64,000 nucleotides of DNA, taken from Prochlorococcus sp. AG-335-I21 (GTDB lineage: Bacteria; Cyanobacteriota; Cyanobacteriia; PCC-6307; Cyanobiaceae). Below the pieces are notes generated by a model that worked only from the letters and a program-made list of their open reading frames with translations, was not told the DNA's origin and did no database searches. Positions 1 to 64,000 of this stretch are shown here, one piece after another. The stretch covers positions 1 through 64,000 of the forward strand of contig QBZO01000002.1 of the NCBI GenBank assembly GCA_003282225.1, given 5' to 3'. Within the stretch, counting starts at the first letter, position 1. Each line of letters opens with the position of its first letter. The translations under genes were made by a program, and so were the position numbers.

Positions 1-2
1 AT

Positions 3-911
3 CATCAAATATCAGATGATCGCTCCCAAACAGGAACATTTTTAATTGGCCCCTTAGAAAGAGGACAAGCTACAACCCTCGGTAATTCTTTAAGAAGAGT
101 TCTTATGGGAGGACTTGAAGGAAGTGCTGTTACTGCTGTAAGAATTGCAGGAATTAATCATGAATATGCCACTATACCAGGAGTTAGAGAAGACGTTCTA
201 GATATTCTTTTAAATTGTAAGCAACTCTCTATTAATAGTTCCAACCCAGAGACTGAGATTGGGAGATTAGTAGTAAATGGCCCAATGGAAGTAAAGGCAA
301 ATGACATACAATTTTCTTCTCAAGTTGAAATAGTTGATGGTGAAAAACCTATCGCAACTATTCAAGAGGGACATAATCTAGAACTAGAAATTCATGTAGA
401 AAGAGGGGTTGGTTATAGACCTGTAGATCGAAGAAATCAAGAAACTACAGCTATAGACTTGCTTCAGATTGATGCTGTTTTTATGCCTGTAAAAAGAGTT
501 AATTTCACAATAGATGAAACTGCTGTTGCAGAGGGAGCAACAGGTAGAGAAAGATTAACAATGGAAGTTGTTACAGATGGGTCAACAAGCCCTGATGATG
601 CAATTGCTGAAGCTGCAAACCAGTTAATTGAACTCTTTCAGCCCCTGGCAACCGTTACAATGGTTGAAGAAATACCTGAAGAACCAGAACCTTCTCCTGA
701 AGCTCAAATTCCATTAGAAGAACTAAACTTGTCCGTTAGAGCGTATAATTGCTTGAAAAGAGCACAAGTCAATTCTGTTTCAGATTTAATGGGATTCAGT
801 TACGAAGATCTTTTAGAAATTAAGAACTTTGGCTCGAAATCTGCAGATGAGGTTATTGAAGCTCTTGAGCGAATAGGAATTTCAATTCCACAAAGCAGGA
901 CATCTGTTTAA
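3..911 (+). CDS. rpoA: DNA-directed RNA polymerase subunit alpha (5' truncated by window edge)
   Basis: Frame is open from base 3 ([48 protein letters not shown]...) and continues into ORF 105-911; alpha-CTD motif [22 protein letters not shown]. The listed ATG at 105 is internal. Confidence 0.96.
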
Positions 912-926
912 CAAACTATTGAGATT

Positions 927-1277
927 ATGAGACATCAACTTAGAGTTCCTCTTTTAAGTAAACCAGCTGATCAAAGAAAAGCTCTTCTTAGAGCTTTAAC
1001 TACGCAACTTATTCGAGAAGGTAGAATAACTACCACCAGAGCAAGAGCTAAAGCTTTAAGAAATGAGGCGGAGAGAATGATCTCCTTAGCAAAGGAGGGT
1101 ACTTTATCTGCTAGAAGAAGAGCTCTTGGTTATATTTATGATAAAAAGTTAGTTCACTCACTATTTGAAAAAGCTCAAGAAAGATATGGAGAGAGAAACG
1201 GTGGTTACACCCGAATTGTTAGAACTGTTGCTAGAAAAGGTGATAATGCCCAAATGGCTATCATTGAACTAGTTTGA
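927..1277 (+). CDS. rplQ: 50S ribosomal protein L17
   Basis: [52 protein letters not shown] is typical L17; follows rpoA. Confidence 0.96.
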
Positions 1278-1315
1278 AGATAGAAAAGTAAAACTTGAAA
1301 ATATAATAATATCTT

Positions 1316-2037
1316 TTGAAAAGAGTAGCTTTAATTATCCAATACGATGGATCCTATTATTCAGGTTGGCAAAGACAGAAAAATGCAATAAGTGTTCAAG
1401 AGACGATAGAAAATTGCCTATTTAAAATATCAAATCAAATTATAAAAACATTTGCTTCAGGAAGAACAGATGCTGGAGTCCATGCTTCTGGTCAAGTAAT
1501 TCATTTTGATATTGATTTCGTAATATCAATTGATCGTTATGCAGATGTACTAAATAGTAGATTACCTCATACAATTAGAATTTTAGAATCAGTTGAAGTA
1601 AAAAGTAGCTGGCATGCTTGCTATTCTGCAGTTTATAGACATTATCGATACGTAATTAATAATAGTAAGATGCCTAATTTGTTCTTAAATAAGTGGTCAT
1701 GGCATAGATATCAGAAATACCTTGATGAGTGTTCAATGTCACTTGCCTTAGATGGAATGATTGGAGAGCATGATTTTTTTGCTTTTCAAAAGAGTGGAAG
1801 TAATAGATCAACTTCAGTGACAACAATAAAATATATAAAATTAGAAAGGACTGAGGATTTGATATTGATAGATATAAAAGCTACAGGGTTTCTTTATGGA
1901 ATGGTCCGTTCAATAGTAGGTCAACTTGTTTTAGTAGGAGAAAAGAAAATAACACCAGATATTTTTAAAGATAGATGGGTTACTAAAAAGAAAGATGATG
2001 TTCGAGAATCAGCGCCAGCCAATGGGTTATGTTTTGT
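1316..2037 (+). pseudogene. truA: tRNA pseudouridine synthase A, 3' end replaced at a chimeric junction (ORF runs on to 2209 through antisense rplX)
   Basis: TTG start; [50 protein letters not shown] are TruA motifs; homology ends at [11 protein letters not shown], after which the ORF is the reverse complement of rplX. Confidence 0.85.
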
Positions 2038-2205
2038 CCTAAGATTTACTCCCTTCACCACTACTCTATTTTCTAGGGGGATAGTTTTTAATACTTCACC
2101 AGTCTTACCCTTTTCTTTACCGTTAATAACTTTGACTAAGTCTCCGGTTTTTATTCTCATTTTTATACGTTTGAAGTTTTTCTTTTGTTTAAGTGAGTCC
2201 AACAT
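2029..2205 (-). pseudogene. rplX: 50S ribosomal protein L24, C-terminal part replaced at a chimeric junction (ORF continues to 1921 as antisense truA)
   Basis: [44 protein letters not shown] is L24; the following [16 protein letters not shown]... is antisense of truA. Confidence 0.85.
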
Positions 2206-2571
2206 TTAAATAACCTCCGGAGCTAAAGAAACTATCTTTGTAAAATTCTTATCTCGTAATTCCCTTGCTACTGGACCAAAGACTCTTGTACCTTTTGGAT
2301 TTTTATCTTCATTAATCAAAACGGCTGCATTATCATCGAAACGAATGGAGTTACCTGTATTTCTTCTTAAAGTATGCTTTGTCCTAACAATAACTGCTTT
2401 AACGACATCTGATTTTTTAACCCCCATATTTGGCAAAGCGTCTTTTACTGATGCAACTACAACATCTCCCACATGTGCATATCTTCTATTTGAACCTAGA
2501 ACTCTTATACATTGAAGTCTTTTAGCTCCACTGTTATCAGCAACAGTTAAATAAGTTTCTTGTTGAATCAT
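2206..2571 (-). CDS. rplN: 50S ribosomal protein L14
   Basis: [26 protein letters not shown]...; operon position. Confidence 0.97.
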
Positions 2572-2834
2572 TTTTTATCCTCCTTAATCGTTATTGTTTT
2601 ATTTAGAATTTCCTCTATTGCCCATCTTTTATGAGCACTTAGTGGTCTTGTTTCTTTAATTTTTACTCGATCTCCCAAAACACATGTGTTTTCTGGATCA
2701 TGTGCCTTGTAGCGAGTAGTTTTACTTACAATCTTTTTATAAGTTGGATGTGGGTATCTATTGATTACGGCAACAACAACTGTTTTGTCCATTTTGTCGC
2801 TTACAACAGTACCAATTCTTTCTTTAAGTGCCAT
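2568..2834 (-). CDS. rpsQ: 30S ribosomal protein S17
   Basis: [29 protein letters not shown]...; operon position. Confidence 0.96.
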
Positions 2835-2842
2835 AGCAATGA

Positions 2843-3061
2843 TTAATCAGCGGGTTTTTGAGAAGTGGATTGACTTTTACTAAGAGTAAGTAATTGTGCA
2901 ACTTGTTTCTTGATGATTTTAAATTGATGAGTTTCATTAAGCTGTCTTGTTGCCTGTTTGAATCTCAAGTCGAAGAGATCTTTTCTAAGTTGATCAATTT
3001 TTTCAGTAATTTGAGAAGAATTTAACTTTTTAAATTCTTTTATAGATTCTGAATTTTTCAT
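2843..3061 (-). CDS. rpmC: 50S ribosomal protein L29
   Basis: Small protein with [40 protein letters not shown], between rplP and rpsQ. Confidence 0.94.
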
Positions 3062-3540
3062 TTTTTAACCTCCTCTTTTGAATCTTTCCCTGTCTTAGCT
3101 TCTACTGAAGAATCACTACTTAGATTTATATCACTAGAAATAAATTTTGTTTTTACTGGTAGTTTATATTGGGCTAAACGCATAGCTTCTTTTGCAATTT
3201 CTTCTGTAATTTCTTCACCCCCCATTTCAAATAATATTCTTCCGGGTTTTACAACAGCTACCCAAAACTCTGGATTACCTTTTCCGGATCCCATCCTAGT
3301 TTCAGCTGGTCTCATAGTGACTGGTTTGTCTGGGAAAATACGAATCCATATTTTTCCACCGCGTTTAACATATCTTGTCATTGCTCTTCTACTTGCTTCA
3401 ATCTGTCGAGCAGTTACCCAACCACAATCTTGAGCTTGGAGTGCAAACTGACCAAATGCAATGGTATTGCCCTTTGAGGCAATACCTTTCATTCTACCTC
3501 TATGCTGTTTTCGGAATTTAGTACGTTTTGGACTAAGCAT
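3058..3540 (-). CDS. rplP: 50S ribosomal protein L16
   Basis: [36 protein letters not shown]. Confidence 0.97.
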
Positions 3541-3551
3541 TGTTATACCTC

Positions 3552-4283
3552 CTATGAATTCTCATTTGAACGATCCTCAAATTGCTGACGTTTCCGACTA
3601 CCTTTCCTTCTTGGAATAGCGCCAACAGGAATAGTTTGTTCTTCTTTGGGAAGAACCTCCCCTTTAAAAACCCAAACTTTAATTCCTAATACACCATAAG
3701 TTGTATTTGCTTCGCGCAGTGCATAATCAACCTCAGCTCTTAAAGTATGAAGAGGAACCCTACCTTCTCTAGTCCACTCTGTTCTAGCTATTTCTGCACC
3801 ATTTAGTCTTCCTCCTACTTGTACTTTCAAGCCTAGGACACCCGCCCTTTGTGCTCTTTGCAAAGCCATCCTTATAGTTCTTCTAAAGGCAACTCTTTTT
3901 TCTAATTGTTGCGCTATGTATTCAGCAAGTAAATATGCATCCGCATCAACTCTCTCAACTTCAACTACATTAATTCGAACTTGCCTTGTTCTATCTCCTA
4001 TAGTTTTTTGTATACCTGACCTCAATTCTTCAATACCACTTCCTTGCCTTCCTACAATCACTCCAGGTCTAGCTGTTTTCAATTCAAGTTCTAACTGGTC
4101 GGCTTTTCTAGCAATTAGTACATCACTGATTCCAGCTGAACTATATTTCTTTTGGATAAAAGTACGAATTTTATCATCTTCTTGAAGAAGAATTGGATAA
4201 GTTTTAGAATTAGCGAACCATTTTGAACGATGTTCTTGTGTGACGCCTAATCTAAAACCTGTTGGATTAATTTTATTACCCAT
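3552..4283 (-). CDS. rpsC: 30S ribosomal protein S3
   Basis: [26 protein letters not shown] domain [16 protein letters not shown]. Confidence 0.97.
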
Positions 4284-4669
4284 TAGTCTTGTGCCTCCGT
4301 ATTAATTTGATTAGGAGCAGATTCAACAGAAATACTTATATGGCAAGTCTGTTTTTTAATAGAGAAAGCTCTACCTTGAGCTCTTGGTCTGAACCTTTTC
4401 ATCACCGGACCGTTATCAGCCGAAGCTGAAGATATTACTAGAGACGAGGGTTCCATACCCAAGTTATGTTCTGCATTAGCTACTGCAGACCTTAAAACCT
4501 TAGTAATAGGATCAGTAGATCTATATGGCATAAATTCCAAAATAATGAGTGCCTCTCTATAAGATTTACCTCTAATTTGATCGAGAACTCTTCTTACTTT
4601 TGATGCAGAACCACGAATGTACTTACCGTGAGCAATAGCAGTTTTTGTCATTTCAGGTGTTTTTGTCAT
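4283..4669 (-). CDS. rplV: 50S ribosomal protein L22
   Basis: [40 protein letters not shown]. Confidence 0.96.
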
Positions 4670-4945
4670 TTATCTTGCCCCCTTCTTATCTCTTAAGTGA
4701 CCACGATATGTTCTTGTGGGAGCAAATTCACCTAATTTATGGCCAATCATTTGTTCAGTTATAAATACTGGTATGTGGGCCTTACCATTGTGAACAGCAA
4801 TTGTATGGCCAATCATAACAGGAAGGATAGTCGAAGATCTAGACCATGTTTTGATGACTGATTTATCATTTTCAGTATTTTGTTTTTCTACCTTTTTAAG
4901 CAAACTATCTGCTATAAAAGGTCCTTTTTTTAATGAACGTCCCAT
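4670..4945 (-). CDS. rpsS: 30S ribosomal protein S19
   Basis: [22 protein letters not shown]...[14 protein letters not shown]. Confidence 0.97.
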
Positions 4946-4953
4946 AATTTATA

Positions 4954-4977
4954 AAATAGAAATAGAAATAGAAATAG
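4954..4977. repeat. Hexanucleotide microsatellite (AAATAG)x4 in rplB-rpsS spacer
   Basis: AAATAGAAATAGAAATAGAAATAG read directly. Confidence 0.95.
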
Positions 4978-4983
4978 TAGTAA

Positions 4984-5847
4984 TCAAGAATCTCTTCCTC
5001 CTCTACTTCTCTTAGAAACACGACGACGTCTTCGAACAACTAATTTGTTACTTGGCTTGTTTTTCTTACGTGTCTTTAATCCAAGTGCTGGCTTACCCCA
5101 AGGAGTTACAGGGCCTGCTCTACCAATCGGAGCTTTCCCCTCTCCTCCTCCATGTGGATGATCACATGGGTTCATAACACTACCTCTTACTTGAGGTCTT
5201 CTACCTAACCATCTTCTTCTGCCTGCTTTTCCTAAGCTAGTATTACGTATTTCAGAATTACCAACTTCACCTAAAGTTGCATAACATTCCTTGCGAACCA
5301 GTCTAACCTCAGTAGATGGGAGTTTTAAAGCGACATACTCTCCTTCTTTCGCCATTAGTTGTGCACTAGCTCCTGCAGATCTGACCATTTGAGCACCTCT
5401 ACCAGCATATAGTTCTACACAATGAACACTTGATCCTAATGGTATGGACGATAGGGGCATTGCATTCCCTTCTTCAATTGGAACACCTTCACCAGAAATT
5501 ACATTTTGACCTACTTTTACTCCCGCTGGGGCGACTATATATCTTTTTTCTCCGTCTTCATAAAATAAAAGTGCAAGTCTCGCATTTCTATGGGGATCAT
5601 AATGAATAGCTGCAACCTTTGCATTAATATTTTTTTTGTCTCTTTTAAAATCTACTAATCTGTATTGTCTTTTGTGTCCGCCTCCTCTGTGACGACAGGT
5701 TATCACTCCTCTATTATTTCTACCTTTATTCCTATGCTTAGAAACTATTAATGATCTTTCTGGTTTTGAACCTGTAATCTCACTAAAGTCTGTAACAACT
5801 CTTTGTCTAGTCCCAGGTGTATAGGGTTTGAATTTACGAATAGCCAT
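4984..5847 (-). CDS. rplB: 50S ribosomal protein L2
   Basis: [25 protein letters not shown]...[24 protein letters not shown]. Confidence 0.98.
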
Positions 5848-5859
5848 AATAAATACTTC

Positions 5860-6162
5860 TTAAGATTCTGGGAATAGTTGAATTTTGTCTCCTTCAGCAA
5901 GACGGACAATTGCCTTTTTAATTTGAGAACGTTTCCCGGAGAATTTACCGACTCTTCTTGTTCTCCTTGGAGGATTCATAGTGTTTATTCCTATAACTTT
6001 AACACTAAACAAGACCTCAATTGCTGCCTTTATCTGAGGCTTTGCAGCCCTATGGTCTACCTCAAAAGTATATTGGTTAAGATCTAGCGCATTCGTCGCT
6101 TTTTCTGTAATTACAGGTTTGCGAATTATATCTGCCAAACGAGAATCAAATAATCTACTCAT
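5860..6162 (-). CDS. rplW: 50S ribosomal protein L23
   Basis: [40 protein letters not shown]. Confidence 0.96.
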
Positions 6163-6791
6163 GATCCATAAACCTCCTGAATTTTATTGATTGCTGATTG
6201 ACCAATAACTAACTTATTAGCATTGAGAATATCAAAAACATTTAATTGATCAGCAGCAATTAATTTTACCTTTTCAATGTTGTTAATAGATTTTTTAATG
6301 AGATCAGAGGGATCATCAAGAATCACTAAAACCTTTTCTGTTTTATCTATTCCTAATCTAATAAGACCACTAATTATCTCACTAGTTTTTGGTTGGTTTA
6401 ATGTTGAACCAAAATCTTCAACAGTTTTGAAATCAGCAATCCTAGACATTAAGGCTGTTCTAAGTGCTAATCTTCTTTCTTTTCTGTTCATATCTAAATT
6501 ATACGAACGTGGTTTAGGGCCAAAAATTACCCCTCCTCCTGGTCTTAATGGTGTCCTAATTGATCCTTGACGAGCTCTACCCGTACCCTTTTGCTTATAT
6601 GGCTTCCTACCACCTCCACGAACTTCAGATCTTGTCAAAGTTGATGCAGTTCCCTGTCTTTTGTTAGCTAATTGTCTAAGAACAGCTCTATGGATTAAAT
6701 CGGCAGAAGAAGTCTCTTTGGCAACTTTTAAATCAATTGAGACCTTGCCAGCTTTTTTGCCATCCCATTTTAAAGTTTCTAAGGTTGTCAT
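6159..6791 (-). CDS. rplD: 50S ribosomal protein L4
   Basis: [51 protein letters not shown]. Confidence 0.97.
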
Positions 6792-7441
6792 GATTTTGCT
6801 CCTCCCTTGTTACCTACAACATTATTAGGCTTTATATTTACTATCGAGCCTGGTTTGCCTGGTACAGAACCTTTTACTACAAGTAAATTTTTTTGATCAT
6901 CAATTTTGACCACTAGTAAACCCTTTGTCGTGATTTTTTTACCTCCATATCTTCCTGCCATCCTTTTACCAGGATAAATTCTCCCTGGAGTTGTGCCAGC
7001 ACCTGTTGATCCTGGAGCTCTATGATTTTTGGAACCATGACTCATAGGTCCTCTACTAAAACCATGTCTTTTTTGATATCCAGAGAAACCTCTACCCATT
7101 GATTTCCCGCTAATATCAACTTTCTGACCAACCTCAAAATTTGTAACATTTATTTCATTTCCAATCTCATAAGAAGAAGTCTCTTCGACTCTGTATTCCT
7201 TTAGGTGTTTTAAAAGTATTTCACCCGATTTAAGTACATGTCCTTTCTCAGGCTTACTTAAATGCTTATCCTTTGATATTCCATAACCTATTTGAATAGC
7301 TGTATAACCATCCAAAGGTTGAGTTTTTAATTGGGTGACCCGACAAGGGCCAGCCTCTATAAGAGTAACCGGTACTGCATTCCCATCCTCATCGAATAAT
7401 TGAGACATGCCCAATTTTTTTCCTAAAATTCCTATAGACAT
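6788..7441 (-). CDS. rplC: 50S ribosomal protein L3
   Basis: [37 protein letters not shown]. Confidence 0.97.
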
Positions 7442-7740
7442 AAGACTTGAGTAGGCTAGCTCGTAAATAATTTTTGGTTAATTGTCAAATCTCTTAAAAA
7501 ATTTCAACAACGTTATCAATCAAAAATTTAATTAATTGTTAGGAGTGAGACTTTTCTAAAATTAGAAAGTTTCCCATCGGGTTCAATTCAACCCATCCCA
7601 AATTTCTTTAACGAAACGCTAAAAAATGTGAATATCCCAGAGGCTCGGCTAGCTTGCGAGCATAAAAAAATTCACCGAATATAAATTGTACATCATCAAG
7701 TACCATAAAATGAAATAATATATAGTTAAAGAGAATATTT

Positions 7741-8211
7741 ATGCCATTACTTCTAACAGGAAAAAAGTTTCATAATGATTTAAATAAAAATAAATGCTTA
7801 GCTATGTTTGCACCTCTTGAGGGGGGGTATGAAACTCGTCTTTTAAGAAGAATGCGAGCTAAAGGTTTTAAAACTTACATTACCTCTGCTAGAGGATTAG
7901 GAGATCCTGAAGTATTTTTACTAAAATTACACGGTATAAGGCCACCTCATCTCGGTCATCAAAGTATTGGCAGAAATGGTGCTCTTGGAGAAGTTCAGCA
8001 AGTAATCCCTCAAGCTTCTGAACTATTTAATGAGGATGATAAGGATAAATTATTATGGCTATTGGAAGGTCAAGTCTTATCGCAATCTGAGCTAGAAAGC
8101 TTAATTAAAATCTGTACTACAGATAATAAATTAAAAATTGTTGTTGAAATGGGTGGTTCTAGAAAACTTGAATGGAAATCTTTAAATGATTACATATTGA
8201 ATGAATTCTGA
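7741..8211 (+). CDS. ndhN: NAD(P)H-quinone oxidoreductase subunit N
   Basis: [74 protein letters not shown] resembles cyanobacterial NdhN. Confidence 0.88.
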
Positions 8212-9211
8212 AATTGAGTTGTTTAAAAAAAATAAAAAGGGATCAGATAAATGGGTTAAATTAATTTGCGGGGCGAGCAATGAAGATATTGTTGCCATAG
8301 AAGATTTAAGTGCTATTTATTCCGCTGCTGGAGTTGACTATATTGATGTTGCTGCTGACGAATCTATAGTTGAAGCAGCGAGAAATGGTATTAAATGGGC
8401 CAAGAAACTCTATGGTGCCTCTCCAGGATTGATGATAAGCATTAGTGATGGCAAGGATATACATTTTCGCAAAGCTAAATTTGATCCAATGAAATGCCCC
8501 TCTAATTGTACTAGGCCATGCGAAAGGATTTGCCCCACCTTTGCAATTGATTACTCCGGGGTAAAAGAAAATAAATGTTATGGATGTGGTAGATGTATAA
8601 ATAGTTGTCCCCTAAATTTAATTTCTGAATATGAATATAAATTGTCAAATAATGACTTACCACAAACTCTACAAGCAATAAAACCTGATGCAGTAGAAAT
8701 TCATACGGAAATCGATCGACTAGAGTCTTTCATACAAGTTGCAAATATTCTCAAAACTTCAGGGATAGAATTAAAAAAAATATCTGTAAGTTGTGGATTA
8801 AATCAATCCCAAAAAGGTCCAAAAGATCTTTTAAAAGCTCTCTGGGAAAGATATGAAATTCTTGTCAAACATAATGTGCCGCTTATTTGGCAACTAGATG
8901 GAAGACCTATGTCTGGGGATCTAGCTCCAGCGACAGGTAAGGATACAGTTAAATTATGGAATAATATAGGATCTCATCTTCCCCCAGGTTTAATTCAACT
9001 AGCAGGAGGAACAAATGGGAAAACTCATGAATTTTTGAAAATAAATAATTTTCCAGATGGAATTGCCTTTGGGAGTTCTGCTAGAAAAATAATGCAACCA
9101 CTTATTGAAGATGCCAACAAAAATAATAAAAAATTATATGAATATCCAGAAAAAATGGATTTAGCAATAAAAAAAGCACAAAAATTGCTTAACCCATGGA
9201 AAATCAGCTAA
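8201..9211 (+). CDS. ldpA: Light-dependent period modulator LdpA-like iron-sulfur protein
   Basis: [18 protein letters not shown] and [17 protein letters not shown] Fe-S motifs; directly downstream of ndhN as in other cyanobacteria. Confidence 0.78.
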
Positions 9212-9315
9212 TCCCCCTATTTAAGTAAATTAAAAAATAATTTCAGAAAATCTAGAATAAAAATTTATATTTTTGATAGAAAAAAATCTAGTAATGTATT
9301 AAAATAAAATTTCAT

Positions 9316-9387
9316 TGGGCCGTCGCCAAGTGGTAAGGCATCGGGTTTTGGTCTCGACATTCCTAGGTTCGAATCCTAGCGGCCCAG
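9316..9387 (+). tRNA. tRNA-Gln (TTG)
   Basis: Acceptor TGGGCCG/CGGCCCA, T-arm GGTTCGAATCC, anticodon loop TTTTGGT. Confidence 0.93.
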
Positions 9388-9404
9388 TTCTAAAACTCAG
9401 TTCA

Positions 9405-10181
9405 GTGAGCTCTCATAAACTATTTCTATTTGATTTTGATGGGGTTATTGTTGATGGAATGAATGAATACTGGCAAAGTTCATTATTAGCTTTTGAAAAA
9501 TTTATAAATTCTCCAAAAATCTTAATTGATCAAAATCTTTACAAACAAGTTTCAAATACTTTCATAGAAATGAGACCCTGGGTTAAATATGGATGGGAGA
9601 TGTTAATTATTGTCCACCAAATCATCAAAAGTGAAGATCCACTAAACAATCAAAACAAAATCAATTTCCTAAATAAATATCATCAAAATTGTCAGAAAGT
9701 TTTATTAGAAAATTCTTGGGTGGCTGAAGATTTACAAAAATGCCTTGATAAAGCAAGAGGATATCAAATAGATAATGATTTTGACAATTGGATAAGATTA
9801 CATCGCCCATTTTATGAAGTTATAGTTTTTATAGAAAAATTAAAGAAAGAAAAAATCAAGACGGGAATCATAACAACGAAAGGAAAAATATTTGCAGGCA
9901 AAATTCTTGAAAAATTAAATATTTTCCCAGAGTTAATTTTTGGCTATGAATCGGGAACAAAAGTTGAGATTATTTCAGAACTCTTGAGAGAATATGAAAT
10001 CATGGGATTTATCGAAGATAGGAGAAATACACTTCTTGATATAAAGCAAAACCCCGTGACAAGTAACATTCCTTGCTACTTAGCTGATTGGGGCTATTTA
10101 AAAAATAGAGATAGACTTAATTTGCCGCTTGAAATTAAATTATTAAAGTTGAAAAGTTTAGAAGATTTGCTTGCAATTTAG
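9405..10181 (+). CDS. HAD-superfamily hydrolase (GTG start proposed; listed ORF start lies inside the tRNA)
   Basis: LFLFDFDGVIVDGMNEYW HAD motif I; TGIITTKGK and GFIEDRRNTLLDI later motifs. Confidence 0.8.
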   Translation: MSSHKLFLFDFDGVIVDGMNEYWQSSLLAFEKFINSPKILIDQNLYKQVSNTFIEMRPWVKYGWEMLIIVHQIIKSEDPLNNQNKINFLNKYHQNCQKVLLENSWVAEDLQKCLDKARGYQIDNDFDNWIRLHRPFYEVIVFIEKLKKEKIKTGIITTKGKIFAGKILEKLNIFPELIFGYESGTKVEIISELLREYEIMGFIEDRRNTLLDIKQNPVTSNIPCYLADWGYLKNRDRLNLPLEIKLLKLKSLEDLLAI

Positions 10182-10195
10182 TTATCTTCGGCTAA

Positions 10196-10209
10196 AGTAC
10201 ACATGTACT
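10196..10209. promoter_or_regulatory. Candidate LexA (SOS) box upstream of recA
   Basis: AGTACACATGTACT fits the cyanobacterial LexA consensus RGTACNNNDGTWCB; ends about 80 bp upstream of the recA ATG. Confidence 0.75.
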
Positions 10210-10290
10210 ATGAATTGTAATTATTAATTTTAGATTTATTTAAAAATTATAGATTTAAAAATAATTATGAGAACTTATCAATAAATTAAA

Positions 10291-11403
10291 ATGAGTTTAG
10301 ATGAAAGAAGAAAAAAGGATTCAAAAGAATCCTCATCTGAAGAGAAAAACAAAGCATTAAATCTAGTCTTAGGACAAATAGAAAGAAACTTTGGTAGAGG
10401 ATCAATAATGAGACTTGGAGATGCCTCCAGAATGAAAGTGGAAACAATATCTACAGGAGCTCTTACATTGGACTTAGCATTAGGAGGAGGATATCCAAAG
10501 GGAAGAGTGGTTGAAGTTTACGGACCGGAAAGTTCAGGAAAAACAACCCTAACTCTTCATGCAATAGCAGAAGTACAGAAAAATGGAGGTATAGCAGCAT
10601 TTGTTGATGCTGAACATGCTTTAGATCCAGTCTATGCCGCTTCTCTAGGAGTGGATGTCGAAAATTTACTAGTTTCGCAGCCAGATACAGGTGAAATGGC
10701 TTTAGAAATAGTTGATCAACTCATAAGATCAACTGCCGTAGACCTTGTTGTTGTTGATTCAGTGGCAGCCTTAACTCCTAGAGCAGAAATAGAAGGAGAA
10801 ATGGGAGATCACGTTATAGGAAGCCAAGCAAGACTAATGAGTCAGGCAATGAGAAAAATAACTGGAAATATTGGTAAATCAGGATGTACAGTGATATTCC
10901 TCAATCAATTACGCTTAAAAATCGGAGTTACATATGGAAATCCAGAGACAACTACAGGAGGTAATGCATTAAAGTTTTATGCTTCAGTAAGACTTGACAT
11001 TAGGAGGATTCAGACTCTTAAAAGAGGTACAGAAGAATATGGAATAAGAGCAAAAGTAAAAGTAGCAAAAAATAAAGTAGCCCCTCCATTTAGAATTGCA
11101 GAGTTTGATATACTATTCGGCAAAGGGATAAGTACGACAGGATGTTTATTAGATTTAGCAGAGGAGACTAATATAATAATTAGGAGAGGTGCTTGGTATA
11201 GTTACGAAGGAGAAAACATTGGACAAGGAAGAGATAACACAATTATTTGGTTGGATCAGAACTTAGAAATAAAAAATAAAGTAGAATCTATTGTCAAAAC
11301 GAAACTAACAGAAGGTACTGAAGTAAGTTCTAATTCGATGAAAGCATTAAATAATAATCCAGAAAATGCTGTGATTGCTAATAACATCAAGAAAATAGCT
11401 TAG
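10291..11403 (+). CDS. recA: Recombinase RecA
   Basis: [62 protein letters not shown]. Confidence 0.98.
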
Positions 11404-11405
11404 AT

Positions 11406-11651
11406 TCATAATGAATCAGCTGGAGTCCACCAACCTGCAGCTGGTCCAATAAATCTAACAATTACCCACAAGATAACTAAACCTCCAATTCCATACCAAC
11501 TAGCTTTTATACTTAATTTCATTAAACTGTCTCTCTGATTAATAGTAAGAGGCAGCCAATCAAATATTCTAGATGATTCGTCTGATTTAGATTTAGTTTT
11601 GTTTTGTTTAGGTGGAAGACCTAATGATTTTCTCCTTTTTGCTTCTCCCAT
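11406..11651 (-). CDS. DUF2839-like small membrane protein
   Basis: MGEAKRRKSLGLPPKQ N-terminus and a C-terminal TM segment; cyanobacterial conserved. Confidence 0.65.
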   Translation of the reverse strand: MGEAKRRKSLGLPPKQNKTKSKSDESSRIFDWLPLTINQRDSLMKLSIKASWYGIGGLVILWVIVRFIGPAAGWWTPADSL

Positions 11652-11678
11652 ATTTAAAGATATTTCCTAAATAATAAC

Positions 11679-13127
11679 CTAATCGTAAGGAAGCATATAA
11701 TTTATTTTTATTGAAGGTTGAATACTTTTTAAAATTAATCTACCCCATTTTCTTTTATGTGCTCTTCCATCAAGAATTATTAATTTACCAGCGTTTTTTC
11801 TTAAAGGCGAAATAGACCTTTCTAATTTTTGTATTGCCTCAGGAAGTAAAAATTCTCGGAACCAATCTTTAGAAAGATTTCTGTTATGAGAAACAGTCAA
11901 CGCATTGATAGGCTCTTCAATGCTTGGGATTGGTAGTAAAGGAATAATTATTTGTTCTGGACTTTTTATACAATAAGAATTATTGATCCACCAGGTATAG
12001 CTAGCACATAGAATTTCATTATTAAACAATGGAATATTCTCTAGCAAAACTCGCTTTCCATAGATAGAGGCTAATTCTGTAGCAAATTTAAGCTTCAAAT
12101 CAAAGTCATCAGATAAAAATAAAGTCAGACCTTTTGAGAAAATTATTAATTTTTTAGACTTATCTAAAATATTTTTTGTAAACATTGGATTATTTGGAAG
12201 CATTTGTCTAGGCGGAACATATACTAAAATTTTGTTTTCAATAAAATTACTCCTAAAGTTCATAACCAAATCAATGTTTAAACTTTCTTTCTTGAGATAC
12301 TTTTGAAAAAAATTATCTTCTCTTAATGCTGACAAAAAAATAAATTTATTATTAATTAGTAAATGTTTTATCTGAGAGAGTTCATCTATAGGTTCTAAAT
12401 AAAAATTCCACTCAAAATTTATATCATCTAAAGTTACCCAGCATGCCCAACCTGCAGAAAGAGCATTACTTACCCTCAAAAATTGATCAGAATATGAAGA
12501 GTTTTCAAAAAAGAAATTAGAAAGAAAATTTATTTCTTCTTTATCTAAAAAAATACTCCTACTATCTAAAACTTTTCTCAAGAAAAACTTCTTTTTAAGT
12601 CGGTTGTAAGTACTAATTATCTTTTGACTTTTAGATGATGATTGTTCAAATTTATGAAACCAATTTTTTTTCAAAAATGAAATCCTAAAATAGTTTTTTA
12701 AATCTTCTTTTATATTTTCAATCCCAGAAAAAATAATGCGATGATTTTTAGCATTAAAAATATTTGCATCATCTAGCAGTTTTTGCAGAGAGATAAAACA
12801 AACTCGATGTTTTGAAAAAATTATTTGATCATTTTCTAAAATAAAATTTAACCCAAGACTTTTTAATTCTCCTAAGTAATTATTTTTTAAAAATTCTATT
12901 TTGTCTTGAGATAAAACAAAAGTCGAATTTTCTTCGAATAAAAATATTGAAATCAAAAGAGCGGGTAGCCAAATATTAGTAGAAAAAATTTCTGAGTTAA
13001 TCAAATAAGTTTCATTTGTTTGAAGACACTTTGAAATTATTCTCCCGAAAGAATAAATATGATCCCAATCTATATCATGGGATCTAATAAATCTTTTTAA
13101 GTACTGATGACTTAAAATTTCAAGCAT
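11679..13127 (-). CDS. Divergent DinG/XPD-like helicase-related protein, catalytic motifs not apparent
   Basis: C-terminal LPEAIQKLERSISPLRKNAGKLIILDGRAHKRKWGRLILKSIQPS resembles the DinG motif VI region; no GxGKT or DEAH visible. Confidence 0.5.
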   Translation of the reverse strand: MLEILSHQYLKRFIRSHDIDWDHIYSFGRIISKCLQTNETYLINSEIFSTNIWLPALLISIFLFEENSTFVLSQDKIEFLKNNYLGELKSLGLNFILENDQIIFSKHRVCFISLQKLLDDANIFNAKNHRIIFSGIENIKEDLKNYFRISFLKKNWFHKFEQSSSKSQKIISTYNRLKKKFFLRKVLDSRSIFLDKEEINFLSNFFFENSSYSDQFLRVSNALSAGWACWVTLDDINFEWNFYLEPIDELSQIKHLLINNKFIFLSALREDNFFQKYLKKESLNIDLVMNFRSNFIENKILVYVPPRQMLPNNPMFTKNILDKSKKLIIFSKGLTLFLSDDFDLKLKFATELASIYGKRVLLENIPLFNNEILCASYTWWINNSYCIKSPEQIIIPLLPIPSIEEPINALTVSHNRNLSKDWFREFLLPEAIQKLERSISPLRKNAGKLIILDGRAHKRKWGRLILKSIQPSIKINYMLPYD

Positions 13128-13220
13128 TATATAATTTTAGTAATATCAAATTGAAAAAAACATGATCTTAATATACAAAAAATTGGTATCAATATAAAAA
13201 AGCCTCAAATAAATAAATCA

Positions 13221-14060
13221 ATGAATATTGGAATTGTAGGTCTAGGCCTTATTGGTGGTTCAATAGGATTAAAACTCCAAAAATTAAAACACACTATTTA
13301 CGGAGTCACGAACAATAACCTTAATAAAAAAAAGGCAATAGAGAGAAATCTTGCAAACGTTGTTAGCTGCGATTTAGGCATCCTAAAAGAATGTTCCCTA
13401 ATTATATTGGCATTACCGATTAAAGATCTAATCCACCCCTCTAACGATCTAATAAATGCGATCCCAAAAGATTCGATAGTAACCGATGTCGGTTCTATAA
13501 AAGAACCAATAATTAACACATGGGGGGAAATACATCCATTATTTATTGGTTCACATCCCATGGCAGGCACAGAAGATAAAGGAGTTGAATCAGGTTTCGA
13601 AAGTTTATTAGAAAATGCAAAATGGATTATCACTCCTACTACGAAAACCGACTCACATTCAATAAAAACACTAAGTAAATTAATAACTTCTATGCAATGT
13701 AAGATTTATAAAGCATCACCAAAAGAGCATGATGAAGCAGTTTCTTTAATATCTCATTTACCGATATTTGTTGCTTCTTCATTAATAAAAACTGCCAATG
13801 CAGAGAAAAACGAATCGCTATTGGCTCTAACTCAAAGACTTGCTGCTACAGGATATGCGGATACAACAAGAGTAGGAGGTGGAAACCCAAATTTAGGTTT
13901 GGATTTGGCTATAAATAATCAGACAAATATCTTAAAAGCAATTAAAGAATTTAAAAAAAATATCAATGAAATCGAATCTCTAATCAAAAACAATAAGTGG
14001 GAATTGTTATCTGAAAAACTTACAAAATCGATAGAAATAAGATCAAGTTTTACAAATTAA
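13221..14060 (+). CDS. tyrA: Prephenate/arogenate dehydrogenase
   Basis: MNIGIVGLGLIGGSIGLKL Rossmann motif; GSHPMAGTEDKGVESG; SHLPIFVASSLI. Confidence 0.88.
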   Translation: MNIGIVGLGLIGGSIGLKLQKLKHTIYGVTNNNLNKKKAIERNLANVVSCDLGILKECSLIILALPIKDLIHPSNDLINAIPKDSIVTDVGSIKEPIINTWGEIHPLFIGSHPMAGTEDKGVESGFESLLENAKWIITPTTKTDSHSIKTLSKLITSMQCKIYKASPKEHDEAVSLISHLPIFVASSLIKTANAEKNESLLALTQRLAATGYADTTRVGGGNPNLGLDLAINNQTNILKAIKEFKKNINEIESLIKNNKWELLSEKLTKSIEIRSSFTN

Positions 14061-14066
14061 AATATT

Positions 14067-15572
14067 TTATAAATAAAAATCATTAATTCCTTTAGAAGCT
14101 AAAAGTTGCCTTGAAACCATTACTGCTGACTGACTAACACCCGCTGTCCCTTCTCCAGGATAAATAGAATCACCACATAACCATAAACCTTTAAAAGGAG
14201 TTCTACTTGATAACCCAAATAATCCAAAAATATCAGGATTTTGACCTAAACCACCTACTATCCCATTTGGCCTATTAGTCCACCTTTCGAATCCTAATGG
14301 AGTAGCCAATTCCTTATGAAGCCAATTTTCAGCAGAAATATCAAATTGTTTTTCAAGTACCATTGATATTTTTTGTAAATACTCCTTTTTTTTCTTTATG
14401 TAGTCATATTTATCTAAACTAAACCAGTCGTTCGTTTTTGTAAAAAGACTAGCTATCAAGGTAATCTCCCCTTTTGGAGCTCTTCCATCTCCCTCCTCAC
14501 TTATGGATACAAAAAGTGATCCTAATTCATTTGAAACAAACTGATAATGATTGGAAGAAATTACTTTAATATGTTCTTTTTTTAAAGCTGAATAAAAGAC
14601 CAACGCACCGCTTGGATCAGGAAGACTTTGTATTCTTTTTTTATAATTGTGATTATTATCTAGAGGATTTTCTAGATGTTTCAAAAGAGATTGTGGAGGA
14701 GGTGTATAAATTACATCATCTGCGAAGTAAACCATCTTCTCTAGCTTAGATTTTGCACAAACTTTCCAACTCTTTTTTACATCATCAAAATTAATGGAAT
14801 TTACTTTTTGCCCGAAAACAATATTAACTCCCCTTTTTTTTAATGAATCTTCTAAAGCATCACTTAAAGCCTGCATTGATTTTTTTAAATGCCATAAACC
14901 ATGTGGTTTTTGACACATTTGCAACACTGTAGAACCATATAGAGCTGCCGTGTTATATACATCTTCTTGTGAATAAAGTTTTAATTGCAAATTAAGAAAC
15001 TTAATTAATCTTTTATCATTAGATAATCCACAAAAGCGTAAAAGATCAAAGATAGAAGATTTAAGCAATATTCCTGTAACTAAATTCGTTGGAACTAATG
15101 CTTTAAGAAGTTGCGAAAAATCCCAAAAATTCTTGACGGGTAATACAGGGTTATTATTAGCAAAAGTCCAATTACTCTGATGAATTAAATTACATAGTTG
15201 CCAAAATTGACGACTACCTGGAAACTGCCTCTCCCTCTCCTTAATCCATTCATTTTTGTCATACCAAATAGGTATTGGCTTGCTGCCATCTTTTAAATCA
15301 ACAATGCAAGCTGGATTTAAGATTGATGCTTCAGGAAGAGGAATATCTAAAAATTTAAAAATCTTAGAATGTATTCCCCCTTCTTCCAAACCGGCGACTT
15401 GAGTTGCTCCAACATCAAAGATATATCTTTTTCTTTTAAAGGTTCCTGCACAACCTCCCGATTGAGTATGCGACTCAATCAAAGTCACTGAAAGCCCTAA
15501 TTTTGATAAAATTGCTGCGGAAGTTAGCCCTGCTATACCAGCACCAACAACAACAATTTCAGTCTTTGACAT
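14067..15572 (-). CDS. FAD-dependent carotenoid desaturase/isomerase family protein (CrtD-like)
   Basis: MSKTEIVVVGAGIAGLTSAAILSKLGLSVTLIESHTQSGGCAGTFKRKRYIFDVGATQV; C-terminal GLWLCGDSIYPGEGTAGVSQSAVM. Confidence 0.8.
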   Translation of the reverse strand: MSKTEIVVVGAGIAGLTSAAILSKLGLSVTLIESHTQSGGCAGTFKRKRYIFDVGATQVAGLEEGGIHSKIFKFLDIPLPEASILNPACIVDLKDGSKPIPIWYDKNEWIKERERQFPGSRQFWQLCNLIHQSNWTFANNNPVLPVKNFWDFSQLLKALVPTNLVTGILLKSSIFDLLRFCGLSNDKRLIKFLNLQLKLYSQEDVYNTAALYGSTVLQMCQKPHGLWHLKKSMQALSDALEDSLKKRGVNIVFGQKVNSINFDDVKKSWKVCAKSKLEKMVYFADDVIYTPPPQSLLKHLENPLDNNHNYKKRIQSLPDPSGALVFYSALKKEHIKVISSNHYQFVSNELGSLFVSISEEGDGRAPKGEITLIASLFTKTNDWFSLDKYDYIKKKKEYLQKISMVLEKQFDISAENWLHKELATPLGFERWTNRPNGIVGGLGQNPDIFGLFGLSSRTPFKGLWLCGDSIYPGEGTAGVSQSAVMVSRQLLASKGINDFYL

Positions 15573-15576
15573 TAAA

Positions 15577-16455
15577 ATGCAAAAAATACCACATATCGAA
15601 CTTAACGAAATTTGTTATCAATTAGGTGAAGGATCGCCAAAAAGTATAAAACAAGTTTTTGGGGGAGATATTCATGAATCGTGGCAAATAGAATTTAAAA
15701 ATGCTAAATTCTTTCTAAAAAGAAATGCAAGAGAAGGAAGATTTCTAGAATTTGAAAAATCTTGCCTTGAGAATCTACAAAAATATATTAATTATGAAAA
15801 CTTAATCGTTCCTAAAATCATTTCCTACTTAGAGGTTAATAATGTAGAACTTTTATTATTGGAATGGATAGATATGAAGAATAGTGATCAAGAAAAATTA
15901 GGACGAGGTTTAGGAGAAATGCACATTGAATCAAATAAATTTAATCAACCAAGTTTTGGATATCCGATTCATGGTTATATTGGAACCACAAATCAAATAA
16001 AAGGATGGGAAAAGAATTGGATTACATGTTTTATTAATTTAAGAATTGAACCTCAATTAGCAATCTTAGAAAAAGATTTTTTAGAAATTGATATTAAAAA
16101 TAAAATAAAGTCAAAAATTGAATCCGTACTACTTGACCATGAACCAATGAAATCACTTGTTCATGGTGATTTATGGGCGGGAAATGTTGGTGTAAATATT
16201 ATGAATAAAGGTGTAATATTTGACCCTGCATCTTGGTGGGCAGATTGCGAAGTAGATATTGCTATGACAAGATTATTTGGTAATTTTCGAAATGAATTTT
16301 ACGAAAATTATCATAAAATTATCCCAATAAAAAAAGGTTATGAAAAAAGAATTATTATTTATAATTTTTACCACATACTAAACCATGCCAATATGTTTGG
16401 TGGTTCATATTGTCATCAAGTTCAAAGCTACATCAGGAATATATTAAATATGTAA
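15577..16455 (+). CDS. Fructosamine kinase family protein
   Basis: FFLKRNAREGRFLEFEKSCLENL; SLVHGDLWAGNVGV...FDPASWWADCEVDIAMTRLFG. Confidence 0.85.
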   Translation: MQKIPHIELNEICYQLGEGSPKSIKQVFGGDIHESWQIEFKNAKFFLKRNAREGRFLEFEKSCLENLQKYINYENLIVPKIISYLEVNNVELLLLEWIDMKNSDQEKLGRGLGEMHIESNKFNQPSFGYPIHGYIGTTNQIKGWEKNWITCFINLRIEPQLAILEKDFLEIDIKNKIKSKIESVLLDHEPMKSLVHGDLWAGNVGVNIMNKGVIFDPASWWADCEVDIAMTRLFGNFRNEFYENYHKIIPIKKGYEKRIIIYNFYHILNHANMFGGSYCHQVQSYIRNILNM

Positions 16456-16462
16456 ACTAACT

Positions 16463-16840
16463 TTATCCTAAATATGTTTTTTTGAGATTTTGAACCTTTT
16501 CTAGAACAGCTTCACGATTTTCACTTGTACGTAGATTTTGCCAACTCCATTGACCTACAACCACTACACCTAGTAATTCTAAAAGGCCAGGTAGAATTGG
16601 GAAAAAATTAATCGTGTCAATAATAACTTTAATTATTATTTGAGCGATAACTACAACAGCAATTATGCCTGCTGCTTTACCATATTTTCCCATTTGGGTC
16701 CAATCAATAGTTCCAAGCGTTTCATTGATTTTTCCCATTACATCAGAATACTTCTCTGAAAAGCTTTTACTTTCTGAGTTTGTTTCGGAGCCGGAGTCTT
16801 GATTTGACTCAGGAGTGTTATCACTCATGAATTCAGTCAA
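16463..16840 (-). CDS. CAAD-domain thylakoid membrane protein
   Basis: Two hydrophobic segments followed by GQWSWQNLRTSENREAVLEKVQNLKKTYLG, typical of the CAAD domain. Confidence 0.7.
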   Translation of the reverse strand: MTEFMSDNTPESNQDSGSETNSESKSFSEKYSDVMGKINETLGTIDWTQMGKYGKAAGIIAVVVIAQIIIKVIIDTINFFPILPGLLELLGVVVVGQWSWQNLRTSENREAVLEKVQNLKKTYLG

Positions 16841-17114
16841 CTTAATATATGAACCAGACAGTATCGGAAAAATTGTCTGTTGACTACCTTTTTGTTATGC
16901 ATAATTCCGAACCGAAACATTTTGTATTCTGCGATATATATTGATAATAGTAAAGTTTTAAGATATTTCGCCCAAAATTTTATTTATAAAAACTTCACAA
17001 TATCATCTTGTTCTAACAAAAAACACTTAAAACTTCATCAACATAAAACAATAAAAAGACTAAGATTATTATTTAAATTATTATATTTTAATAGATTATT
17101 CTTTGTAATAAATA

Positions 17115-18263
17115 ATGACAATATCAGCTGATCTAAATTCTGATTTCTTATCTTTAGATGAAAAAGAAAGATACAAAAAGCATTTAACATTAAAAGAAAT
17201 AGGATTAAAAGGACAATTAAAACTAAAAAATAGTTCAGTAGTATGTATTGGAGCAGGCGGACTGGGCTCTTCAGTCTTACTTTATCTTGCCGCTGCAGGA
17301 ATAGGAAGAATTGGAATAGTTGATAATGATCAAGTTGAGAAGTCGAATCTTCAGAGACAAATAATTCATGAAACAAATACGGTTGGAAATTTAAAAATTA
17401 ATTCTGCCCAAGAAAGAATTAAAAGATTTAATCCTAATATTGAAGTATTAACATTTAGTCAAAGAATAAACTCCGAAAATGTTATCGAAATCATTAAAGA
17501 CTTTGATATCATTTGTGATTGTTCAGATAACTTTGGTACTCGATATTTAATAAACGATGCCTGTTTAATTCTTAATAAGGCTTTAGTTTTTGGAAGTGTT
17601 CAGGGTTTTGAGGGCCAAATAAGTGTCTTTAATCTAAATAAAAAGAGTCCTAATTTAAGAGACTTACTACCAGAATCCCCCGTGAAAAATAATATCCCAA
17701 GCTGTGAAGAGTTTGGGGTTGTGGGAGTTTCAACTGGTCTTATAGGGATTTTACAAGTCAATGAGATAATAAAAATTATTCTAAAGAAAGGGGAGATTCT
17801 TGACGGCAAGATTATGATTTTTGATCTGCTAAATATGAATATAAAAACTTTAAATTTAAAATCTGACAAGTTAAATAAAAATATTAAAAATCTTTCTCAA
17901 TTTAGAGATTTTTACAAAGATATAGAATGCCAAGATAATATTAAAATAAAGAAAATTAACGCTAAAGAATTTAATACTCTATACAAAACAAAATTAAATA
18001 AAATGCTTATAATTGATGTTAGAGAAAAAGAAGAGTTTAATAAATTCTCTATAAAAGGTTCGATATCTATACCCATCAATAATCTCGATCAAAAGTCTCA
18101 CCTAGAATTTATTAAACAAGAAAGTTTAGTTAAAGAAATTTTTACATTGTGCCAATTAGGAAAACGTTCAGAAAAAGCATCAAAGATTTTGATGAAATTG
18201 AGAATTCCCTCAAAATCTATAGAAGGGGGAATAAAAAAAATCAATCAAATACTAATAAGATAA
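17115..18263 (+). CDS. moeB: MoeB/ThiF-family adenylyltransferase with C-terminal rhodanese domain
   Basis: YKKHLTLKEIGLKGQLKLKNSSVVCIGAGGLGSSVLLYLAAAGIGRIGIVDNDQVEKSNLQRQ; rhodanese MLIIDVREKEEFN. Confidence 0.85.
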   Translation: MTISADLNSDFLSLDEKERYKKHLTLKEIGLKGQLKLKNSSVVCIGAGGLGSSVLLYLAAAGIGRIGIVDNDQVEKSNLQRQIIHETNTVGNLKINSAQERIKRFNPNIEVLTFSQRINSENVIEIIKDFDIICDCSDNFGTRYLINDACLILNKALVFGSVQGFEGQISVFNLNKKSPNLRDLLPESPVKNNIPSCEEFGVVGVSTGLIGILQVNEIIKIILKKGEILDGKIMIFDLLNMNIKTLNLKSDKLNKNIKNLSQFRDFYKDIECQDNIKIKKINAKEFNTLYKTKLNKMLIIDVREKEEFNKFSIKGSISIPINNLDQKSHLEFIKQESLVKEIFTLCQLGKRSEKASKILMKLRIPSKSIEGGIKKINQILIR

Positions 18264-18278
18264 TTATTTAAAGAAAAT

Positions 18279-19439
18279 TTAATAATCCACCCCTCTCTTT
18301 AAATCAACTCCGACATTTGCGTAATGCTTATGACAAACCATTTCAGAATATACATCCGCTAGTTGAAAGTATGATGGTTCATTTTTACATCTCCCAGTAA
18401 TAACAACTTCTGTATCTGCAGGTTTTTTTATGAGAGTTTGATATATAGATTCAACAGGTAAAAGTTCTAAATCAACAGTTGGATTTAATTCATCCAAAAT
18501 AATAGTTTTATATAAACCACTCAAAATAGCCGCTTTTGCAATTTCCCAGGCTCGTTCAGCTTCAACATAATCAATTGGCTGTTGTTGCCCCCTCCATACT
18601 ATGGCATCTCTCCCAGAACGTAGGTGGTCGACTAAATGTGGATAACTCTCTCTCAAAGCTTCTATTGCAGCATCTTCGGTATAACCTTTACCACCTTTTA
18701 GCCATTGTAATATTAAAACTCTATGACTTTTATCTTGAGATATTCCTTTACCAATAGCTTGCAAAGCTTTACCCAATGCACTTGTGGATTTACCTTTACC
18801 CTCACCAGTATAAACTTCAATACCACCAGAATTATTCATTTTTCTATGAGATTTATTTAAATCCCCTCTTAAGCGTGATCTCATTTCTGAATGAAGTTGA
18901 GATATGCGTATCAATGAAGAGGGTGCTGCTCTTCCTGTAATAATTATTTCCAAATCTTCAGGTCGATTTTGCAGTGAATTAACCACTTCCTCAATATTAA
19001 GCATCCCTAAATCTAAAACAGGATTCAATTCATCAAGAACTACTACTGAATAAAGGGAACTAGCAATTGCTCCTTTAGCAATATTCCAACCTCTCTCAGC
19101 TTCAGTAATATCAGATTTTGTTACTTGATCAGCATTAAAAAATTCAGATCTCCCAGTCCTTACATGATCTATTAAATGAGGGAAACCTCTTTGTAATGCT
19201 TCTATTGCAGAATCTTCATCATATGACCTCTCAGGGCCTTTTAAGAATCTAAGCAATAAAACTCTAGACTGTTTCTTTTCGCATATCCCTAAACCTATTG
19301 TTCTAAGTACCACTCCCAAGGCAGCCTGACTTTTTCCTTTTCCTTCCCCATCGTAAATATGTAATTGACCTTTGGATCTTTCTTGACTGTCACTTGCGGT
19401 AACAATACCAATACCTCTATTTCTACCAGTGTTTGCCAA
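18279..19439 (-). CDS. Tandem-domain ATP:corrinoid adenosyltransferase (CobO/BtuR) family protein
   Basis: Two CobO-type halves, each with a P-loop: IYDGEGKGKSQAALG and VYTGEGKGKSTSALG; VVLDELNPVLDLGML and IILDELNPTVDLELL. Confidence 0.8.
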   Translation of the reverse strand: MANTGRNRGIGIVTASDSQERSKGQLHIYDGEGKGKSQAALGVVLRTIGLGICEKKQSRVLLLRFLKGPERSYDEDSAIEALQRGFPHLIDHVRTGRSEFFNADQVTKSDITEAERGWNIAKGAIASSLYSVVVLDELNPVLDLGMLNIEEVVNSLQNRPEDLEIIITGRAAPSSLIRISQLHSEMRSRLRGDLNKSHRKMNNSGGIEVYTGEGKGKSTSALGKALQAIGKGISQDKSHRVLILQWLKGGKGYTEDAAIEALRESYPHLVDHLRSGRDAIVWRGQQQPIDYVEAERAWEIAKAAILSGLYKTIILDELNPTVDLELLPVESIYQTLIKKPADTEVVITGRCKNEPSYFQLADVYSEMVCHKHYANVGVDLKRGVDY

Positions 19440-19547
19440 TTGAGAAAAGTGAGAAAATTTAATCTAGGATATAGTAATAATATTATTAAAACTTTAATAA
19501 TAAATTCATCCTATTCATATCTTAATTTAAATTTTAATAACAGTCAT

Positions 19548-20372
19548 ATGTTCTATCAACTTGAAAACCTCTCTGATGAACAAAATGAAAAACTCAAGGA
19601 AATTAGAAATTTTATTAAAAATCTCCCTAGCGTTTGCGTGGCTTATTCAGGCGGAGTGGATAGTACATTGGTAGCCTCTTTGGCATTTGAACAATTAGGA
19701 AGCAAAGCGATTGCAATTACAGGAGTTTCACCCGCATTAGCTAAAACATTACTTGAAGAGGCAAAAACTCAAGCAAGATGGATTGGAATCCAACATTTGG
19801 AAATTGAGACTTCAGAATTAGATCAAACTAGTTATAGTGAAAATCCTAAAAATAGATGTTTTGCTTGCAAAAAAGAGCTTCACAAACACACTACATTTTT
19901 ATCTAAAAAACTTAATTACAAAATTGTCTGTGACGGAGTTAATCTTGACGATCTTGACGATTACAGGCCTGGGATTCAAGCAGCTAAAGAAGCAGGAGTT
20001 TTATCTCCCTTAGCATTATTTAAGTTTACAAAAAAAGATATAAGGGATATATCAAGAGCATTGGGTTTCCCTTGGTGGGAGAAACCTGCGCAACCTTGTT
20101 TATCATCAAGATTTCCCTATGGAAACTACATTACAAATGAAAGACTAAACATGGTAGAAAAAGCTGAAGAATATATTAAGAAAGGGAGCATATCAGAAGT
20201 CAGAGTTAGATGTCATGGTTCAACAGCAAGAATTGAGATTCCCAAAAATGAATTACAAATATTTTGTAAAGAATATGATTTTAATGAATTAGTTAACTAT
20301 TTCTCTAATCTAGGATTTAATTGCACAAGCTTGGATCTTGAGGGTTTAATAAGCGGCAAGCTAAATAGATAA
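19548..20372 (+). CDS. larE: LarE-type ATP-dependent sulfur transferase (PP-loop ATPase); start placed at internal ATG
   Basis: PSVCVAYSGGVDSTLVASLAFEQLG; NRCFACKKELH; PCLSSRFPYG. Confidence 0.83.
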   Translation: MFYQLENLSDEQNEKLKEIRNFIKNLPSVCVAYSGGVDSTLVASLAFEQLGSKAIAITGVSPALAKTLLEEAKTQARWIGIQHLEIETSELDQTSYSENPKNRCFACKKELHKHTTFLSKKLNYKIVCDGVNLDDLDDYRPGIQAAKEAGVLSPLALFKFTKKDIRDISRALGFPWWEKPAQPCLSSRFPYGNYITNERLNMVEKAEEYIKKGSISEVRVRCHGSTARIEIPKNELQIFCKEYDFNELVNYFSNLGFNCTSLDLEGLISGKLNR

Positions 20373-20387
20373 GTTTCAAAATTTAAT

Positions 20388-20816
20388 TTATTTTTTTATT
20401 TGACTATAGACTTCTGAAGGTAAATTTCTGTCAAGTATACGCAAGAGATGTTCTTTAGCCATTAAAGCTTGAATTAAGTATTTACACGATATTTCTGGCT
20501 TCATATTTTGACCACATGTAAAAATATCAACTGCAGAATAATGGGCTTCAGGCCATGTATGTATTGACATATGAGATTCAGCTAGTAGAGCAATTGCTGT
20601 AACACCCTGAGGTTCAAATTTATTACTGATTAGATTCAAAACTGTTGCATTAGCTAATTTGGCAGCATTATTTAACGTACAACGCAAAAAAGATTCGTCA
20701 TTTAATTTTTCGTAATCACATCTATAAAGTTCTAACAAAAAATGCTTACTATTATTAACTAATTTCTTCTCATCATTTAATGCTTTGAAAGTTTGATTTT
20801 TTTTGGGAACTTCCAT
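20388..20816 (-). CDS. speD: S-adenosylmethionine decarboxylase proenzyme
   Basis: LLAESHMSIHTWPEAHYSAVDIFTCG. Confidence 0.9.
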   Translation of the reverse strand: MEVPKKNQTFKALNDEKKLVNNSKHFLLELYRCDYEKLNDESFLRCTLNNAAKLANATVLNLISNKFEPQGVTAIALLAESHMSIHTWPEAHYSAVDIFTCGQNMKPEISCKYLIQALMAKEHLLRILDRNLPSEVYSQIKK

Positions 20817-20868
20817 TAAATAATTGTATTGTAATTTATAGATTAACTAAAACTTATAAAATTTTTAA

Positions 20869-21963
20869 CTATAAGTATATCATTTGCGAAGAGTTTAAAA
20901 AAGATTTATTGAATTTATCCAAATGCGTTGCACTTATCAAACATTGACTGTCTTTTCCTACCGAATTCAGCAATAAATTTTGTCTATTGATATCAAGCTC
21001 AGCCAAAACGTCATCCAATATAAGAAGAGGAGGTAAATTAATCATATTACGTAATAAATCCAGTTCGGCCATTTTTAAAGCCAAAATAAAAGTCCTTTGT
21101 TGACCAGATGAGCCATACTTTCTTATAGAGATATTATTAATCAGAAACTCTATATCATCACGATGAGGACCAAAATTACATTTTCCAGTCAACGCCTCTA
21201 ACGGCCTCTGCTTTTGTAGTTGTTCCAATATTCTCTTACTTATAACTTCTTCTTCTTCTTGATTGATATTTTCTAAACCAGAGAGATAATTTATACCAAT
21301 TTGCTCTTTGGATTTACTTAAATGATTATGCCAATATTCAACATATGGTTTAATTTTTGATAGAGCTCTCCTTCTACGTCTAAAAATTCTTGTACTAATT
21401 AATGACATTTGAATATCAAAACTTTCAATAACTTCTGAAGATTTATCTTTTTGAAAGCTTTCTGAACGCCAAAAATGACTTCTTTGCTTTAAAAGTCTAT
21501 TAAATCTATGAATAAGCTCTACGTATACTGGTTCAAGCTGAGATACAACTTTATCAATCCAAGATCTTCTGAAACCAGGTTCACTTTTGACAATATAAAT
21601 ATCATTAGAACAGAAACATACACTCCTAATATAATTTTGTATTTCAGTCTGTTTTTTCAATAAAGAATCATTTACATAAATCTTTTTAGCACCTTTCCTA
21701 AATAAATTCACTTTCAAATTATCAGTGAAATCAATTTGACCAAAAATAGCGGCCATGTCGCTATCGTTTTCTATTAAGTCTTTATCACTTAATGCTCTAT
21801 TAGATTTTAATTGACTAAGAACTTCGACAGATTCCAGTAAATTTGACTTACCAACACCATTACAACCAAGAACGATCGCTCTTTTCTCATTAAGGTCGAT
21901 CTCAAAACTTTTATGATTTCGAAAATTATAAATTTTTAAGTTATTTAAAAAAATTTTTTTAAT
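20869..21963 (-). CDS. recF: DNA replication/repair protein RecF (N-terminus extended beyond listed ORF; candidate ATT start)
   Basis: Upstream in-frame IKKIFLNNLKIYNFRNHKSFEIDLNEKRAIVLGCNGVGKSNLLESVEVLSQLKS joins MAAIFGQIDF...; signature KYGSSGQQRTFILALKMAEL...PPLLILDDVLAELD. Confidence 0.87.
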   Translation of the reverse strand: MKKIFLNNLKIYNFRNHKSFEIDLNEKRAIVLGCNGVGKSNLLESVEVLSQLKSNRALSDKDLIENDSDMAAIFGQIDFTDNLKVNLFRKGAKKIYVNDSLLKKQTEIQNYIRSVCFCSNDIYIVKSEPGFRRSWIDKVVSQLEPVYVELIHRFNRLLKQRSHFWRSESFQKDKSSEVIESFDIQMSLISTRIFRRRRRALSKIKPYVEYWHNHLSKSKEQIGINYLSGLENINQEEEEVISKRILEQLQKQRPLEALTGKCNFGPHRDDIEFLINNISIRKYGSSGQQRTFILALKMAELDLLRNMINLPPLLILDDVLAELDINRQNLLLNSVGKDSQCLISATHLDKFNKSFLNSSQMIYL

Positions 21964-22030
21964 GCATTCCTTAGTTAAATTAGCTAAATTTAAATTATTT
22001 AGAATTTCTTTAAAGAAATTGAAAAATTTA

Positions 22031-22104
22031 GAGCATGTAGCTCAGTTGGATAGAGCATCAGATTCCGGTTCTGAGAGTCGGGGGTTCGACTCCCTCCATG
22101 CTCG
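22031..22104 (+). tRNA. tRNA-Arg (CCG)
   Basis: Acceptor GAGCATG/CATGCTC, anticodon stem TCAGA/TCTGA with loop TTCCGGT, T-loop GTTCGAC. Confidence 0.94.
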
Positions 22105-22115
22105 TAATAAAAGAT

Positions 22116-22562
22116 TTAAAGTTTAAAGCTCATTACTCTAATTCCATTCGGATCTAGTATAAATCCACTTTCCTCTAAACTTTTAAATGAAGTTACTGGC
22201 GCTTGAACAGAAATGCTACATCCTGGCATTTCCCTATTTATTTTTTCAAGGGTAACTTGAAGTAATATTAAGTAAAAAAGATTTTGATTATTGCCTTTTT
22301 CAGCGCATAGATTCCATAAGTTAGCGTTGAGTCCTCTATCTGATGTGACCCTTACAAAACCATAAAGCTTATTTTTAAATTCGTTTTGAATCGTGAAGAA
22401 AAAATTACTATTTTTAATAGCAAGAGATATCTTTTGTGTTGGGAATGACTCACAACCACTATTTACCAAAAGTCTATTTAAATCCTTAGCAGTTGGAACT
22501 TGTGAAGAATTGATAAAATAACCCTCTGGAAGAATTAGTTTTTTTGGGGAAAAATATTGCAA
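22116..22562 (-). CDS. GNAT-like acetyltransferase / conserved hypothetical protein
   Basis: KLYGFVRVTSDRGLNANLWNLCAE...; weak GNAT resemblance. Confidence 0.45.
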   Translation of the reverse strand: MQYFSPKKLILPEGYFINSSQVPTAKDLNRLLVNSGCESFPTQKISLAIKNSNFFFTIQNEFKNKLYGFVRVTSDRGLNANLWNLCAEKGNNQNLFYLILLQVTLEKINREMPGCSISVQAPVTSFKSLEESGFILDPNGIRVMSFKL

Positions 22563-22565
22563 TGA

Positions 22566-25535
22566 TTATCCTGTATTTCTCATCCCTGCCGCAATTCCAT
22601 TAATTGTTAAAAGTGCTCCTCTTAATAATTCACTACGACTATAAGCTCTTTTAGACTCAATCCTATCCTCAATAAACTCACTAATTGGAGGTTGTCTTGT
22701 TTGATCTCGAAGTCTTCTTAAAAGTGAGACTTGCAAAAATCCCAAAGGAATTATAGTTTTATTCCTTAAGTTAACGGATGATCTTAAATCTCTATCAGAT
22801 TCTAGAAGCTTATTTTTACCAGTTATTTCAAGCACTAAGGATTTAGTGAGATTATATTCTTTAGAGATAACATCAAAAATCTCCTCAAACGACTTTGAAT
22901 TTTCTTTACTCCCAAGTGTGTCAACGTAATATTTCGCTACTTCTAAATCAACTTTAGATAATGTCATTTCTACCTTAGATATGAGCATTCTAAAAAAGGG
23001 CCATCTTTGATGAAGTACTCTAAGTAATTCAATTTGCTCAGGATCTGATTTTAATTCCACAGATAAAGCCGTACCTACTCCAAACCAGCTTGGCAAAAGA
23101 AATCTACTCTGTGTCCAGCCAAATACCCAGGGGATTGCTCTTAAACTTGATAAATCCTTTGCGCCTTTTTTCCTTCTTGCGGGTCTACTTGATATTTGTA
23201 ATTTACTAATTTCCTCGATTGGAGTGACCTCTTGAAAAAAAGTTAGCAAATTTGGATTCTCATGTACTAATTTTCTATATTGGATTCTAGATGTTTCTGC
23301 CAACCTAGTCATTAAGTCATTCCATTCTGGGGTAGCATCAAGTCTGTTGTTAACCAAGCTATTCTGAATAACCGCTGTTGTGACAGTCTCCAAATTATAT
23401 AATGCCAATTCAGGAAGACTATACTTAGAAGCTAAAACCTCTCCTTGTTCTGTAATTTTTATTCTGCCTTTGAGCGTCCCACTTGGTTGAGCCAATATTG
23501 CTTGATAAGCAGGACCTCCGCCTCTTCCTACGGAACCTCCTCTACCGTGAAAAAGTCTTAAAAGTATATTATTTTTGCTTGAAAGATTTTGAAGAGCAAT
23601 TTGTGCTCTATGAATTTCCCAGTTACTAGATAAGAATCCTGAATCTTTATTGCTATCTGAATAACCTAACATTAACTCCTGGAGAGGTTTAAAACTTTCT
23701 CCAACTTTTGGTAATAATGACTTATAAAAATCTAATTTAAATAATTGCTCCATTACATCAGGAGCTCTTTGCAGATCTTCAACAGTTTCAAAAAGAGGGA
23801 CGACCAACAATGTCGATTTTTGTGAACCTTGATCAATTAGTCCCATCTCTTTTGCTAAAAGAAGGACTTCAAGCAAATCAGATGCACTGTGACTCATTGA
23901 AATGACATATGAATTACAAATACGACTTCCAAATTCTTCTTGCAATCTTTTCACCATTTTAAACACTGAAAAAGTTTCTTCAGTACTTTTATTCCAGTTA
24001 ACTTCAGAGGGAATCAAGGGTCTTTTTGTATTTAATTCCTCATTAAGCCATTGTATTCTCTCTTTTTCAGACATTTGATCGTATTGTTTTGGCAACTCAA
24101 GGTAATTAGTTAATTCTTGTATTGCATCACTATGCCTAGTACTCTCTTGACGTATATCCAAACTTGCTAAAGAAAAGCCGAAAATATGTACCTGAGTTAA
24201 TAATTTATTTACGGCCTCACAAGTTAAATCTGTACTATTAAGACTATTTTTTATTAATTCCAGATCATAAGTAAATTCATCAACAGACTTGTAATGTAAT
24301 TTTTCAACTAGCTCTAAATTTTTGTTATCAGATTCCCTTTCTAAAGATAACTTCCATCCGCCTTCAGCTAGTAAATTATTTCGTTCATGGGTCAATCTTA
24401 ATTTTTCTAAAATATAACTCAATTTCAATCTATAAGGCTCTGATCTATATCTTGTTGCCCTTGCTTCATAAATTTCAGGAAACTTAACCCTATCGGTTTC
24501 TAGTGATTCCAAAAGAGATGAGCCTACTTGGCTCCATTGCATTGAGACGCTTAGTTGATCTCTAAGATTAGAGGTCGCTTTGATATACCTCTCTAACATT
24601 AATTGTCTTTGGTAACAGGCAGTCCTCCAAGTAATTTCAGGAGTAACTGATGGATTCCCATCTCTATCAGAGCCTACCCAAGATCCAAATGTACAAAAAG
24701 ATTCAGTTGGCATCTGAACGTCTGGATAATTTTCAGTAAGGGCTGAAGAAATTCTCCCTCTTAACTGAGGCATCGCATCAAAAAGCACTTGTTGAAAATA
24801 ATGTAGTGCATAATCAACTTCATCTATTACTGATGGTTTGAATTGATGTAACTCATCTGTTCTCCACCAAAGTCTTATCTCTTCTTTTAATTGTATTTTG
24901 AGAGATTTAGTATCTTCAATTGTTAAAAATTTTTCAACTTGTATTTTTTGCAGCAGATTAGCTACTCTTGTTTGCTTATGCCTAATTGTATGTCTAACTA
25001 TCTCCGTAGGATGTGCAGTAAAAACTAAGCGGATATCCATTTCTTGTAATAATTCCTCTAGTTTTCCTGGAGGAACATTTAATCTTCTAAGCCTAAAAAA
25101 TAATTCTTTAAATGTTACAGGAGCATTTTGCCTTGCTAAAGCAGGAGCAAATGGGTCTAGATTATCTTGTGATTTTTTAACATTCTGATTAGTAAAGCTC
25201 TGAATATATCTATCTTCCTCCACTCTTTGTTCTAAAATATTAACTAGCTGAAAATATAATGAAAAAGCTCTGGCTGCAGAAATTGATTCAGCTAAATCCA
25301 TAGAATTAACAATATCAACTATTTCAGTTTTAAAATTTTTGGGACTATATTCTTCAACTTGATTTGAATAACTTAATTCCTTCAGCTGTATTAAACGATT
25401 TGCTTGATCATCTGGACATTCTTCCCTCAATACAGATTCCCACAAATCTTCTATCAATGCGCGATTTTTATCCAACGGATCATTGTTGCTTATAAGATCC
25501 ACATTATTATTTTTAAACTGTTTCATAGATTCCAT
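22566..25535 (-). CDS. ppc: Phosphoenolpyruvate carboxylase
   Basis: [61 protein letters not shown]-terminal [10 protein letters not shown]. Confidence 0.98.
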
Positions 25536-25588
25536 ATAATTATTATGTCATAAGTAAATATATTGGGATCAAATATTTGTTTATATTA

Positions 25589-26707
25589 TTAAATACTTTC
25601 TTCTTCACTTTGAACCATGTTCTGAGCAGTATATTTCATAATATCCTCAATAGACAATCCTTCCTTATATTGTTTTATCCATTTCATAGATTGATTTCCT
25701 TCCTCAAGAACTTTATATAAAGGTTTCAAAAGATGAGTCATGTTTAACTTTTCTGCAGTTAAAGATAAATCAGCTAATACATTTTTTATCCATTCTCTAC
25801 AAATCATTTTCTTGCCATCTCTCCAATGAGTCAATTCAGCGTCTAGACTCATTTGTGCAGCTTTAATTTCGTTTTGATCACATATTTTTGTTAATTGATC
25901 CATAGAAAACTTACTAGTATTTAAGGGATCTAAAGTCTTCAGATTTTCGAATAAATAAATGACTCTAAGTTCAAGTAAAGCTGTTATTGCCAACAATAAA
26001 TCAATATCAGAGATGTAATCGCAAATTCTTAATTCCAGACGATCTAAAACATGAGGCCTTTGAGGTCCATTTGGCCGAATAGAAGACCAAAAATGTCTGA
26101 TATTGTACATATTTCCATTCTTAATATTGTTTTCAATCCATTTTATATAGTCATCATGATTGAAAAAAAAAGGAACCTTATTTGGTGTCTTAGGGAATTG
26201 AATCCATCTCTGTGAATGATTATTAGTAAGTTTATTATTTAAAAAAGGAGAGCTTGCACTTATTGATAAATACAAAGAAGCCTCACACCTTACAAGTCGG
26301 ATAGCTGCAAAAAGTTCATCTAAGTTATCAATACCTAAATTTATATGAACACTGGAAGTGGCGATTGATATACCGTAGTTATCTTGAATAAATTGATGAT
26401 AAACATTATTTTTATCAGAACGTTGAAACTGATTATTATGTTTAAAACATAATGTAGATGAAGGGATTATTGTTAAATCTCTTTTTTTTAACCATTTCCT
26501 TAAACTTATTCTAGGTTCTAATAAATTCTTATAACTGACTTTATAGTCTTTTTCTGGATTCGTAATATACTCAACATTTCTGTTATCCGGCTCTTTGACA
26601 AAATTCGAAAACGTTTTTTCTATATCATCAGAAACTCCAACATGATTATTTTGAGAACCAGTAAAGAGTTCTACTTCAAAGCCTTTATATAAATTATCAT
26701 TATTCAT
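25589..26707 (-). CDS. gshA: Glutamate-cysteine ligase, cyanobacterial type
   Basis: LLKGFEVELFTG-type N-terminus, RPHVLDRLELRICDYISDIDLLLAITALLELRV; next to trpE/ppc. Confidence 0.78.
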   Translation of the reverse strand: MNNDNLYKGFEVELFTGSQNNHVGVSDDIEKTFSNFVKEPDNRNVEYITNPEKDYKVSYKNLLEPRISLRKWLKKRDLTIIPSSTLCFKHNNQFQRSDKNNVYHQFIQDNYGISIATSSVHINLGIDNLDELFAAIRLVRCEASLYLSISASSPFLNNKLTNNHSQRWIQFPKTPNKVPFFFNHDDYIKWIENNIKNGNMYNIRHFWSSIRPNGPQRPHVLDRLELRICDYISDIDLLLAITALLELRVIYLFENLKTLDPLNTSKFSMDQLTKICDQNEIKAAQMSLDAELTHWRDGKKMICREWIKNVLADLSLTAEKLNMTHLLKPLYKVLEEGNQSMKWIKQYKEGLSIEDIMKYTAQNMVQSEEESI

Positions 26708-28228
26708 CTATCTATCCAAACAAGCCAATGCCATTAATATGCCTTTGGCTTTATTAATAGTCTCTTGATATTCATTCGCAGGAGAGGAATCTGCAACTAT
26801 CCCAGCACCAGCCTGAACAGAAACTATATATTCCCCATCATTTGAAGGTTGAACTATCATTGTTCGTATTGTTATCGCAGTATTTAGTGCACCATTTATA
26901 TCTATAGACCCATAAACTCCAGCATACGGCCCTCTAGCATCTTTCTCAAAGTCCTTAATTAATTGCATGGCTCTAATTTTTGGAGCCCCAGTTACTGTAC
27001 CAGCAGGAAAACATGCTTTGAGTAAATCCCATACCCCAGTATTACTTTTTAAGATACCCTCAACTTCACTAACTATGTGCATTACGTGTGAATATTTTTC
27101 AATTATCATCAAATCTTTAACCTCTACTGTTCCTGTTTCACATACTCTTCCTAAATCATTTCTTCCTAAATCAATAAGCATTACATGTTCTGATATCTCT
27201 TTAGGATCTTTTAATAAATCTTTCTCAAATTTTAAATCTTGTTCAGCATCTTTACCTCTTGGCCTTGTGCCAGCTATCGGTCTTAAGCTTGCAACAATTT
27301 GATTAGTTTTATTCTTCTCTGCTTTGACCATTACTTCAGGACTAGAACCTATTAAGTACCATGATCCAAAATCAAAGAAAGCCATATATGGTGAAGGATT
27401 AACAATCCTTAAGCTTCTATATAGATTAAAGGGATCACTTTTAACTTTCGATTGAAATTTTTGGCTAATAACAATTTGAAAAATATCTCCTTTTCTTATA
27501 TATTCCTTTGCAGAAACAACAGCTTCTTCAAACTCTTTTCTTTCCCAATTACTTGAAATTGCAATATTCAAATCTTTTTTTTCATCCCAGTTAAGATCAT
27601 GTCTTTCATTTATTGGAGCACTCATTAAATCTTTGATTCTATTAATTCTTGAAATCGAATGTTGATAAATTTCTTGAATATGAGTTTCTGATGTACTGGA
27701 AGTGTCAGCATATACAACTACAGTGATACATCTTTTCATTTGATCAAATATTACTAATTGATCAAAAAACATCCAAGATCCATAGGGTATATCATTATCT
27801 TCTAGAGGATTAATAGGCACATTAGGCTCTATGCGATTGATTAATTCATAACCCCAAGAACCATATAACTGACCAACATAAGGTAAATTATCGATATTAT
27901 ATGACTTATATTCTTCGGTCCAAGTTCTTAATAAATCAAAAGGATCGCCTTTATATTTTTCACTGCTTCCATTATTCCAAGTCTTAATAGTTTCTTCTCC
28001 ACGACAAACTGCTTCCCAAAGAGGATTAGTAGCAACAATACTCCATCTACCTAAATTTTCCCCACCTTCGACGGATTCAAAAAAGACGCCATGTGAATCT
28101 TTATTTGATAATTTAAGCCATGTAGATAGTGGGGTCTCTAAATCAGCAGGCCAAGTTTTGAAAATAGGTATAAAATTTTTACCTTCTTTATAAGCCTTTA
28201 AAAAACTATCTTTTTGAGAACTGATCAT
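26708..28228 (-). CDS. trpE: Anthranilate synthase component I
   Basis: GDIFQIVISQKFQ; PSPYMAFFDFG; LIDLGRNDLGRVCETGTVEV; FPAGTVTGAPKIRAMQLI. Confidence 0.94.
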   Translation of the reverse strand: MISSQKDSFLKAYKEGKNFIPIFKTWPADLETPLSTWLKLSNKDSHGVFFESVEGGENLGRWSIVATNPLWEAVCRGEETIKTWNNGSSEKYKGDPFDLLRTWTEEYKSYNIDNLPYVGQLYGSWGYELINRIEPNVPINPLEDNDIPYGSWMFFDQLVIFDQMKRCITVVVYADTSSTSETHIQEIYQHSISRINRIKDLMSAPINERHDLNWDEKKDLNIAISSNWERKEFEEAVVSAKEYIRKGDIFQIVISQKFQSKVKSDPFNLYRSLRIVNPSPYMAFFDFGSWYLIGSSPEVMVKAEKNKTNQIVASLRPIAGTRPRGKDAEQDLKFEKDLLKDPKEISEHVMLIDLGRNDLGRVCETGTVEVKDLMIIEKYSHVMHIVSEVEGILKSNTGVWDLLKACFPAGTVTGAPKIRAMQLIKDFEKDARGPYAGVYGSIDINGALNTAITIRTMIVQPSNDGEYIVSVQAGAGIVADSSPANEYQETINKAKGILMALACLDR

Positions 28229-28287
28229 GCTAATTAATTCAGTCCAAATTATAATTATATATGTTTCTTATACCAACTTTTGATAAT

Positions 28288-28710
28288 TTATTCAAAAGTT
28301 TCTTTAGTAGTAAATTTTAAACCTGCAGGATTAGGATTCTCTCCTATTCTTCTTGGATTATGACCAACTTTTTCTCTACCTTCGTTAACTTTCTCGGAGA
28401 ATACTCCATCCTTAGGATGTAAGAATTCAATATCTCCCCCAGGGAATATTCTATAAATTTTAAAATTTTCAATCCTAGGTTTAAAACCCCTCAATTGTGT
28501 CCCAAGAGCAAGACATTGTTCTTTTCTTGCAAAGTACATTAAATTATCTCCCTCGTGCATAATAGCGGCTCCACCAGTTGGCAATTCAAATGCTTGTTCC
28601 TTGGAGCTATTCCATGAAATCGCATATTTTTCTTCAGTTTCTGCAGAGTTTAATAAACCACCAGTACTGCCTATATGCTTTGGAAATTGACCAACTAAAG
28701 TTTCAGTCAT
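28288..28710 (-). CDS. psaD: Photosystem I reaction center subunit II
   Basis: [64 protein letters not shown]. Confidence 0.97.
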
Positions 28711-28822
28711 CCTAAATTTTGAAGTTATTTCTTATAAGAAACTAGCATTCATGTTTTACAAATTTCTTAATTATTTAAAAAGTTTCTACATTATTTAATA
28801 AATGTAAAAAAGAAATATGCAT

Positions 28823-30193
28823 TTAAATATGATCTATATCTGCAATTGGGAAAAATACTGTCAAGCCAGTATCCCTTCTTTGTGTAACGTGACCTCCTAA
28901 ACTCGCTAATAATTTTTCAGTTGCAACTTGACTTAATTGTAAACTTCCCGTTTGAGGATTCCAATTTAATACTGGGCCAATATCAGACCCATTTTCTGTA
29001 TTAAAAATTTCGTTTTTACCCGTATCAAATTTTTTTACTTTTAATTGAAGTTTTAATTTTTGTCCCGCGGGCCGTAACTCTAAGATTAAACTACTACCTT
29101 CTCTTAATCCTCTAGTATTTTTATCGATTAGCCCTCTTAACATTAATTCTAGTTTTTCTGAATCACTCAAAATTTCGGGAAGTTGTTTGGGTATATCAAT
29201 TTTTATCGAAATTCCACGTCGCTTTAATTGTTTACTCCAAATAGGTGATAATTTATATAAAATTTCCCCTAAATTTATTCTTGCCAACTGATTGGGGGGC
29301 GAAATATCGTTATTTACAAGTTCCGCAGCATTAAAAATAAGACCAAATCTATCTATTTGCTCATTACACTCATTATCAATTTGAATCAAACGGTTTCTCA
29401 TTGATTCGTCCATATTATATTTCCTAAGAGTAGAGCTTATTAAAGTCCTTATAGTTGCTAAAGGAGTTCTGACTTCATGAGAAATTGCTTGTAATAACTT
29501 TGCCTCCGTTAATTGATCATTCTTATCATCATGTTTAACCGCATTCTGAACACTTAATTTAGGGATTAAATTTGCCAACTTAGTTGATAAACTAGGCCAA
29601 AAACTGTTTTCAAATTGATTATTGATATTAAGATCTCCTAAATTTTTAATTGCATTACGAAAATTAATTGCCTCTTCGTAATTTTCTTGATTCAATTTTG
29701 CATCAATCAATTCAATTGCAGTTTTTAGGCTGTTTTCATCGCATCTCATAAGTAAAGTTCTCTTGTCTTTTTCTCCTGCGATTGTTAAAAGACATTGAAA
29801 ATTAGTAGTAATAATTATTAAAAAAGGTTCATAACCATCTTTAGTATTTAAATTTAGGACTTTGTAATTCCTAACAAAATTACTATCTTCTTTAATTTTT
29901 ATAGAATGATCTCCTGGTAGGAAACCAGCATTATCCATCTGAAAATATGGAAAACCTTCTGGAGACCATAACCAACCTTTCATTTTTGTTAGACATTTTT
30001 TATCTGTGAGAGCAGGCAAAGGAGAAGCCACCCAAACTCCTCCTTCTTGAGAAGAATGGGAAAGGAACTCTTTTTGAACAACTTCTAAAGAAGCCCACCA
30101 CATTCGTCTAGAAGTTTCATCATCAACATATGAAGTGTTTAATCCTTGCAGAAGTAAATCTTGAATATTTTTTATAGTTATCAGAGAGTTCAT
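28823..30193 (-). CDS. Sensor histidine kinase (start placed at MNSLITIKN, coupled to rodA stop)
   Basis: LLQAISHEVRTPLATIRTLISSTLRKY H-box; degenerate ATPase domain; TAATG overlap with the upstream gene. Confidence 0.82.
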   Translation of the reverse strand: MNSLITIKNIQDLLLQGLNTSYVDDETSRRMWWASLEVVQKEFLSHSSQEGGVWVASPLPALTDKKCLTKMKGWLWSPEGFPYFQMDNAGFLPGDHSIKIKEDSNFVRNYKVLNLNTKDGYEPFLIIITTNFQCLLTIAGEKDKRTLLMRCDENSLKTAIELIDAKLNQENYEEAINFRNAIKNLGDLNINNQFENSFWPSLSTKLANLIPKLSVQNAVKHDDKNDQLTEAKLLQAISHEVRTPLATIRTLISSTLRKYNMDESMRNRLIQIDNECNEQIDRFGLIFNAAELVNNDISPPNQLARINLGEILYKLSPIWSKQLKRRGISIKIDIPKQLPEILSDSEKLELMLRGLIDKNTRGLREGSSLILELRPAGQKLKLQLKVKKFDTGKNEIFNTENGSDIGPVLNWNPQTGSLQLSQVATEKLLASLGGHVTQRRDTGLTVFFPIADIDHI

Positions 30194-31461
30194 TAATTTT
30201 TTAACGATCTTGAGCGATTTAAAGTAGATAATGCCAGACCAATGCATATAAAGTTAATCAATAAAGAAGTCCTCCCATAACTCATAAAAGGTAGCGGGAT
30301 TCCAGTTACGGGACCTAATCCAATAGTCATGAATAGGTTTATAATGATCTGAAATAAGAATGTTGAAGCTATTCCAATTATTATTAATGACTCAAAATGA
30401 GTTCTGGCATTTTTTGATACCTTTACAAGACTACTAATTAACACAAAAAACAAAAAAAGAACCAGAATACATCCTAAAAAACCTAATTCCTCCCCAAGCG
30501 CACTAAATATGAAATCTGTATGTTGCTCAGGTATAAATTGTAAATTCGTAAGTTTACCATTTAATAAACCTGTACCAAAAAAGCCTCCAGAACCTATTGC
30601 TATTTTACTTTGCAATAAATGATATCCTCCACCTAATGGATCCCTACTGGGATCAAGGAACAAAATTAATCTATCTTTTTGATAATCTTTTAAGCCAAAT
30701 TCCCAAATAAAAGGTGCCAACTTTATAACTAATGAATGAAGAGCTAATGTCAACATCGAGAAGATAATTTTTTTTTGCGAGGATCTATAAGCTAAATACA
30801 CCACAAAAGGAAGCCAAAAAATAAGCAATTTTGGAGAAACTAGATAAAAAATTGATGTAAAAATAAAGCAGCCTAAAATGAGAATCCATTCTATCGGCAT
30901 TTGGGACCAATAAAGCATTACAAAAGTTAATGCAATTAAAACTAGAGAAGTTCCTAAATCAGGTTGAAAAAATATTAATAACCAAGGAACAATGACAATA
31001 AAAAAAGGTGATAGTAAATCTTTTATCGAAGAAATAGATTTTCTTTCTAATACTAAAGCAAGAGTTAATATAGTACTCAATTTTGCGACTTCAGAAGGTT
31101 GAAAAGAAAAAATCCCTAAGCTCAACCATCTTTGAGCACCATAAATTGAAATCCCAAAAAAATAGACAAAAAGTAATGAAAGTAAAGAACAAAAATAAAA
31201 AAGAGTCAAATATTTTTTAAATCTTTCTATTGGTATATATGAAATAAAAATAGCTAAAAAATAACCTAATAAGCCTGTAAAAAGATGATTTAAAAAATCT
31301 GATTGTAAAAATTCTCTTTGTACACTTTTTATTAAAATACTTGAAATAAAAACTAACGCTAAAGGGATAACAAGTAAAGGTGAAAAAATAATTTTTCGAT
31401 TAATTTTATGTTTTTTTTCAAAAAATCTCTTTTTCTTTTTTAGAGAAATTTCCTTAAACAT
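30193..31461 (-). CDS. rodA: Rod shape-determining protein RodA (SEDS family)
   Basis: YGAQRWLSLGIFSFQPSEVAKLSTILTLA; IAIGSGGFFGTGLLNG; PEQHTDFIFSALGEELGFLG; PLPFMSYGRTSLLINF. Confidence 0.93.
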   Translation of the reverse strand: MFKEISLKKKKRFFEKKHKINRKIIFSPLLVIPLALVFISSILIKSVQREFLQSDFLNHLFTGLLGYFLAIFISYIPIERFKKYLTLFYFCSLLSLLFVYFFGISIYGAQRWLSLGIFSFQPSEVAKLSTILTLALVLERKSISSIKDLLSPFFIVIVPWLLIFFQPDLGTSLVLIALTFVMLYWSQMPIEWILILGCFIFTSIFYLVSPKLLIFWLPFVVYLAYRSSQKKIIFSMLTLALHSLVIKLAPFIWEFGLKDYQKDRLILFLDPSRDPLGGGYHLLQSKIAIGSGGFFGTGLLNGKLTNLQFIPEQHTDFIFSALGEELGFLGCILVLFLFFVLISSLVKVSKNARTHFESLIIIGIASTFLFQIIINLFMTIGLGPVTGIPLPFMSYGRTSLLINFICIGLALSTLNRSRSLKN

Positions 31462-31466
31462 TAATA

Positions 31467-32537
31467 CTAATTAACAAATTGTTTTTTAATCAATTGAGCT
31501 AACTCTTTAAATCTAATTGAACTTTCTTTATCTGGTTCACTTATTGAAATTGGAACACCCTTATTACTATCATTAACAAGTTTTATTTCAATAGGAATTT
31601 GAGCAAGTAATGGTAAATTATTTTCCCCAGCTAAGATTTTTCCACCACCTTTACCAAAAATTTCATATTTTTTATTAGGCATATCTGGTGGAATAAACAC
31701 TGACATATTTTCTACAACACCCAATAATGGAACACCCAGTTGCTTAAACATTGCTAACCCTCTTCTTGCATCTTGCAAAGATACCTTTTGAGGTGTCGTT
31801 ACAACAATTGCACCAGAAATAGGAACAGATTGAGATAAAGATATTTGCGCATCACCTGTACCAGGAGGTAAATCAATAACTAAGAAGTCAAGATTATTCC
31901 ATTCAACTTGATAAAGAAATTGCTTTATTATGCTATTTAACATTGGTCCTCTCCAGATTACTGGTTGGCCTTCTTCTATCAAAAAACCCATTGAGACTAA
32001 TGAGATACCATATTTATTAATTGGAATTAATCTTTGATCAATACCGCTACCATCAGTTACTTTTGGATTTTCTTCGGTAACTCCCAGCATTGAAGGAGTA
32101 TTAGGCCCATAAATATCAGCATCTAATAAACCAGTTTTTAAACCTAATTTAGCTAACGAGCATGCGATATTAACTGCAATTGTACTTTTACCGACGCCTC
32201 CCTTACCACTACTTATAGCGATAATATGTTTTATACCTTTAATGTTCTTCAACTCAGGTATATTATTTTCGCTTGTAGAATTAGATTGAGATACGTTATT
32301 ATCGATTTCTATTTGTACATCATTAACATCCTCAAATTTAAGGAGTATATATTTAACCTCTTTTACTATTCGCTCTCTCTGAGAATTTGCAAATGAAGGT
32401 AAGGATAGTGTGATTATTATTCTAGGTAAAATTACTCTGACATTCTTAATCCAGGCAAGTTCAATAAGATTTTTCTTTGATCCAGAATCTAGAATCTTTG
32501 ATAATGAATAATTCGCATCTTCGACTGTAGTCATCAA
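31467..32537 (-). CDS. mrp: Mrp/NBP35-family iron-sulfur carrier ATPase
   Basis: IAISSGKGGVGKSTIAVNIACSLAKLG...DADIYGPNTPSMLG. Confidence 0.93.
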   Translation of the reverse strand: MMTTVEDANYSLSKILDSGSKKNLIELAWIKNVRVILPRIIITLSLPSFANSQRERIVKEVKYILLKFEDVNDVQIEIDNNVSQSNSTSENNIPELKNIKGIKHIIAISSGKGGVGKSTIAVNIACSLAKLGLKTGLLDADIYGPNTPSMLGVTEENPKVTDGSGIDQRLIPINKYGISLVSMGFLIEEGQPVIWRGPMLNSIIKQFLYQVEWNNLDFLVIDLPPGTGDAQISLSQSVPISGAIVVTTPQKVSLQDARRGLAMFKQLGVPLLGVVENMSVFIPPDMPNKKYEIFGKGGGKILAGENNLPLLAQIPIEIKLVNDSNKGVPISISEPDKESSIRFKELAQLIKKQFVN

Positions 32538-32694
32538 AATTTTTAAATGTTTTTGTAGGTTAGTCGACTCTTTAAAAGATTAAGAACTATGTCGAACTAT
32601 CGAATAATAAGAAATTACCACCCCTTAAACGAAATTATAAAGGGAAACTACTAATTAACCAAAAATTTTATTCTTCAAATATCAAGTTAAATAA

Positions 32695-33723
32695 ATGTCT
32701 AAAGAACCACCTAAGAATTCAAGAGAGAAAACGAAGAATCTCTTACTCAAGTTACAAGATAATATTTGCAAAGGCCTAGAAAATATTGATGGAAAAGCTA
32801 AATTTACTGAAGAATCTTGGCTTAGAGAAGAAGGTGGAGGGGGAAGGTCAAGAGTTTTAAAAAACGGCTCAATTTTTGAGCAAGCTGGAGTGAATTTCTC
32901 AGAAGTACATGGGAAAGAACTACCTCAATCGATAATCTCACAAAGACCAGAAGCTAAAGGCCATGAATGGTTTGCTACGGGCACTTCTATGGTCTTACAC
33001 CCTAAAAATCCCTTCATACCTACAGTACATCTTAATTATCGTTATTTTGAAGCAGGACCAGTTTGGTGGTTTGGTGGAGGTGCCGACCTAACGCCATATT
33101 ATCCATATTTAACTGACGTCAGAAATTTTCATAAAGAACATTGTAATGCCTGTGAAAAAGTGAATAAAAATCTCTACAAGGTATTTAAGCCATGGTGTGA
33201 TGAATATTTCTTTTTAAAACATAGAAATGAATCTAGAGGTATTGGAGGCATCTTTTATGATTATCAAGATAGTTCTGGCACAATTTATAAAGGAGACAAC
33301 AAAGAGAGTAAGGCCTATAAAGAATCTATTAATATTGGAGAATTAAACTTAAATTGGAATAATTTATTTTCATTAGCAGAAAATTGCGGTGTAGCATTCC
33401 TAGATTCGTATCAGCCAATAATTGAAAAAAGAGTATATAAAAACTACACAAAAGAGGAGAGAGAATTTCAACTATATAGACGAGGAAGATACGTTGAATT
33501 CAATTTAGTTTGGGACAGAGGAACAATTTTTGGATTACAAACAAATGGGAGAACTGAATCTATATTAATGTCTTTACCTCCATTAGCTAGATGGGAATAT
33601 GGATATAAAGCCAAAAAAGGCTCTAGAGAAGATTACCTCACAACAATTTTCACAAAACCTCAGGACTGGCAAAATGATAAAAATTTAGAAGAATTTTGTA
33701 TAGAAAATAATATTTTTGATTAA
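32695..33723 (+). CDS. hemF: Oxygen-dependent coproporphyrinogen III oxidase
   Basis: [69 protein letters not shown]. Confidence 0.96.
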
Positions 33724-33752
33724 ATTATTTGAAACTTGTTAAGAAAATCACA

Positions 33753-34313
33753 TTAGATAGGTGTCTTGAACAAAGAACCATCACTTTTTAATTCGAGCCT
33801 ATCGCTTAATTCATTTTCTAAAGATATTAATTCATCTCTATGAGCTCTTAATCTAATTAACGTCATTTCTTCATTATCTTCATTACTTATCAATCTCAAT
33901 TCAAATTTTTCTTCCCTAGCTGACTTCTTAAAATAAATCATTCCTGATAAAGGACCTCCAATTAGACCTAAAAGAATAGGCCACCATCCTAAAGTTGGAT
34001 AAATTTGAATAATAACTAACCCTAAAGCACAGGATCCAAACCCACCAAGCAAACCTAAAAAAATTGCTAACAATTTGCTAGATACAACTTGGCCTTTAAA
34101 TATTAAAATTCTTTGATCAAAATCTCCACCTGTCTGGTTCCAACCTCTTAAATCAAGCCATTCGTACATAACTTTTAAAACTTCTATAGGTTTTTGAGAA
34201 GAAGTTATTTCAACTATTGTTGTTCTATCCTTACTTGAAGCTCTTAGAAAAAAAAATAAACCTATTGCAAGAAGAATTGTAAGTAATAATGTTGAATTAA
34301 GAGAATAAGTCAT
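33753..34313 (-). CDS. Cofactor assembly of complex C subunit B (CCB)-like protein
   Basis: Two hydrophobic hairpins and a conserved cyanobacterial layout; family recognised from overall pattern only. Confidence 0.5.
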   Translation of the reverse strand: MTYSLNSTLLLTILLAIGLFFFLRASSKDRTTIVEITSSQKPIEVLKVMYEWLDLRGWNQTGGDFDQRILIFKGQVVSSKLLAIFLGLLGGFGSCALGLVIIQIYPTLGWWPILLGLIGGPLSGMIYFKKSAREEKFELRLISNEDNEEMTLIRLRAHRDELISLENELSDRLELKSDGSLFKTPI

Positions 34314-34481
34314 TTATATACATCTAATATAATTAACTATTTTGTCTAAATAGAGATTTATCATAATATAAATTTAAATTTTTTATGATTAAAAATATAC
34401 TTTTAATCCTTAGAAAAACTTTAATCACAAACTTAGAAAATAATGTAAAGTAAAAATTGAAATAAATTATCGTTAATACTT

Positions 34482-35123
34482 ATGAATAAGGTTGAAAAAA
34501 ATAAAAAAATAATTTTTTCCCATAATGATATAAATATTGATATTTATAATCTTTATAAAGACTCATCTTATTTAGCTGTAGATACTGAGGCAATGGGATT
34601 GATACATGGAAGAGATAGGCTTTGTTTAATACAAATATGTAATGAATTAAATTTGACTACATGCATAAAAATAGAACTTAACAACTCAGAGTCACCCAAT
34701 ATAAAAAAATTATTTGAAAATAAAAGCATAATGAAAATATTTCATTATGCCAGATTTGATGTCGCAGCTCTAAGATGTAATCTTGAAATTAATACAAGAA
34801 ATATTTTCTGTACAAAAATAGCCAGTAAATTAGCAAGAACATACACAAATAAACATGGCTTAAAAGATTTAATCAATGAATTACTAGAGGTAGAATTAGA
34901 TAAAAGTTCGCAAAGTAGTGATTGGGGAAGCTCTGAAGATTTATCTAATAAGCAAATTGATTATGCTGCCAATGACGTTAGATATTTAATTGAGGCAATG
35001 CACAAATTAAAGGTGATTCTTGAAAGAGAAGGAAGATATGAATTAGCTCAAAAATGTTTTAAGACTATTCCAGTATATTCTGAATTGGATATATTAAAAT
35101 TTTCGAATATATTTGAACATTAA
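34482..35123 (+). CDS. rnd: Ribonuclease D-like 3'-5' exonuclease (single DEDDy domain)
   Basis: LAVDTEAMGLIHGRDRLCLIQI; MKIFHYARFDVAAL; QIDYAANDVRYLIEAM. Confidence 0.85.
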   Translation: MNKVEKNKKIIFSHNDINIDIYNLYKDSSYLAVDTEAMGLIHGRDRLCLIQICNELNLTTCIKIELNNSESPNIKKLFENKSIMKIFHYARFDVAALRCNLEINTRNIFCTKIASKLARTYTNKHGLKDLINELLEVELDKSSQSSDWGSSEDLSNKQIDYAANDVRYLIEAMHKLKVILEREGRYELAQKCFKTIPVYSELDILKFSNIFEH

Positions 35124-35390
35124 TTAATCTTCAGTTATAAAATTATCTTCATTTTCTAGAGTCGACATAAGTTCATCTAGTATTTTAGATGAACTTAATT
35201 TGTTTTCATTATCATTTTCATATGTTTTCAAAAGATCTTGTGCAACTTGTCTTTTTTCTTCAATAGTTTTAGAACCTTTTTTTGCAATTTGAATTTCTAC
35301 TTTTTTTTTTGCTGAGGACAAACTTACACTGAGTAACTTAGCTATCTCAGAGCATGTTGCTATATATTGACGATCATTAATAGGATACAT
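35124..35390 (-). CDS. Conserved cyanobacterial hypothetical protein
   Basis: ORF MYPINDRQYIATCSEIAKLLSVSLSSAKKKVEIQIAKKG with plausible context. Confidence 0.55.
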   Translation of the reverse strand: MYPINDRQYIATCSEIAKLLSVSLSSAKKKVEIQIAKKGSKTIEEKRQVAQDLLKTYENDNENKLSSSKILDELMSTLENEDNFITED

Positions 35391-35425
35391 AAAAAATCTA
35401 TAAAACCTTTTTAAATATTACTTGA

Positions 35426-36688
35426 TCAAGTTAACAAATTTAAATTTATATGATCCACAATTCTTTTACTAGCCCCCCTTTTACCCATTCTTTTCATTCC
35501 AATTTTTACTTGTTTTAATCTATGATCTTTTTTATTTAGTAAAACCTCTAAATTAGCAATAAGAGTTTTTTTATTATCACAAACTAATACACTTCCTCCT
35601 AATAATCTAGACTGTCTTTTTGCAAATGATTTTGTAAATTGAGGGCCAGCACCGGGAAAAGAAATAGAAGGTACACCAAGACCAGTTATTTGTTCTGTAG
35701 CAGTGCCTGCATTTGACAATCCAACACAGGCCATATTAGCCCACTGATTAAAAGTACTTTTGCCTAACAAAATATATTTATCTTTATTTTTCCAAACTGA
35801 ATCTTCACCAACCAAAAAATTCACATTATTTTCTTCCAAATAACCATTATTAGATAGATGACGCTTAATTGTAAAAACATTTGCATTAATACTTAGAGGC
35901 AAAAGAATAATCAAATCATTTGATATTTTTAAATCTTCTAAACATTTTAAAAAATTATCAAGATTATTTAGAGCTTCAGGGAATCGACTTCCTATTATTA
36001 AAATTAACCTGTTAAACATAATAATATTAGAAATTTTTTCATTTTTTGTATCTACAAAATCCATCATTGGGTTCCCAAAATATTTAGCATTAATCTTTTT
36101 TTTATTTAAATTATTTGCTGTAATTTCATCTCTCATTATTAAACTTTTACATCTAGCAGACCTCATTAGAAGAATTTCCCAAGGGTCCCATTCAGAGCCT
36201 TTAAATTTATGATAAAAATCACTCACTGCCCATCCAGGTCCGTTACTCCATGTATGGTCACTTTTAGGCATGCCGACAAAACTAAATTCGCATTTTGAAA
36301 TCCACGCAAAAAACAAAGGCAACAAATCACCCACGGCAATAATTTTATAATTATCTTTTGACTTGCCTTTTACAATTAAAAAGTTTTTAAAAGTATCTAC
36401 CCAAAACCCTGCAAAAAAATCAAGGAGAAAGCCTTTTAAGCTTTGATTACTGAAACCTCCGCTTGGTAATTCCTTAAGATAACCAATTTTGCTAAAATTC
36501 TTGGATTTTATGCAGTCAAAAACTTTACCATTTCCAACCAATGGCATAACTTCAATTCTTTTAATTTTTATTTTTTTTAAGAATCTTTTTATTATTTCTA
36601 ATGCGATAACATCTTCCCCATGTCCATTGCATATAATTAATAGAGAATGAGACCCGTTACTGGTAGGATCATTATGTGATTCAATCAT
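35426..36688 (-). CDS. Lipid-A-disaccharide synthase-related protein (true start downstream of tRNA-Cys antisense)
   Basis: MIESHNDPTSNGSHSLLIICNGHGEDVIALEIIKRF...; GLSNAGTATEQITGLGVPSISFPGAGPQFTKSFAKRQSRLLGGSV. The listed 36844 start translates through antisense tRNA. Confidence 0.78.
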   Translation of the reverse strand: MIESHNDPTSNGSHSLLIICNGHGEDVIALEIIKRFLKKIKIKRIEVMPLVGNGKVFDCIKSKNFSKIGYLKELPSGGFSNQSLKGFLLDFFAGFWVDTFKNFLIVKGKSKDNYKIIAVGDLLPLFFAWISKCEFSFVGMPKSDHTWSNGPGWAVSDFYHKFKGSEWDPWEILLMRSARCKSLIMRDEITANNLNKKKINAKYFGNPMMDFVDTKNEKISNIIMFNRLILIIGSRFPEALNNLDNFLKCLEDLKISNDLIILLPLSINANVFTIKRHLSNNGYLEENNVNFLVGEDSVWKNKDKYILLGKSTFNQWANMACVGLSNAGTATEQITGLGVPSISFPGAGPQFTKSFAKRQSRLLGGSVLVCDNKKTLIANLEVLLNKKDHRLKQVKIGMKRMGKRGASKRIVDHINLNLLT

Positions 36689-36697
36689 ATCTCTATC

Positions 36698-36768
36698 GGC
36701 GGCATGGCCAAGTGGTAAGGCAGAGGATTGCAAATCCTTTATCCCCAGTTCGAATCTGGGTGCCGCCT
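36698..36768 (+). tRNA. tRNA-Cys (GCA)
   Basis: Acceptor GGCGGCA/TGCCGCC, anticodon in GGATTGCAAATCC, T-arm AGTTCGAATCTGG. Confidence 0.94.
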
Positions 36769-36845
36769 TTTTCAACACAACCACACCTTTATCTATAATC
36801 CATTGCAGGAACAAGAGTTTAGAATATCGGTTGTAGTATTTCAAG
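36748..36845 (+). repeat. Candidate attachment block copy 1 (tRNA-Cys 3' end plus flank)
   Basis: GTTCGAATCTGGGTGCCGCCTT exact 22-mer shared with 37561-37582; the block ends in shared GTATTTCAAG at identical spacing (98 bp). Confidence 0.8.
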
Positions 36846-36855
36846 TGATTTCTTC

Positions 36856-36877
36856 TGGTAGGAAAGTGGTAGGAAAG
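36856..36877 (+). repeat. Tandem 11-bp direct repeat TGGTAGGAAAG x2 (possible integrase arm-type sites)
   Basis: TGGTAGGAAAGTGGTAGGAAAGTGGTA read directly; near-copies at 37479-37500 and an inverted copy at 37426-37436. Confidence 0.8.
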
Positions 36878-37064
36878 TGGTAATTTAATTAAATCTTTTA
36901 TTTTCTACATAATATCTCATTAGTTAAATTACAAATTTAAATTTGAATTTTAGAAATACTCAAAAATAACTTTTCTACGTCCATAAACAATAAATAATTT
37001 TGACATTTTCTTAAGAATGAAATATCTTTTAAACAATTAAAAAATTATAAGAAAATCAAAGAAA

Positions 37065-37373
37065 ATGAAGATAAAAATTCTAACCATCCTAACCTTATTT
37101 TCAACTATTGGTGTTCCAGTATATTCTGGTTATGACGATTATTCCACTCCTAACATTAATGAAGGGGCAATTGGGAGTTATGACGATTATTCCACTCCTA
37201 ACATTAATGAAGGGGCAATAGGGAGTTATGACGATTATTCCACTCCTAACATTAATGAAGGGGCAATAGGGAGTTATGACGATTATTCCACTCCTAACAT
37301 TAATGAAGGGGCAATAGGGAGTTATGATGATTATTCCACTCCTAACATTAATGAGGGTTCTTGGTCATGGTAA
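37065..37373 (+). CDS. Small secreted/exported tandem-repeat protein
   Basis: Signal peptide-like MKIKILTILTLFSTIGVPVYS, then YDDYSTPNINEGAIGS x4 and a fifth variant copy ending GSWSW. Confidence 0.7.
   Translation: MKIKILTILTLFSTIGVPVYSGYDDYSTPNINEGAIGSYDDYSTPNINEGAIGSYDDYSTPNINEGAIGSYDDYSTPNINEGAIGSYDDYSTPNINEGSWSW
37131..37370 (+). repeat. Five tandem 48-bp repeats inside ORF 37065-37373
   Basis: Copies start at 37131, 37179, 37227, 37275, 37323; first four nearly identical at DNA level. Confidence 0.95.
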
Positions 37374-37560
37374 GAAATAATCTTTTGAGTAATTCATAAT
37401 TAATTATGGTTAAGAATCTTTTTTATTTCCTACCTTCCATTTCAAGCAATAGATTTTGTAAAAATAATAAATTATTTGAGGTAGGAAACTGGTAGGAAAA
37501 TGACTATATCAATACCTCTAAAAATCAATTTATAACAATAATTTTCTAAACCTATACCCC

Positions 37561-37658
37561 GTTCGAATCTGGGTGCCGCCTTCTTAATTTGGGTTACAAG
37601 ATTCGCTATAAAGCATTCTAAGAAATGAAGTTTTTCGTAGCGATTTTCGTATTTCAAG
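37561..37658 (+). repeat. Candidate attachment block copy 2 (partial tRNA-Cys 3' end plus diverged flank)
   Basis: GTTCGAATCTGGGTGCCGCCTT ... GTATTTCAAG, same 98-bp spacing as copy 1 with diverged interior. Confidence 0.8.
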
Positions 37659-37837
37659 TCTTTCAGACTGAACAGTAAATGTAAGGTGAGTTACCTGATA
37701 AATTATAAGGTTTGATCAACCTATTATTATTATCCCATTAATAGCTCATTGGGAAAGTTTTCAAGTGATAAAGAAATATCGCCGGAAAATACTAAGAAAT
37801 AGAAGTATCGTGTTGTTTTCCCTTCAGAGAAGAATTA

Positions 37838-38066
37838 AAAAATTAAAACAACTAAAAAAAGAGCCAATTTTAGTATTTTTTGCTTATGGATAAAGATTAA
37901 TTCTTCAGATAAACAAGTAAAAATTTATAAATGGAGATTACGAAAACCAGAAATTAATCAGCCAAAGATCTCATATTTTCAGGAGAGGTCAGAGAATAAT
38001 ACAGAATGGTTATATAAAATGATCAATATTGAAGATATCAAAAACAAAATACCTAAACTTATATAA
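37838..38066 (+). pseudogene. Relic ORF without start codon
   Basis: Open frame KIKTTKKRANFSIFCLWIKINSSDKQVKIYKWRLRKPEINQPKISYFQERSENNTEWLYKMINIEDIKNKIPKLI* with no NTG near the 5' end. Confidence 0.4.
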
Positions 38067-38330
38067 ACAAAATAGGGGGATTGTTTATCCCTATTGACTC
38101 TTCAACCAATTATGTAAAAATTCATTGAATACTTTTTTTGATTCAAATAATACTTATACTTTTGGCGATAAGATAAATATCGTACTAAAACGATAAAGAA
38201 ATTCTAATAGGGAAAAATACTCTATGAATTTTAAATTTATTGAAGAAAAATGAAATGTGGATCAAGGAGGTTTTATGAAACTATTCAATCAATTCAATGT
38301 CCTTCCAAAATAATTATCAGAATTTAACTA

Positions 38331-38489
38331 TGCGGGGTTAAATCTGAACGAAACTCCAAAAGAACTTACCAATACACTCTAGAGTTTCAAAACTTCTGGC
38401 ATAAAGAATGTAGAGAAAATCCAACTAATCAGAATTGTTTAATCTTTTGCGATCGAACACTATTTCTTTTTTCAAACAGGGAGATTTAG
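38331..38489 (+). pseudogene. Relic ORF without start codon
   Basis: Open frame CGVKSERNSKRTYQYTLEFQNFWHKECRENPTNQNCLIFCDRTLFLFSNREI*; upstream MKLFNQFNVLPK* (38275-38313) has AAGGAGG but stops at once. Confidence 0.4.
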
Positions 38490-38515
38490 TAATCATTTTT
38501 TTTAAGTTAATCTTT

Positions 38516-38677
38516 CTAATAGTCATTATCAGCAACACATATACCTAAACAACGTATCCCATTCGAAGCAGTTCTTTTACAGTGATTACACAAAATCTTT
38601 TCTTTATCTAGAGAAACTCGAGATTCTTTTTTGGTTTTATCATTTATCAAATTATGGTTAAGCTCATAAGCTTCCAT
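38516..38677 (-). CDS. Small cysteine-motif protein
   Basis: MEAYELNHNLINDKTKKESRVSLDKEKILCNHCKRTASNGIRCLGICVADNDY (CxxC...CxxxC). Confidence 0.5.
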   Translation of the reverse strand: MEAYELNHNLINDKTKKESRVSLDKEKILCNHCKRTASNGIRCLGICVADNDY

Positions 38678-38693
38678 TATCTTATTTTTGGTT

Positions 38694-39308
38694 TTAATCG
38701 ATATTAACAACAAAAGAAGGATTAGCGTTAGAAGAGGGTATATCCATTATCTTTACAGATTCTTTGTGTTGATCAATAACTTCGCTTTCCTTAGGATTGT
38801 CATCTACCGCACAAGCCTCAAGGGCTTCTCTAAGAAGGGAATCAAAAGTTGCCCCAGGTAATCTATGTCTTGCAACCTCAAGAAAAGTTCTTGGTAATGA
38901 TTCAGAAGCAGCATCTCTTAAAGCAGGATTATTCTTTCTATGATCTTGTTCTTCTTCTATTGATTTGATAAATCTAAGTGTTACATCTCTTTTAGTAGAC
39001 GCTTTTATCAAAGTATCATTTTCAGAATTTGTTAAATTTGATTCATTCTCAAGATCACTTAGCCTTTTCTCAAGACTATTTAAAACCTCATTAGCTTCTT
39101 TACTTATATGAGCTAATTGTCCGTCAGATAAATTTGGTAAATCAGCAACAAAAACCTTTCCATGATCCCTTAAAGTTAAAAAAGTAGGACGGGGGCCTTG
39201 ATTTTGACGCCCGTTAAATTCTGAATTATTACCTATTGGTCTTTTAGGAGGTGTAGGTCCAGCTGAGCTACGTCTACGTGTAATTCTTTGATTATTTTCA
39301 AAGGGCAT
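38694..39308 (-). CDS. Conserved picocyanobacterial hypothetical protein
   Basis: Good-length ORF with basic N-terminus and coiled-coil-like centre. Confidence 0.6.
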   Translation of the reverse strand: MPFENNQRITRRRSSAGPTPPKRPIGNNSEFNGRQNQGPRPTFLTLRDHGKVFVADLPNLSDGQLAHISKEANEVLNSLEKRLSDLENESNLTNSENDTLIKASTKRDVTLRFIKSIEEEQDHRKNNPALRDAASESLPRTFLEVARHRLPGATFDSLLREALEACAVDDNPKESEVIDQHKESVKIMDIPSSNANPSFVVNID

Positions 39309-39442
39309 TGAATTAAGGTTAAATCTACTTACTTAAATCTCCGATATAACTCGGCGGTGTTTTTATTATATTACACATAACTTTTTCATTTGTGTAGATA
39401 AATTAAATTTGTAATTTCTCAATAAAATTCTATTCAAACGAT

Positions 39443-40486
39443 TTAAATTATTATTTCAGGCAAAAAATTATTCTTTTTTGAATTATCTTTCTTAAGAACC
39501 TTCCCTAAGACCCAACTCGAGATATCAAAAGAATCACAAATATTTAAAATCTCATCCTTATATTTCTTATCAATTATTAAACAAAATCCAACCCCAAGAT
39601 TAAAAGTATTCCAGAAATCTTTTTCAGGAATGTGACCGACGTCCTTTAAAAATTCAAATAAAACAGGAATCTTCCAAGATTTCGTATCTACATAAGGAAT
39701 AAAATCAGAAGACATACACCTAGGTAAATTTTCAGGAATTCCTCCTCCTGTGATATGAGACATTCCCTTTATTTGAATATTCTGAGATAAAATTTGATTT
39801 ACAATTTTAAAATAAATTTTTGTGGGTTTTAATAATTGATCATAAAAATCTAAGTTATATTTTTTTTCAAATTGCTTATCAATTTGATTATTATTTTCAA
39901 TTATTTTTCTAACTAAACTAAATCCATTACTATGGATTCCATTACTTTGTAATGCAATTATCAAATCATTTTCACATATTTTTTTGCCATTAATTAATTT
40001 TTCTTCGTCAACGATTCCAACACAAAATCCTGCCAAATCATACTTATTCTTTGAGTAAAATCCTGGCATCTCTGCAGTTTCTCCCCCAAGTATAGAGCAG
40101 TTATTTTCTTGACAACTATGCGCAATACCTTTAACAACTTCTAATAATTGATTTTTGTCAAGCTTGCCTGTAGCAATATAATCAAGAAAAAATAGCGGTT
40201 TTGCCCCAGTTGTAATAATGTCGTTCATACACATTGCTACTAAATCAATCCCAACTTCAAAATGAAAGTTTTTGATTTGCGCTAATTCCAATTTTGTACC
40301 AACACCATCAGTCCCCGATACTAAGACTGGTTTTTTTAGACCCTCAAGAGGGATTTTAAACAAACCCCCAAATCCTCCAATCCCCTCCATTACATTAGAT
40401 GAATATGTTGATTCGACAGCTTGCTTTATTTCTGAGACAAATTCTCTTCCAGCTTTTATATCAACTCCTGATGTTTTGTAATCCAT
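39443..40486 (-). CDS. purM: Phosphoribosylformylglycinamidine cyclo-ligase
   Basis: YKTSGVDIKAGREFV; LVSGTDGVGTKLELA; ILGGETAEMPGFY; MSHITGGGIPENLPR. Confidence 0.96.
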   Translation of the reverse strand: MDYKTSGVDIKAGREFVSEIKQAVESTYSSNVMEGIGGFGGLFKIPLEGLKKPVLVSGTDGVGTKLELAQIKNFHFEVGIDLVAMCMNDIITTGAKPLFFLDYIATGKLDKNQLLEVVKGIAHSCQENNCSILGGETAEMPGFYSKNKYDLAGFCVGIVDEEKLINGKKICENDLIIALQSNGIHSNGFSLVRKIIENNNQIDKQFEKKYNLDFYDQLLKPTKIYFKIVNQILSQNIQIKGMSHITGGGIPENLPRCMSSDFIPYVDTKSWKIPVLFEFLKDVGHIPEKDFWNTFNLGVGFCLIIDKKYKDEILNICDSFDISSWVLGKVLKKDNSKKNNFLPEIII

Positions 40487-40583
40487 AAAATAAAAATGAT
40501 AGACTTCCCCTATATAGATATTCCTCCGAAGATTGCTTTTGTCCAGTAATTATTTATTAAATAGATTTATTTTTTAAAACAAA

Positions 40584-42116
40584 GTGAACAAAATAATAAT
40601 AAGAAAAACAGAAGAACTTAAAAAATGGAGACGAAATCTCAAAAGTGATATTAACTTTATCCCAACTATGGGTAATCTTCATGATGGCCATCAAAAATTA
40701 ATATCAACTGCAAAAAGTTCAAATTTCAATACAAACTTATTAAGTATTTTTGTTAATCCACTTCAATTTGATAGCAAAGAAGACCTTAAACACTACCCCA
40801 AAACTGTTGACAAAGATATTGAAATTGCTTTTTCTAATGGGGCAGATGCGATTTTTATTCCAAATATAATTGATATCTATCCTAAAAATAATAAAGGCAT
40901 AAGTTATTTGAAAGCCCCTAAAGAATTATCTTCAGCTTTATGTGGGATTACAAGAGTGGGACATTTTGATGGTGTTTGCACTGTTGTTTATAGATTACTG
41001 AAACTTATACAACCCGAAAATCTTTTTTTAGGAGAAAAAGACTGGCAACAACTATTAATCATTAAAAACCTTATAGAAGAAAAAAAATTTAACATAAAAA
41101 TTATCTCTGTTCCTACTCAAAGAGATTCTGATGGGGTCCCATTTAGTTCGCGTAATAAGCATTTATCACAAAATGAAAGGAAAACTCTACAATTATTCTC
41201 AAATGAACTAAAAAATGCAAAAATAATTTTTAAAAAGGATAAAAAGATTGACTTAAAACAACTAACAAAAAAACTCAAATCAAAAAATATTTTAATTGAA
41301 TATTTAGAACATTTACATCCCTACAGCTTGAAAAAGGTTCAAGCAAACGATAATATTTCAATTTTAGCAGGTGCGATAAAATGTGGAAAAACAAGATTAA
41401 TTGATCACGTTTTTCTTATGAAAAGAAAGCCAATTATTGCAATTGATGGGCCAGCTGGTTCAGGGAAAAGTACCATAACAAAGTTAATTGCCAAGGAGTT
41501 AAATCTTTTATATCTAGATACTGGAGCAATGTATAGAGCAATAAGTTGGCTCTTCAAAAAAGAAAATATTAATTATGCTAAAGAGTCAGAATTAAAAAAA
41601 ATTCTTAATAATATTTCTATTATTTTTAAGTCAAATTCTATTTCTCAGCAAGATGTATTTATAAATAATTTTTGTGTAACTGAAGAAATTCGTTCACAAG
41701 AAATAAGTTCTATTGTTTCTAAGATTTCATCAATAAAAAAAGTGAGAGAATTTTTGGTTAATGAGCAAAGAAAAATTGGCCAATCTGGAGGCTTGGTGGC
41801 TGAAGGAAGAGACATAGGAACAACAGTTTTTCCAGATTCAGAACTTAAAATATTCCTAACAGCTAGTATTGACGAAAGAGCTAAAAGAAGAAAGTCAGAA
41901 TTAGAATTAAGAGGGAGCAAAGAAATAGACTTCAATCAATTAAGAGAACTTATTAGAAAAAGAGATTTTGAAGATTCAACAAGAAAAATTTCTCCTCTCA
42001 AAAAAGCAAACGATGCTATAGAACTTCTTACTGATGGATATTCAATTAATGAAGTAGTAGAAAAAATTGTTAACATCTACAATTTAAACATTCCTAAAGA
42101 GATTCAACTCGAATAA
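40584..42116 (+). CDS. panC/cmk: Bifunctional pantoate-beta-alanine ligase / cytidylate kinase
   Basis: FIPTMGNLHDGHQKLI (PanC) and IAIDGPAGSGKSTITKLIAKELNLLYLDTGAMYRAISW (Cmk) in one frame; GTG start. Confidence 0.95.
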   Translation: MNKIIIRKTEELKKWRRNLKSDINFIPTMGNLHDGHQKLISTAKSSNFNTNLLSIFVNPLQFDSKEDLKHYPKTVDKDIEIAFSNGADAIFIPNIIDIYPKNNKGISYLKAPKELSSALCGITRVGHFDGVCTVVYRLLKLIQPENLFLGEKDWQQLLIIKNLIEEKKFNIKIISVPTQRDSDGVPFSSRNKHLSQNERKTLQLFSNELKNAKIIFKKDKKIDLKQLTKKLKSKNILIEYLEHLHPYSLKKVQANDNISILAGAIKCGKTRLIDHVFLMKRKPIIAIDGPAGSGKSTITKLIAKELNLLYLDTGAMYRAISWLFKKENINYAKESELKKILNNISIIFKSNSISQQDVFINNFCVTEEIRSQEISSIVSKISSIKKVREFLVNEQRKIGQSGGLVAEGRDIGTTVFPDSELKIFLTASIDERAKRRKSELELRGSKEIDFNQLRELIRKRDFEDSTRKISPLKKANDAIELLTDGYSINEVVEKIVNIYNLNIPKEIQLE

Positions 42117-42117
42117 A

Positions 42118-42591
42118 TTAACAAATAGTATCTAGAAAACCACTGACAGAGTCTTCTAAAATATCAAGGACATTATCAAATCCCTCATCTCCTCCAAAGT
42201 AAGGATCGGGGACTTCTATCTCTTGAAAAATTGATCTGAAATTTTGAATCTTTTTTATTAATGCAAAATCAGATAATGATTTTCGAGATTTCATATCAAT
42301 AATATTTTCATAATTTGAATCATCCATAGCAACTATATAGTGAAATTTTTCAAAATCATTAGAATTTATTTGTCTAGCTCTACTAAAGATTTCTACACCC
42401 CTTTTTCGTGACGCTATTCTCATTCTAGTATCGGCCTTCTTCCCTATGTGCCAACTACCAGTCCCTGCAGAATCAACAATAAAACTATCATTTAATCCTT
42501 TTTTATTAATTAAATCTAGAAATATAGCTTCGGCAGCAGGAGATCTACAAATATTTCCTAAACATACAAAAAGAACTGATTGTTTTTTCAT
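42118..42591 (-). CDS. Low molecular weight protein tyrosine phosphatase
   Basis: VLFVCLGNICRSPAAEAIF active site; VPDPYFGGDEGFDNVLD. Confidence 0.93.
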   Translation of the reverse strand: MKKQSVLFVCLGNICRSPAAEAIFLDLINKKGLNDSFIVDSAGTGSWHIGKKADTRMRIASRKRGVEIFSRARQINSNDFEKFHYIVAMDDSNYENIIDMKSRKSLSDFALIKKIQNFRSIFQEIEVPDPYFGGDEGFDNVLDILEDSVSGFLDTIC

Positions 42592-42611
42592 CTAATCTAA
42601 AATATCCAAAA

Positions 42612-43385
42612 TTATAAAACTTTATTAGTAGAAAATAGTACTTTATTAATTAAGGATTCTGTAAAATCCTTACCAAATAAACTAGATAACATTGGCCTTG
42701 CTGGGTCTTTATCCCTTCTATAGTTCAAATAATTATTTTGACCATTAATTAACTCTTGTTGTAAACCTTGCTCAACTTCCTCACTTTCAAAAAGAGTTTT
42801 TAGATACAAATTCAAATATTCTTTGAATGAATCATAAAGCTGATTTTCTATCAAATTATCACTATCTTGTTGCTTTGGTAATCTAGACCAAATCAATCCA
42901 GGCGAAAAAAATTTTGCTACATCCTCAGACATTTTTTCAGCCATAGGTAGAGATGAATGACATGATTTTTTAAGTTTTATTAGTTGTTCTATTAATTCAG
43001 AATTAAACTGATTTTCGACTTTTAAAGATGGCTGAAAATCTAAAACTAATAAATGACTTTTGGGTAAAGAAACAAAATCTACACCAAGGAATGGAATGTT
43101 ATAAAAAGTATTTGGGATAATTAAAAAATTCAAAACAGAATAATTTGGACTATTAATACATACAGCTCTCGCGAAGTTAATTCTTCTCTCGTGAGTTGCT
43201 CCCCACGTGAAAAGATTTATATTATTTTTTGATTTTTTTGAGCCATAGGTTGACTCTTTATAAGAAAAATCAGTTGGTATTTTATATTCTACGCAATGAT
43301 ATTTGGCTAACTGAGAAATTAAGAATTTTATAAATTTAGCCCATCGCCATTCTTGACTATAAAAAATAGTATTTTGAATTAACAT
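42612..43385 (-). CDS. pebB: Phycoerythrobilin:ferredoxin oxidoreductase
   Basis: Ferredoxin-dependent bilin reductase: [45 protein letters not shown]; adjacent to pebA and ho1. Confidence 0.9.
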
Positions 43386-44812
<1,427 letters not shown>

Positions 44813-44869
44813 TTATTTATTTTCAGAATTGTACATATATTTAATCTACAAGGAAAATATATAAAACAG

Positions 44870-45334
44870 CTAATTTTTGTTACCAGTGGATGTTGTAGAG
44901 AATAAATTGTAAAGTTCTTTACAAACTAAAAAAAGATTATCCTTTTGTTCCTTCTGAGGTAAATGAGTCCCTGTCATCTCCCACTCCCCAATAGTAGCTA
45001 CTCTCCATCTTTCAGCAGGAATTATCATTCCGCGCATTATTATTCCCAACAACTTGGGTACTCCATTTTCACAATTATTTTCAATTCTCAACTGTAGTAG
45101 AACTGCTCTACATTCTATACTTGGACTCCAACCTGGAAAATGGAAAGAAAAATCAATCGTATCAAACCAATCTCTATCATTTACATTATCCCAAGGACTA
45201 AAATTAACACTCGCATCTGGGAAATATTTACGAAATAATGCCGCGGTAGTAGCTACCTTATTAGCTATTTCAGGATTTCTAACATTTGAACTTGCATTCA
45301 TAAGCGGTAATAAACCTTTGATTGAAGTTGACAT
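44870..45334 (-). CDS. Conserved cyanobacterial hypothetical protein
   Basis: WSPSIECRAVLLQLRIE...GEWEMTGTHLPQKEQKDNLFLVCKELYNLF. Confidence 0.6.
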   Translation of the reverse strand: MSTSIKGLLPLMNASSNVRNPEIANKVATTAALFRKYFPDASVNFSPWDNVNDRDWFDTIDFSFHFPGWSPSIECRAVLLQLRIENNCENGVPKLLGIIMRGMIIPAERWRVATIGEWEMTGTHLPQKEQKDNLFLVCKELYNLFSTTSTGNKN

Positions 45335-45519
45335 AATTTCTTCAACCTTGCTTATTAAATTCTTTTTCTTTTAACAAAGATGTTGAAATGCTGATTAACA
45401 AACTATTATCTATTCACATTTGAATAATTAATTTCTAGTTTTTAAAGAATATCCTTAATTTCAATTTAAGATACAAAAATATTATATTAATTGACTTTTT
45501 TACTATTCAATCAAGTGCT

Positions 45520-46944
45520 ATGCCTAAATTTGAAAAATTAAATTTACCCACAGAAGGAGAGTTAATTACTTTTAATCAAGGTAAGCCTAATGTTCCTAAT
45601 AATCCTATTGTCCCTTATATAAGAGGTGACGGTACAGGGGTAGATATTTGGCCAGCTACTCAACTTGTTCTTGATGAAGCAATAAAAAAAAGTTATGGAT
45701 ATGAAAGGAAAATAAATTGGTTCAAAGTCTATGCTGGCGACGAAGCTTGTGAAATATACGGAACTTACAACTATTTACCGCAGGATACTATTGAAGCCAT
45801 AAGACACTTTGGAGTTGCAATTAAAGGCCCATTAACAACTCCTATAGGAGGGGGAATTAGATCTTTAAATGTCGCATTAAGACAAATTTTTGACTTATAC
45901 AGTTGTGTTAGACCTTGTAAATACTATTCAGGAACTCCTAGTCCTCATAAAAATCCACAAAATTTAGACGTAATTGTTTACAGAGAAAATACAGAAGATA
46001 TTTATATGGGTATTGAATGGGAAGCTGATGATCATACATGCATTGATTTAATTAATCATCTAAATAATGTCGTTATTCCAAATAGTAAAAATTTAAAAAA
46101 TAGATCAATACCGGACGGTTCAGGTATTGGGATAAAACCCGTAAGTAAGTTAGGAAGTCAAAGACATATAAGAAAGGCCATAGAACATGCAAAAAGATTA
46201 ACAGGGAATAAAAAGCATGTAACTTTAGTTCATAAAGGCAATATCATGAAATATACCGAAGGTGCCTTTAGAGATTGGGGATATGAATTAGCCGTAAATG
46301 AATTCAGAGCAGACTGCATTACGGAAAGAGAAAGCTGGATTTTAGACAATATTCACAAAAATCCAGAAATTACAATCGAAAATAATGCCAGAAAGATAGA
46401 GCCAGGCTATGACAAGCTAACAAGTAACAAAAAAGCATTTATTTGTGAAGAAATTAAAGAAGTAATAGCCTCAATATCAAATTCTCATGGAAATAACAAA
46501 TGGAAAGAACTCATTATGGTTGATGATCGAATAGCAGACAGTATTTTCCAACAAATTCAAACAAGGCCTCAAGAATATTCTATTCTTGCGACCTTGAACC
46601 TAAACGGAGATTATGTTTCTGATGCCGCTGCCGCAATTGTGGGAGGCTTAGGTATGGCTCCAGGAGCTAATATTGGAGATCATTCCGCAATTTTTGAAGC
46701 AACACATGGAACAGCTCCAAAACATGCAGGATTAAACAAAATTAATCCGGGTTCGGTAATTCTTAGTGGAGTAATGATGCTTGAATATTTTGGTTGGAAT
46801 GAAGCAGCGAAGCTAGTGACTTCTGGAATTAGTAAAGCTATTGAAGAAAAAAAAGTCACCTATGATCTAGCACGCTTAATGGAACCAAATGTAGCGCCAC
46901 TATCCTGTAGTGGTTTTGCTGAAGCAATAATCTCAAATTTTTAA
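45520..46944 (+). CDS. icd: Isocitrate dehydrogenase (NADP+)
   Basis: PYIRGDGTGVDIWPATQLVLDEA; GIRSLNVALRQIFDLYSCVRPCKY; GDYVSDAAAAIVGGLGMAPGANIG. Confidence 0.97.
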   Translation: MPKFEKLNLPTEGELITFNQGKPNVPNNPIVPYIRGDGTGVDIWPATQLVLDEAIKKSYGYERKINWFKVYAGDEACEIYGTYNYLPQDTIEAIRHFGVAIKGPLTTPIGGGIRSLNVALRQIFDLYSCVRPCKYYSGTPSPHKNPQNLDVIVYRENTEDIYMGIEWEADDHTCIDLINHLNNVVIPNSKNLKNRSIPDGSGIGIKPVSKLGSQRHIRKAIEHAKRLTGNKKHVTLVHKGNIMKYTEGAFRDWGYELAVNEFRADCITERESWILDNIHKNPEITIENNARKIEPGYDKLTSNKKAFICEEIKEVIASISNSHGNNKWKELIMVDDRIADSIFQQIQTRPQEYSILATLNLNGDYVSDAAAAIVGGLGMAPGANIGDHSAIFEATHGTAPKHAGLNKINPGSVILSGVMMLEYFGWNEAAKLVTSGISKAIEEKKVTYDLARLMEPNVAPLSCSGFAEAIISNF

Positions 46945-48299
46945 TTGGAAGAATTGTTTTTATTTTCTAAAATTCTCCATACTTTTACCAATGAATCTTG
47001 GTTACCAATATTTCCAGGAAATGTCACGATTGGAAGATTCTCATCATTTTCAAGTTTGAAAGTAACTAAAGAAACCCCAGTAATTATTTGTCCTTGCAAA
47101 TAAACATAATTTGCTTTAAATCCATTACTGAGAATTACATTTGATGTGATTCCCCCTTTAGATACTAAATACCCTATTTCATTTTTCAAACCTGAAACTA
47201 ATTCAGAAATAAAATGAGCAAGAGAATTATAAAAATTCACTTGCTCATCGTTGTTACCTAGAGAAACTTCTTTTCTTGAGGTAAATAAAACGGGAGTATT
47301 TTCTTGTTTTAATATGGACCTGATTTGAGCTAACAATTTGTTTTTAAACAAAACCAATTGATCCTGATTACTTTTTAATTTAGAAATTCTGAGAAATTCA
47401 AAAACATCCAATTCTATCGGTATACAGTCACTTATTTCTAAAAATTCCTTTAGTTGCATTGTTGAAAGCTCTACATAAGATCCAATTACTAAAAATCCTG
47501 GAAGTAATTTTTTTTCACGATTTTTTCTTCTAATAAGGGAGTAAAAAAATGGTTCTTTAGGATTATCTTTTATAGCAGAAATTGAACTTATAAAACTTGC
47601 AGCGGTCCTAAAGAGAAATTTCTTTTGTTTAATTAATTTTTTTATTGATAATGAAAACTTTTTAAGTTGTGAATAATTCTCAATATCAACAATTACATGA
47701 GAATTTTCTTTTAAATTTCTGATCTTATTAAAAACAATATTATTTTCTTTACTTTCAAGAACTTTTAATTCGGATATTTTTAAATTTTGAATATCATTAA
47801 ATTTAATTTGAGATTTACATTTCTGAAATAATAATTGTTTGACATTACTTGTTTTGTATCCAAAAATTTTATCTTTGGCAAAAATCGTTTGACTTACAGG
47901 AACATTATCAACAAAGTGATCTCCATCAATTGTCATTCTTTTACCTTCAATAAATGCTGGAATATGGAAAGTAGCGTCAAAAGGTCCTAAGCAATCATTC
48001 ATAATTTTAGGCTCTAAAAAATTATGGCCACGAAGAGTGGAATCACCTCTACTTACAAAAATAAATTCCTCTTTGTATGATTCCTTTGAGATAACTTTTT
48101 TAAGAGCATTACAAATTTCTACTAATCTTAATTTTGCGTCATCTTCTGATAAAGACCTAGTATTGGACAAAATGAAAAATAAATTAGATTTGCTTTTAAA
48201 TCCTTTGATTAAAGTCGAATAATCCCATTTCAGAAGCAATAAACAATTATTTACTGTTTGAGAACCTGTTGGATCATCATCGATCACTATAACTTTCAT
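46941..48299 (-). CDS. Four-carbon acid sugar kinase family (DUF1537-like) protein
   Basis: MKVIVIDDDPTGSQTVNNC; FVSRGDSTLRGH; YLVSKGGITSNVILSNGF; ITFPGNIG-type C-terminus. Confidence 0.75.
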   Translation of the reverse strand: MKVIVIDDDPTGSQTVNNCLLLLKWDYSTLIKGFKSKSNLFFILSNTRSLSEDDAKLRLVEICNALKKVISKESYKEEFIFVSRGDSTLRGHNFLEPKIMNDCLGPFDATFHIPAFIEGKRMTIDGDHFVDNVPVSQTIFAKDKIFGYKTSNVKQLLFQKCKSQIKFNDIQNLKISELKVLESKENNIVFNKIRNLKENSHVIVDIENYSQLKKFSLSIKKLIKQKKFLFRTAASFISSISAIKDNPKEPFFYSLIRRKNREKKLLPGFLVIGSYVELSTMQLKEFLEISDCIPIELDVFEFLRISKLKSNQDQLVLFKNKLLAQIRSILKQENTPVLFTSRKEVSLGNNDEQVNFYNSLAHFISELVSGLKNEIGYLVSKGGITSNVILSNGFKANYVYLQGQIITGVSLVTFKLENDENLPIVTFPGNIGNQDSLVKVWRILENKNNSSN

Positions 48300-48311
48300 A
48301 ATTATCAGTAG

Positions 48312-49199
48312 TTACTTCAAAGTATTTATTAGTATTGAGGCATCTAATATTTGGGAGGAATTTGGAGGAATCGAAATTTTCCTTAATCCATTAACTAAAG
48401 AATTACGTGGACTAGTCCATGGCTCAAGACATACCATTTTCCTAGGAGGATCACTCCAAATCACACCCAAATTAAAAGGCGAAGGATGCAATAAAGTAAT
48501 TTGTCTTTTAAAAAAATTATCTCGGAAAGAAATTCTTCCTGAGGTATACATAAGTAAATCAATTCCATTATTAATATTTTTTAACTCGTCAAAAGTATTT
48601 CTCAAGCAATTATTTTTTTGATCCTGACAATTTAGCGGGTTATCTATAAAATTTAAGTTTTTAAAATCTGAAATATTAAGATAAGGATGTAATCCAAAAT
48701 TTATTGGCATCTCAATATTAGTTTTGTTCTCAATGTTAATAATAAATTTTAAGCAATTAATTTTTAAAGAAACCTCAATTTTGAGCTCAAAATTAAATGG
48801 ATAAAAAGTTTTTGTTTTTTCAGTATCCTGTAAAATTAAAAAAAGAGAATTTTTTTTCTTATTTAGACAGTATTGCCATTGCAAATCCCTTGCAAAACCA
48901 TGTTGCATAAATGGCATATAATTTTTTCCAAATAAAGAATTGGGGATATCAAGATTTCCACAAATTGGAAATAGAATTGGGATTCCTCCCCTGATACTTT
49001 TTGTTTTATCAATAAATCTTTTTTCATCAAAATATAATATTTCTCTCCCTTCAGAAACCCAGTTGGTTATAAGCCCACCCCTCTTAGGACAAAATTTAAT
49101 ATAATTTTTTTCGTCTAATTGAAAAAGATAAATACCTTTTTTATTATCAACGGAATTAACTTTCACAAAAATCTCTCTACAAAGAATCAATCCAATCAA
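48312..49199 (-). CDS. Aldose-1-epimerase (galactose mutarotase-like) family protein; start uncertain
   Basis: RGGIPILFPICGNL; PINFGLHPYLNISD; WSDPPRKMVCLEPWTSPRNSL. Confidence 0.8.
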   Translation of the reverse strand: MIGLILCREIFVKVNSVDNKKGIYLFQLDEKNYIKFCPKRGGLITNWVSEGREILYFDEKRFIDKTKSIRGGIPILFPICGNLDIPNSLFGKNYMPFMQHGFARDLQWQYCLNKKKNSLFLILQDTEKTKTFYPFNFELKIEVSLKINCLKFIINIENKTNIEMPINFGLHPYLNISDFKNLNFIDNPLNCQDQKNNCLRNTFDELKNINNGIDLLMYTSGRISFRDNFFKRQITLLHPSPFNLGVIWSDPPRKMVCLEPWTSPRNSLVNGLRKISIPPNSSQILDASILINTLK

Positions 49200-50082
49200 G
49201 TATTTGTTGATTAACTAATTCGGGGACTTCATCATGAGGACAATGACCAGCATCAAGAATCACTTCTTTAGTATTTTCAGGAGCATATTTTTTATAAAGA
49301 AGTCTTTTGCTTGCTGTGTTCATCCAAGGATCTTTACCTCCCCATAGGAGTAAAAGTGGAGATTTCAACTTTTTGAACAATTTATCAAATGGTTCTCCTT
49401 GGACACCTGCAGGATTGAAAACACTTTTAAAAACGTTGAAGGCTCCTGGATCAAGCGAAGGTTTTCTAATTGAATCAATAAGATAATCATCAACATTAGT
49501 TTGGTTTTTATAAACATTGTTTAATGCTTTTTTTATATTGACTCTGCGTCTCATGCTTTCAAATATAGTTCTTTGAAGAAAAATATTACCTCGCAAAAAT
49601 GTTTCAAAGAAAGTTTTTAAAGATCTTTGTAAAAGGCTGTTATTTGATACTTTTTCTTCACTAAACATTCCAGCAGCATTAAGTAGCACTACTCCAGCAG
49701 ATAATTCTTTTAGTTCTGCACTTGCTGCTAGAGATGCATACCCACCTAAAGAATTACCAACAATAAATGTTGGTTTTTTAATTACTTCTTTCACATATGT
49801 TGCAACTTGATCTTTCCAAAGATGACTTGAATACTGGACATCTGTTGGCTTGGGACTTTTTCCAAACCCCAAAAGATCTATTGCATGAACTTCATATTTA
49901 TCACTCAAAACAGGGATATTAAAACGCCAATGATCAGTGGAAGCTCCAAAACCATGTATCAACAAAATTGCACATGATTTTGCACTTTCTTCTTTAGGTT
50001 TTGCAGTAATAGTGTGTATTGGATAATTCAAAAAATTCCATGCATAATTTACCTCATCACTTATAAGCGCTGGTTTTTCCAT
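49177..50082 (-). CDS. Alpha/beta hydrolase
   Basis: LLIHGFGASTDHWRFNIPVL; FIVGNSLGGYASLAASAEL; DAGHCPHDEVPELVN. Confidence 0.9.
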   Translation of the reverse strand: MEKPALISDEVNYAWNFLNYPIHTITAKPKEESAKSCAILLIHGFGASTDHWRFNIPVLSDKYEVHAIDLLGFGKSPKPTDVQYSSHLWKDQVATYVKEVIKKPTFIVGNSLGGYASLAASAELKELSAGVVLLNAAGMFSEEKVSNNSLLQRSLKTFFETFLRGNIFLQRTIFESMRRRVNIKKALNNVYKNQTNVDDYLIDSIRKPSLDPGAFNVFKSVFNPAGVQGEPFDKLFKKLKSPLLLLWGGKDPWMNTASKRLLYKKYAPENTKEVILDAGHCPHDEVPELVNQQILDWIDSL

Positions 50083-50124
50083 TTAATAAATAATTATATT
50101 TGTTGATTCTAATAAAATTATTCG

Positions 50125-51492
50125 TTAAAGAAGACCTACTGGATCAGCAGCAACATCATCTGAAATTTTATTATCACCACCGGGGGGCTTATCTTTCAAA
50201 ACAATTCTTAAAAGAACAGGAGCTAGGAATGTCGTTCCAATGACCATTAATAAAATTGCCGCCTCAAGGGATGGAGTTAAAAGCTTAGCGCTTGTTCCTA
50301 ATCCAAGAAAAATTAATCCCACTTCTCCTCTAGGCATCATTCCTAAACCTACAACTAATCTGTTTGTAGGCTTATCACTTGAGAAAACCCATCCAGCAGC
50401 AATTTTTCCAATAATTGCAACGACTAATAAAAATCCTGCTACTACAAGAGCAGACCTACTTGCTGGGTCAAGTGGATTAATAACTGATAAATCCATACCA
50501 GCACCTACCAATACGAAAAAGATGGTGGCGAATAATGAAACCAATGGCAAAACTGATTGCTGGATAGCATGGTTATTTTTGGAACTACTAAGAATTAAAC
50601 CAGCAGCAAAAGCTCCTAAAGCTGCTTCAAGACCTATCGCTGTAGCTACAAAACAACATAAAACAAGTATTACAAAAGAGGCTACAACTACTGCTCCAGG
50701 TGCTTTCAATCTATCAAGAAGCCAATCAAATCCAGGAGCTGCTGTACGACTTAATGCAATAGCAGCAATTACAAATACGACAGCTGCTGCAACTAATTTA
50801 ACTATTGGAGCTATTTCTAAGGAACCTCCAGCAGCAAGAGCTACAACCACAGCTAGAATGACAATGCCTAAAATATCGTCTAGAACTGCTGCTCCAATAA
50901 CGATTTGACCTTCCCTAGTTTTTAAATACCCTAATTCGCCAAAAACACTTGCTGTAATACCAATACTCGTAGCCGTCATTGATGCTCCTGCAAATACTGC
51001 TGGAATAAGATCTACCTGGAAAATAAACATTAATCCAAAAGTACCAAAAGCAAAAGGCAAAATTACACCTGCCATAGCAACTGTAAAAGCTTGCGCACCA
51101 ACTGCAACTAATTCTTCTAATTCACTTTCTAATCCTGTTAAGAAAAGAAGCGCATATAATCCAAGTGTCGCAACAGCTTGAAGAGAAGGAAAACTTTCAA
51201 AATAGACATCAGGAACAACTTCTGGAGGTATTGATGCCAAAGAACTTATTACGTTTACCAATCCTTGATTTAATTCTGTATGAGCAGAGGGTGGTATTAA
51301 TAAATGGAAACCAGATGCTCCAATAACAACCCCTGCTAAAAGCTCTCCAACAATAGTAGGTAAACTTAGTCTTACTAATACTTCCGCTAATGCTCTGGCA
51401 GCTAAAAATATCAATAGAAATCTAATTACTCCGATGAGCGTCTCAGCAACTTCTAAATCATGTGCACTTAATTCAGCAAGTAAAGGATACAT
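50125..51492 (-). CDS. Cation:proton antiporter (CPA family; NhaS-like)
   Basis: Multi-TM; LPTIVGELLAGVVIGASGFHLL; GASMTATSIGITASVFGELGYLKTREGQIVIGAAVLDDILGIVIL; MMPRGEVGLIFLGLG. Confidence 0.88.
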   Translation of the reverse strand: MYPLLAELSAHDLEVAETLIGVIRFLLIFLAARALAEVLVRLSLPTIVGELLAGVVIGASGFHLLIPPSAHTELNQGLVNVISSLASIPPEVVPDVYFESFPSLQAVATLGLYALLFLTGLESELEELVAVGAQAFTVAMAGVILPFAFGTFGLMFIFQVDLIPAVFAGASMTATSIGITASVFGELGYLKTREGQIVIGAAVLDDILGIVILAVVVALAAGGSLEIAPIVKLVAAAVVFVIAAIALSRTAAPGFDWLLDRLKAPGAVVVASFVILVLCCFVATAIGLEAALGAFAAGLILSSSKNNHAIQQSVLPLVSLFATIFFVLVGAGMDLSVINPLDPASRSALVVAGFLLVVAIIGKIAAGWVFSSDKPTNRLVVGLGMMPRGEVGLIFLGLGTSAKLLTPSLEAAILLMVIGTTFLAPVLLRIVLKDKPPGGDNKISDDVAADPVGLL

Positions 51493-51645
51493 TTTAAATG
51501 CGAGAAAATTTAAACTATCTAATTGGAAGATAGTTTATGGAGGGCCCACTTTACCAAGTATGTAAAAAAAAGCAAAAATACTCAACAAGTGTGGATCTGA
51601 AGGTACAACAAAGAATTTATATAAAAACTGGCTAATGTCATATAT

Positions 51646-54192
51646 ATGTCAAATCTAATGAACTCCAACGAACCCTTTGATCTACGCTTGCCTACTCCAG
51701 GCTGCTATCTAGATCCTGAGAAAGCTGGCATGGATTCTGATGCGCTCTTTAAAGGAATGACAGAGCACTTATTCTTTAGTCTTGGCAAATTAGCAACTTC
51801 CGCTAGTCCTCATGACTTATATATGGCGCTGAGTTACGCTGTTAAGGATAGATTAATGACAAGATATTTAGCTAGTCAAGAAGTAATAAGAAAAAAGCCC
51901 CAAAAAACAGTTGCTTACTTATCTGCGGAATTTTTAATCGGCCCACAATTAAGTAATAATTTATTAAATCTTGGGATAACACAAGAAGCAGAAGATGCCT
52001 TAAAAAGGTTTGGAGTAGAATCACTACCAACAATTCTTGAAGTAGAAGAAGAGCCTGGCCTAGGTAATGGTGGCCTTGGAAGACTTGCAGCATGTTATAT
52101 GGAGTCTTTAGCTTCGTTACAGGTACCTGCTGTTGGTTATGGTATTAGATATGAATTCGGTATATTTAACCAGTTAATACGAGATGGTTGGCAAGTTGAG
52201 GTGACTGATAAATGGCTTAAAGGTGGTTGGCCATGGGAATTACCACAACCTGATGAATCATGTTTTGTTGGTTTTGGGGGACGAACTGAAAGTTATAGAG
52301 ACGATAAAGGTAAATATCGATCAAGATGGGTTCCCTCAGAACATGCAATTGGTGTTCCTCATGATGTTCCAGTATTAGGCTACAGAGTAAATACCTGCGA
52401 CAGATTAAGATTATGGAGAGCTGATGCAACAGAGAGTTTTGACTTTTATGCTTTTAATATTGGTGATTACTATGGTGCGGTAGAAGAAAAAGTTGCCTCT
52501 GAAACTCTATCTAAAGTTCTTTATCCAAATGATGGAACTGATGAAGGAAGAAGACTAAGGCTCAAACAACAACACTTCTTTGTCAGTTGTTCTCTCCAAG
52601 ATATGTTGAGAAGTCTTGAAAAAAGATCTATCCCCATAACAGAATTTGCCAAACATTGGACCGTTCAATTGAATGATACACATCCAGCAATTGCAGTTGC
52701 TGAGTTAATGCGTCTACTAATTGATCAGTATCATATAGGTTGGGAAAAAGCATGGAATATAACTACTTCATCAGTAGCATATACAAACCATACATTGCTT
52801 CCTGAAGCATTGGAGAAATGGGATTTAAGTCTATTTAGTGATTTACTTCCCCGTCATTTAGAAATTATTTACGAAATAAATTGGAGGTTTTTACAACAAT
52901 TAAGGCTTCGTTACCCAGGTGATGACAAGATTCTACAAAAACTTTCTATTATTGATGAAGAAGGTTCCAAGTCAGTGAGAATGGCTCATTTAGCTACTAT
53001 CGGAGCTCATCATATTAATGGTGTTGCTGCACTTCACTCTGACCTAATCAAAAGACAGCTTCTCCCAGAGTTTGCAGAGCTATGGCCTGAAAAATTTACT
53101 AATGTAACTAATGGAGTAACTCCTAGAAGATGGGTTGCATTAGCAAATCCATCTTTATCTAATTTGTTAGAAAAAGAAGTTGGTCCAGATTGGATTACTA
53201 ATATGGAACTACTTAAAAAATTAGAAAAGAAAAAAGATGATGCAAATTTCCTTCAGGAATTTGAGGAAACTAAATTGCTTGGAAAACGAAAGTTGGCAAG
53301 TTTTATTCATACAAAAACAGGAATTCTTGTTGACCCATCAAGTCTTTTTGACGTCCAAGTTAAAAGGATCCATCAATATAAAAGACAACATTTAAACGCT
53401 CTGCAAATTATTGCTCAGTATTTAAGAATCAAAAATGGTGTAAGTAACTATAAAGCTCCGAGAACAGTTATTTTTGGAGGGAAGGCTGCTCCAGGTTACT
53501 TTATGGCTAAATTAATTATCAGATTTATTAACGGCATCGCTGATGTAGTTAATTCGGATCCTGATATGGAAGGTCTTTTAAGAGTAGTTTTCTTACCAGA
53601 CTATAATGTCAAACTTGGGGAAATAGTTTATCCAGCAACAGACCTTTCTGAGCAAATTTCAACTGCTGGTAAAGAAGCATCAGGCACAGGAAATATGAAA
53701 TTTGCAATGAACGGAGCTTTAACTATAGGAACTCTTGACGGAGCAAATGTAGAGTTAAGAGATCTTGTAAAAAAAGAAAATTTCTTTCTTTTCGGAAAGA
53801 CTGAAAGTGAAATAATGAATTTAAAAAATAATAGTTATTCTCCCAAGACTTTCATTGAGAAATGTCCTGAATTAAAAGAAGTGATTCGTTTAATCGAAAT
53901 TGGCCATTTTAGCAATGGAGATAAAGAATTATTCAAACCTTTATTAAATAGTTTGACTGGAAATGATCCATTTTTTGTAATGGCTGATTTCGAAGACTAT
54001 TTAAACAAACAAGATGAAGTTAGTAACTTCTGGAATAATAAAAAAGCGTGGAATAAAATGGCTCTATTAAATACTGCAAGATCAGGATATTTTTCTTCAG
54101 ACAGATCTATAAGAGAATATTGCGAATCAATTTGGAAAGTTTCACCTATGCCAGTTGAAATTACATGTGATATTGAAGAAGTAACTACTTAA
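51646..54192 (+). CDS. glgP: Glycogen/starch phosphorylase
   Basis: VAYLSAEFLIGPQL; GNGGLGRLAACYMESL; EASGTGNMKFAMNGALTIGTLDGANVE. Confidence 0.97.
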   Translation: MSNLMNSNEPFDLRLPTPGCYLDPEKAGMDSDALFKGMTEHLFFSLGKLATSASPHDLYMALSYAVKDRLMTRYLASQEVIRKKPQKTVAYLSAEFLIGPQLSNNLLNLGITQEAEDALKRFGVESLPTILEVEEEPGLGNGGLGRLAACYMESLASLQVPAVGYGIRYEFGIFNQLIRDGWQVEVTDKWLKGGWPWELPQPDESCFVGFGGRTESYRDDKGKYRSRWVPSEHAIGVPHDVPVLGYRVNTCDRLRLWRADATESFDFYAFNIGDYYGAVEEKVASETLSKVLYPNDGTDEGRRLRLKQQHFFVSCSLQDMLRSLEKRSIPITEFAKHWTVQLNDTHPAIAVAELMRLLIDQYHIGWEKAWNITTSSVAYTNHTLLPEALEKWDLSLFSDLLPRHLEIIYEINWRFLQQLRLRYPGDDKILQKLSIIDEEGSKSVRMAHLATIGAHHINGVAALHSDLIKRQLLPEFAELWPEKFTNVTNGVTPRRWVALANPSLSNLLEKEVGPDWITNMELLKKLEKKKDDANFLQEFEETKLLGKRKLASFIHTKTGILVDPSSLFDVQVKRIHQYKRQHLNALQIIAQYLRIKNGVSNYKAPRTVIFGGKAAPGYFMAKLIIRFINGIADVVNSDPDMEGLLRVVFLPDYNVKLGEIVYPATDLSEQISTAGKEASGTGNMKFAMNGALTIGTLDGANVELRDLVKKENFFLFGKTESEIMNLKNNSYSPKTFIEKCPELKEVIRLIEIGHFSNGDKELFKPLLNSLTGNDPFFVMADFEDYLNKQDEVSNFWNNKKAWNKMALLNTARSGYFSSDRSIREYCESIWKVSPMPVEITCDIEEVTT

Positions 54193-54351
54193 AGTTATTC
54201 TTATCGGGTAAATCTGGTGTTTGATGCAATAATCTATTTAATATTAATCTATTAAAATTAAGTAGATCAGGAGCTAACTTTTTAGAAATTTTTTTTATTC
54301 AACTTCTACATTTTTATCAACTTTAATATCCAAAATCCTCTCCATAAAAGC

Positions 54352-54529
54352 TTAAATAGAGTATAAATAAGCATTTACATTTTCAAGTCCTTCTATTGCA
54401 TCTGTAATTTATATCAGAAATATGTTTATTATTTTCAACAGATTTATTTTTAATATCTTTATCAGATAATTGATTATGTCGTTCTTCTGTAACTTTGCTG
54501 AAAAAAATTCCAAAAGATTGGATGGAAGC
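54352..54529 (-). pseudogene. Frameshifted relic coding sequence
   Basis: ASIQSFGIFFSKVTEERHNQLSDKDIKNKSVENNKHISDIN, then a frame change to TDAIEGLENVNAYLYSI*; no start codon. Confidence 0.4.
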
Positions 54530-54669
54530 CTAGTTTAATTACTGTTGGTGTTTGAAAGTAGGAAATTCTCGAATAAAAAGATCATGCTCTTTATAAAATT
54601 TCTGACAATCAAAACATTGACATGGTTCTTCTTTCAAAAGAATAAATAACTCTGATTCATATCATTACA

Positions 54670-55002
54670 TTATTTAGGCACAATTTTAGGACCATCAAAT
54701 AATTCGTCATTTTCATCGAGAGAGTCTGGACTATCAGGCAAAGGAATTTCAATACTAGTCACCAAATTAATAACATCTCTTAATCTCATTGAGTCTGCAA
54801 ACCATCCCATTGCTTGTTCAGCATCTCCTCTCTTTTCTGCATCATTTGCTTGGTCTTCATGAGCTTCTGCTAATAAAGTAAGCCAACAAAGGCATCTTGC
54901 TTGAACTATAGACAGATCTAGATCATTAGGTTGAGATTTAGAAATACGTTCATGCTCTTGCTGAATTAAGAGTTTTAAACGCATATCGTGCAGCTTAGCC
55001 AT
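54670..55002 (-). CDS. Conserved cyanobacterial hypothetical protein
   Basis: MAKLHDMRLKLLIQQEHERISKSQPNDLDLSIVQARCLCWLTLLAEAHEDQANDAEKRGDAEQAMGWFADSMRLRDVI. Confidence 0.65.
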   Translation of the reverse strand: MAKLHDMRLKLLIQQEHERISKSQPNDLDLSIVQARCLCWLTLLAEAHEDQANDAEKRGDAEQAMGWFADSMRLRDVINLVTSIEIPLPDSPDSLDENDELFDGPKIVPK

Positions 55003-55081
55003 AAAAGCTTAATTACTAATTACACGCTAGCTAGAGAGTTGAAAATATGCACGCATACTACATATAGTTTATCAACTGAAA

Positions 55082-55155
<74 letters not shown>

Positions 55156-55190
55156 AAGAGATGTTTTTTGGGTTAATAAGCATTATGCTA

Positions 55191-55572
55191 AGTGAAAGCA
55201 GGAGAGGCAATCGCAAAAATGTTTTATTTTGTTTTGAAAATAAATCTTTTTGAGGAAAGTCCGGGCTCCCATATGGTCAGGCTTGCTGGGTAATTCCCAG
55301 TGCGGGTAACCGTGAGGATAGTGCCACAGAAACATACCGCCTAATACTTTATGTATGGCAAGGGTGCAAGGGTGCGGTAAGAGCGCACCAGCAACATTGA
55401 GAAGTGTTGGCTAGGTAAACCCCGGCTGGGTGCAAGGCTAAGTAGATTTATGACCATTAAAAAATCTACTTTTAAGCGCCGCTTGAGGCTGTGAAGTAAT
55501 TCCAGTCCTAGATAGATGATTGCCCATCTTATTAAGATGAACAGAACCCGGCTTATGACCTGCTTTCTACTT
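55191..55572 (+). ncRNA. rnpB: RNase P RNA (cyanobacterial type A)
   Basis: AGTGAAAGCAGGAGAGGCAATCG ... GAGGAAAGTCCGGGCTCCC ... AGGGTGCGGTAAGAGCGCACCAG ... AGAACCCGGCTTATGACCTGCTTTCTACT; 5' and 3' ends pair (P1). Confidence 0.95.
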
Positions 55573-55592
55573 AATGAAAACACTTAATTTAT

Positions 55593-56342
55593 ATGGTTAA
55601 CTTAATTGATGACAAAAGACTTGAAGAGATTATTAAGTTTTTAAATTCGCTTGACATAAACTCAAAAAGATTTAGCAAAATTATCAACCAAAAAGATAAA
55701 TTAATACTTCATACTTTCAATGAAGCATTAACACATTCCTCCGCAAACAAGATAGTTAATTATGAAAAATTGGAATTCTTTGGGGATGCTGTTCTCAGAT
55801 TATCAGCATCAGATTTTATAGAAAGGACATATAATGAGATGAGTGTAGGTACAAGATCAGAACTAAGATCTCAAATAGTAAGTGATGAATGGTTAACCGA
55901 ATTAGGTAAAAAAATATTTATAGAAAAAGTAATAATAAAAGGTCCAAAAGCAATGGGTGATGAGAATTCAAAAGATACAATAATAGCTGAAACTAGTGAA
56001 GCATTAATTGGCGCAATATATAAGTGTTTTAATTCAATATGTGAAGTCAATATATGGTTAGATAATTTTTGGAAAAAAGATGCCGAATTATATTTAAAAG
56101 CACCACATAAATACAATTCCAAGTCAGCTTTACAAGAATGGTGTCAAAGCCAAGGATTTGATTTACCTATTTATAAAATATATGAATTATCACAAAATCA
56201 CGGAGATCCAAAAAGATTCTCTTGTGAAATATACATAAATGGATCTAAAAAAGCTTTCAGCTTTGGGCATTCTCATAAAAAAGCCGAAAAAAATGCTGCA
56301 AGTATTCTGATACAAAAGATTTTCCAGAGAAAGAAAAATTAA
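55593..56342 (+). CDS. rnc: Ribonuclease III
   Basis: HSSANKIVNYEKLEFFGDAVLRLSASDFI; C-terminal dsRBD KAFSFGHSHKKAEKNAASILIQ. Confidence 0.92.
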   Translation: MVNLIDDKRLEEIIKFLNSLDINSKRFSKIINQKDKLILHTFNEALTHSSANKIVNYEKLEFFGDAVLRLSASDFIERTYNEMSVGTRSELRSQIVSDEWLTELGKKIFIEKVIIKGPKAMGDENSKDTIIAETSEALIGAIYKCFNSICEVNIWLDNFWKKDAELYLKAPHKYNSKSALQEWCQSQGFDLPIYKIYELSQNHGDPKRFSCEIYINGSKKAFSFGHSHKKAEKNAASILIQKIFQRKKN

Positions 56343-56531
56343 TTATTCAAACAAGTCTAAATTATTTAATTGAAATGTTACTAACTTATCCCAATTGCCT
56401 CCCTCAAAAAGAACAGCTGCAGTTTTATTAGTTACTCTTTGTACAAATCCTTTATAACCTCTATAAATAGAATTAACGTCTTTAACAACTACTATAGAAC
56501 CGGGGAGTATTGGTTTATTCGAAAATTCCAT
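56343..56531 (-). CDS. ndhS: NAD(P)H-quinone oxidoreductase subunit S-like (DUF3252)
   Basis: [55 protein letters not shown] (SH3-like). Confidence 0.75.
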
Positions 56532-56552
56532 GGAAATAATTTACATATAACT

Positions 56553-57092
56553 ATGATAAATCATAATGAGTGGTTAATTGTTGGCTTAATAACATCTCCT
56601 CAAGGCATTAATGGAAAAATCAAGGTTAAGTCTCTAAGTGATTTTGAAGAAAGATTTATAGACCCTGGCAAAAGATGGATACAAAAAGATAACGAGACTC
56701 CTAGAGAATTCGAGCTTACGCATGGTTTTAAAAAACCAGGTAAAGAATCATTCATTATTACATTTAAAGGGATAAATAATAGGACTCAAGCAGAAAACTT
56801 AAAGGGACAAAAAATCCTCGTGAAAGTTGATTCAATTCCAAAATTGAGTCATGGAGAATATCACTTAACTGAACTATTGAATTTAAATGTCAAAATTCTA
56901 GAAAATAACCAATCACAAATAATTGGAAAAGTTATTAACTTATCTAACGAGAAAAATAATTTACTTGTAATTCAACTTTTGAAAAATAATAAAGAGGTTC
57001 TCATACCATTTGTTAAAGAAATTGTTCCAGTTGTTGATATTAAAAAAAATTTTATAATACTTACTCCTCCTTCGGGTCTATTAGAGTTGTAA
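56553..57092 (+). CDS. rimM: Ribosome maturation factor RimM (start placed at MINHNEWL)
   Basis: [70 protein letters not shown]. Confidence 0.9.
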
Positions 57093-57110
57093 GTCGTCTT
57101 TTTAAAATGT

Positions 57111-59006
57111 TTACTCTACTGTTACGCTTTTAGCTAGATTTCTTGGTTGATCAACATCAAGTCCTCTATGAGCAGCAATGTGATAACTCAATAATTGAAG
57201 AGGAATAATGGTAAGCAGAGGTGTAATCAATTCATTTGTTGAAGGTATGGTCATTAAATAATCAAATATTTCAGTCCCATTACATTGAGGGGCAACACCA
57301 ATTAAATAAGCATCTCTAGCTTTTGCTTCTTGAGCATTACTAATTACCTTATCAAAGACTTGCCCTGGAGTAGCTATTGAAATTACAGGTACTTTTTTGT
57401 CTAGTAAAGCTATTGGCCCATGCTTCATTTCCCCAGCAGGATAACCTGCAGCATGTATATAACTAATTTCCTTCAACTTCAGAGCCCCCTCAAGAGCAAT
57501 AGGATAATTTATTCCTCTTCCTAAAAAAATAACGTCTTTAATATTAAAAAAATCATGTGCAAGTTTTTCAGAAGATTCATTATGTTTTTCTAAAAGTTCT
57601 TCAACTAATGCCGGTAATTTAGTTAATTCTGAAACTAATTCATTAATATTTTCATTACTTTGACTTCCTTTAATTTGAGCAAATTTTATAGCTAATCCAT
57701 AAAAAGAAAGAAGTTGCGCAAAGAAAGTTTTTGTAGCAGCAACACCAATTTCAATTCCAGCACTAATATTAATAATATTTGGTATTTGTCTACCTATTGA
57801 GCTTTCAACTCTATTCGTAATAGCAATTAAATTTGGTTTAAAGTTATTATCCCCTACTGAAGATCTCCTCTCAATTTCCATATTTATAGCCGCAATAGTA
57901 TCGGCAGTTTCTCCTGACTGAGTCACTCCAATTGTTAAGGTATTAGGAAGTAATGGTGGTGGGGAGTATCTAAACTCACTCGCAAAAAAAACATTTGTTG
58001 GTAAACCTGAAAATTGTTCTAATAAAAATTTACCCACCATTGCAGAATGCTTACTCGTACCACAAGCAACAATATCTATTCTTTCAATTGAGTTAAAAAA
58101 ATCTGTATCAAAGGAGTAATTAATTTGTAATTGATCAGTCTTTAAATCTTTAATTAAATATTTTTCTAACCAATATTTAGCAATATCAGGCTGATCATAG
58201 ATTTCCTTTAACATATAGTGTTTAAATTTTTTTTTATCACTTAACTGGTCTGCAGTTTGTAAAGAAATTGGATTTCGATATTGTCTCTCGTTATTGGAAT
58301 CATAAATTTCTATTCCTAAAGGAGTTAAAAGAGCTATTTCCTCATCCTCCAAAGGTAAAATAATTTTTGTAAAGTTTGCTATTGCTGGCGTATCACTTGC
58401 ACAAATAAATTCTCCTTCCCCTAATCCAATTATTAAAGGTGCCTGCTTCCTAGCAACAACTAATGCTTCAGGAGCACCAGACCATAATACTGCTAATGCG
58501 TATGATCCTTCTAAATCGGAGATTACGTTTCTGACTGCTACTAATAAAGTTGAACCGTTACTTTCAAGCTTTAATTGACTTAAAGCAAATAATTCTTTTT
58601 GTATTAAGTGTGGTATGACTTCTGTATCAGTATCAGAATTAAAAACAATTCCATCTTTTTGTAATTTAATTTTTAATTCCTGATAATTTTCAATAATCCC
58701 ATTTTGGACAACTGCAACCTCCCCTAAACTATCAATGTGTGGATGTGCATTTTTAACCCCTGGTTTTCCATGAGTGGCCCAACGTGTATGACCTATTCCT
58801 ACAGTTCCAGGTATTTCGATATTTTTTAAGTTATTTTTTAAATTTTTCAGTTTTCCTTCTGCTTTATTACAAGATATATTCTTGGTTTCAGAGTTAATTA
58901 TTGCAATACCTGCGGAATCATACCCTCTATATTCAAGTTTTTCCAATCCATTTATAAGTAATGGCAATGCTTTTTTATAACCGGTAACAGCAACAATTCC
59001 GCACAT
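57111..59006 (-). CDS. glmS: Glutamine-fructose-6-phosphate aminotransferase (start at MCGIVAV)
   Basis: MCGIVAVTGYKKALPLLINGLEKLEYRGYDSAGIAI; SIS domains; C-terminal DVDQPRNLAKSVTVE. Confidence 0.97.
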   Translation of the reverse strand: MCGIVAVTGYKKALPLLINGLEKLEYRGYDSAGIAIINSETKNISCNKAEGKLKNLKNNLKNIEIPGTVGIGHTRWATHGKPGVKNAHPHIDSLGEVAVVQNGIIENYQELKIKLQKDGIVFNSDTDTEVIPHLIQKELFALSQLKLESNGSTLLVAVRNVISDLEGSYALAVLWSGAPEALVVARKQAPLIIGLGEGEFICASDTPAIANFTKIILPLEDEEIALLTPLGIEIYDSNNERQYRNPISLQTADQLSDKKKFKHYMLKEIYDQPDIAKYWLEKYLIKDLKTDQLQINYSFDTDFFNSIERIDIVACGTSKHSAMVGKFLLEQFSGLPTNVFFASEFRYSPPPLLPNTLTIGVTQSGETADTIAAINMEIERRSSVGDNNFKPNLIAITNRVESSIGRQIPNIINISAGIEIGVAATKTFFAQLLSFYGLAIKFAQIKGSQSNENINELVSELTKLPALVEELLEKHNESSEKLAHDFFNIKDVIFLGRGINYPIALEGALKLKEISYIHAAGYPAGEMKHGPIALLDKKVPVISIATPGQVFDKVISNAQEAKARDAYLIGVAPQCNGTEIFDYLMTIPSTNELITPLLTIIPLQLLSYHIAAHRGLDVDQPRNLAKSVTVE

Positions 59007-59087
59007 GTAAATAATTTTCTTCAATTATATTGAATAAAATTAAGTATTTAATAAGACATGGACTCTCTTCCAACTGCACTATAAAAA

Positions 59088-59354
<267 letters not shown>

Positions 59355-59466
59355 TCACAATATAATACTATTGTCTTACAAAGAAATTAAAAAAATTAAG
59401 ATATGCTTCACTCTTGTTAACTCTAGGGCATAAAATCAAGTAGATAATTAGTAAATTCCATAAACT

Positions 59467-59709
59467 ATGTCACAAGAAGAAATCCTTCAAAAAGTTTGCT
59501 CTATTGTTTCTGAGCAACTAAGTGTTGAATCAGCCGAAGTAAAATCTGATTCAAACTTTCAAAATGATTTAGGTGCAGACTCCCTTGACACCGTTGAGCT
59601 AGTAATGGCACTGGAAGAAGCATTTGATATCGAGATACCTGATGAAGCAGCTGAAGGCATCGCAACAGTAGGAGATGCTGTTAAATTCATCGAAGAAAAA
59701 AAAGGTTAA
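59467..59709 (+). CDS. acpP: Acyl carrier protein
   Basis: [30 protein letters not shown]. Confidence 0.98.
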
Positions 59710-59715
59710 TTTAGG

Positions 59716-60960
59716 ATGCCAAATTTCCATCGAGTAGTTATTACCGGTATAGGAGCAGTGACTCCAATTGGTAACAACATTGATGAATATTTACTCGGCC
59801 TACAAAAAGGGTCAAATGGAGTTTCAGATATTACTCTCTTTAATCCTGAACAACATCCCTGCAAGTTTGCGGCAGAAGTTAAAAATCTTCAAACCGAAAA
59901 TTTTATTGAACCTAAAGAATCTAAAAGATGGGATCGATTTTCACAATTTGGAGTAATAGCTGCAAAGCAAGCTTTCAATGATTCTGGAATTGAAATAACT
60001 GAAGCCAATGAATCAAGAATTGGAGTAATCATTGGCTCTGGTGTTGGAGGCTTACTTACAATGGAAAGTCAAGCTCAAATATTAAGTCATAAAGGTCCAA
60101 AAAGAGTGAGCCCATTTACAGTTCCAATGATGATCCCAAATATGGCGACAGGACTTGCTGCTATTGCGTTAGGAGCAAAAGGTCCTAGCTCTGCCGTATC
60201 CACCGCTTGCGCTGCTGGATCAAATGCTATTGGAGACTCTTACAGATTATTACAGCTGGGGAAAGCAGATGCAATGATTTGCGGAGGAGCAGAAGCAAGT
60301 ATAACTCCTCTTGGAGTAGCAGGTTTTGCGAGCGCCAAAGCACTCTCTTTTAGAAATGAAAGTCCTAAAACTGCAAGTAGACCTTTTGATGCTGAGAGGG
60401 ATGGATTTGTTATTGGAGAAGGATCTGGGATTCTTGTTCTAGAAACTCTTGAAAGTGCAAAAAAAAGAGGCGCAAAAATTTACGCTGAAATTATTGGTTA
60501 TGGGTCAACTTGTGATGCTCATCACATTACTTCGCCTTCTCCTGGTGGAACTGGAGGGGCAGCAGCAATAAAGCTTGCCATTGATGATAGTTCAATTAAC
60601 CCTGATCAGGTTGATTACATAAATGCTCATGGCACTAGCACCGCAGCAAACGACAAAAATGAAACTTCTGCAATTAAATCCATATTTAAAGACAGATCTT
60701 ACCTCATTCCTGTAAGCTCTACTAAGTCGATGACTGGGCATCTCTTAGGGGGTTCAGGAGGTATAGAAGCTGTAGCTTGTATTCTTTCTTTGACACATAA
60801 TTTTGTCCCTCCTACAATAAATTACGTAAATCCTGATCCAGATTGTGATCTTGATTATGTACCAAATAATGCCAGAGATGCTCAAATAAGAGTTGCTCTT
60901 TCTAATTCATTCGGCTTTGGTGGTCACAACGTTTGTCTAGCATTTAGCAAACTTGATTGA
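59716..60960 (+). CDS. fabF: Beta-ketoacyl-ACP synthase II
   Basis: RVVITGIGAVTPIGNN; STACAAGSNAIGDS; INAHGTSTAANDKNE; STKSMTGHLLGGSGG. Confidence 0.97.
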   Translation: MPNFHRVVITGIGAVTPIGNNIDEYLLGLQKGSNGVSDITLFNPEQHPCKFAAEVKNLQTENFIEPKESKRWDRFSQFGVIAAKQAFNDSGIEITEANESRIGVIIGSGVGGLLTMESQAQILSHKGPKRVSPFTVPMMIPNMATGLAAIALGAKGPSSAVSTACAAGSNAIGDSYRLLQLGKADAMICGGAEASITPLGVAGFASAKALSFRNESPKTASRPFDAERDGFVIGEGSGILVLETLESAKKRGAKIYAEIIGYGSTCDAHHITSPSPGGTGGAAAIKLAIDDSSINPDQVDYINAHGTSTAANDKNETSAIKSIFKDRSYLIPVSSTKSMTGHLLGGSGGIEAVACILSLTHNFVPPTINYVNPDPDCDLDYVPNNARDAQIRVALSNSFGFGGHNVCLAFSKLD

Positions 60961-61002
60961 TGAAAACCAACTCTGTACTCCAAAATTACCTTACTTAAAA
61001 CA

Positions 61003-63009
61003 ATGGTCGCTGCATCTGTTTCATTAGAATCACTATGTGTAAATAGTATAAGAATGCTGGCTGTAGATGCAGTAAATAAATCTAATAGCGGGCATCCTGG
61101 CTTACCTATGGGTTGCGCACCTATGGGTTATGCATTATGGCACAATATTCTCAATCACAATCCCAATAATCCAAAGTGGTTTAATAGAGATCGCTTTGTA
61201 TTATCAGCTGGTCATGGGTGTATGTTGTTATATTCTCTTCTGCATCTGACTGGATATAAATCAGTTTCCATTGAAGATATTAAAGAATTTAGACAATGGG
61301 GATCCAAGACACCTGGGCATCCAGAAACGTTTGAGACTGAAGGTGTTGAGGTAACGGCAGGGCCATTAGGAGCAGGGATTTCTAACGCTGTTGGTTTAGC
61401 AATTGCAGAAGCACACTTGGCAGCTAAATTCAATAAAAAAGATTGCGAAATTGTTGATCACTATACCTATGTAATAATGGGAGACGGTTGTAATCAAGAA
61501 GGGATTGCCTCTGAAGCATGTTCACTTGCTGGACATCTTAAGCTTGGAAAATTAATAGCTCTATATGATGATAATCAAATCACAATTGATGGACGTACAG
61601 ATGTTTCATTTACAGAAGATGTTTTAAAAAGATATGAAGCTTATGGATGGCATGTGCAACATGTTGAAGATGGTAATCATGATGTAAAAGGTATTACCAA
61701 AGCTATTGAGAGTGCGAAATCTGTAAAAGATAAACCTTCTCTAATCAAAATTTCTACGATAATAGGTTACGGTTCACCAAACAAGTCAGATACTGCAGGA
61801 ATTCATGGAGCTGCAGTAGGAGAAGAAGAAGCTTCCTTAACCAGAGAGTTTTTAGATTGGGAATATCCGCCTTTTGAAATACCCCAGGAAGTATATTCGC
61901 AATTTAGACAAGCTATTACTAGAGGTGAAGACTCTGAAAAAGAATGGAATTTAAAATTTCAAGGCTACCAAAACACATATCCTTCTGAAGGAGCAGAACT
62001 AAAAAGAATGATTCAAGGTGAATTGCCAGAAAACTGGGATTCAGACCTACCTTCATATACGGTAGATGATAAGGGTCTAGCAACAAGAAAACATTCTCAA
62101 ATATGCTTAGGAGCTCTTGGGCCTAATCTTCCTGAATTAATTGGAGGATCTGCAGATTTAACTCACTCTAATTACACAGATATAAAAGGAGAAACAGGAT
62201 CATTTCAGGCACATTCACCAGAAAAGAGATATTTGCATTTTGGTGTAAGAGAGCATGCAATGGCAGCAATATTAAATGGAATTGCTTATCACGACAGTGG
62301 ATTAGTACCCTATGGAGGAACTTTTCTTGTTTTTGCAGACTATATGAGAGGTTCAATGAGACTATCTGCCCTCAGTGAGCTGGGAGTTATTTATGTACTT
62401 ACTCATGATTCAATTGGAGTGGGCGAAGATGGTCCAACACATCAACCTGTCGAAACGATCCCCTCACTTAGAGCAATGCCAAATATGCTAGTCTTTAGAC
62501 CTGGAGATGGTAATGAAACAAGTGGTGCTTATAAGCTTGCAATTAAAAATAGAAAAAGACCTTCTGCTCTTTGTCTAAGTAGGCAGGCTATGCCAAATCA
62601 AGAGAATACCTCTATCGAAAAAGTTGCACTAGGTGGATATATAGTTTCTGATTGCGAGGGAACTCCTGATGTAATATATATCGGAACTGGAAGTGAACTA
62701 AACCTTTGCATTGAAGCAAGTAAAGAAATCTCAAAATTAGGAAAAAAGACTAGAGTTATTTCTATGCCTTGTGTAGAGCTATTTGAAGAACAAGAAGCTT
62801 CTTATAAAGAAAGTATTTTGCCTAGTAGTATCAAAAAAAGAGTTGTAGTTGAAGCTGCACATTCATTCGGATGGCACAAATATACTGGGCTTGATGGAAT
62901 TTGTATTACTATGGATAGATTTGGCGCATCAGCTCCTGGTGGAAAGTGTATGACCAATTTTGGATTTACAGTTGAAAATGTTGTAAATAAAACCAAAGAG
63001 ATTTTATAA
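61003..63009 (+). CDS. tkt: Transketolase
   Basis: [72 protein letters not shown]. Confidence 0.97.
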
Positions 63010-63016
63010 ACTTAAA

Positions 63017-64000
<984 letters not shown>

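Follow-up and report, generated by a model that had tools for sequence, protein, structure and literature searches.

The tRNA-Cys gene in the window (the whole stretch of DNA analysed, 64,000 nucleotides) is occupied by a non-autonomous integrative element whose integrase is most likely given in trans and which appears to supply a replacement 5' end to the TIGR03492 gene on the opposite strand, with an older layer beside it. The element contains one gene and no recombinase of its own. The features of the site are as follows (strand in parentheses where one applies).

36698–36768 (+): tRNA-Cys (gca), the integration target, located with ARAGORN; its core is single-copy in most relatives
36748–36769 (+): left attachment core (attL), the 22-bp 3' end of the tRNA; exact match
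37561–37582 (+): right attachment core (attR) with no tRNA attached; exact match, and core-to-next-gene spacing in one-element relatives
36770–37582: the whole integrated element, 813 bp core to core; absent from L047
36857–36878 (+): left arm-type pair, two copies of GGTAGGAAAGT; no other copies in the assembly
37480–37501 (+): right arm-type pair, GGTAGGAAACT and GGTAGGAAAAT
37426–37434 (−): single inverted arm-type copy, GGTAGGAAA; matching relative position in other elements
37065–37373 (+): cargo ORF of 102 aa, with a signal-peptide-like start and then about five 16-aa repeats (SYDDYSTPNINEGAIG) in 48-bp tandem units
35426–36844 (−): ORF with a TIGR03492 (lipid-A-disaccharide synthase-related) domain, antisense through the whole tRNA-Cys; NCBIfam E = 6.2e-132, residues 69–467
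36770–36844 (−): putative element-borne replacement 5' end of the TIGR03492 frame, TTG start at 36842–36844; codon-like substitutions, start codon in 71/72 relatives
37583–38473: probably what is left of an older element at this site; an extra 726 bp over the empty-site distance, partly absent from L047 and common with L058
37583–37657 (−): the 5' block in its displaced right-hand copy, with the start codon at 37655–37657; 44/76 identities to the left copy and 65/78 to the tRNA-proximal flank of L047
38516–38713 (−): conserved small gene used as right-hand landmark, found by tblastn in nearly all relatives

Insertion at tRNA-Cys

The 22-bp sequence GTTCGAATCTGGGTGCCGCCTT occurs exactly twice in the window (0 expected by chance), once as the tRNA-Cys 3' end (36748–36769) and once without a tRNA (37561–37582), and the 10-mer GTATTTCAAG follows both copies at an equal offset (36836–36845 and 37649–37658). 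Both observations had been made in a sequence-only reading of this DNA and hold exactly. That reading had also aligned the interior without gaps, at roughly 45 identities in 76; our count over the 76 bases past the 22-mer is 44. Shuffles of the second copy gave a mean of 21.7 identities (sd 3.8), and 0/20,000 reached 44 (~6 sd); without the final 10-mer, 34/66 positions are identical (shuffle mean 17.6, sd 3.5, 0/20,000). The best ungapped match to the first 98-bp copy in the whole window is the second copy. No further copy of the 22-mer or of the window's arm motif was found elsewhere in the 936-kb assembly, which is ~59% complete.

We compared 66 stretches around the tRNA-Cys core from genomes of the same genus (one of them, L100, without the tRNA itself). 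Empty relatives have a single core ~230 bp from the conserved small gene. Six occupied relatives (L049, L050, L066, L086, L087 and L092) have a second core 228–237 bp from that gene and 0.6–2 kb of other DNA between the cores. The close relative L047 matches the window up to position 36775 and resumes from 37553, and by this alignment it represents the site before the window's insertion. Sequence comparison establishes the insertion and identifies 36770–37582 as an integrated element at tRNA-Cys. The sequence-only reading had proposed a minimal integrated element or remnant, and the relatives bear this out: they include empty sites, sites with differing cargo between the cores and a few where a tyrosine-recombinase-like integrase lies between the repeats, rather than one fixed sequence conserved in all.

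The flank past the tRNA gave rise to two classes, B and P, among the 63 relatives with both flanks. All 36 class B sites are empty, and class P comprises 25 occupied and 2 empty sites (36/0/2/25; Fisher p = 1.4e-15, an optimistic value because the relatives share ancestry). Segmental duplication of chromosomal DNA, with no mobile element involved, would also be expected to leave two homologous flanks, but the same two cores are found empty or occupied by varied cargo in relatives, the elements have paired arm sites, and one such element is 94% identical across lineages (see below). We rejected segmental duplication on the empty sites and assign it a negligible probability.

The window site appears to be layered. 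The distance from its right core to the small gene is 959 bp, versus ~230 bp at empty sites, and the flank of that right core is itself class P; because of this spacing and this flank, an older element is the best reading of 37583–38473, which is common to L058 along most of its length. In L047 the tRNA-proximal flank matches the window's right flank at 65/78 positions and its left flank at 47/78. These comparisons favour two layers, with the right-hand copy as the end of an older, related element rather than ancestral chromosome. A small ORF (MDQGGFMKLFNQFNVLPK...) that L080 keeps intact at the equivalent place has a decayed relative at window positions 38195–38470; the decayed ORF may belong either to the older layer or to the ancestral sequence.

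The antisense TIGR03492 frame

The 98-bp homology is best explained, from its codon structure, as 22 bp of tRNA end plus 76 bp containing the start of an antisense gene. Read in reverse on the minus strand, GTATTTCAA gives TTG as the start codon, with codons for Lys and Tyr next; from there the minus frame crosses the core and the antisense of the entire tRNA and reaches the TIGR03492 domain. Among relatives, empty class B sites have a tRNA-proximal copy that reads like LKLYTLYLKLKFLENFIIKCVKKLNK, and occupied sites have one that reads like (M/K)xNRYxKLxxLExFI. The first 66 copies contain no stop, and their frame is open into TIGR03492. Among these copies an excess of third-position substitutions is confined to the TIGR03492 frame, where pN/pS is 0.46–0.56, versus ~0.95–1.5 in the other minus frames (column permutation: class P, p = 0.0007; class B, p = 0.036; in relatives that share ancestry). 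This codon-like constraint on the block is established by comparison of the copies.

A start codon stands at codon −26 or −24 in 71/72 copies. Across the wider family, the 30 loci that match best (L103–L132) likewise keep an open frame along the whole tRNA-Cys, and their N-terminal sequences are clade-specific. The frame is lost in 3/15 displaced right copies versus 1/72 tRNA-proximal copies (L149; p = 0.015). Because of the codon pattern, the start codons, the open frame and the frame loss in displaced copies, the block is best explained as a gene start that is replaced by the element; at the sequence level, an in-frame replacement 5' coding end is given in 71/72 tRNA-proximal copies. Replacement is not equally strict everywhere, because integrase-bearing elements of other genera (L176, L240 and L241) bring in a different, shorter or unrelated frame.

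The sequence-only reading had taken the conserved flank to suggest a longer attachment region; an antisense 5' coding end fits better, and the likely arm sites lie just outside the block. A related explanation makes the 98-bp homology an extended attachment core, or an accessory protein site recognised by the integrase, with an incidental coding appearance. The block does travel with the element, always between the core and the left arm pair, but neither the codon-structured substitutions confined to the minus strand nor the fixed start codons fit such a site. The block sequence also differs greatly between clades with the frame kept, and displaced copies lose the frame. We consider an extended core or accessory site unlikely.

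The block could also encode a separate small element peptide, with the excised circle or the left end as its template, rather than the N-terminus of TIGR03492. The frame is present in the predicted circle too, where it ends a few to ~30 codons past the core, and codon periodicity is missing from the spacer before the TIGR03492 domain: these 16 codons, from the tRNA to the domain, have no third-position excess (p = 0.40), and the domain itself has one. Against a separate peptide, the block is equally coding-like at the 36 empty sites, which are element-free, and all 66 first loci, like the 30 family loci, have a frame that stays open into TIGR03492; we judge a separate peptide rather improbable. 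The codon test is weak in the spacer because the spacer probably also holds the tRNA promoter. The negative result nevertheless lowers our claim of one fused protein, and we describe the block as a putative 5' coding end of the TIGR03492 gene, whose N-terminal part may be translated.

Attachment sites and the source of the integrase

Near each core, and at a fixed distance from it, the 11-bp motif forms a direct pair; one further copy is inverted. Other elements show the same layout with other motifs: GGTCGGCAAGT (L058, L092), GGGCGGTTAGT (L050), GGACAGCAAGT (L075) and GGATGGTAAG (L039). In most elements the motif matches at both ends, though it differs between elements; the two ends of L238 differ in arm motif, and no matching arm pair was recognised in L049 and L086. 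A paired arm-type layout is what is expected of a lambda-like tyrosine recombinase. The paired motifs lie just outside the 98-bp block and are likely recombinase arm sites.

The window's arm pair was found in 9/266 genomes of the genus, and in the six further arm-pair loci that we read the motif lies next to tRNA-Cys in all. The cargo of arm-pair loci varies, from a TPR protein and small membrane-protein-like ORFs to the window's repeat protein. The repeats of the latter (about five, 48 bp or 16 aa each) are nearly identical, and the 102-aa ORF gave no family match. Relatives of the cargo ORF, 56% identical, are present in three other genomes of the genus.

A tyrosine integrase family of Prochlorococcus and Synechococcus, missed by earlier models, adjoins tRNA-Phe or tRNA-Cys in islands of variable content and is distinct from the integrases of tycheposons; the part of that report available to us leaves the integration mechanism open (PMC10187409). 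We found what may be a member in another genus of the wider family, where a 6.1-kb tRNA-Cys element (L176) between two cores encodes a 468-aa protein at its right end and a serine recombinase (PF00239) at its left. Pfam gave no integrase match to the 468-aa protein (only DUF6538, E = 0.066, below the cut-off), and its C-terminal part, read by eye in translation, resembles a tyrosine recombinase (RHTAFR, NGH, TYLRY). From its position, its partners and this C-terminal reading, we infer that it belongs to the family as described in the accessible part of the report (PMC10187409).

Homologues of the 468-aa protein are present in 8/265 genomes of the genus and 26/251 of the family. The 18 integrase regions that we read comprise 12 at tRNA-Cys, 4 at tRNA-Phe and 2 without a tRNA on the stretch. 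A second tRNA-Cys core lies past the integrase gene in 11 of the 12 tRNA-Cys regions; in the remaining region (L239) the integrase is broken and the second core was not found. The four tRNA-Phe regions (L231, L232, L242 and L243) repeat the tRNA end beyond the integrase, and three of the four show 11-bp arm-like pairs. In L182 and L183, serine-recombinase-like ORFs adjoin tRNA-Cys with no second core within the 15 kb read, and these ORFs may be vestiges of larger elements.

Arm geometry differs little between integrase-bearing and small elements, and comparison establishes an attachment-site architecture common to the integrase-bearing elements and the window element at tRNA-Cys. One integrase-bearing element, L233, has the window's arm motif; another, L228, has GGGCGGT arms. 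The right ends of L233 and the window's element are 51% identical, near background.

The window's element contains no integrase relic, and no homologue of the 468-aa integrase was found in its own genome (~59% complete). Five integrases searched against the window region and the HL tRNA-Cys loci, fetched by core or arm pattern, gave no match at E = 0.001. The window element has integration at tRNA-Cys in common with the integrase-bearing elements and lacks the novel integrase. The Pfam Phage_integrase genes of the genus were rejected as the enzyme, as none of those listed lies beside a known tRNA-Cys position; 12 loci with long Phage_integrase genes contain no tRNA-Cys and just one 11-bp pair. 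Nearly every genome of the genus encodes a ~389-aa Phage_integrase-domain protein, which, among those listed, is not beside tRNA-Cys where both positions are known.

Integrase-less elements appear to transfer between genomes. The TPR element of L151 and L152, which has no integrase, is 94% identical between the two loci (96% in the ORF), versus 76% for the flanking TIGR03492 gene and 80% for purM; because the element is so much more similar than the flanking genes, we take it to have been transferred recently. Scans of viral contigs for the 22-mer and for the arm pair, and a blastn search of phage records, gave nothing. Integrase supply in trans would be the simplest reading of this mobility.

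We propose that the non-autonomous 813-bp element entered tRNA-Cys by site-specific recombination within the 22-bp tRNA 3' end, and that it may excise from there as well. It appears to retain a complete attachment site (the core, a direct arm-type pair near each end and one inverted copy) and has no integrase, which would most likely be given in trans by a related picocyanobacterial element of the tRNA-Cys/tRNA-Phe family. Integration would rebuild the 3' end of the tRNA and would also give the antisense TIGR03492 gene a new 25-codon 5' end on the other strand. In the window the element would have inserted next to a decayed element of greater age, and the right-hand copy would be the displaced 5' block of that older element.

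Relation to known elements and biological meaning

The element closest in target is that of the tRNA-Cys/tRNA-Phe integrase family: it uses the same tRNA, and the homologues studied here at tRNA-Cys have a core and an arm geometry in common with the window's element, as well as its arm motif in the case of L233. The window's element differs in having a single gene and neither integrase nor serine recombinase, and the accessible part of the published description mentions neither attachment sites nor integrase-less derivatives (PMC10187409).

The sequence-only reading had named tycheposons among the integrative elements that duplicate tRNA 3' ends as attL and attR; they are likewise tRNA-targeted cargo elements of Prochlorococcus, tied to seven tRNA genes. 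A tRNA-anchored cargo element in a Prochlorococcus-like genome would suit a tycheposon remnant. Tycheposons, as described in the parts of the reports available to us, span 4–200 kb and carry their own, different tyrosine recombinase (PMC10872708; PMC10187409), whereas the window's element is 813 bp long, has no recombinase (the xerD-like tyrosine recombinase is absent between the cores), and occupies a site whose integrases come from a distinct family (PMC10187409). The tycheposon label is not supported, and we consider a tycheposon remnant very unlikely.

Cis-mobilizable elements (CIMEs) have lost integration and transfer genes and kept attL and attR (PMC5704250). The window's element likewise keeps attL and attR with no integrase or transfer genes, and shows tandem accretion at one site; it has integrase-bearing relatives at tRNA-Cys. 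CIMEs derive from conjugative or mobilizable elements, whereas here there is no conjugation gene, and transfer of such an element on its own is indicated. The additive islands of Methylophilaceae are bounded by repeated 20-bp tRNA-Lys 3' ends and range from 330 bp to 42 kb, with 1–63 genes; they resemble the present case in their repeated tRNA ends and their streamlined marine or freshwater hosts, but neither arm sites nor gene-end replacement are described in the part of that report available to us (PMC10872708). In dusA-targeting genomic islands the incoming element swaps the 5' end of the target gene for its own sequence; these islands target one protein gene and bring their own integrase, whereas the window's element has none and brings an end that serves two genes, the tRNA and, putatively, a protein gene encoded on the opposite strand (PMC4482086). 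By these comparisons the window's element belongs to a tRNA-targeted integrative system as a small member without an integrase, and its logic is near that of CIMEs, repeated-tRNA-end islands and dusA islands.

A wider generalisation is possible, and we offer it tentatively, as more doubtful than the reading of the window itself: tRNA-Cys may be a host site for tiny recombinase-less cassettes with an interchangeable 11-bp arm code, each mobilised in trans by an integrase of matching motif and each carrying a replacement end for both the tRNA and the antisense TIGR03492 gene. If true, this would be a cassette system with integron-cassette-like logic in very abundant ocean phototrophs. The loci form a testable unit, with a cassette of <1 kb, likely cis sites, motif-matched integrase-bearing partners, empty sites and one recent transfer. 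Their core and arm sequences are candidate sites for a family of integrases with a mechanism reported as unknown in the accessible part of its description (PMC10187409). The arrangement itself is unusual, in that a protein-coding frame apparently runs antisense through a complete tRNA and is apparently renewed whenever an element comes in. Gene turnover is fast in streamlined ocean bacteria, and the present findings suggest how single genes on very small pieces of DNA may pass from one ocean bacterium to another with the help of the integration machinery that larger elements carry.
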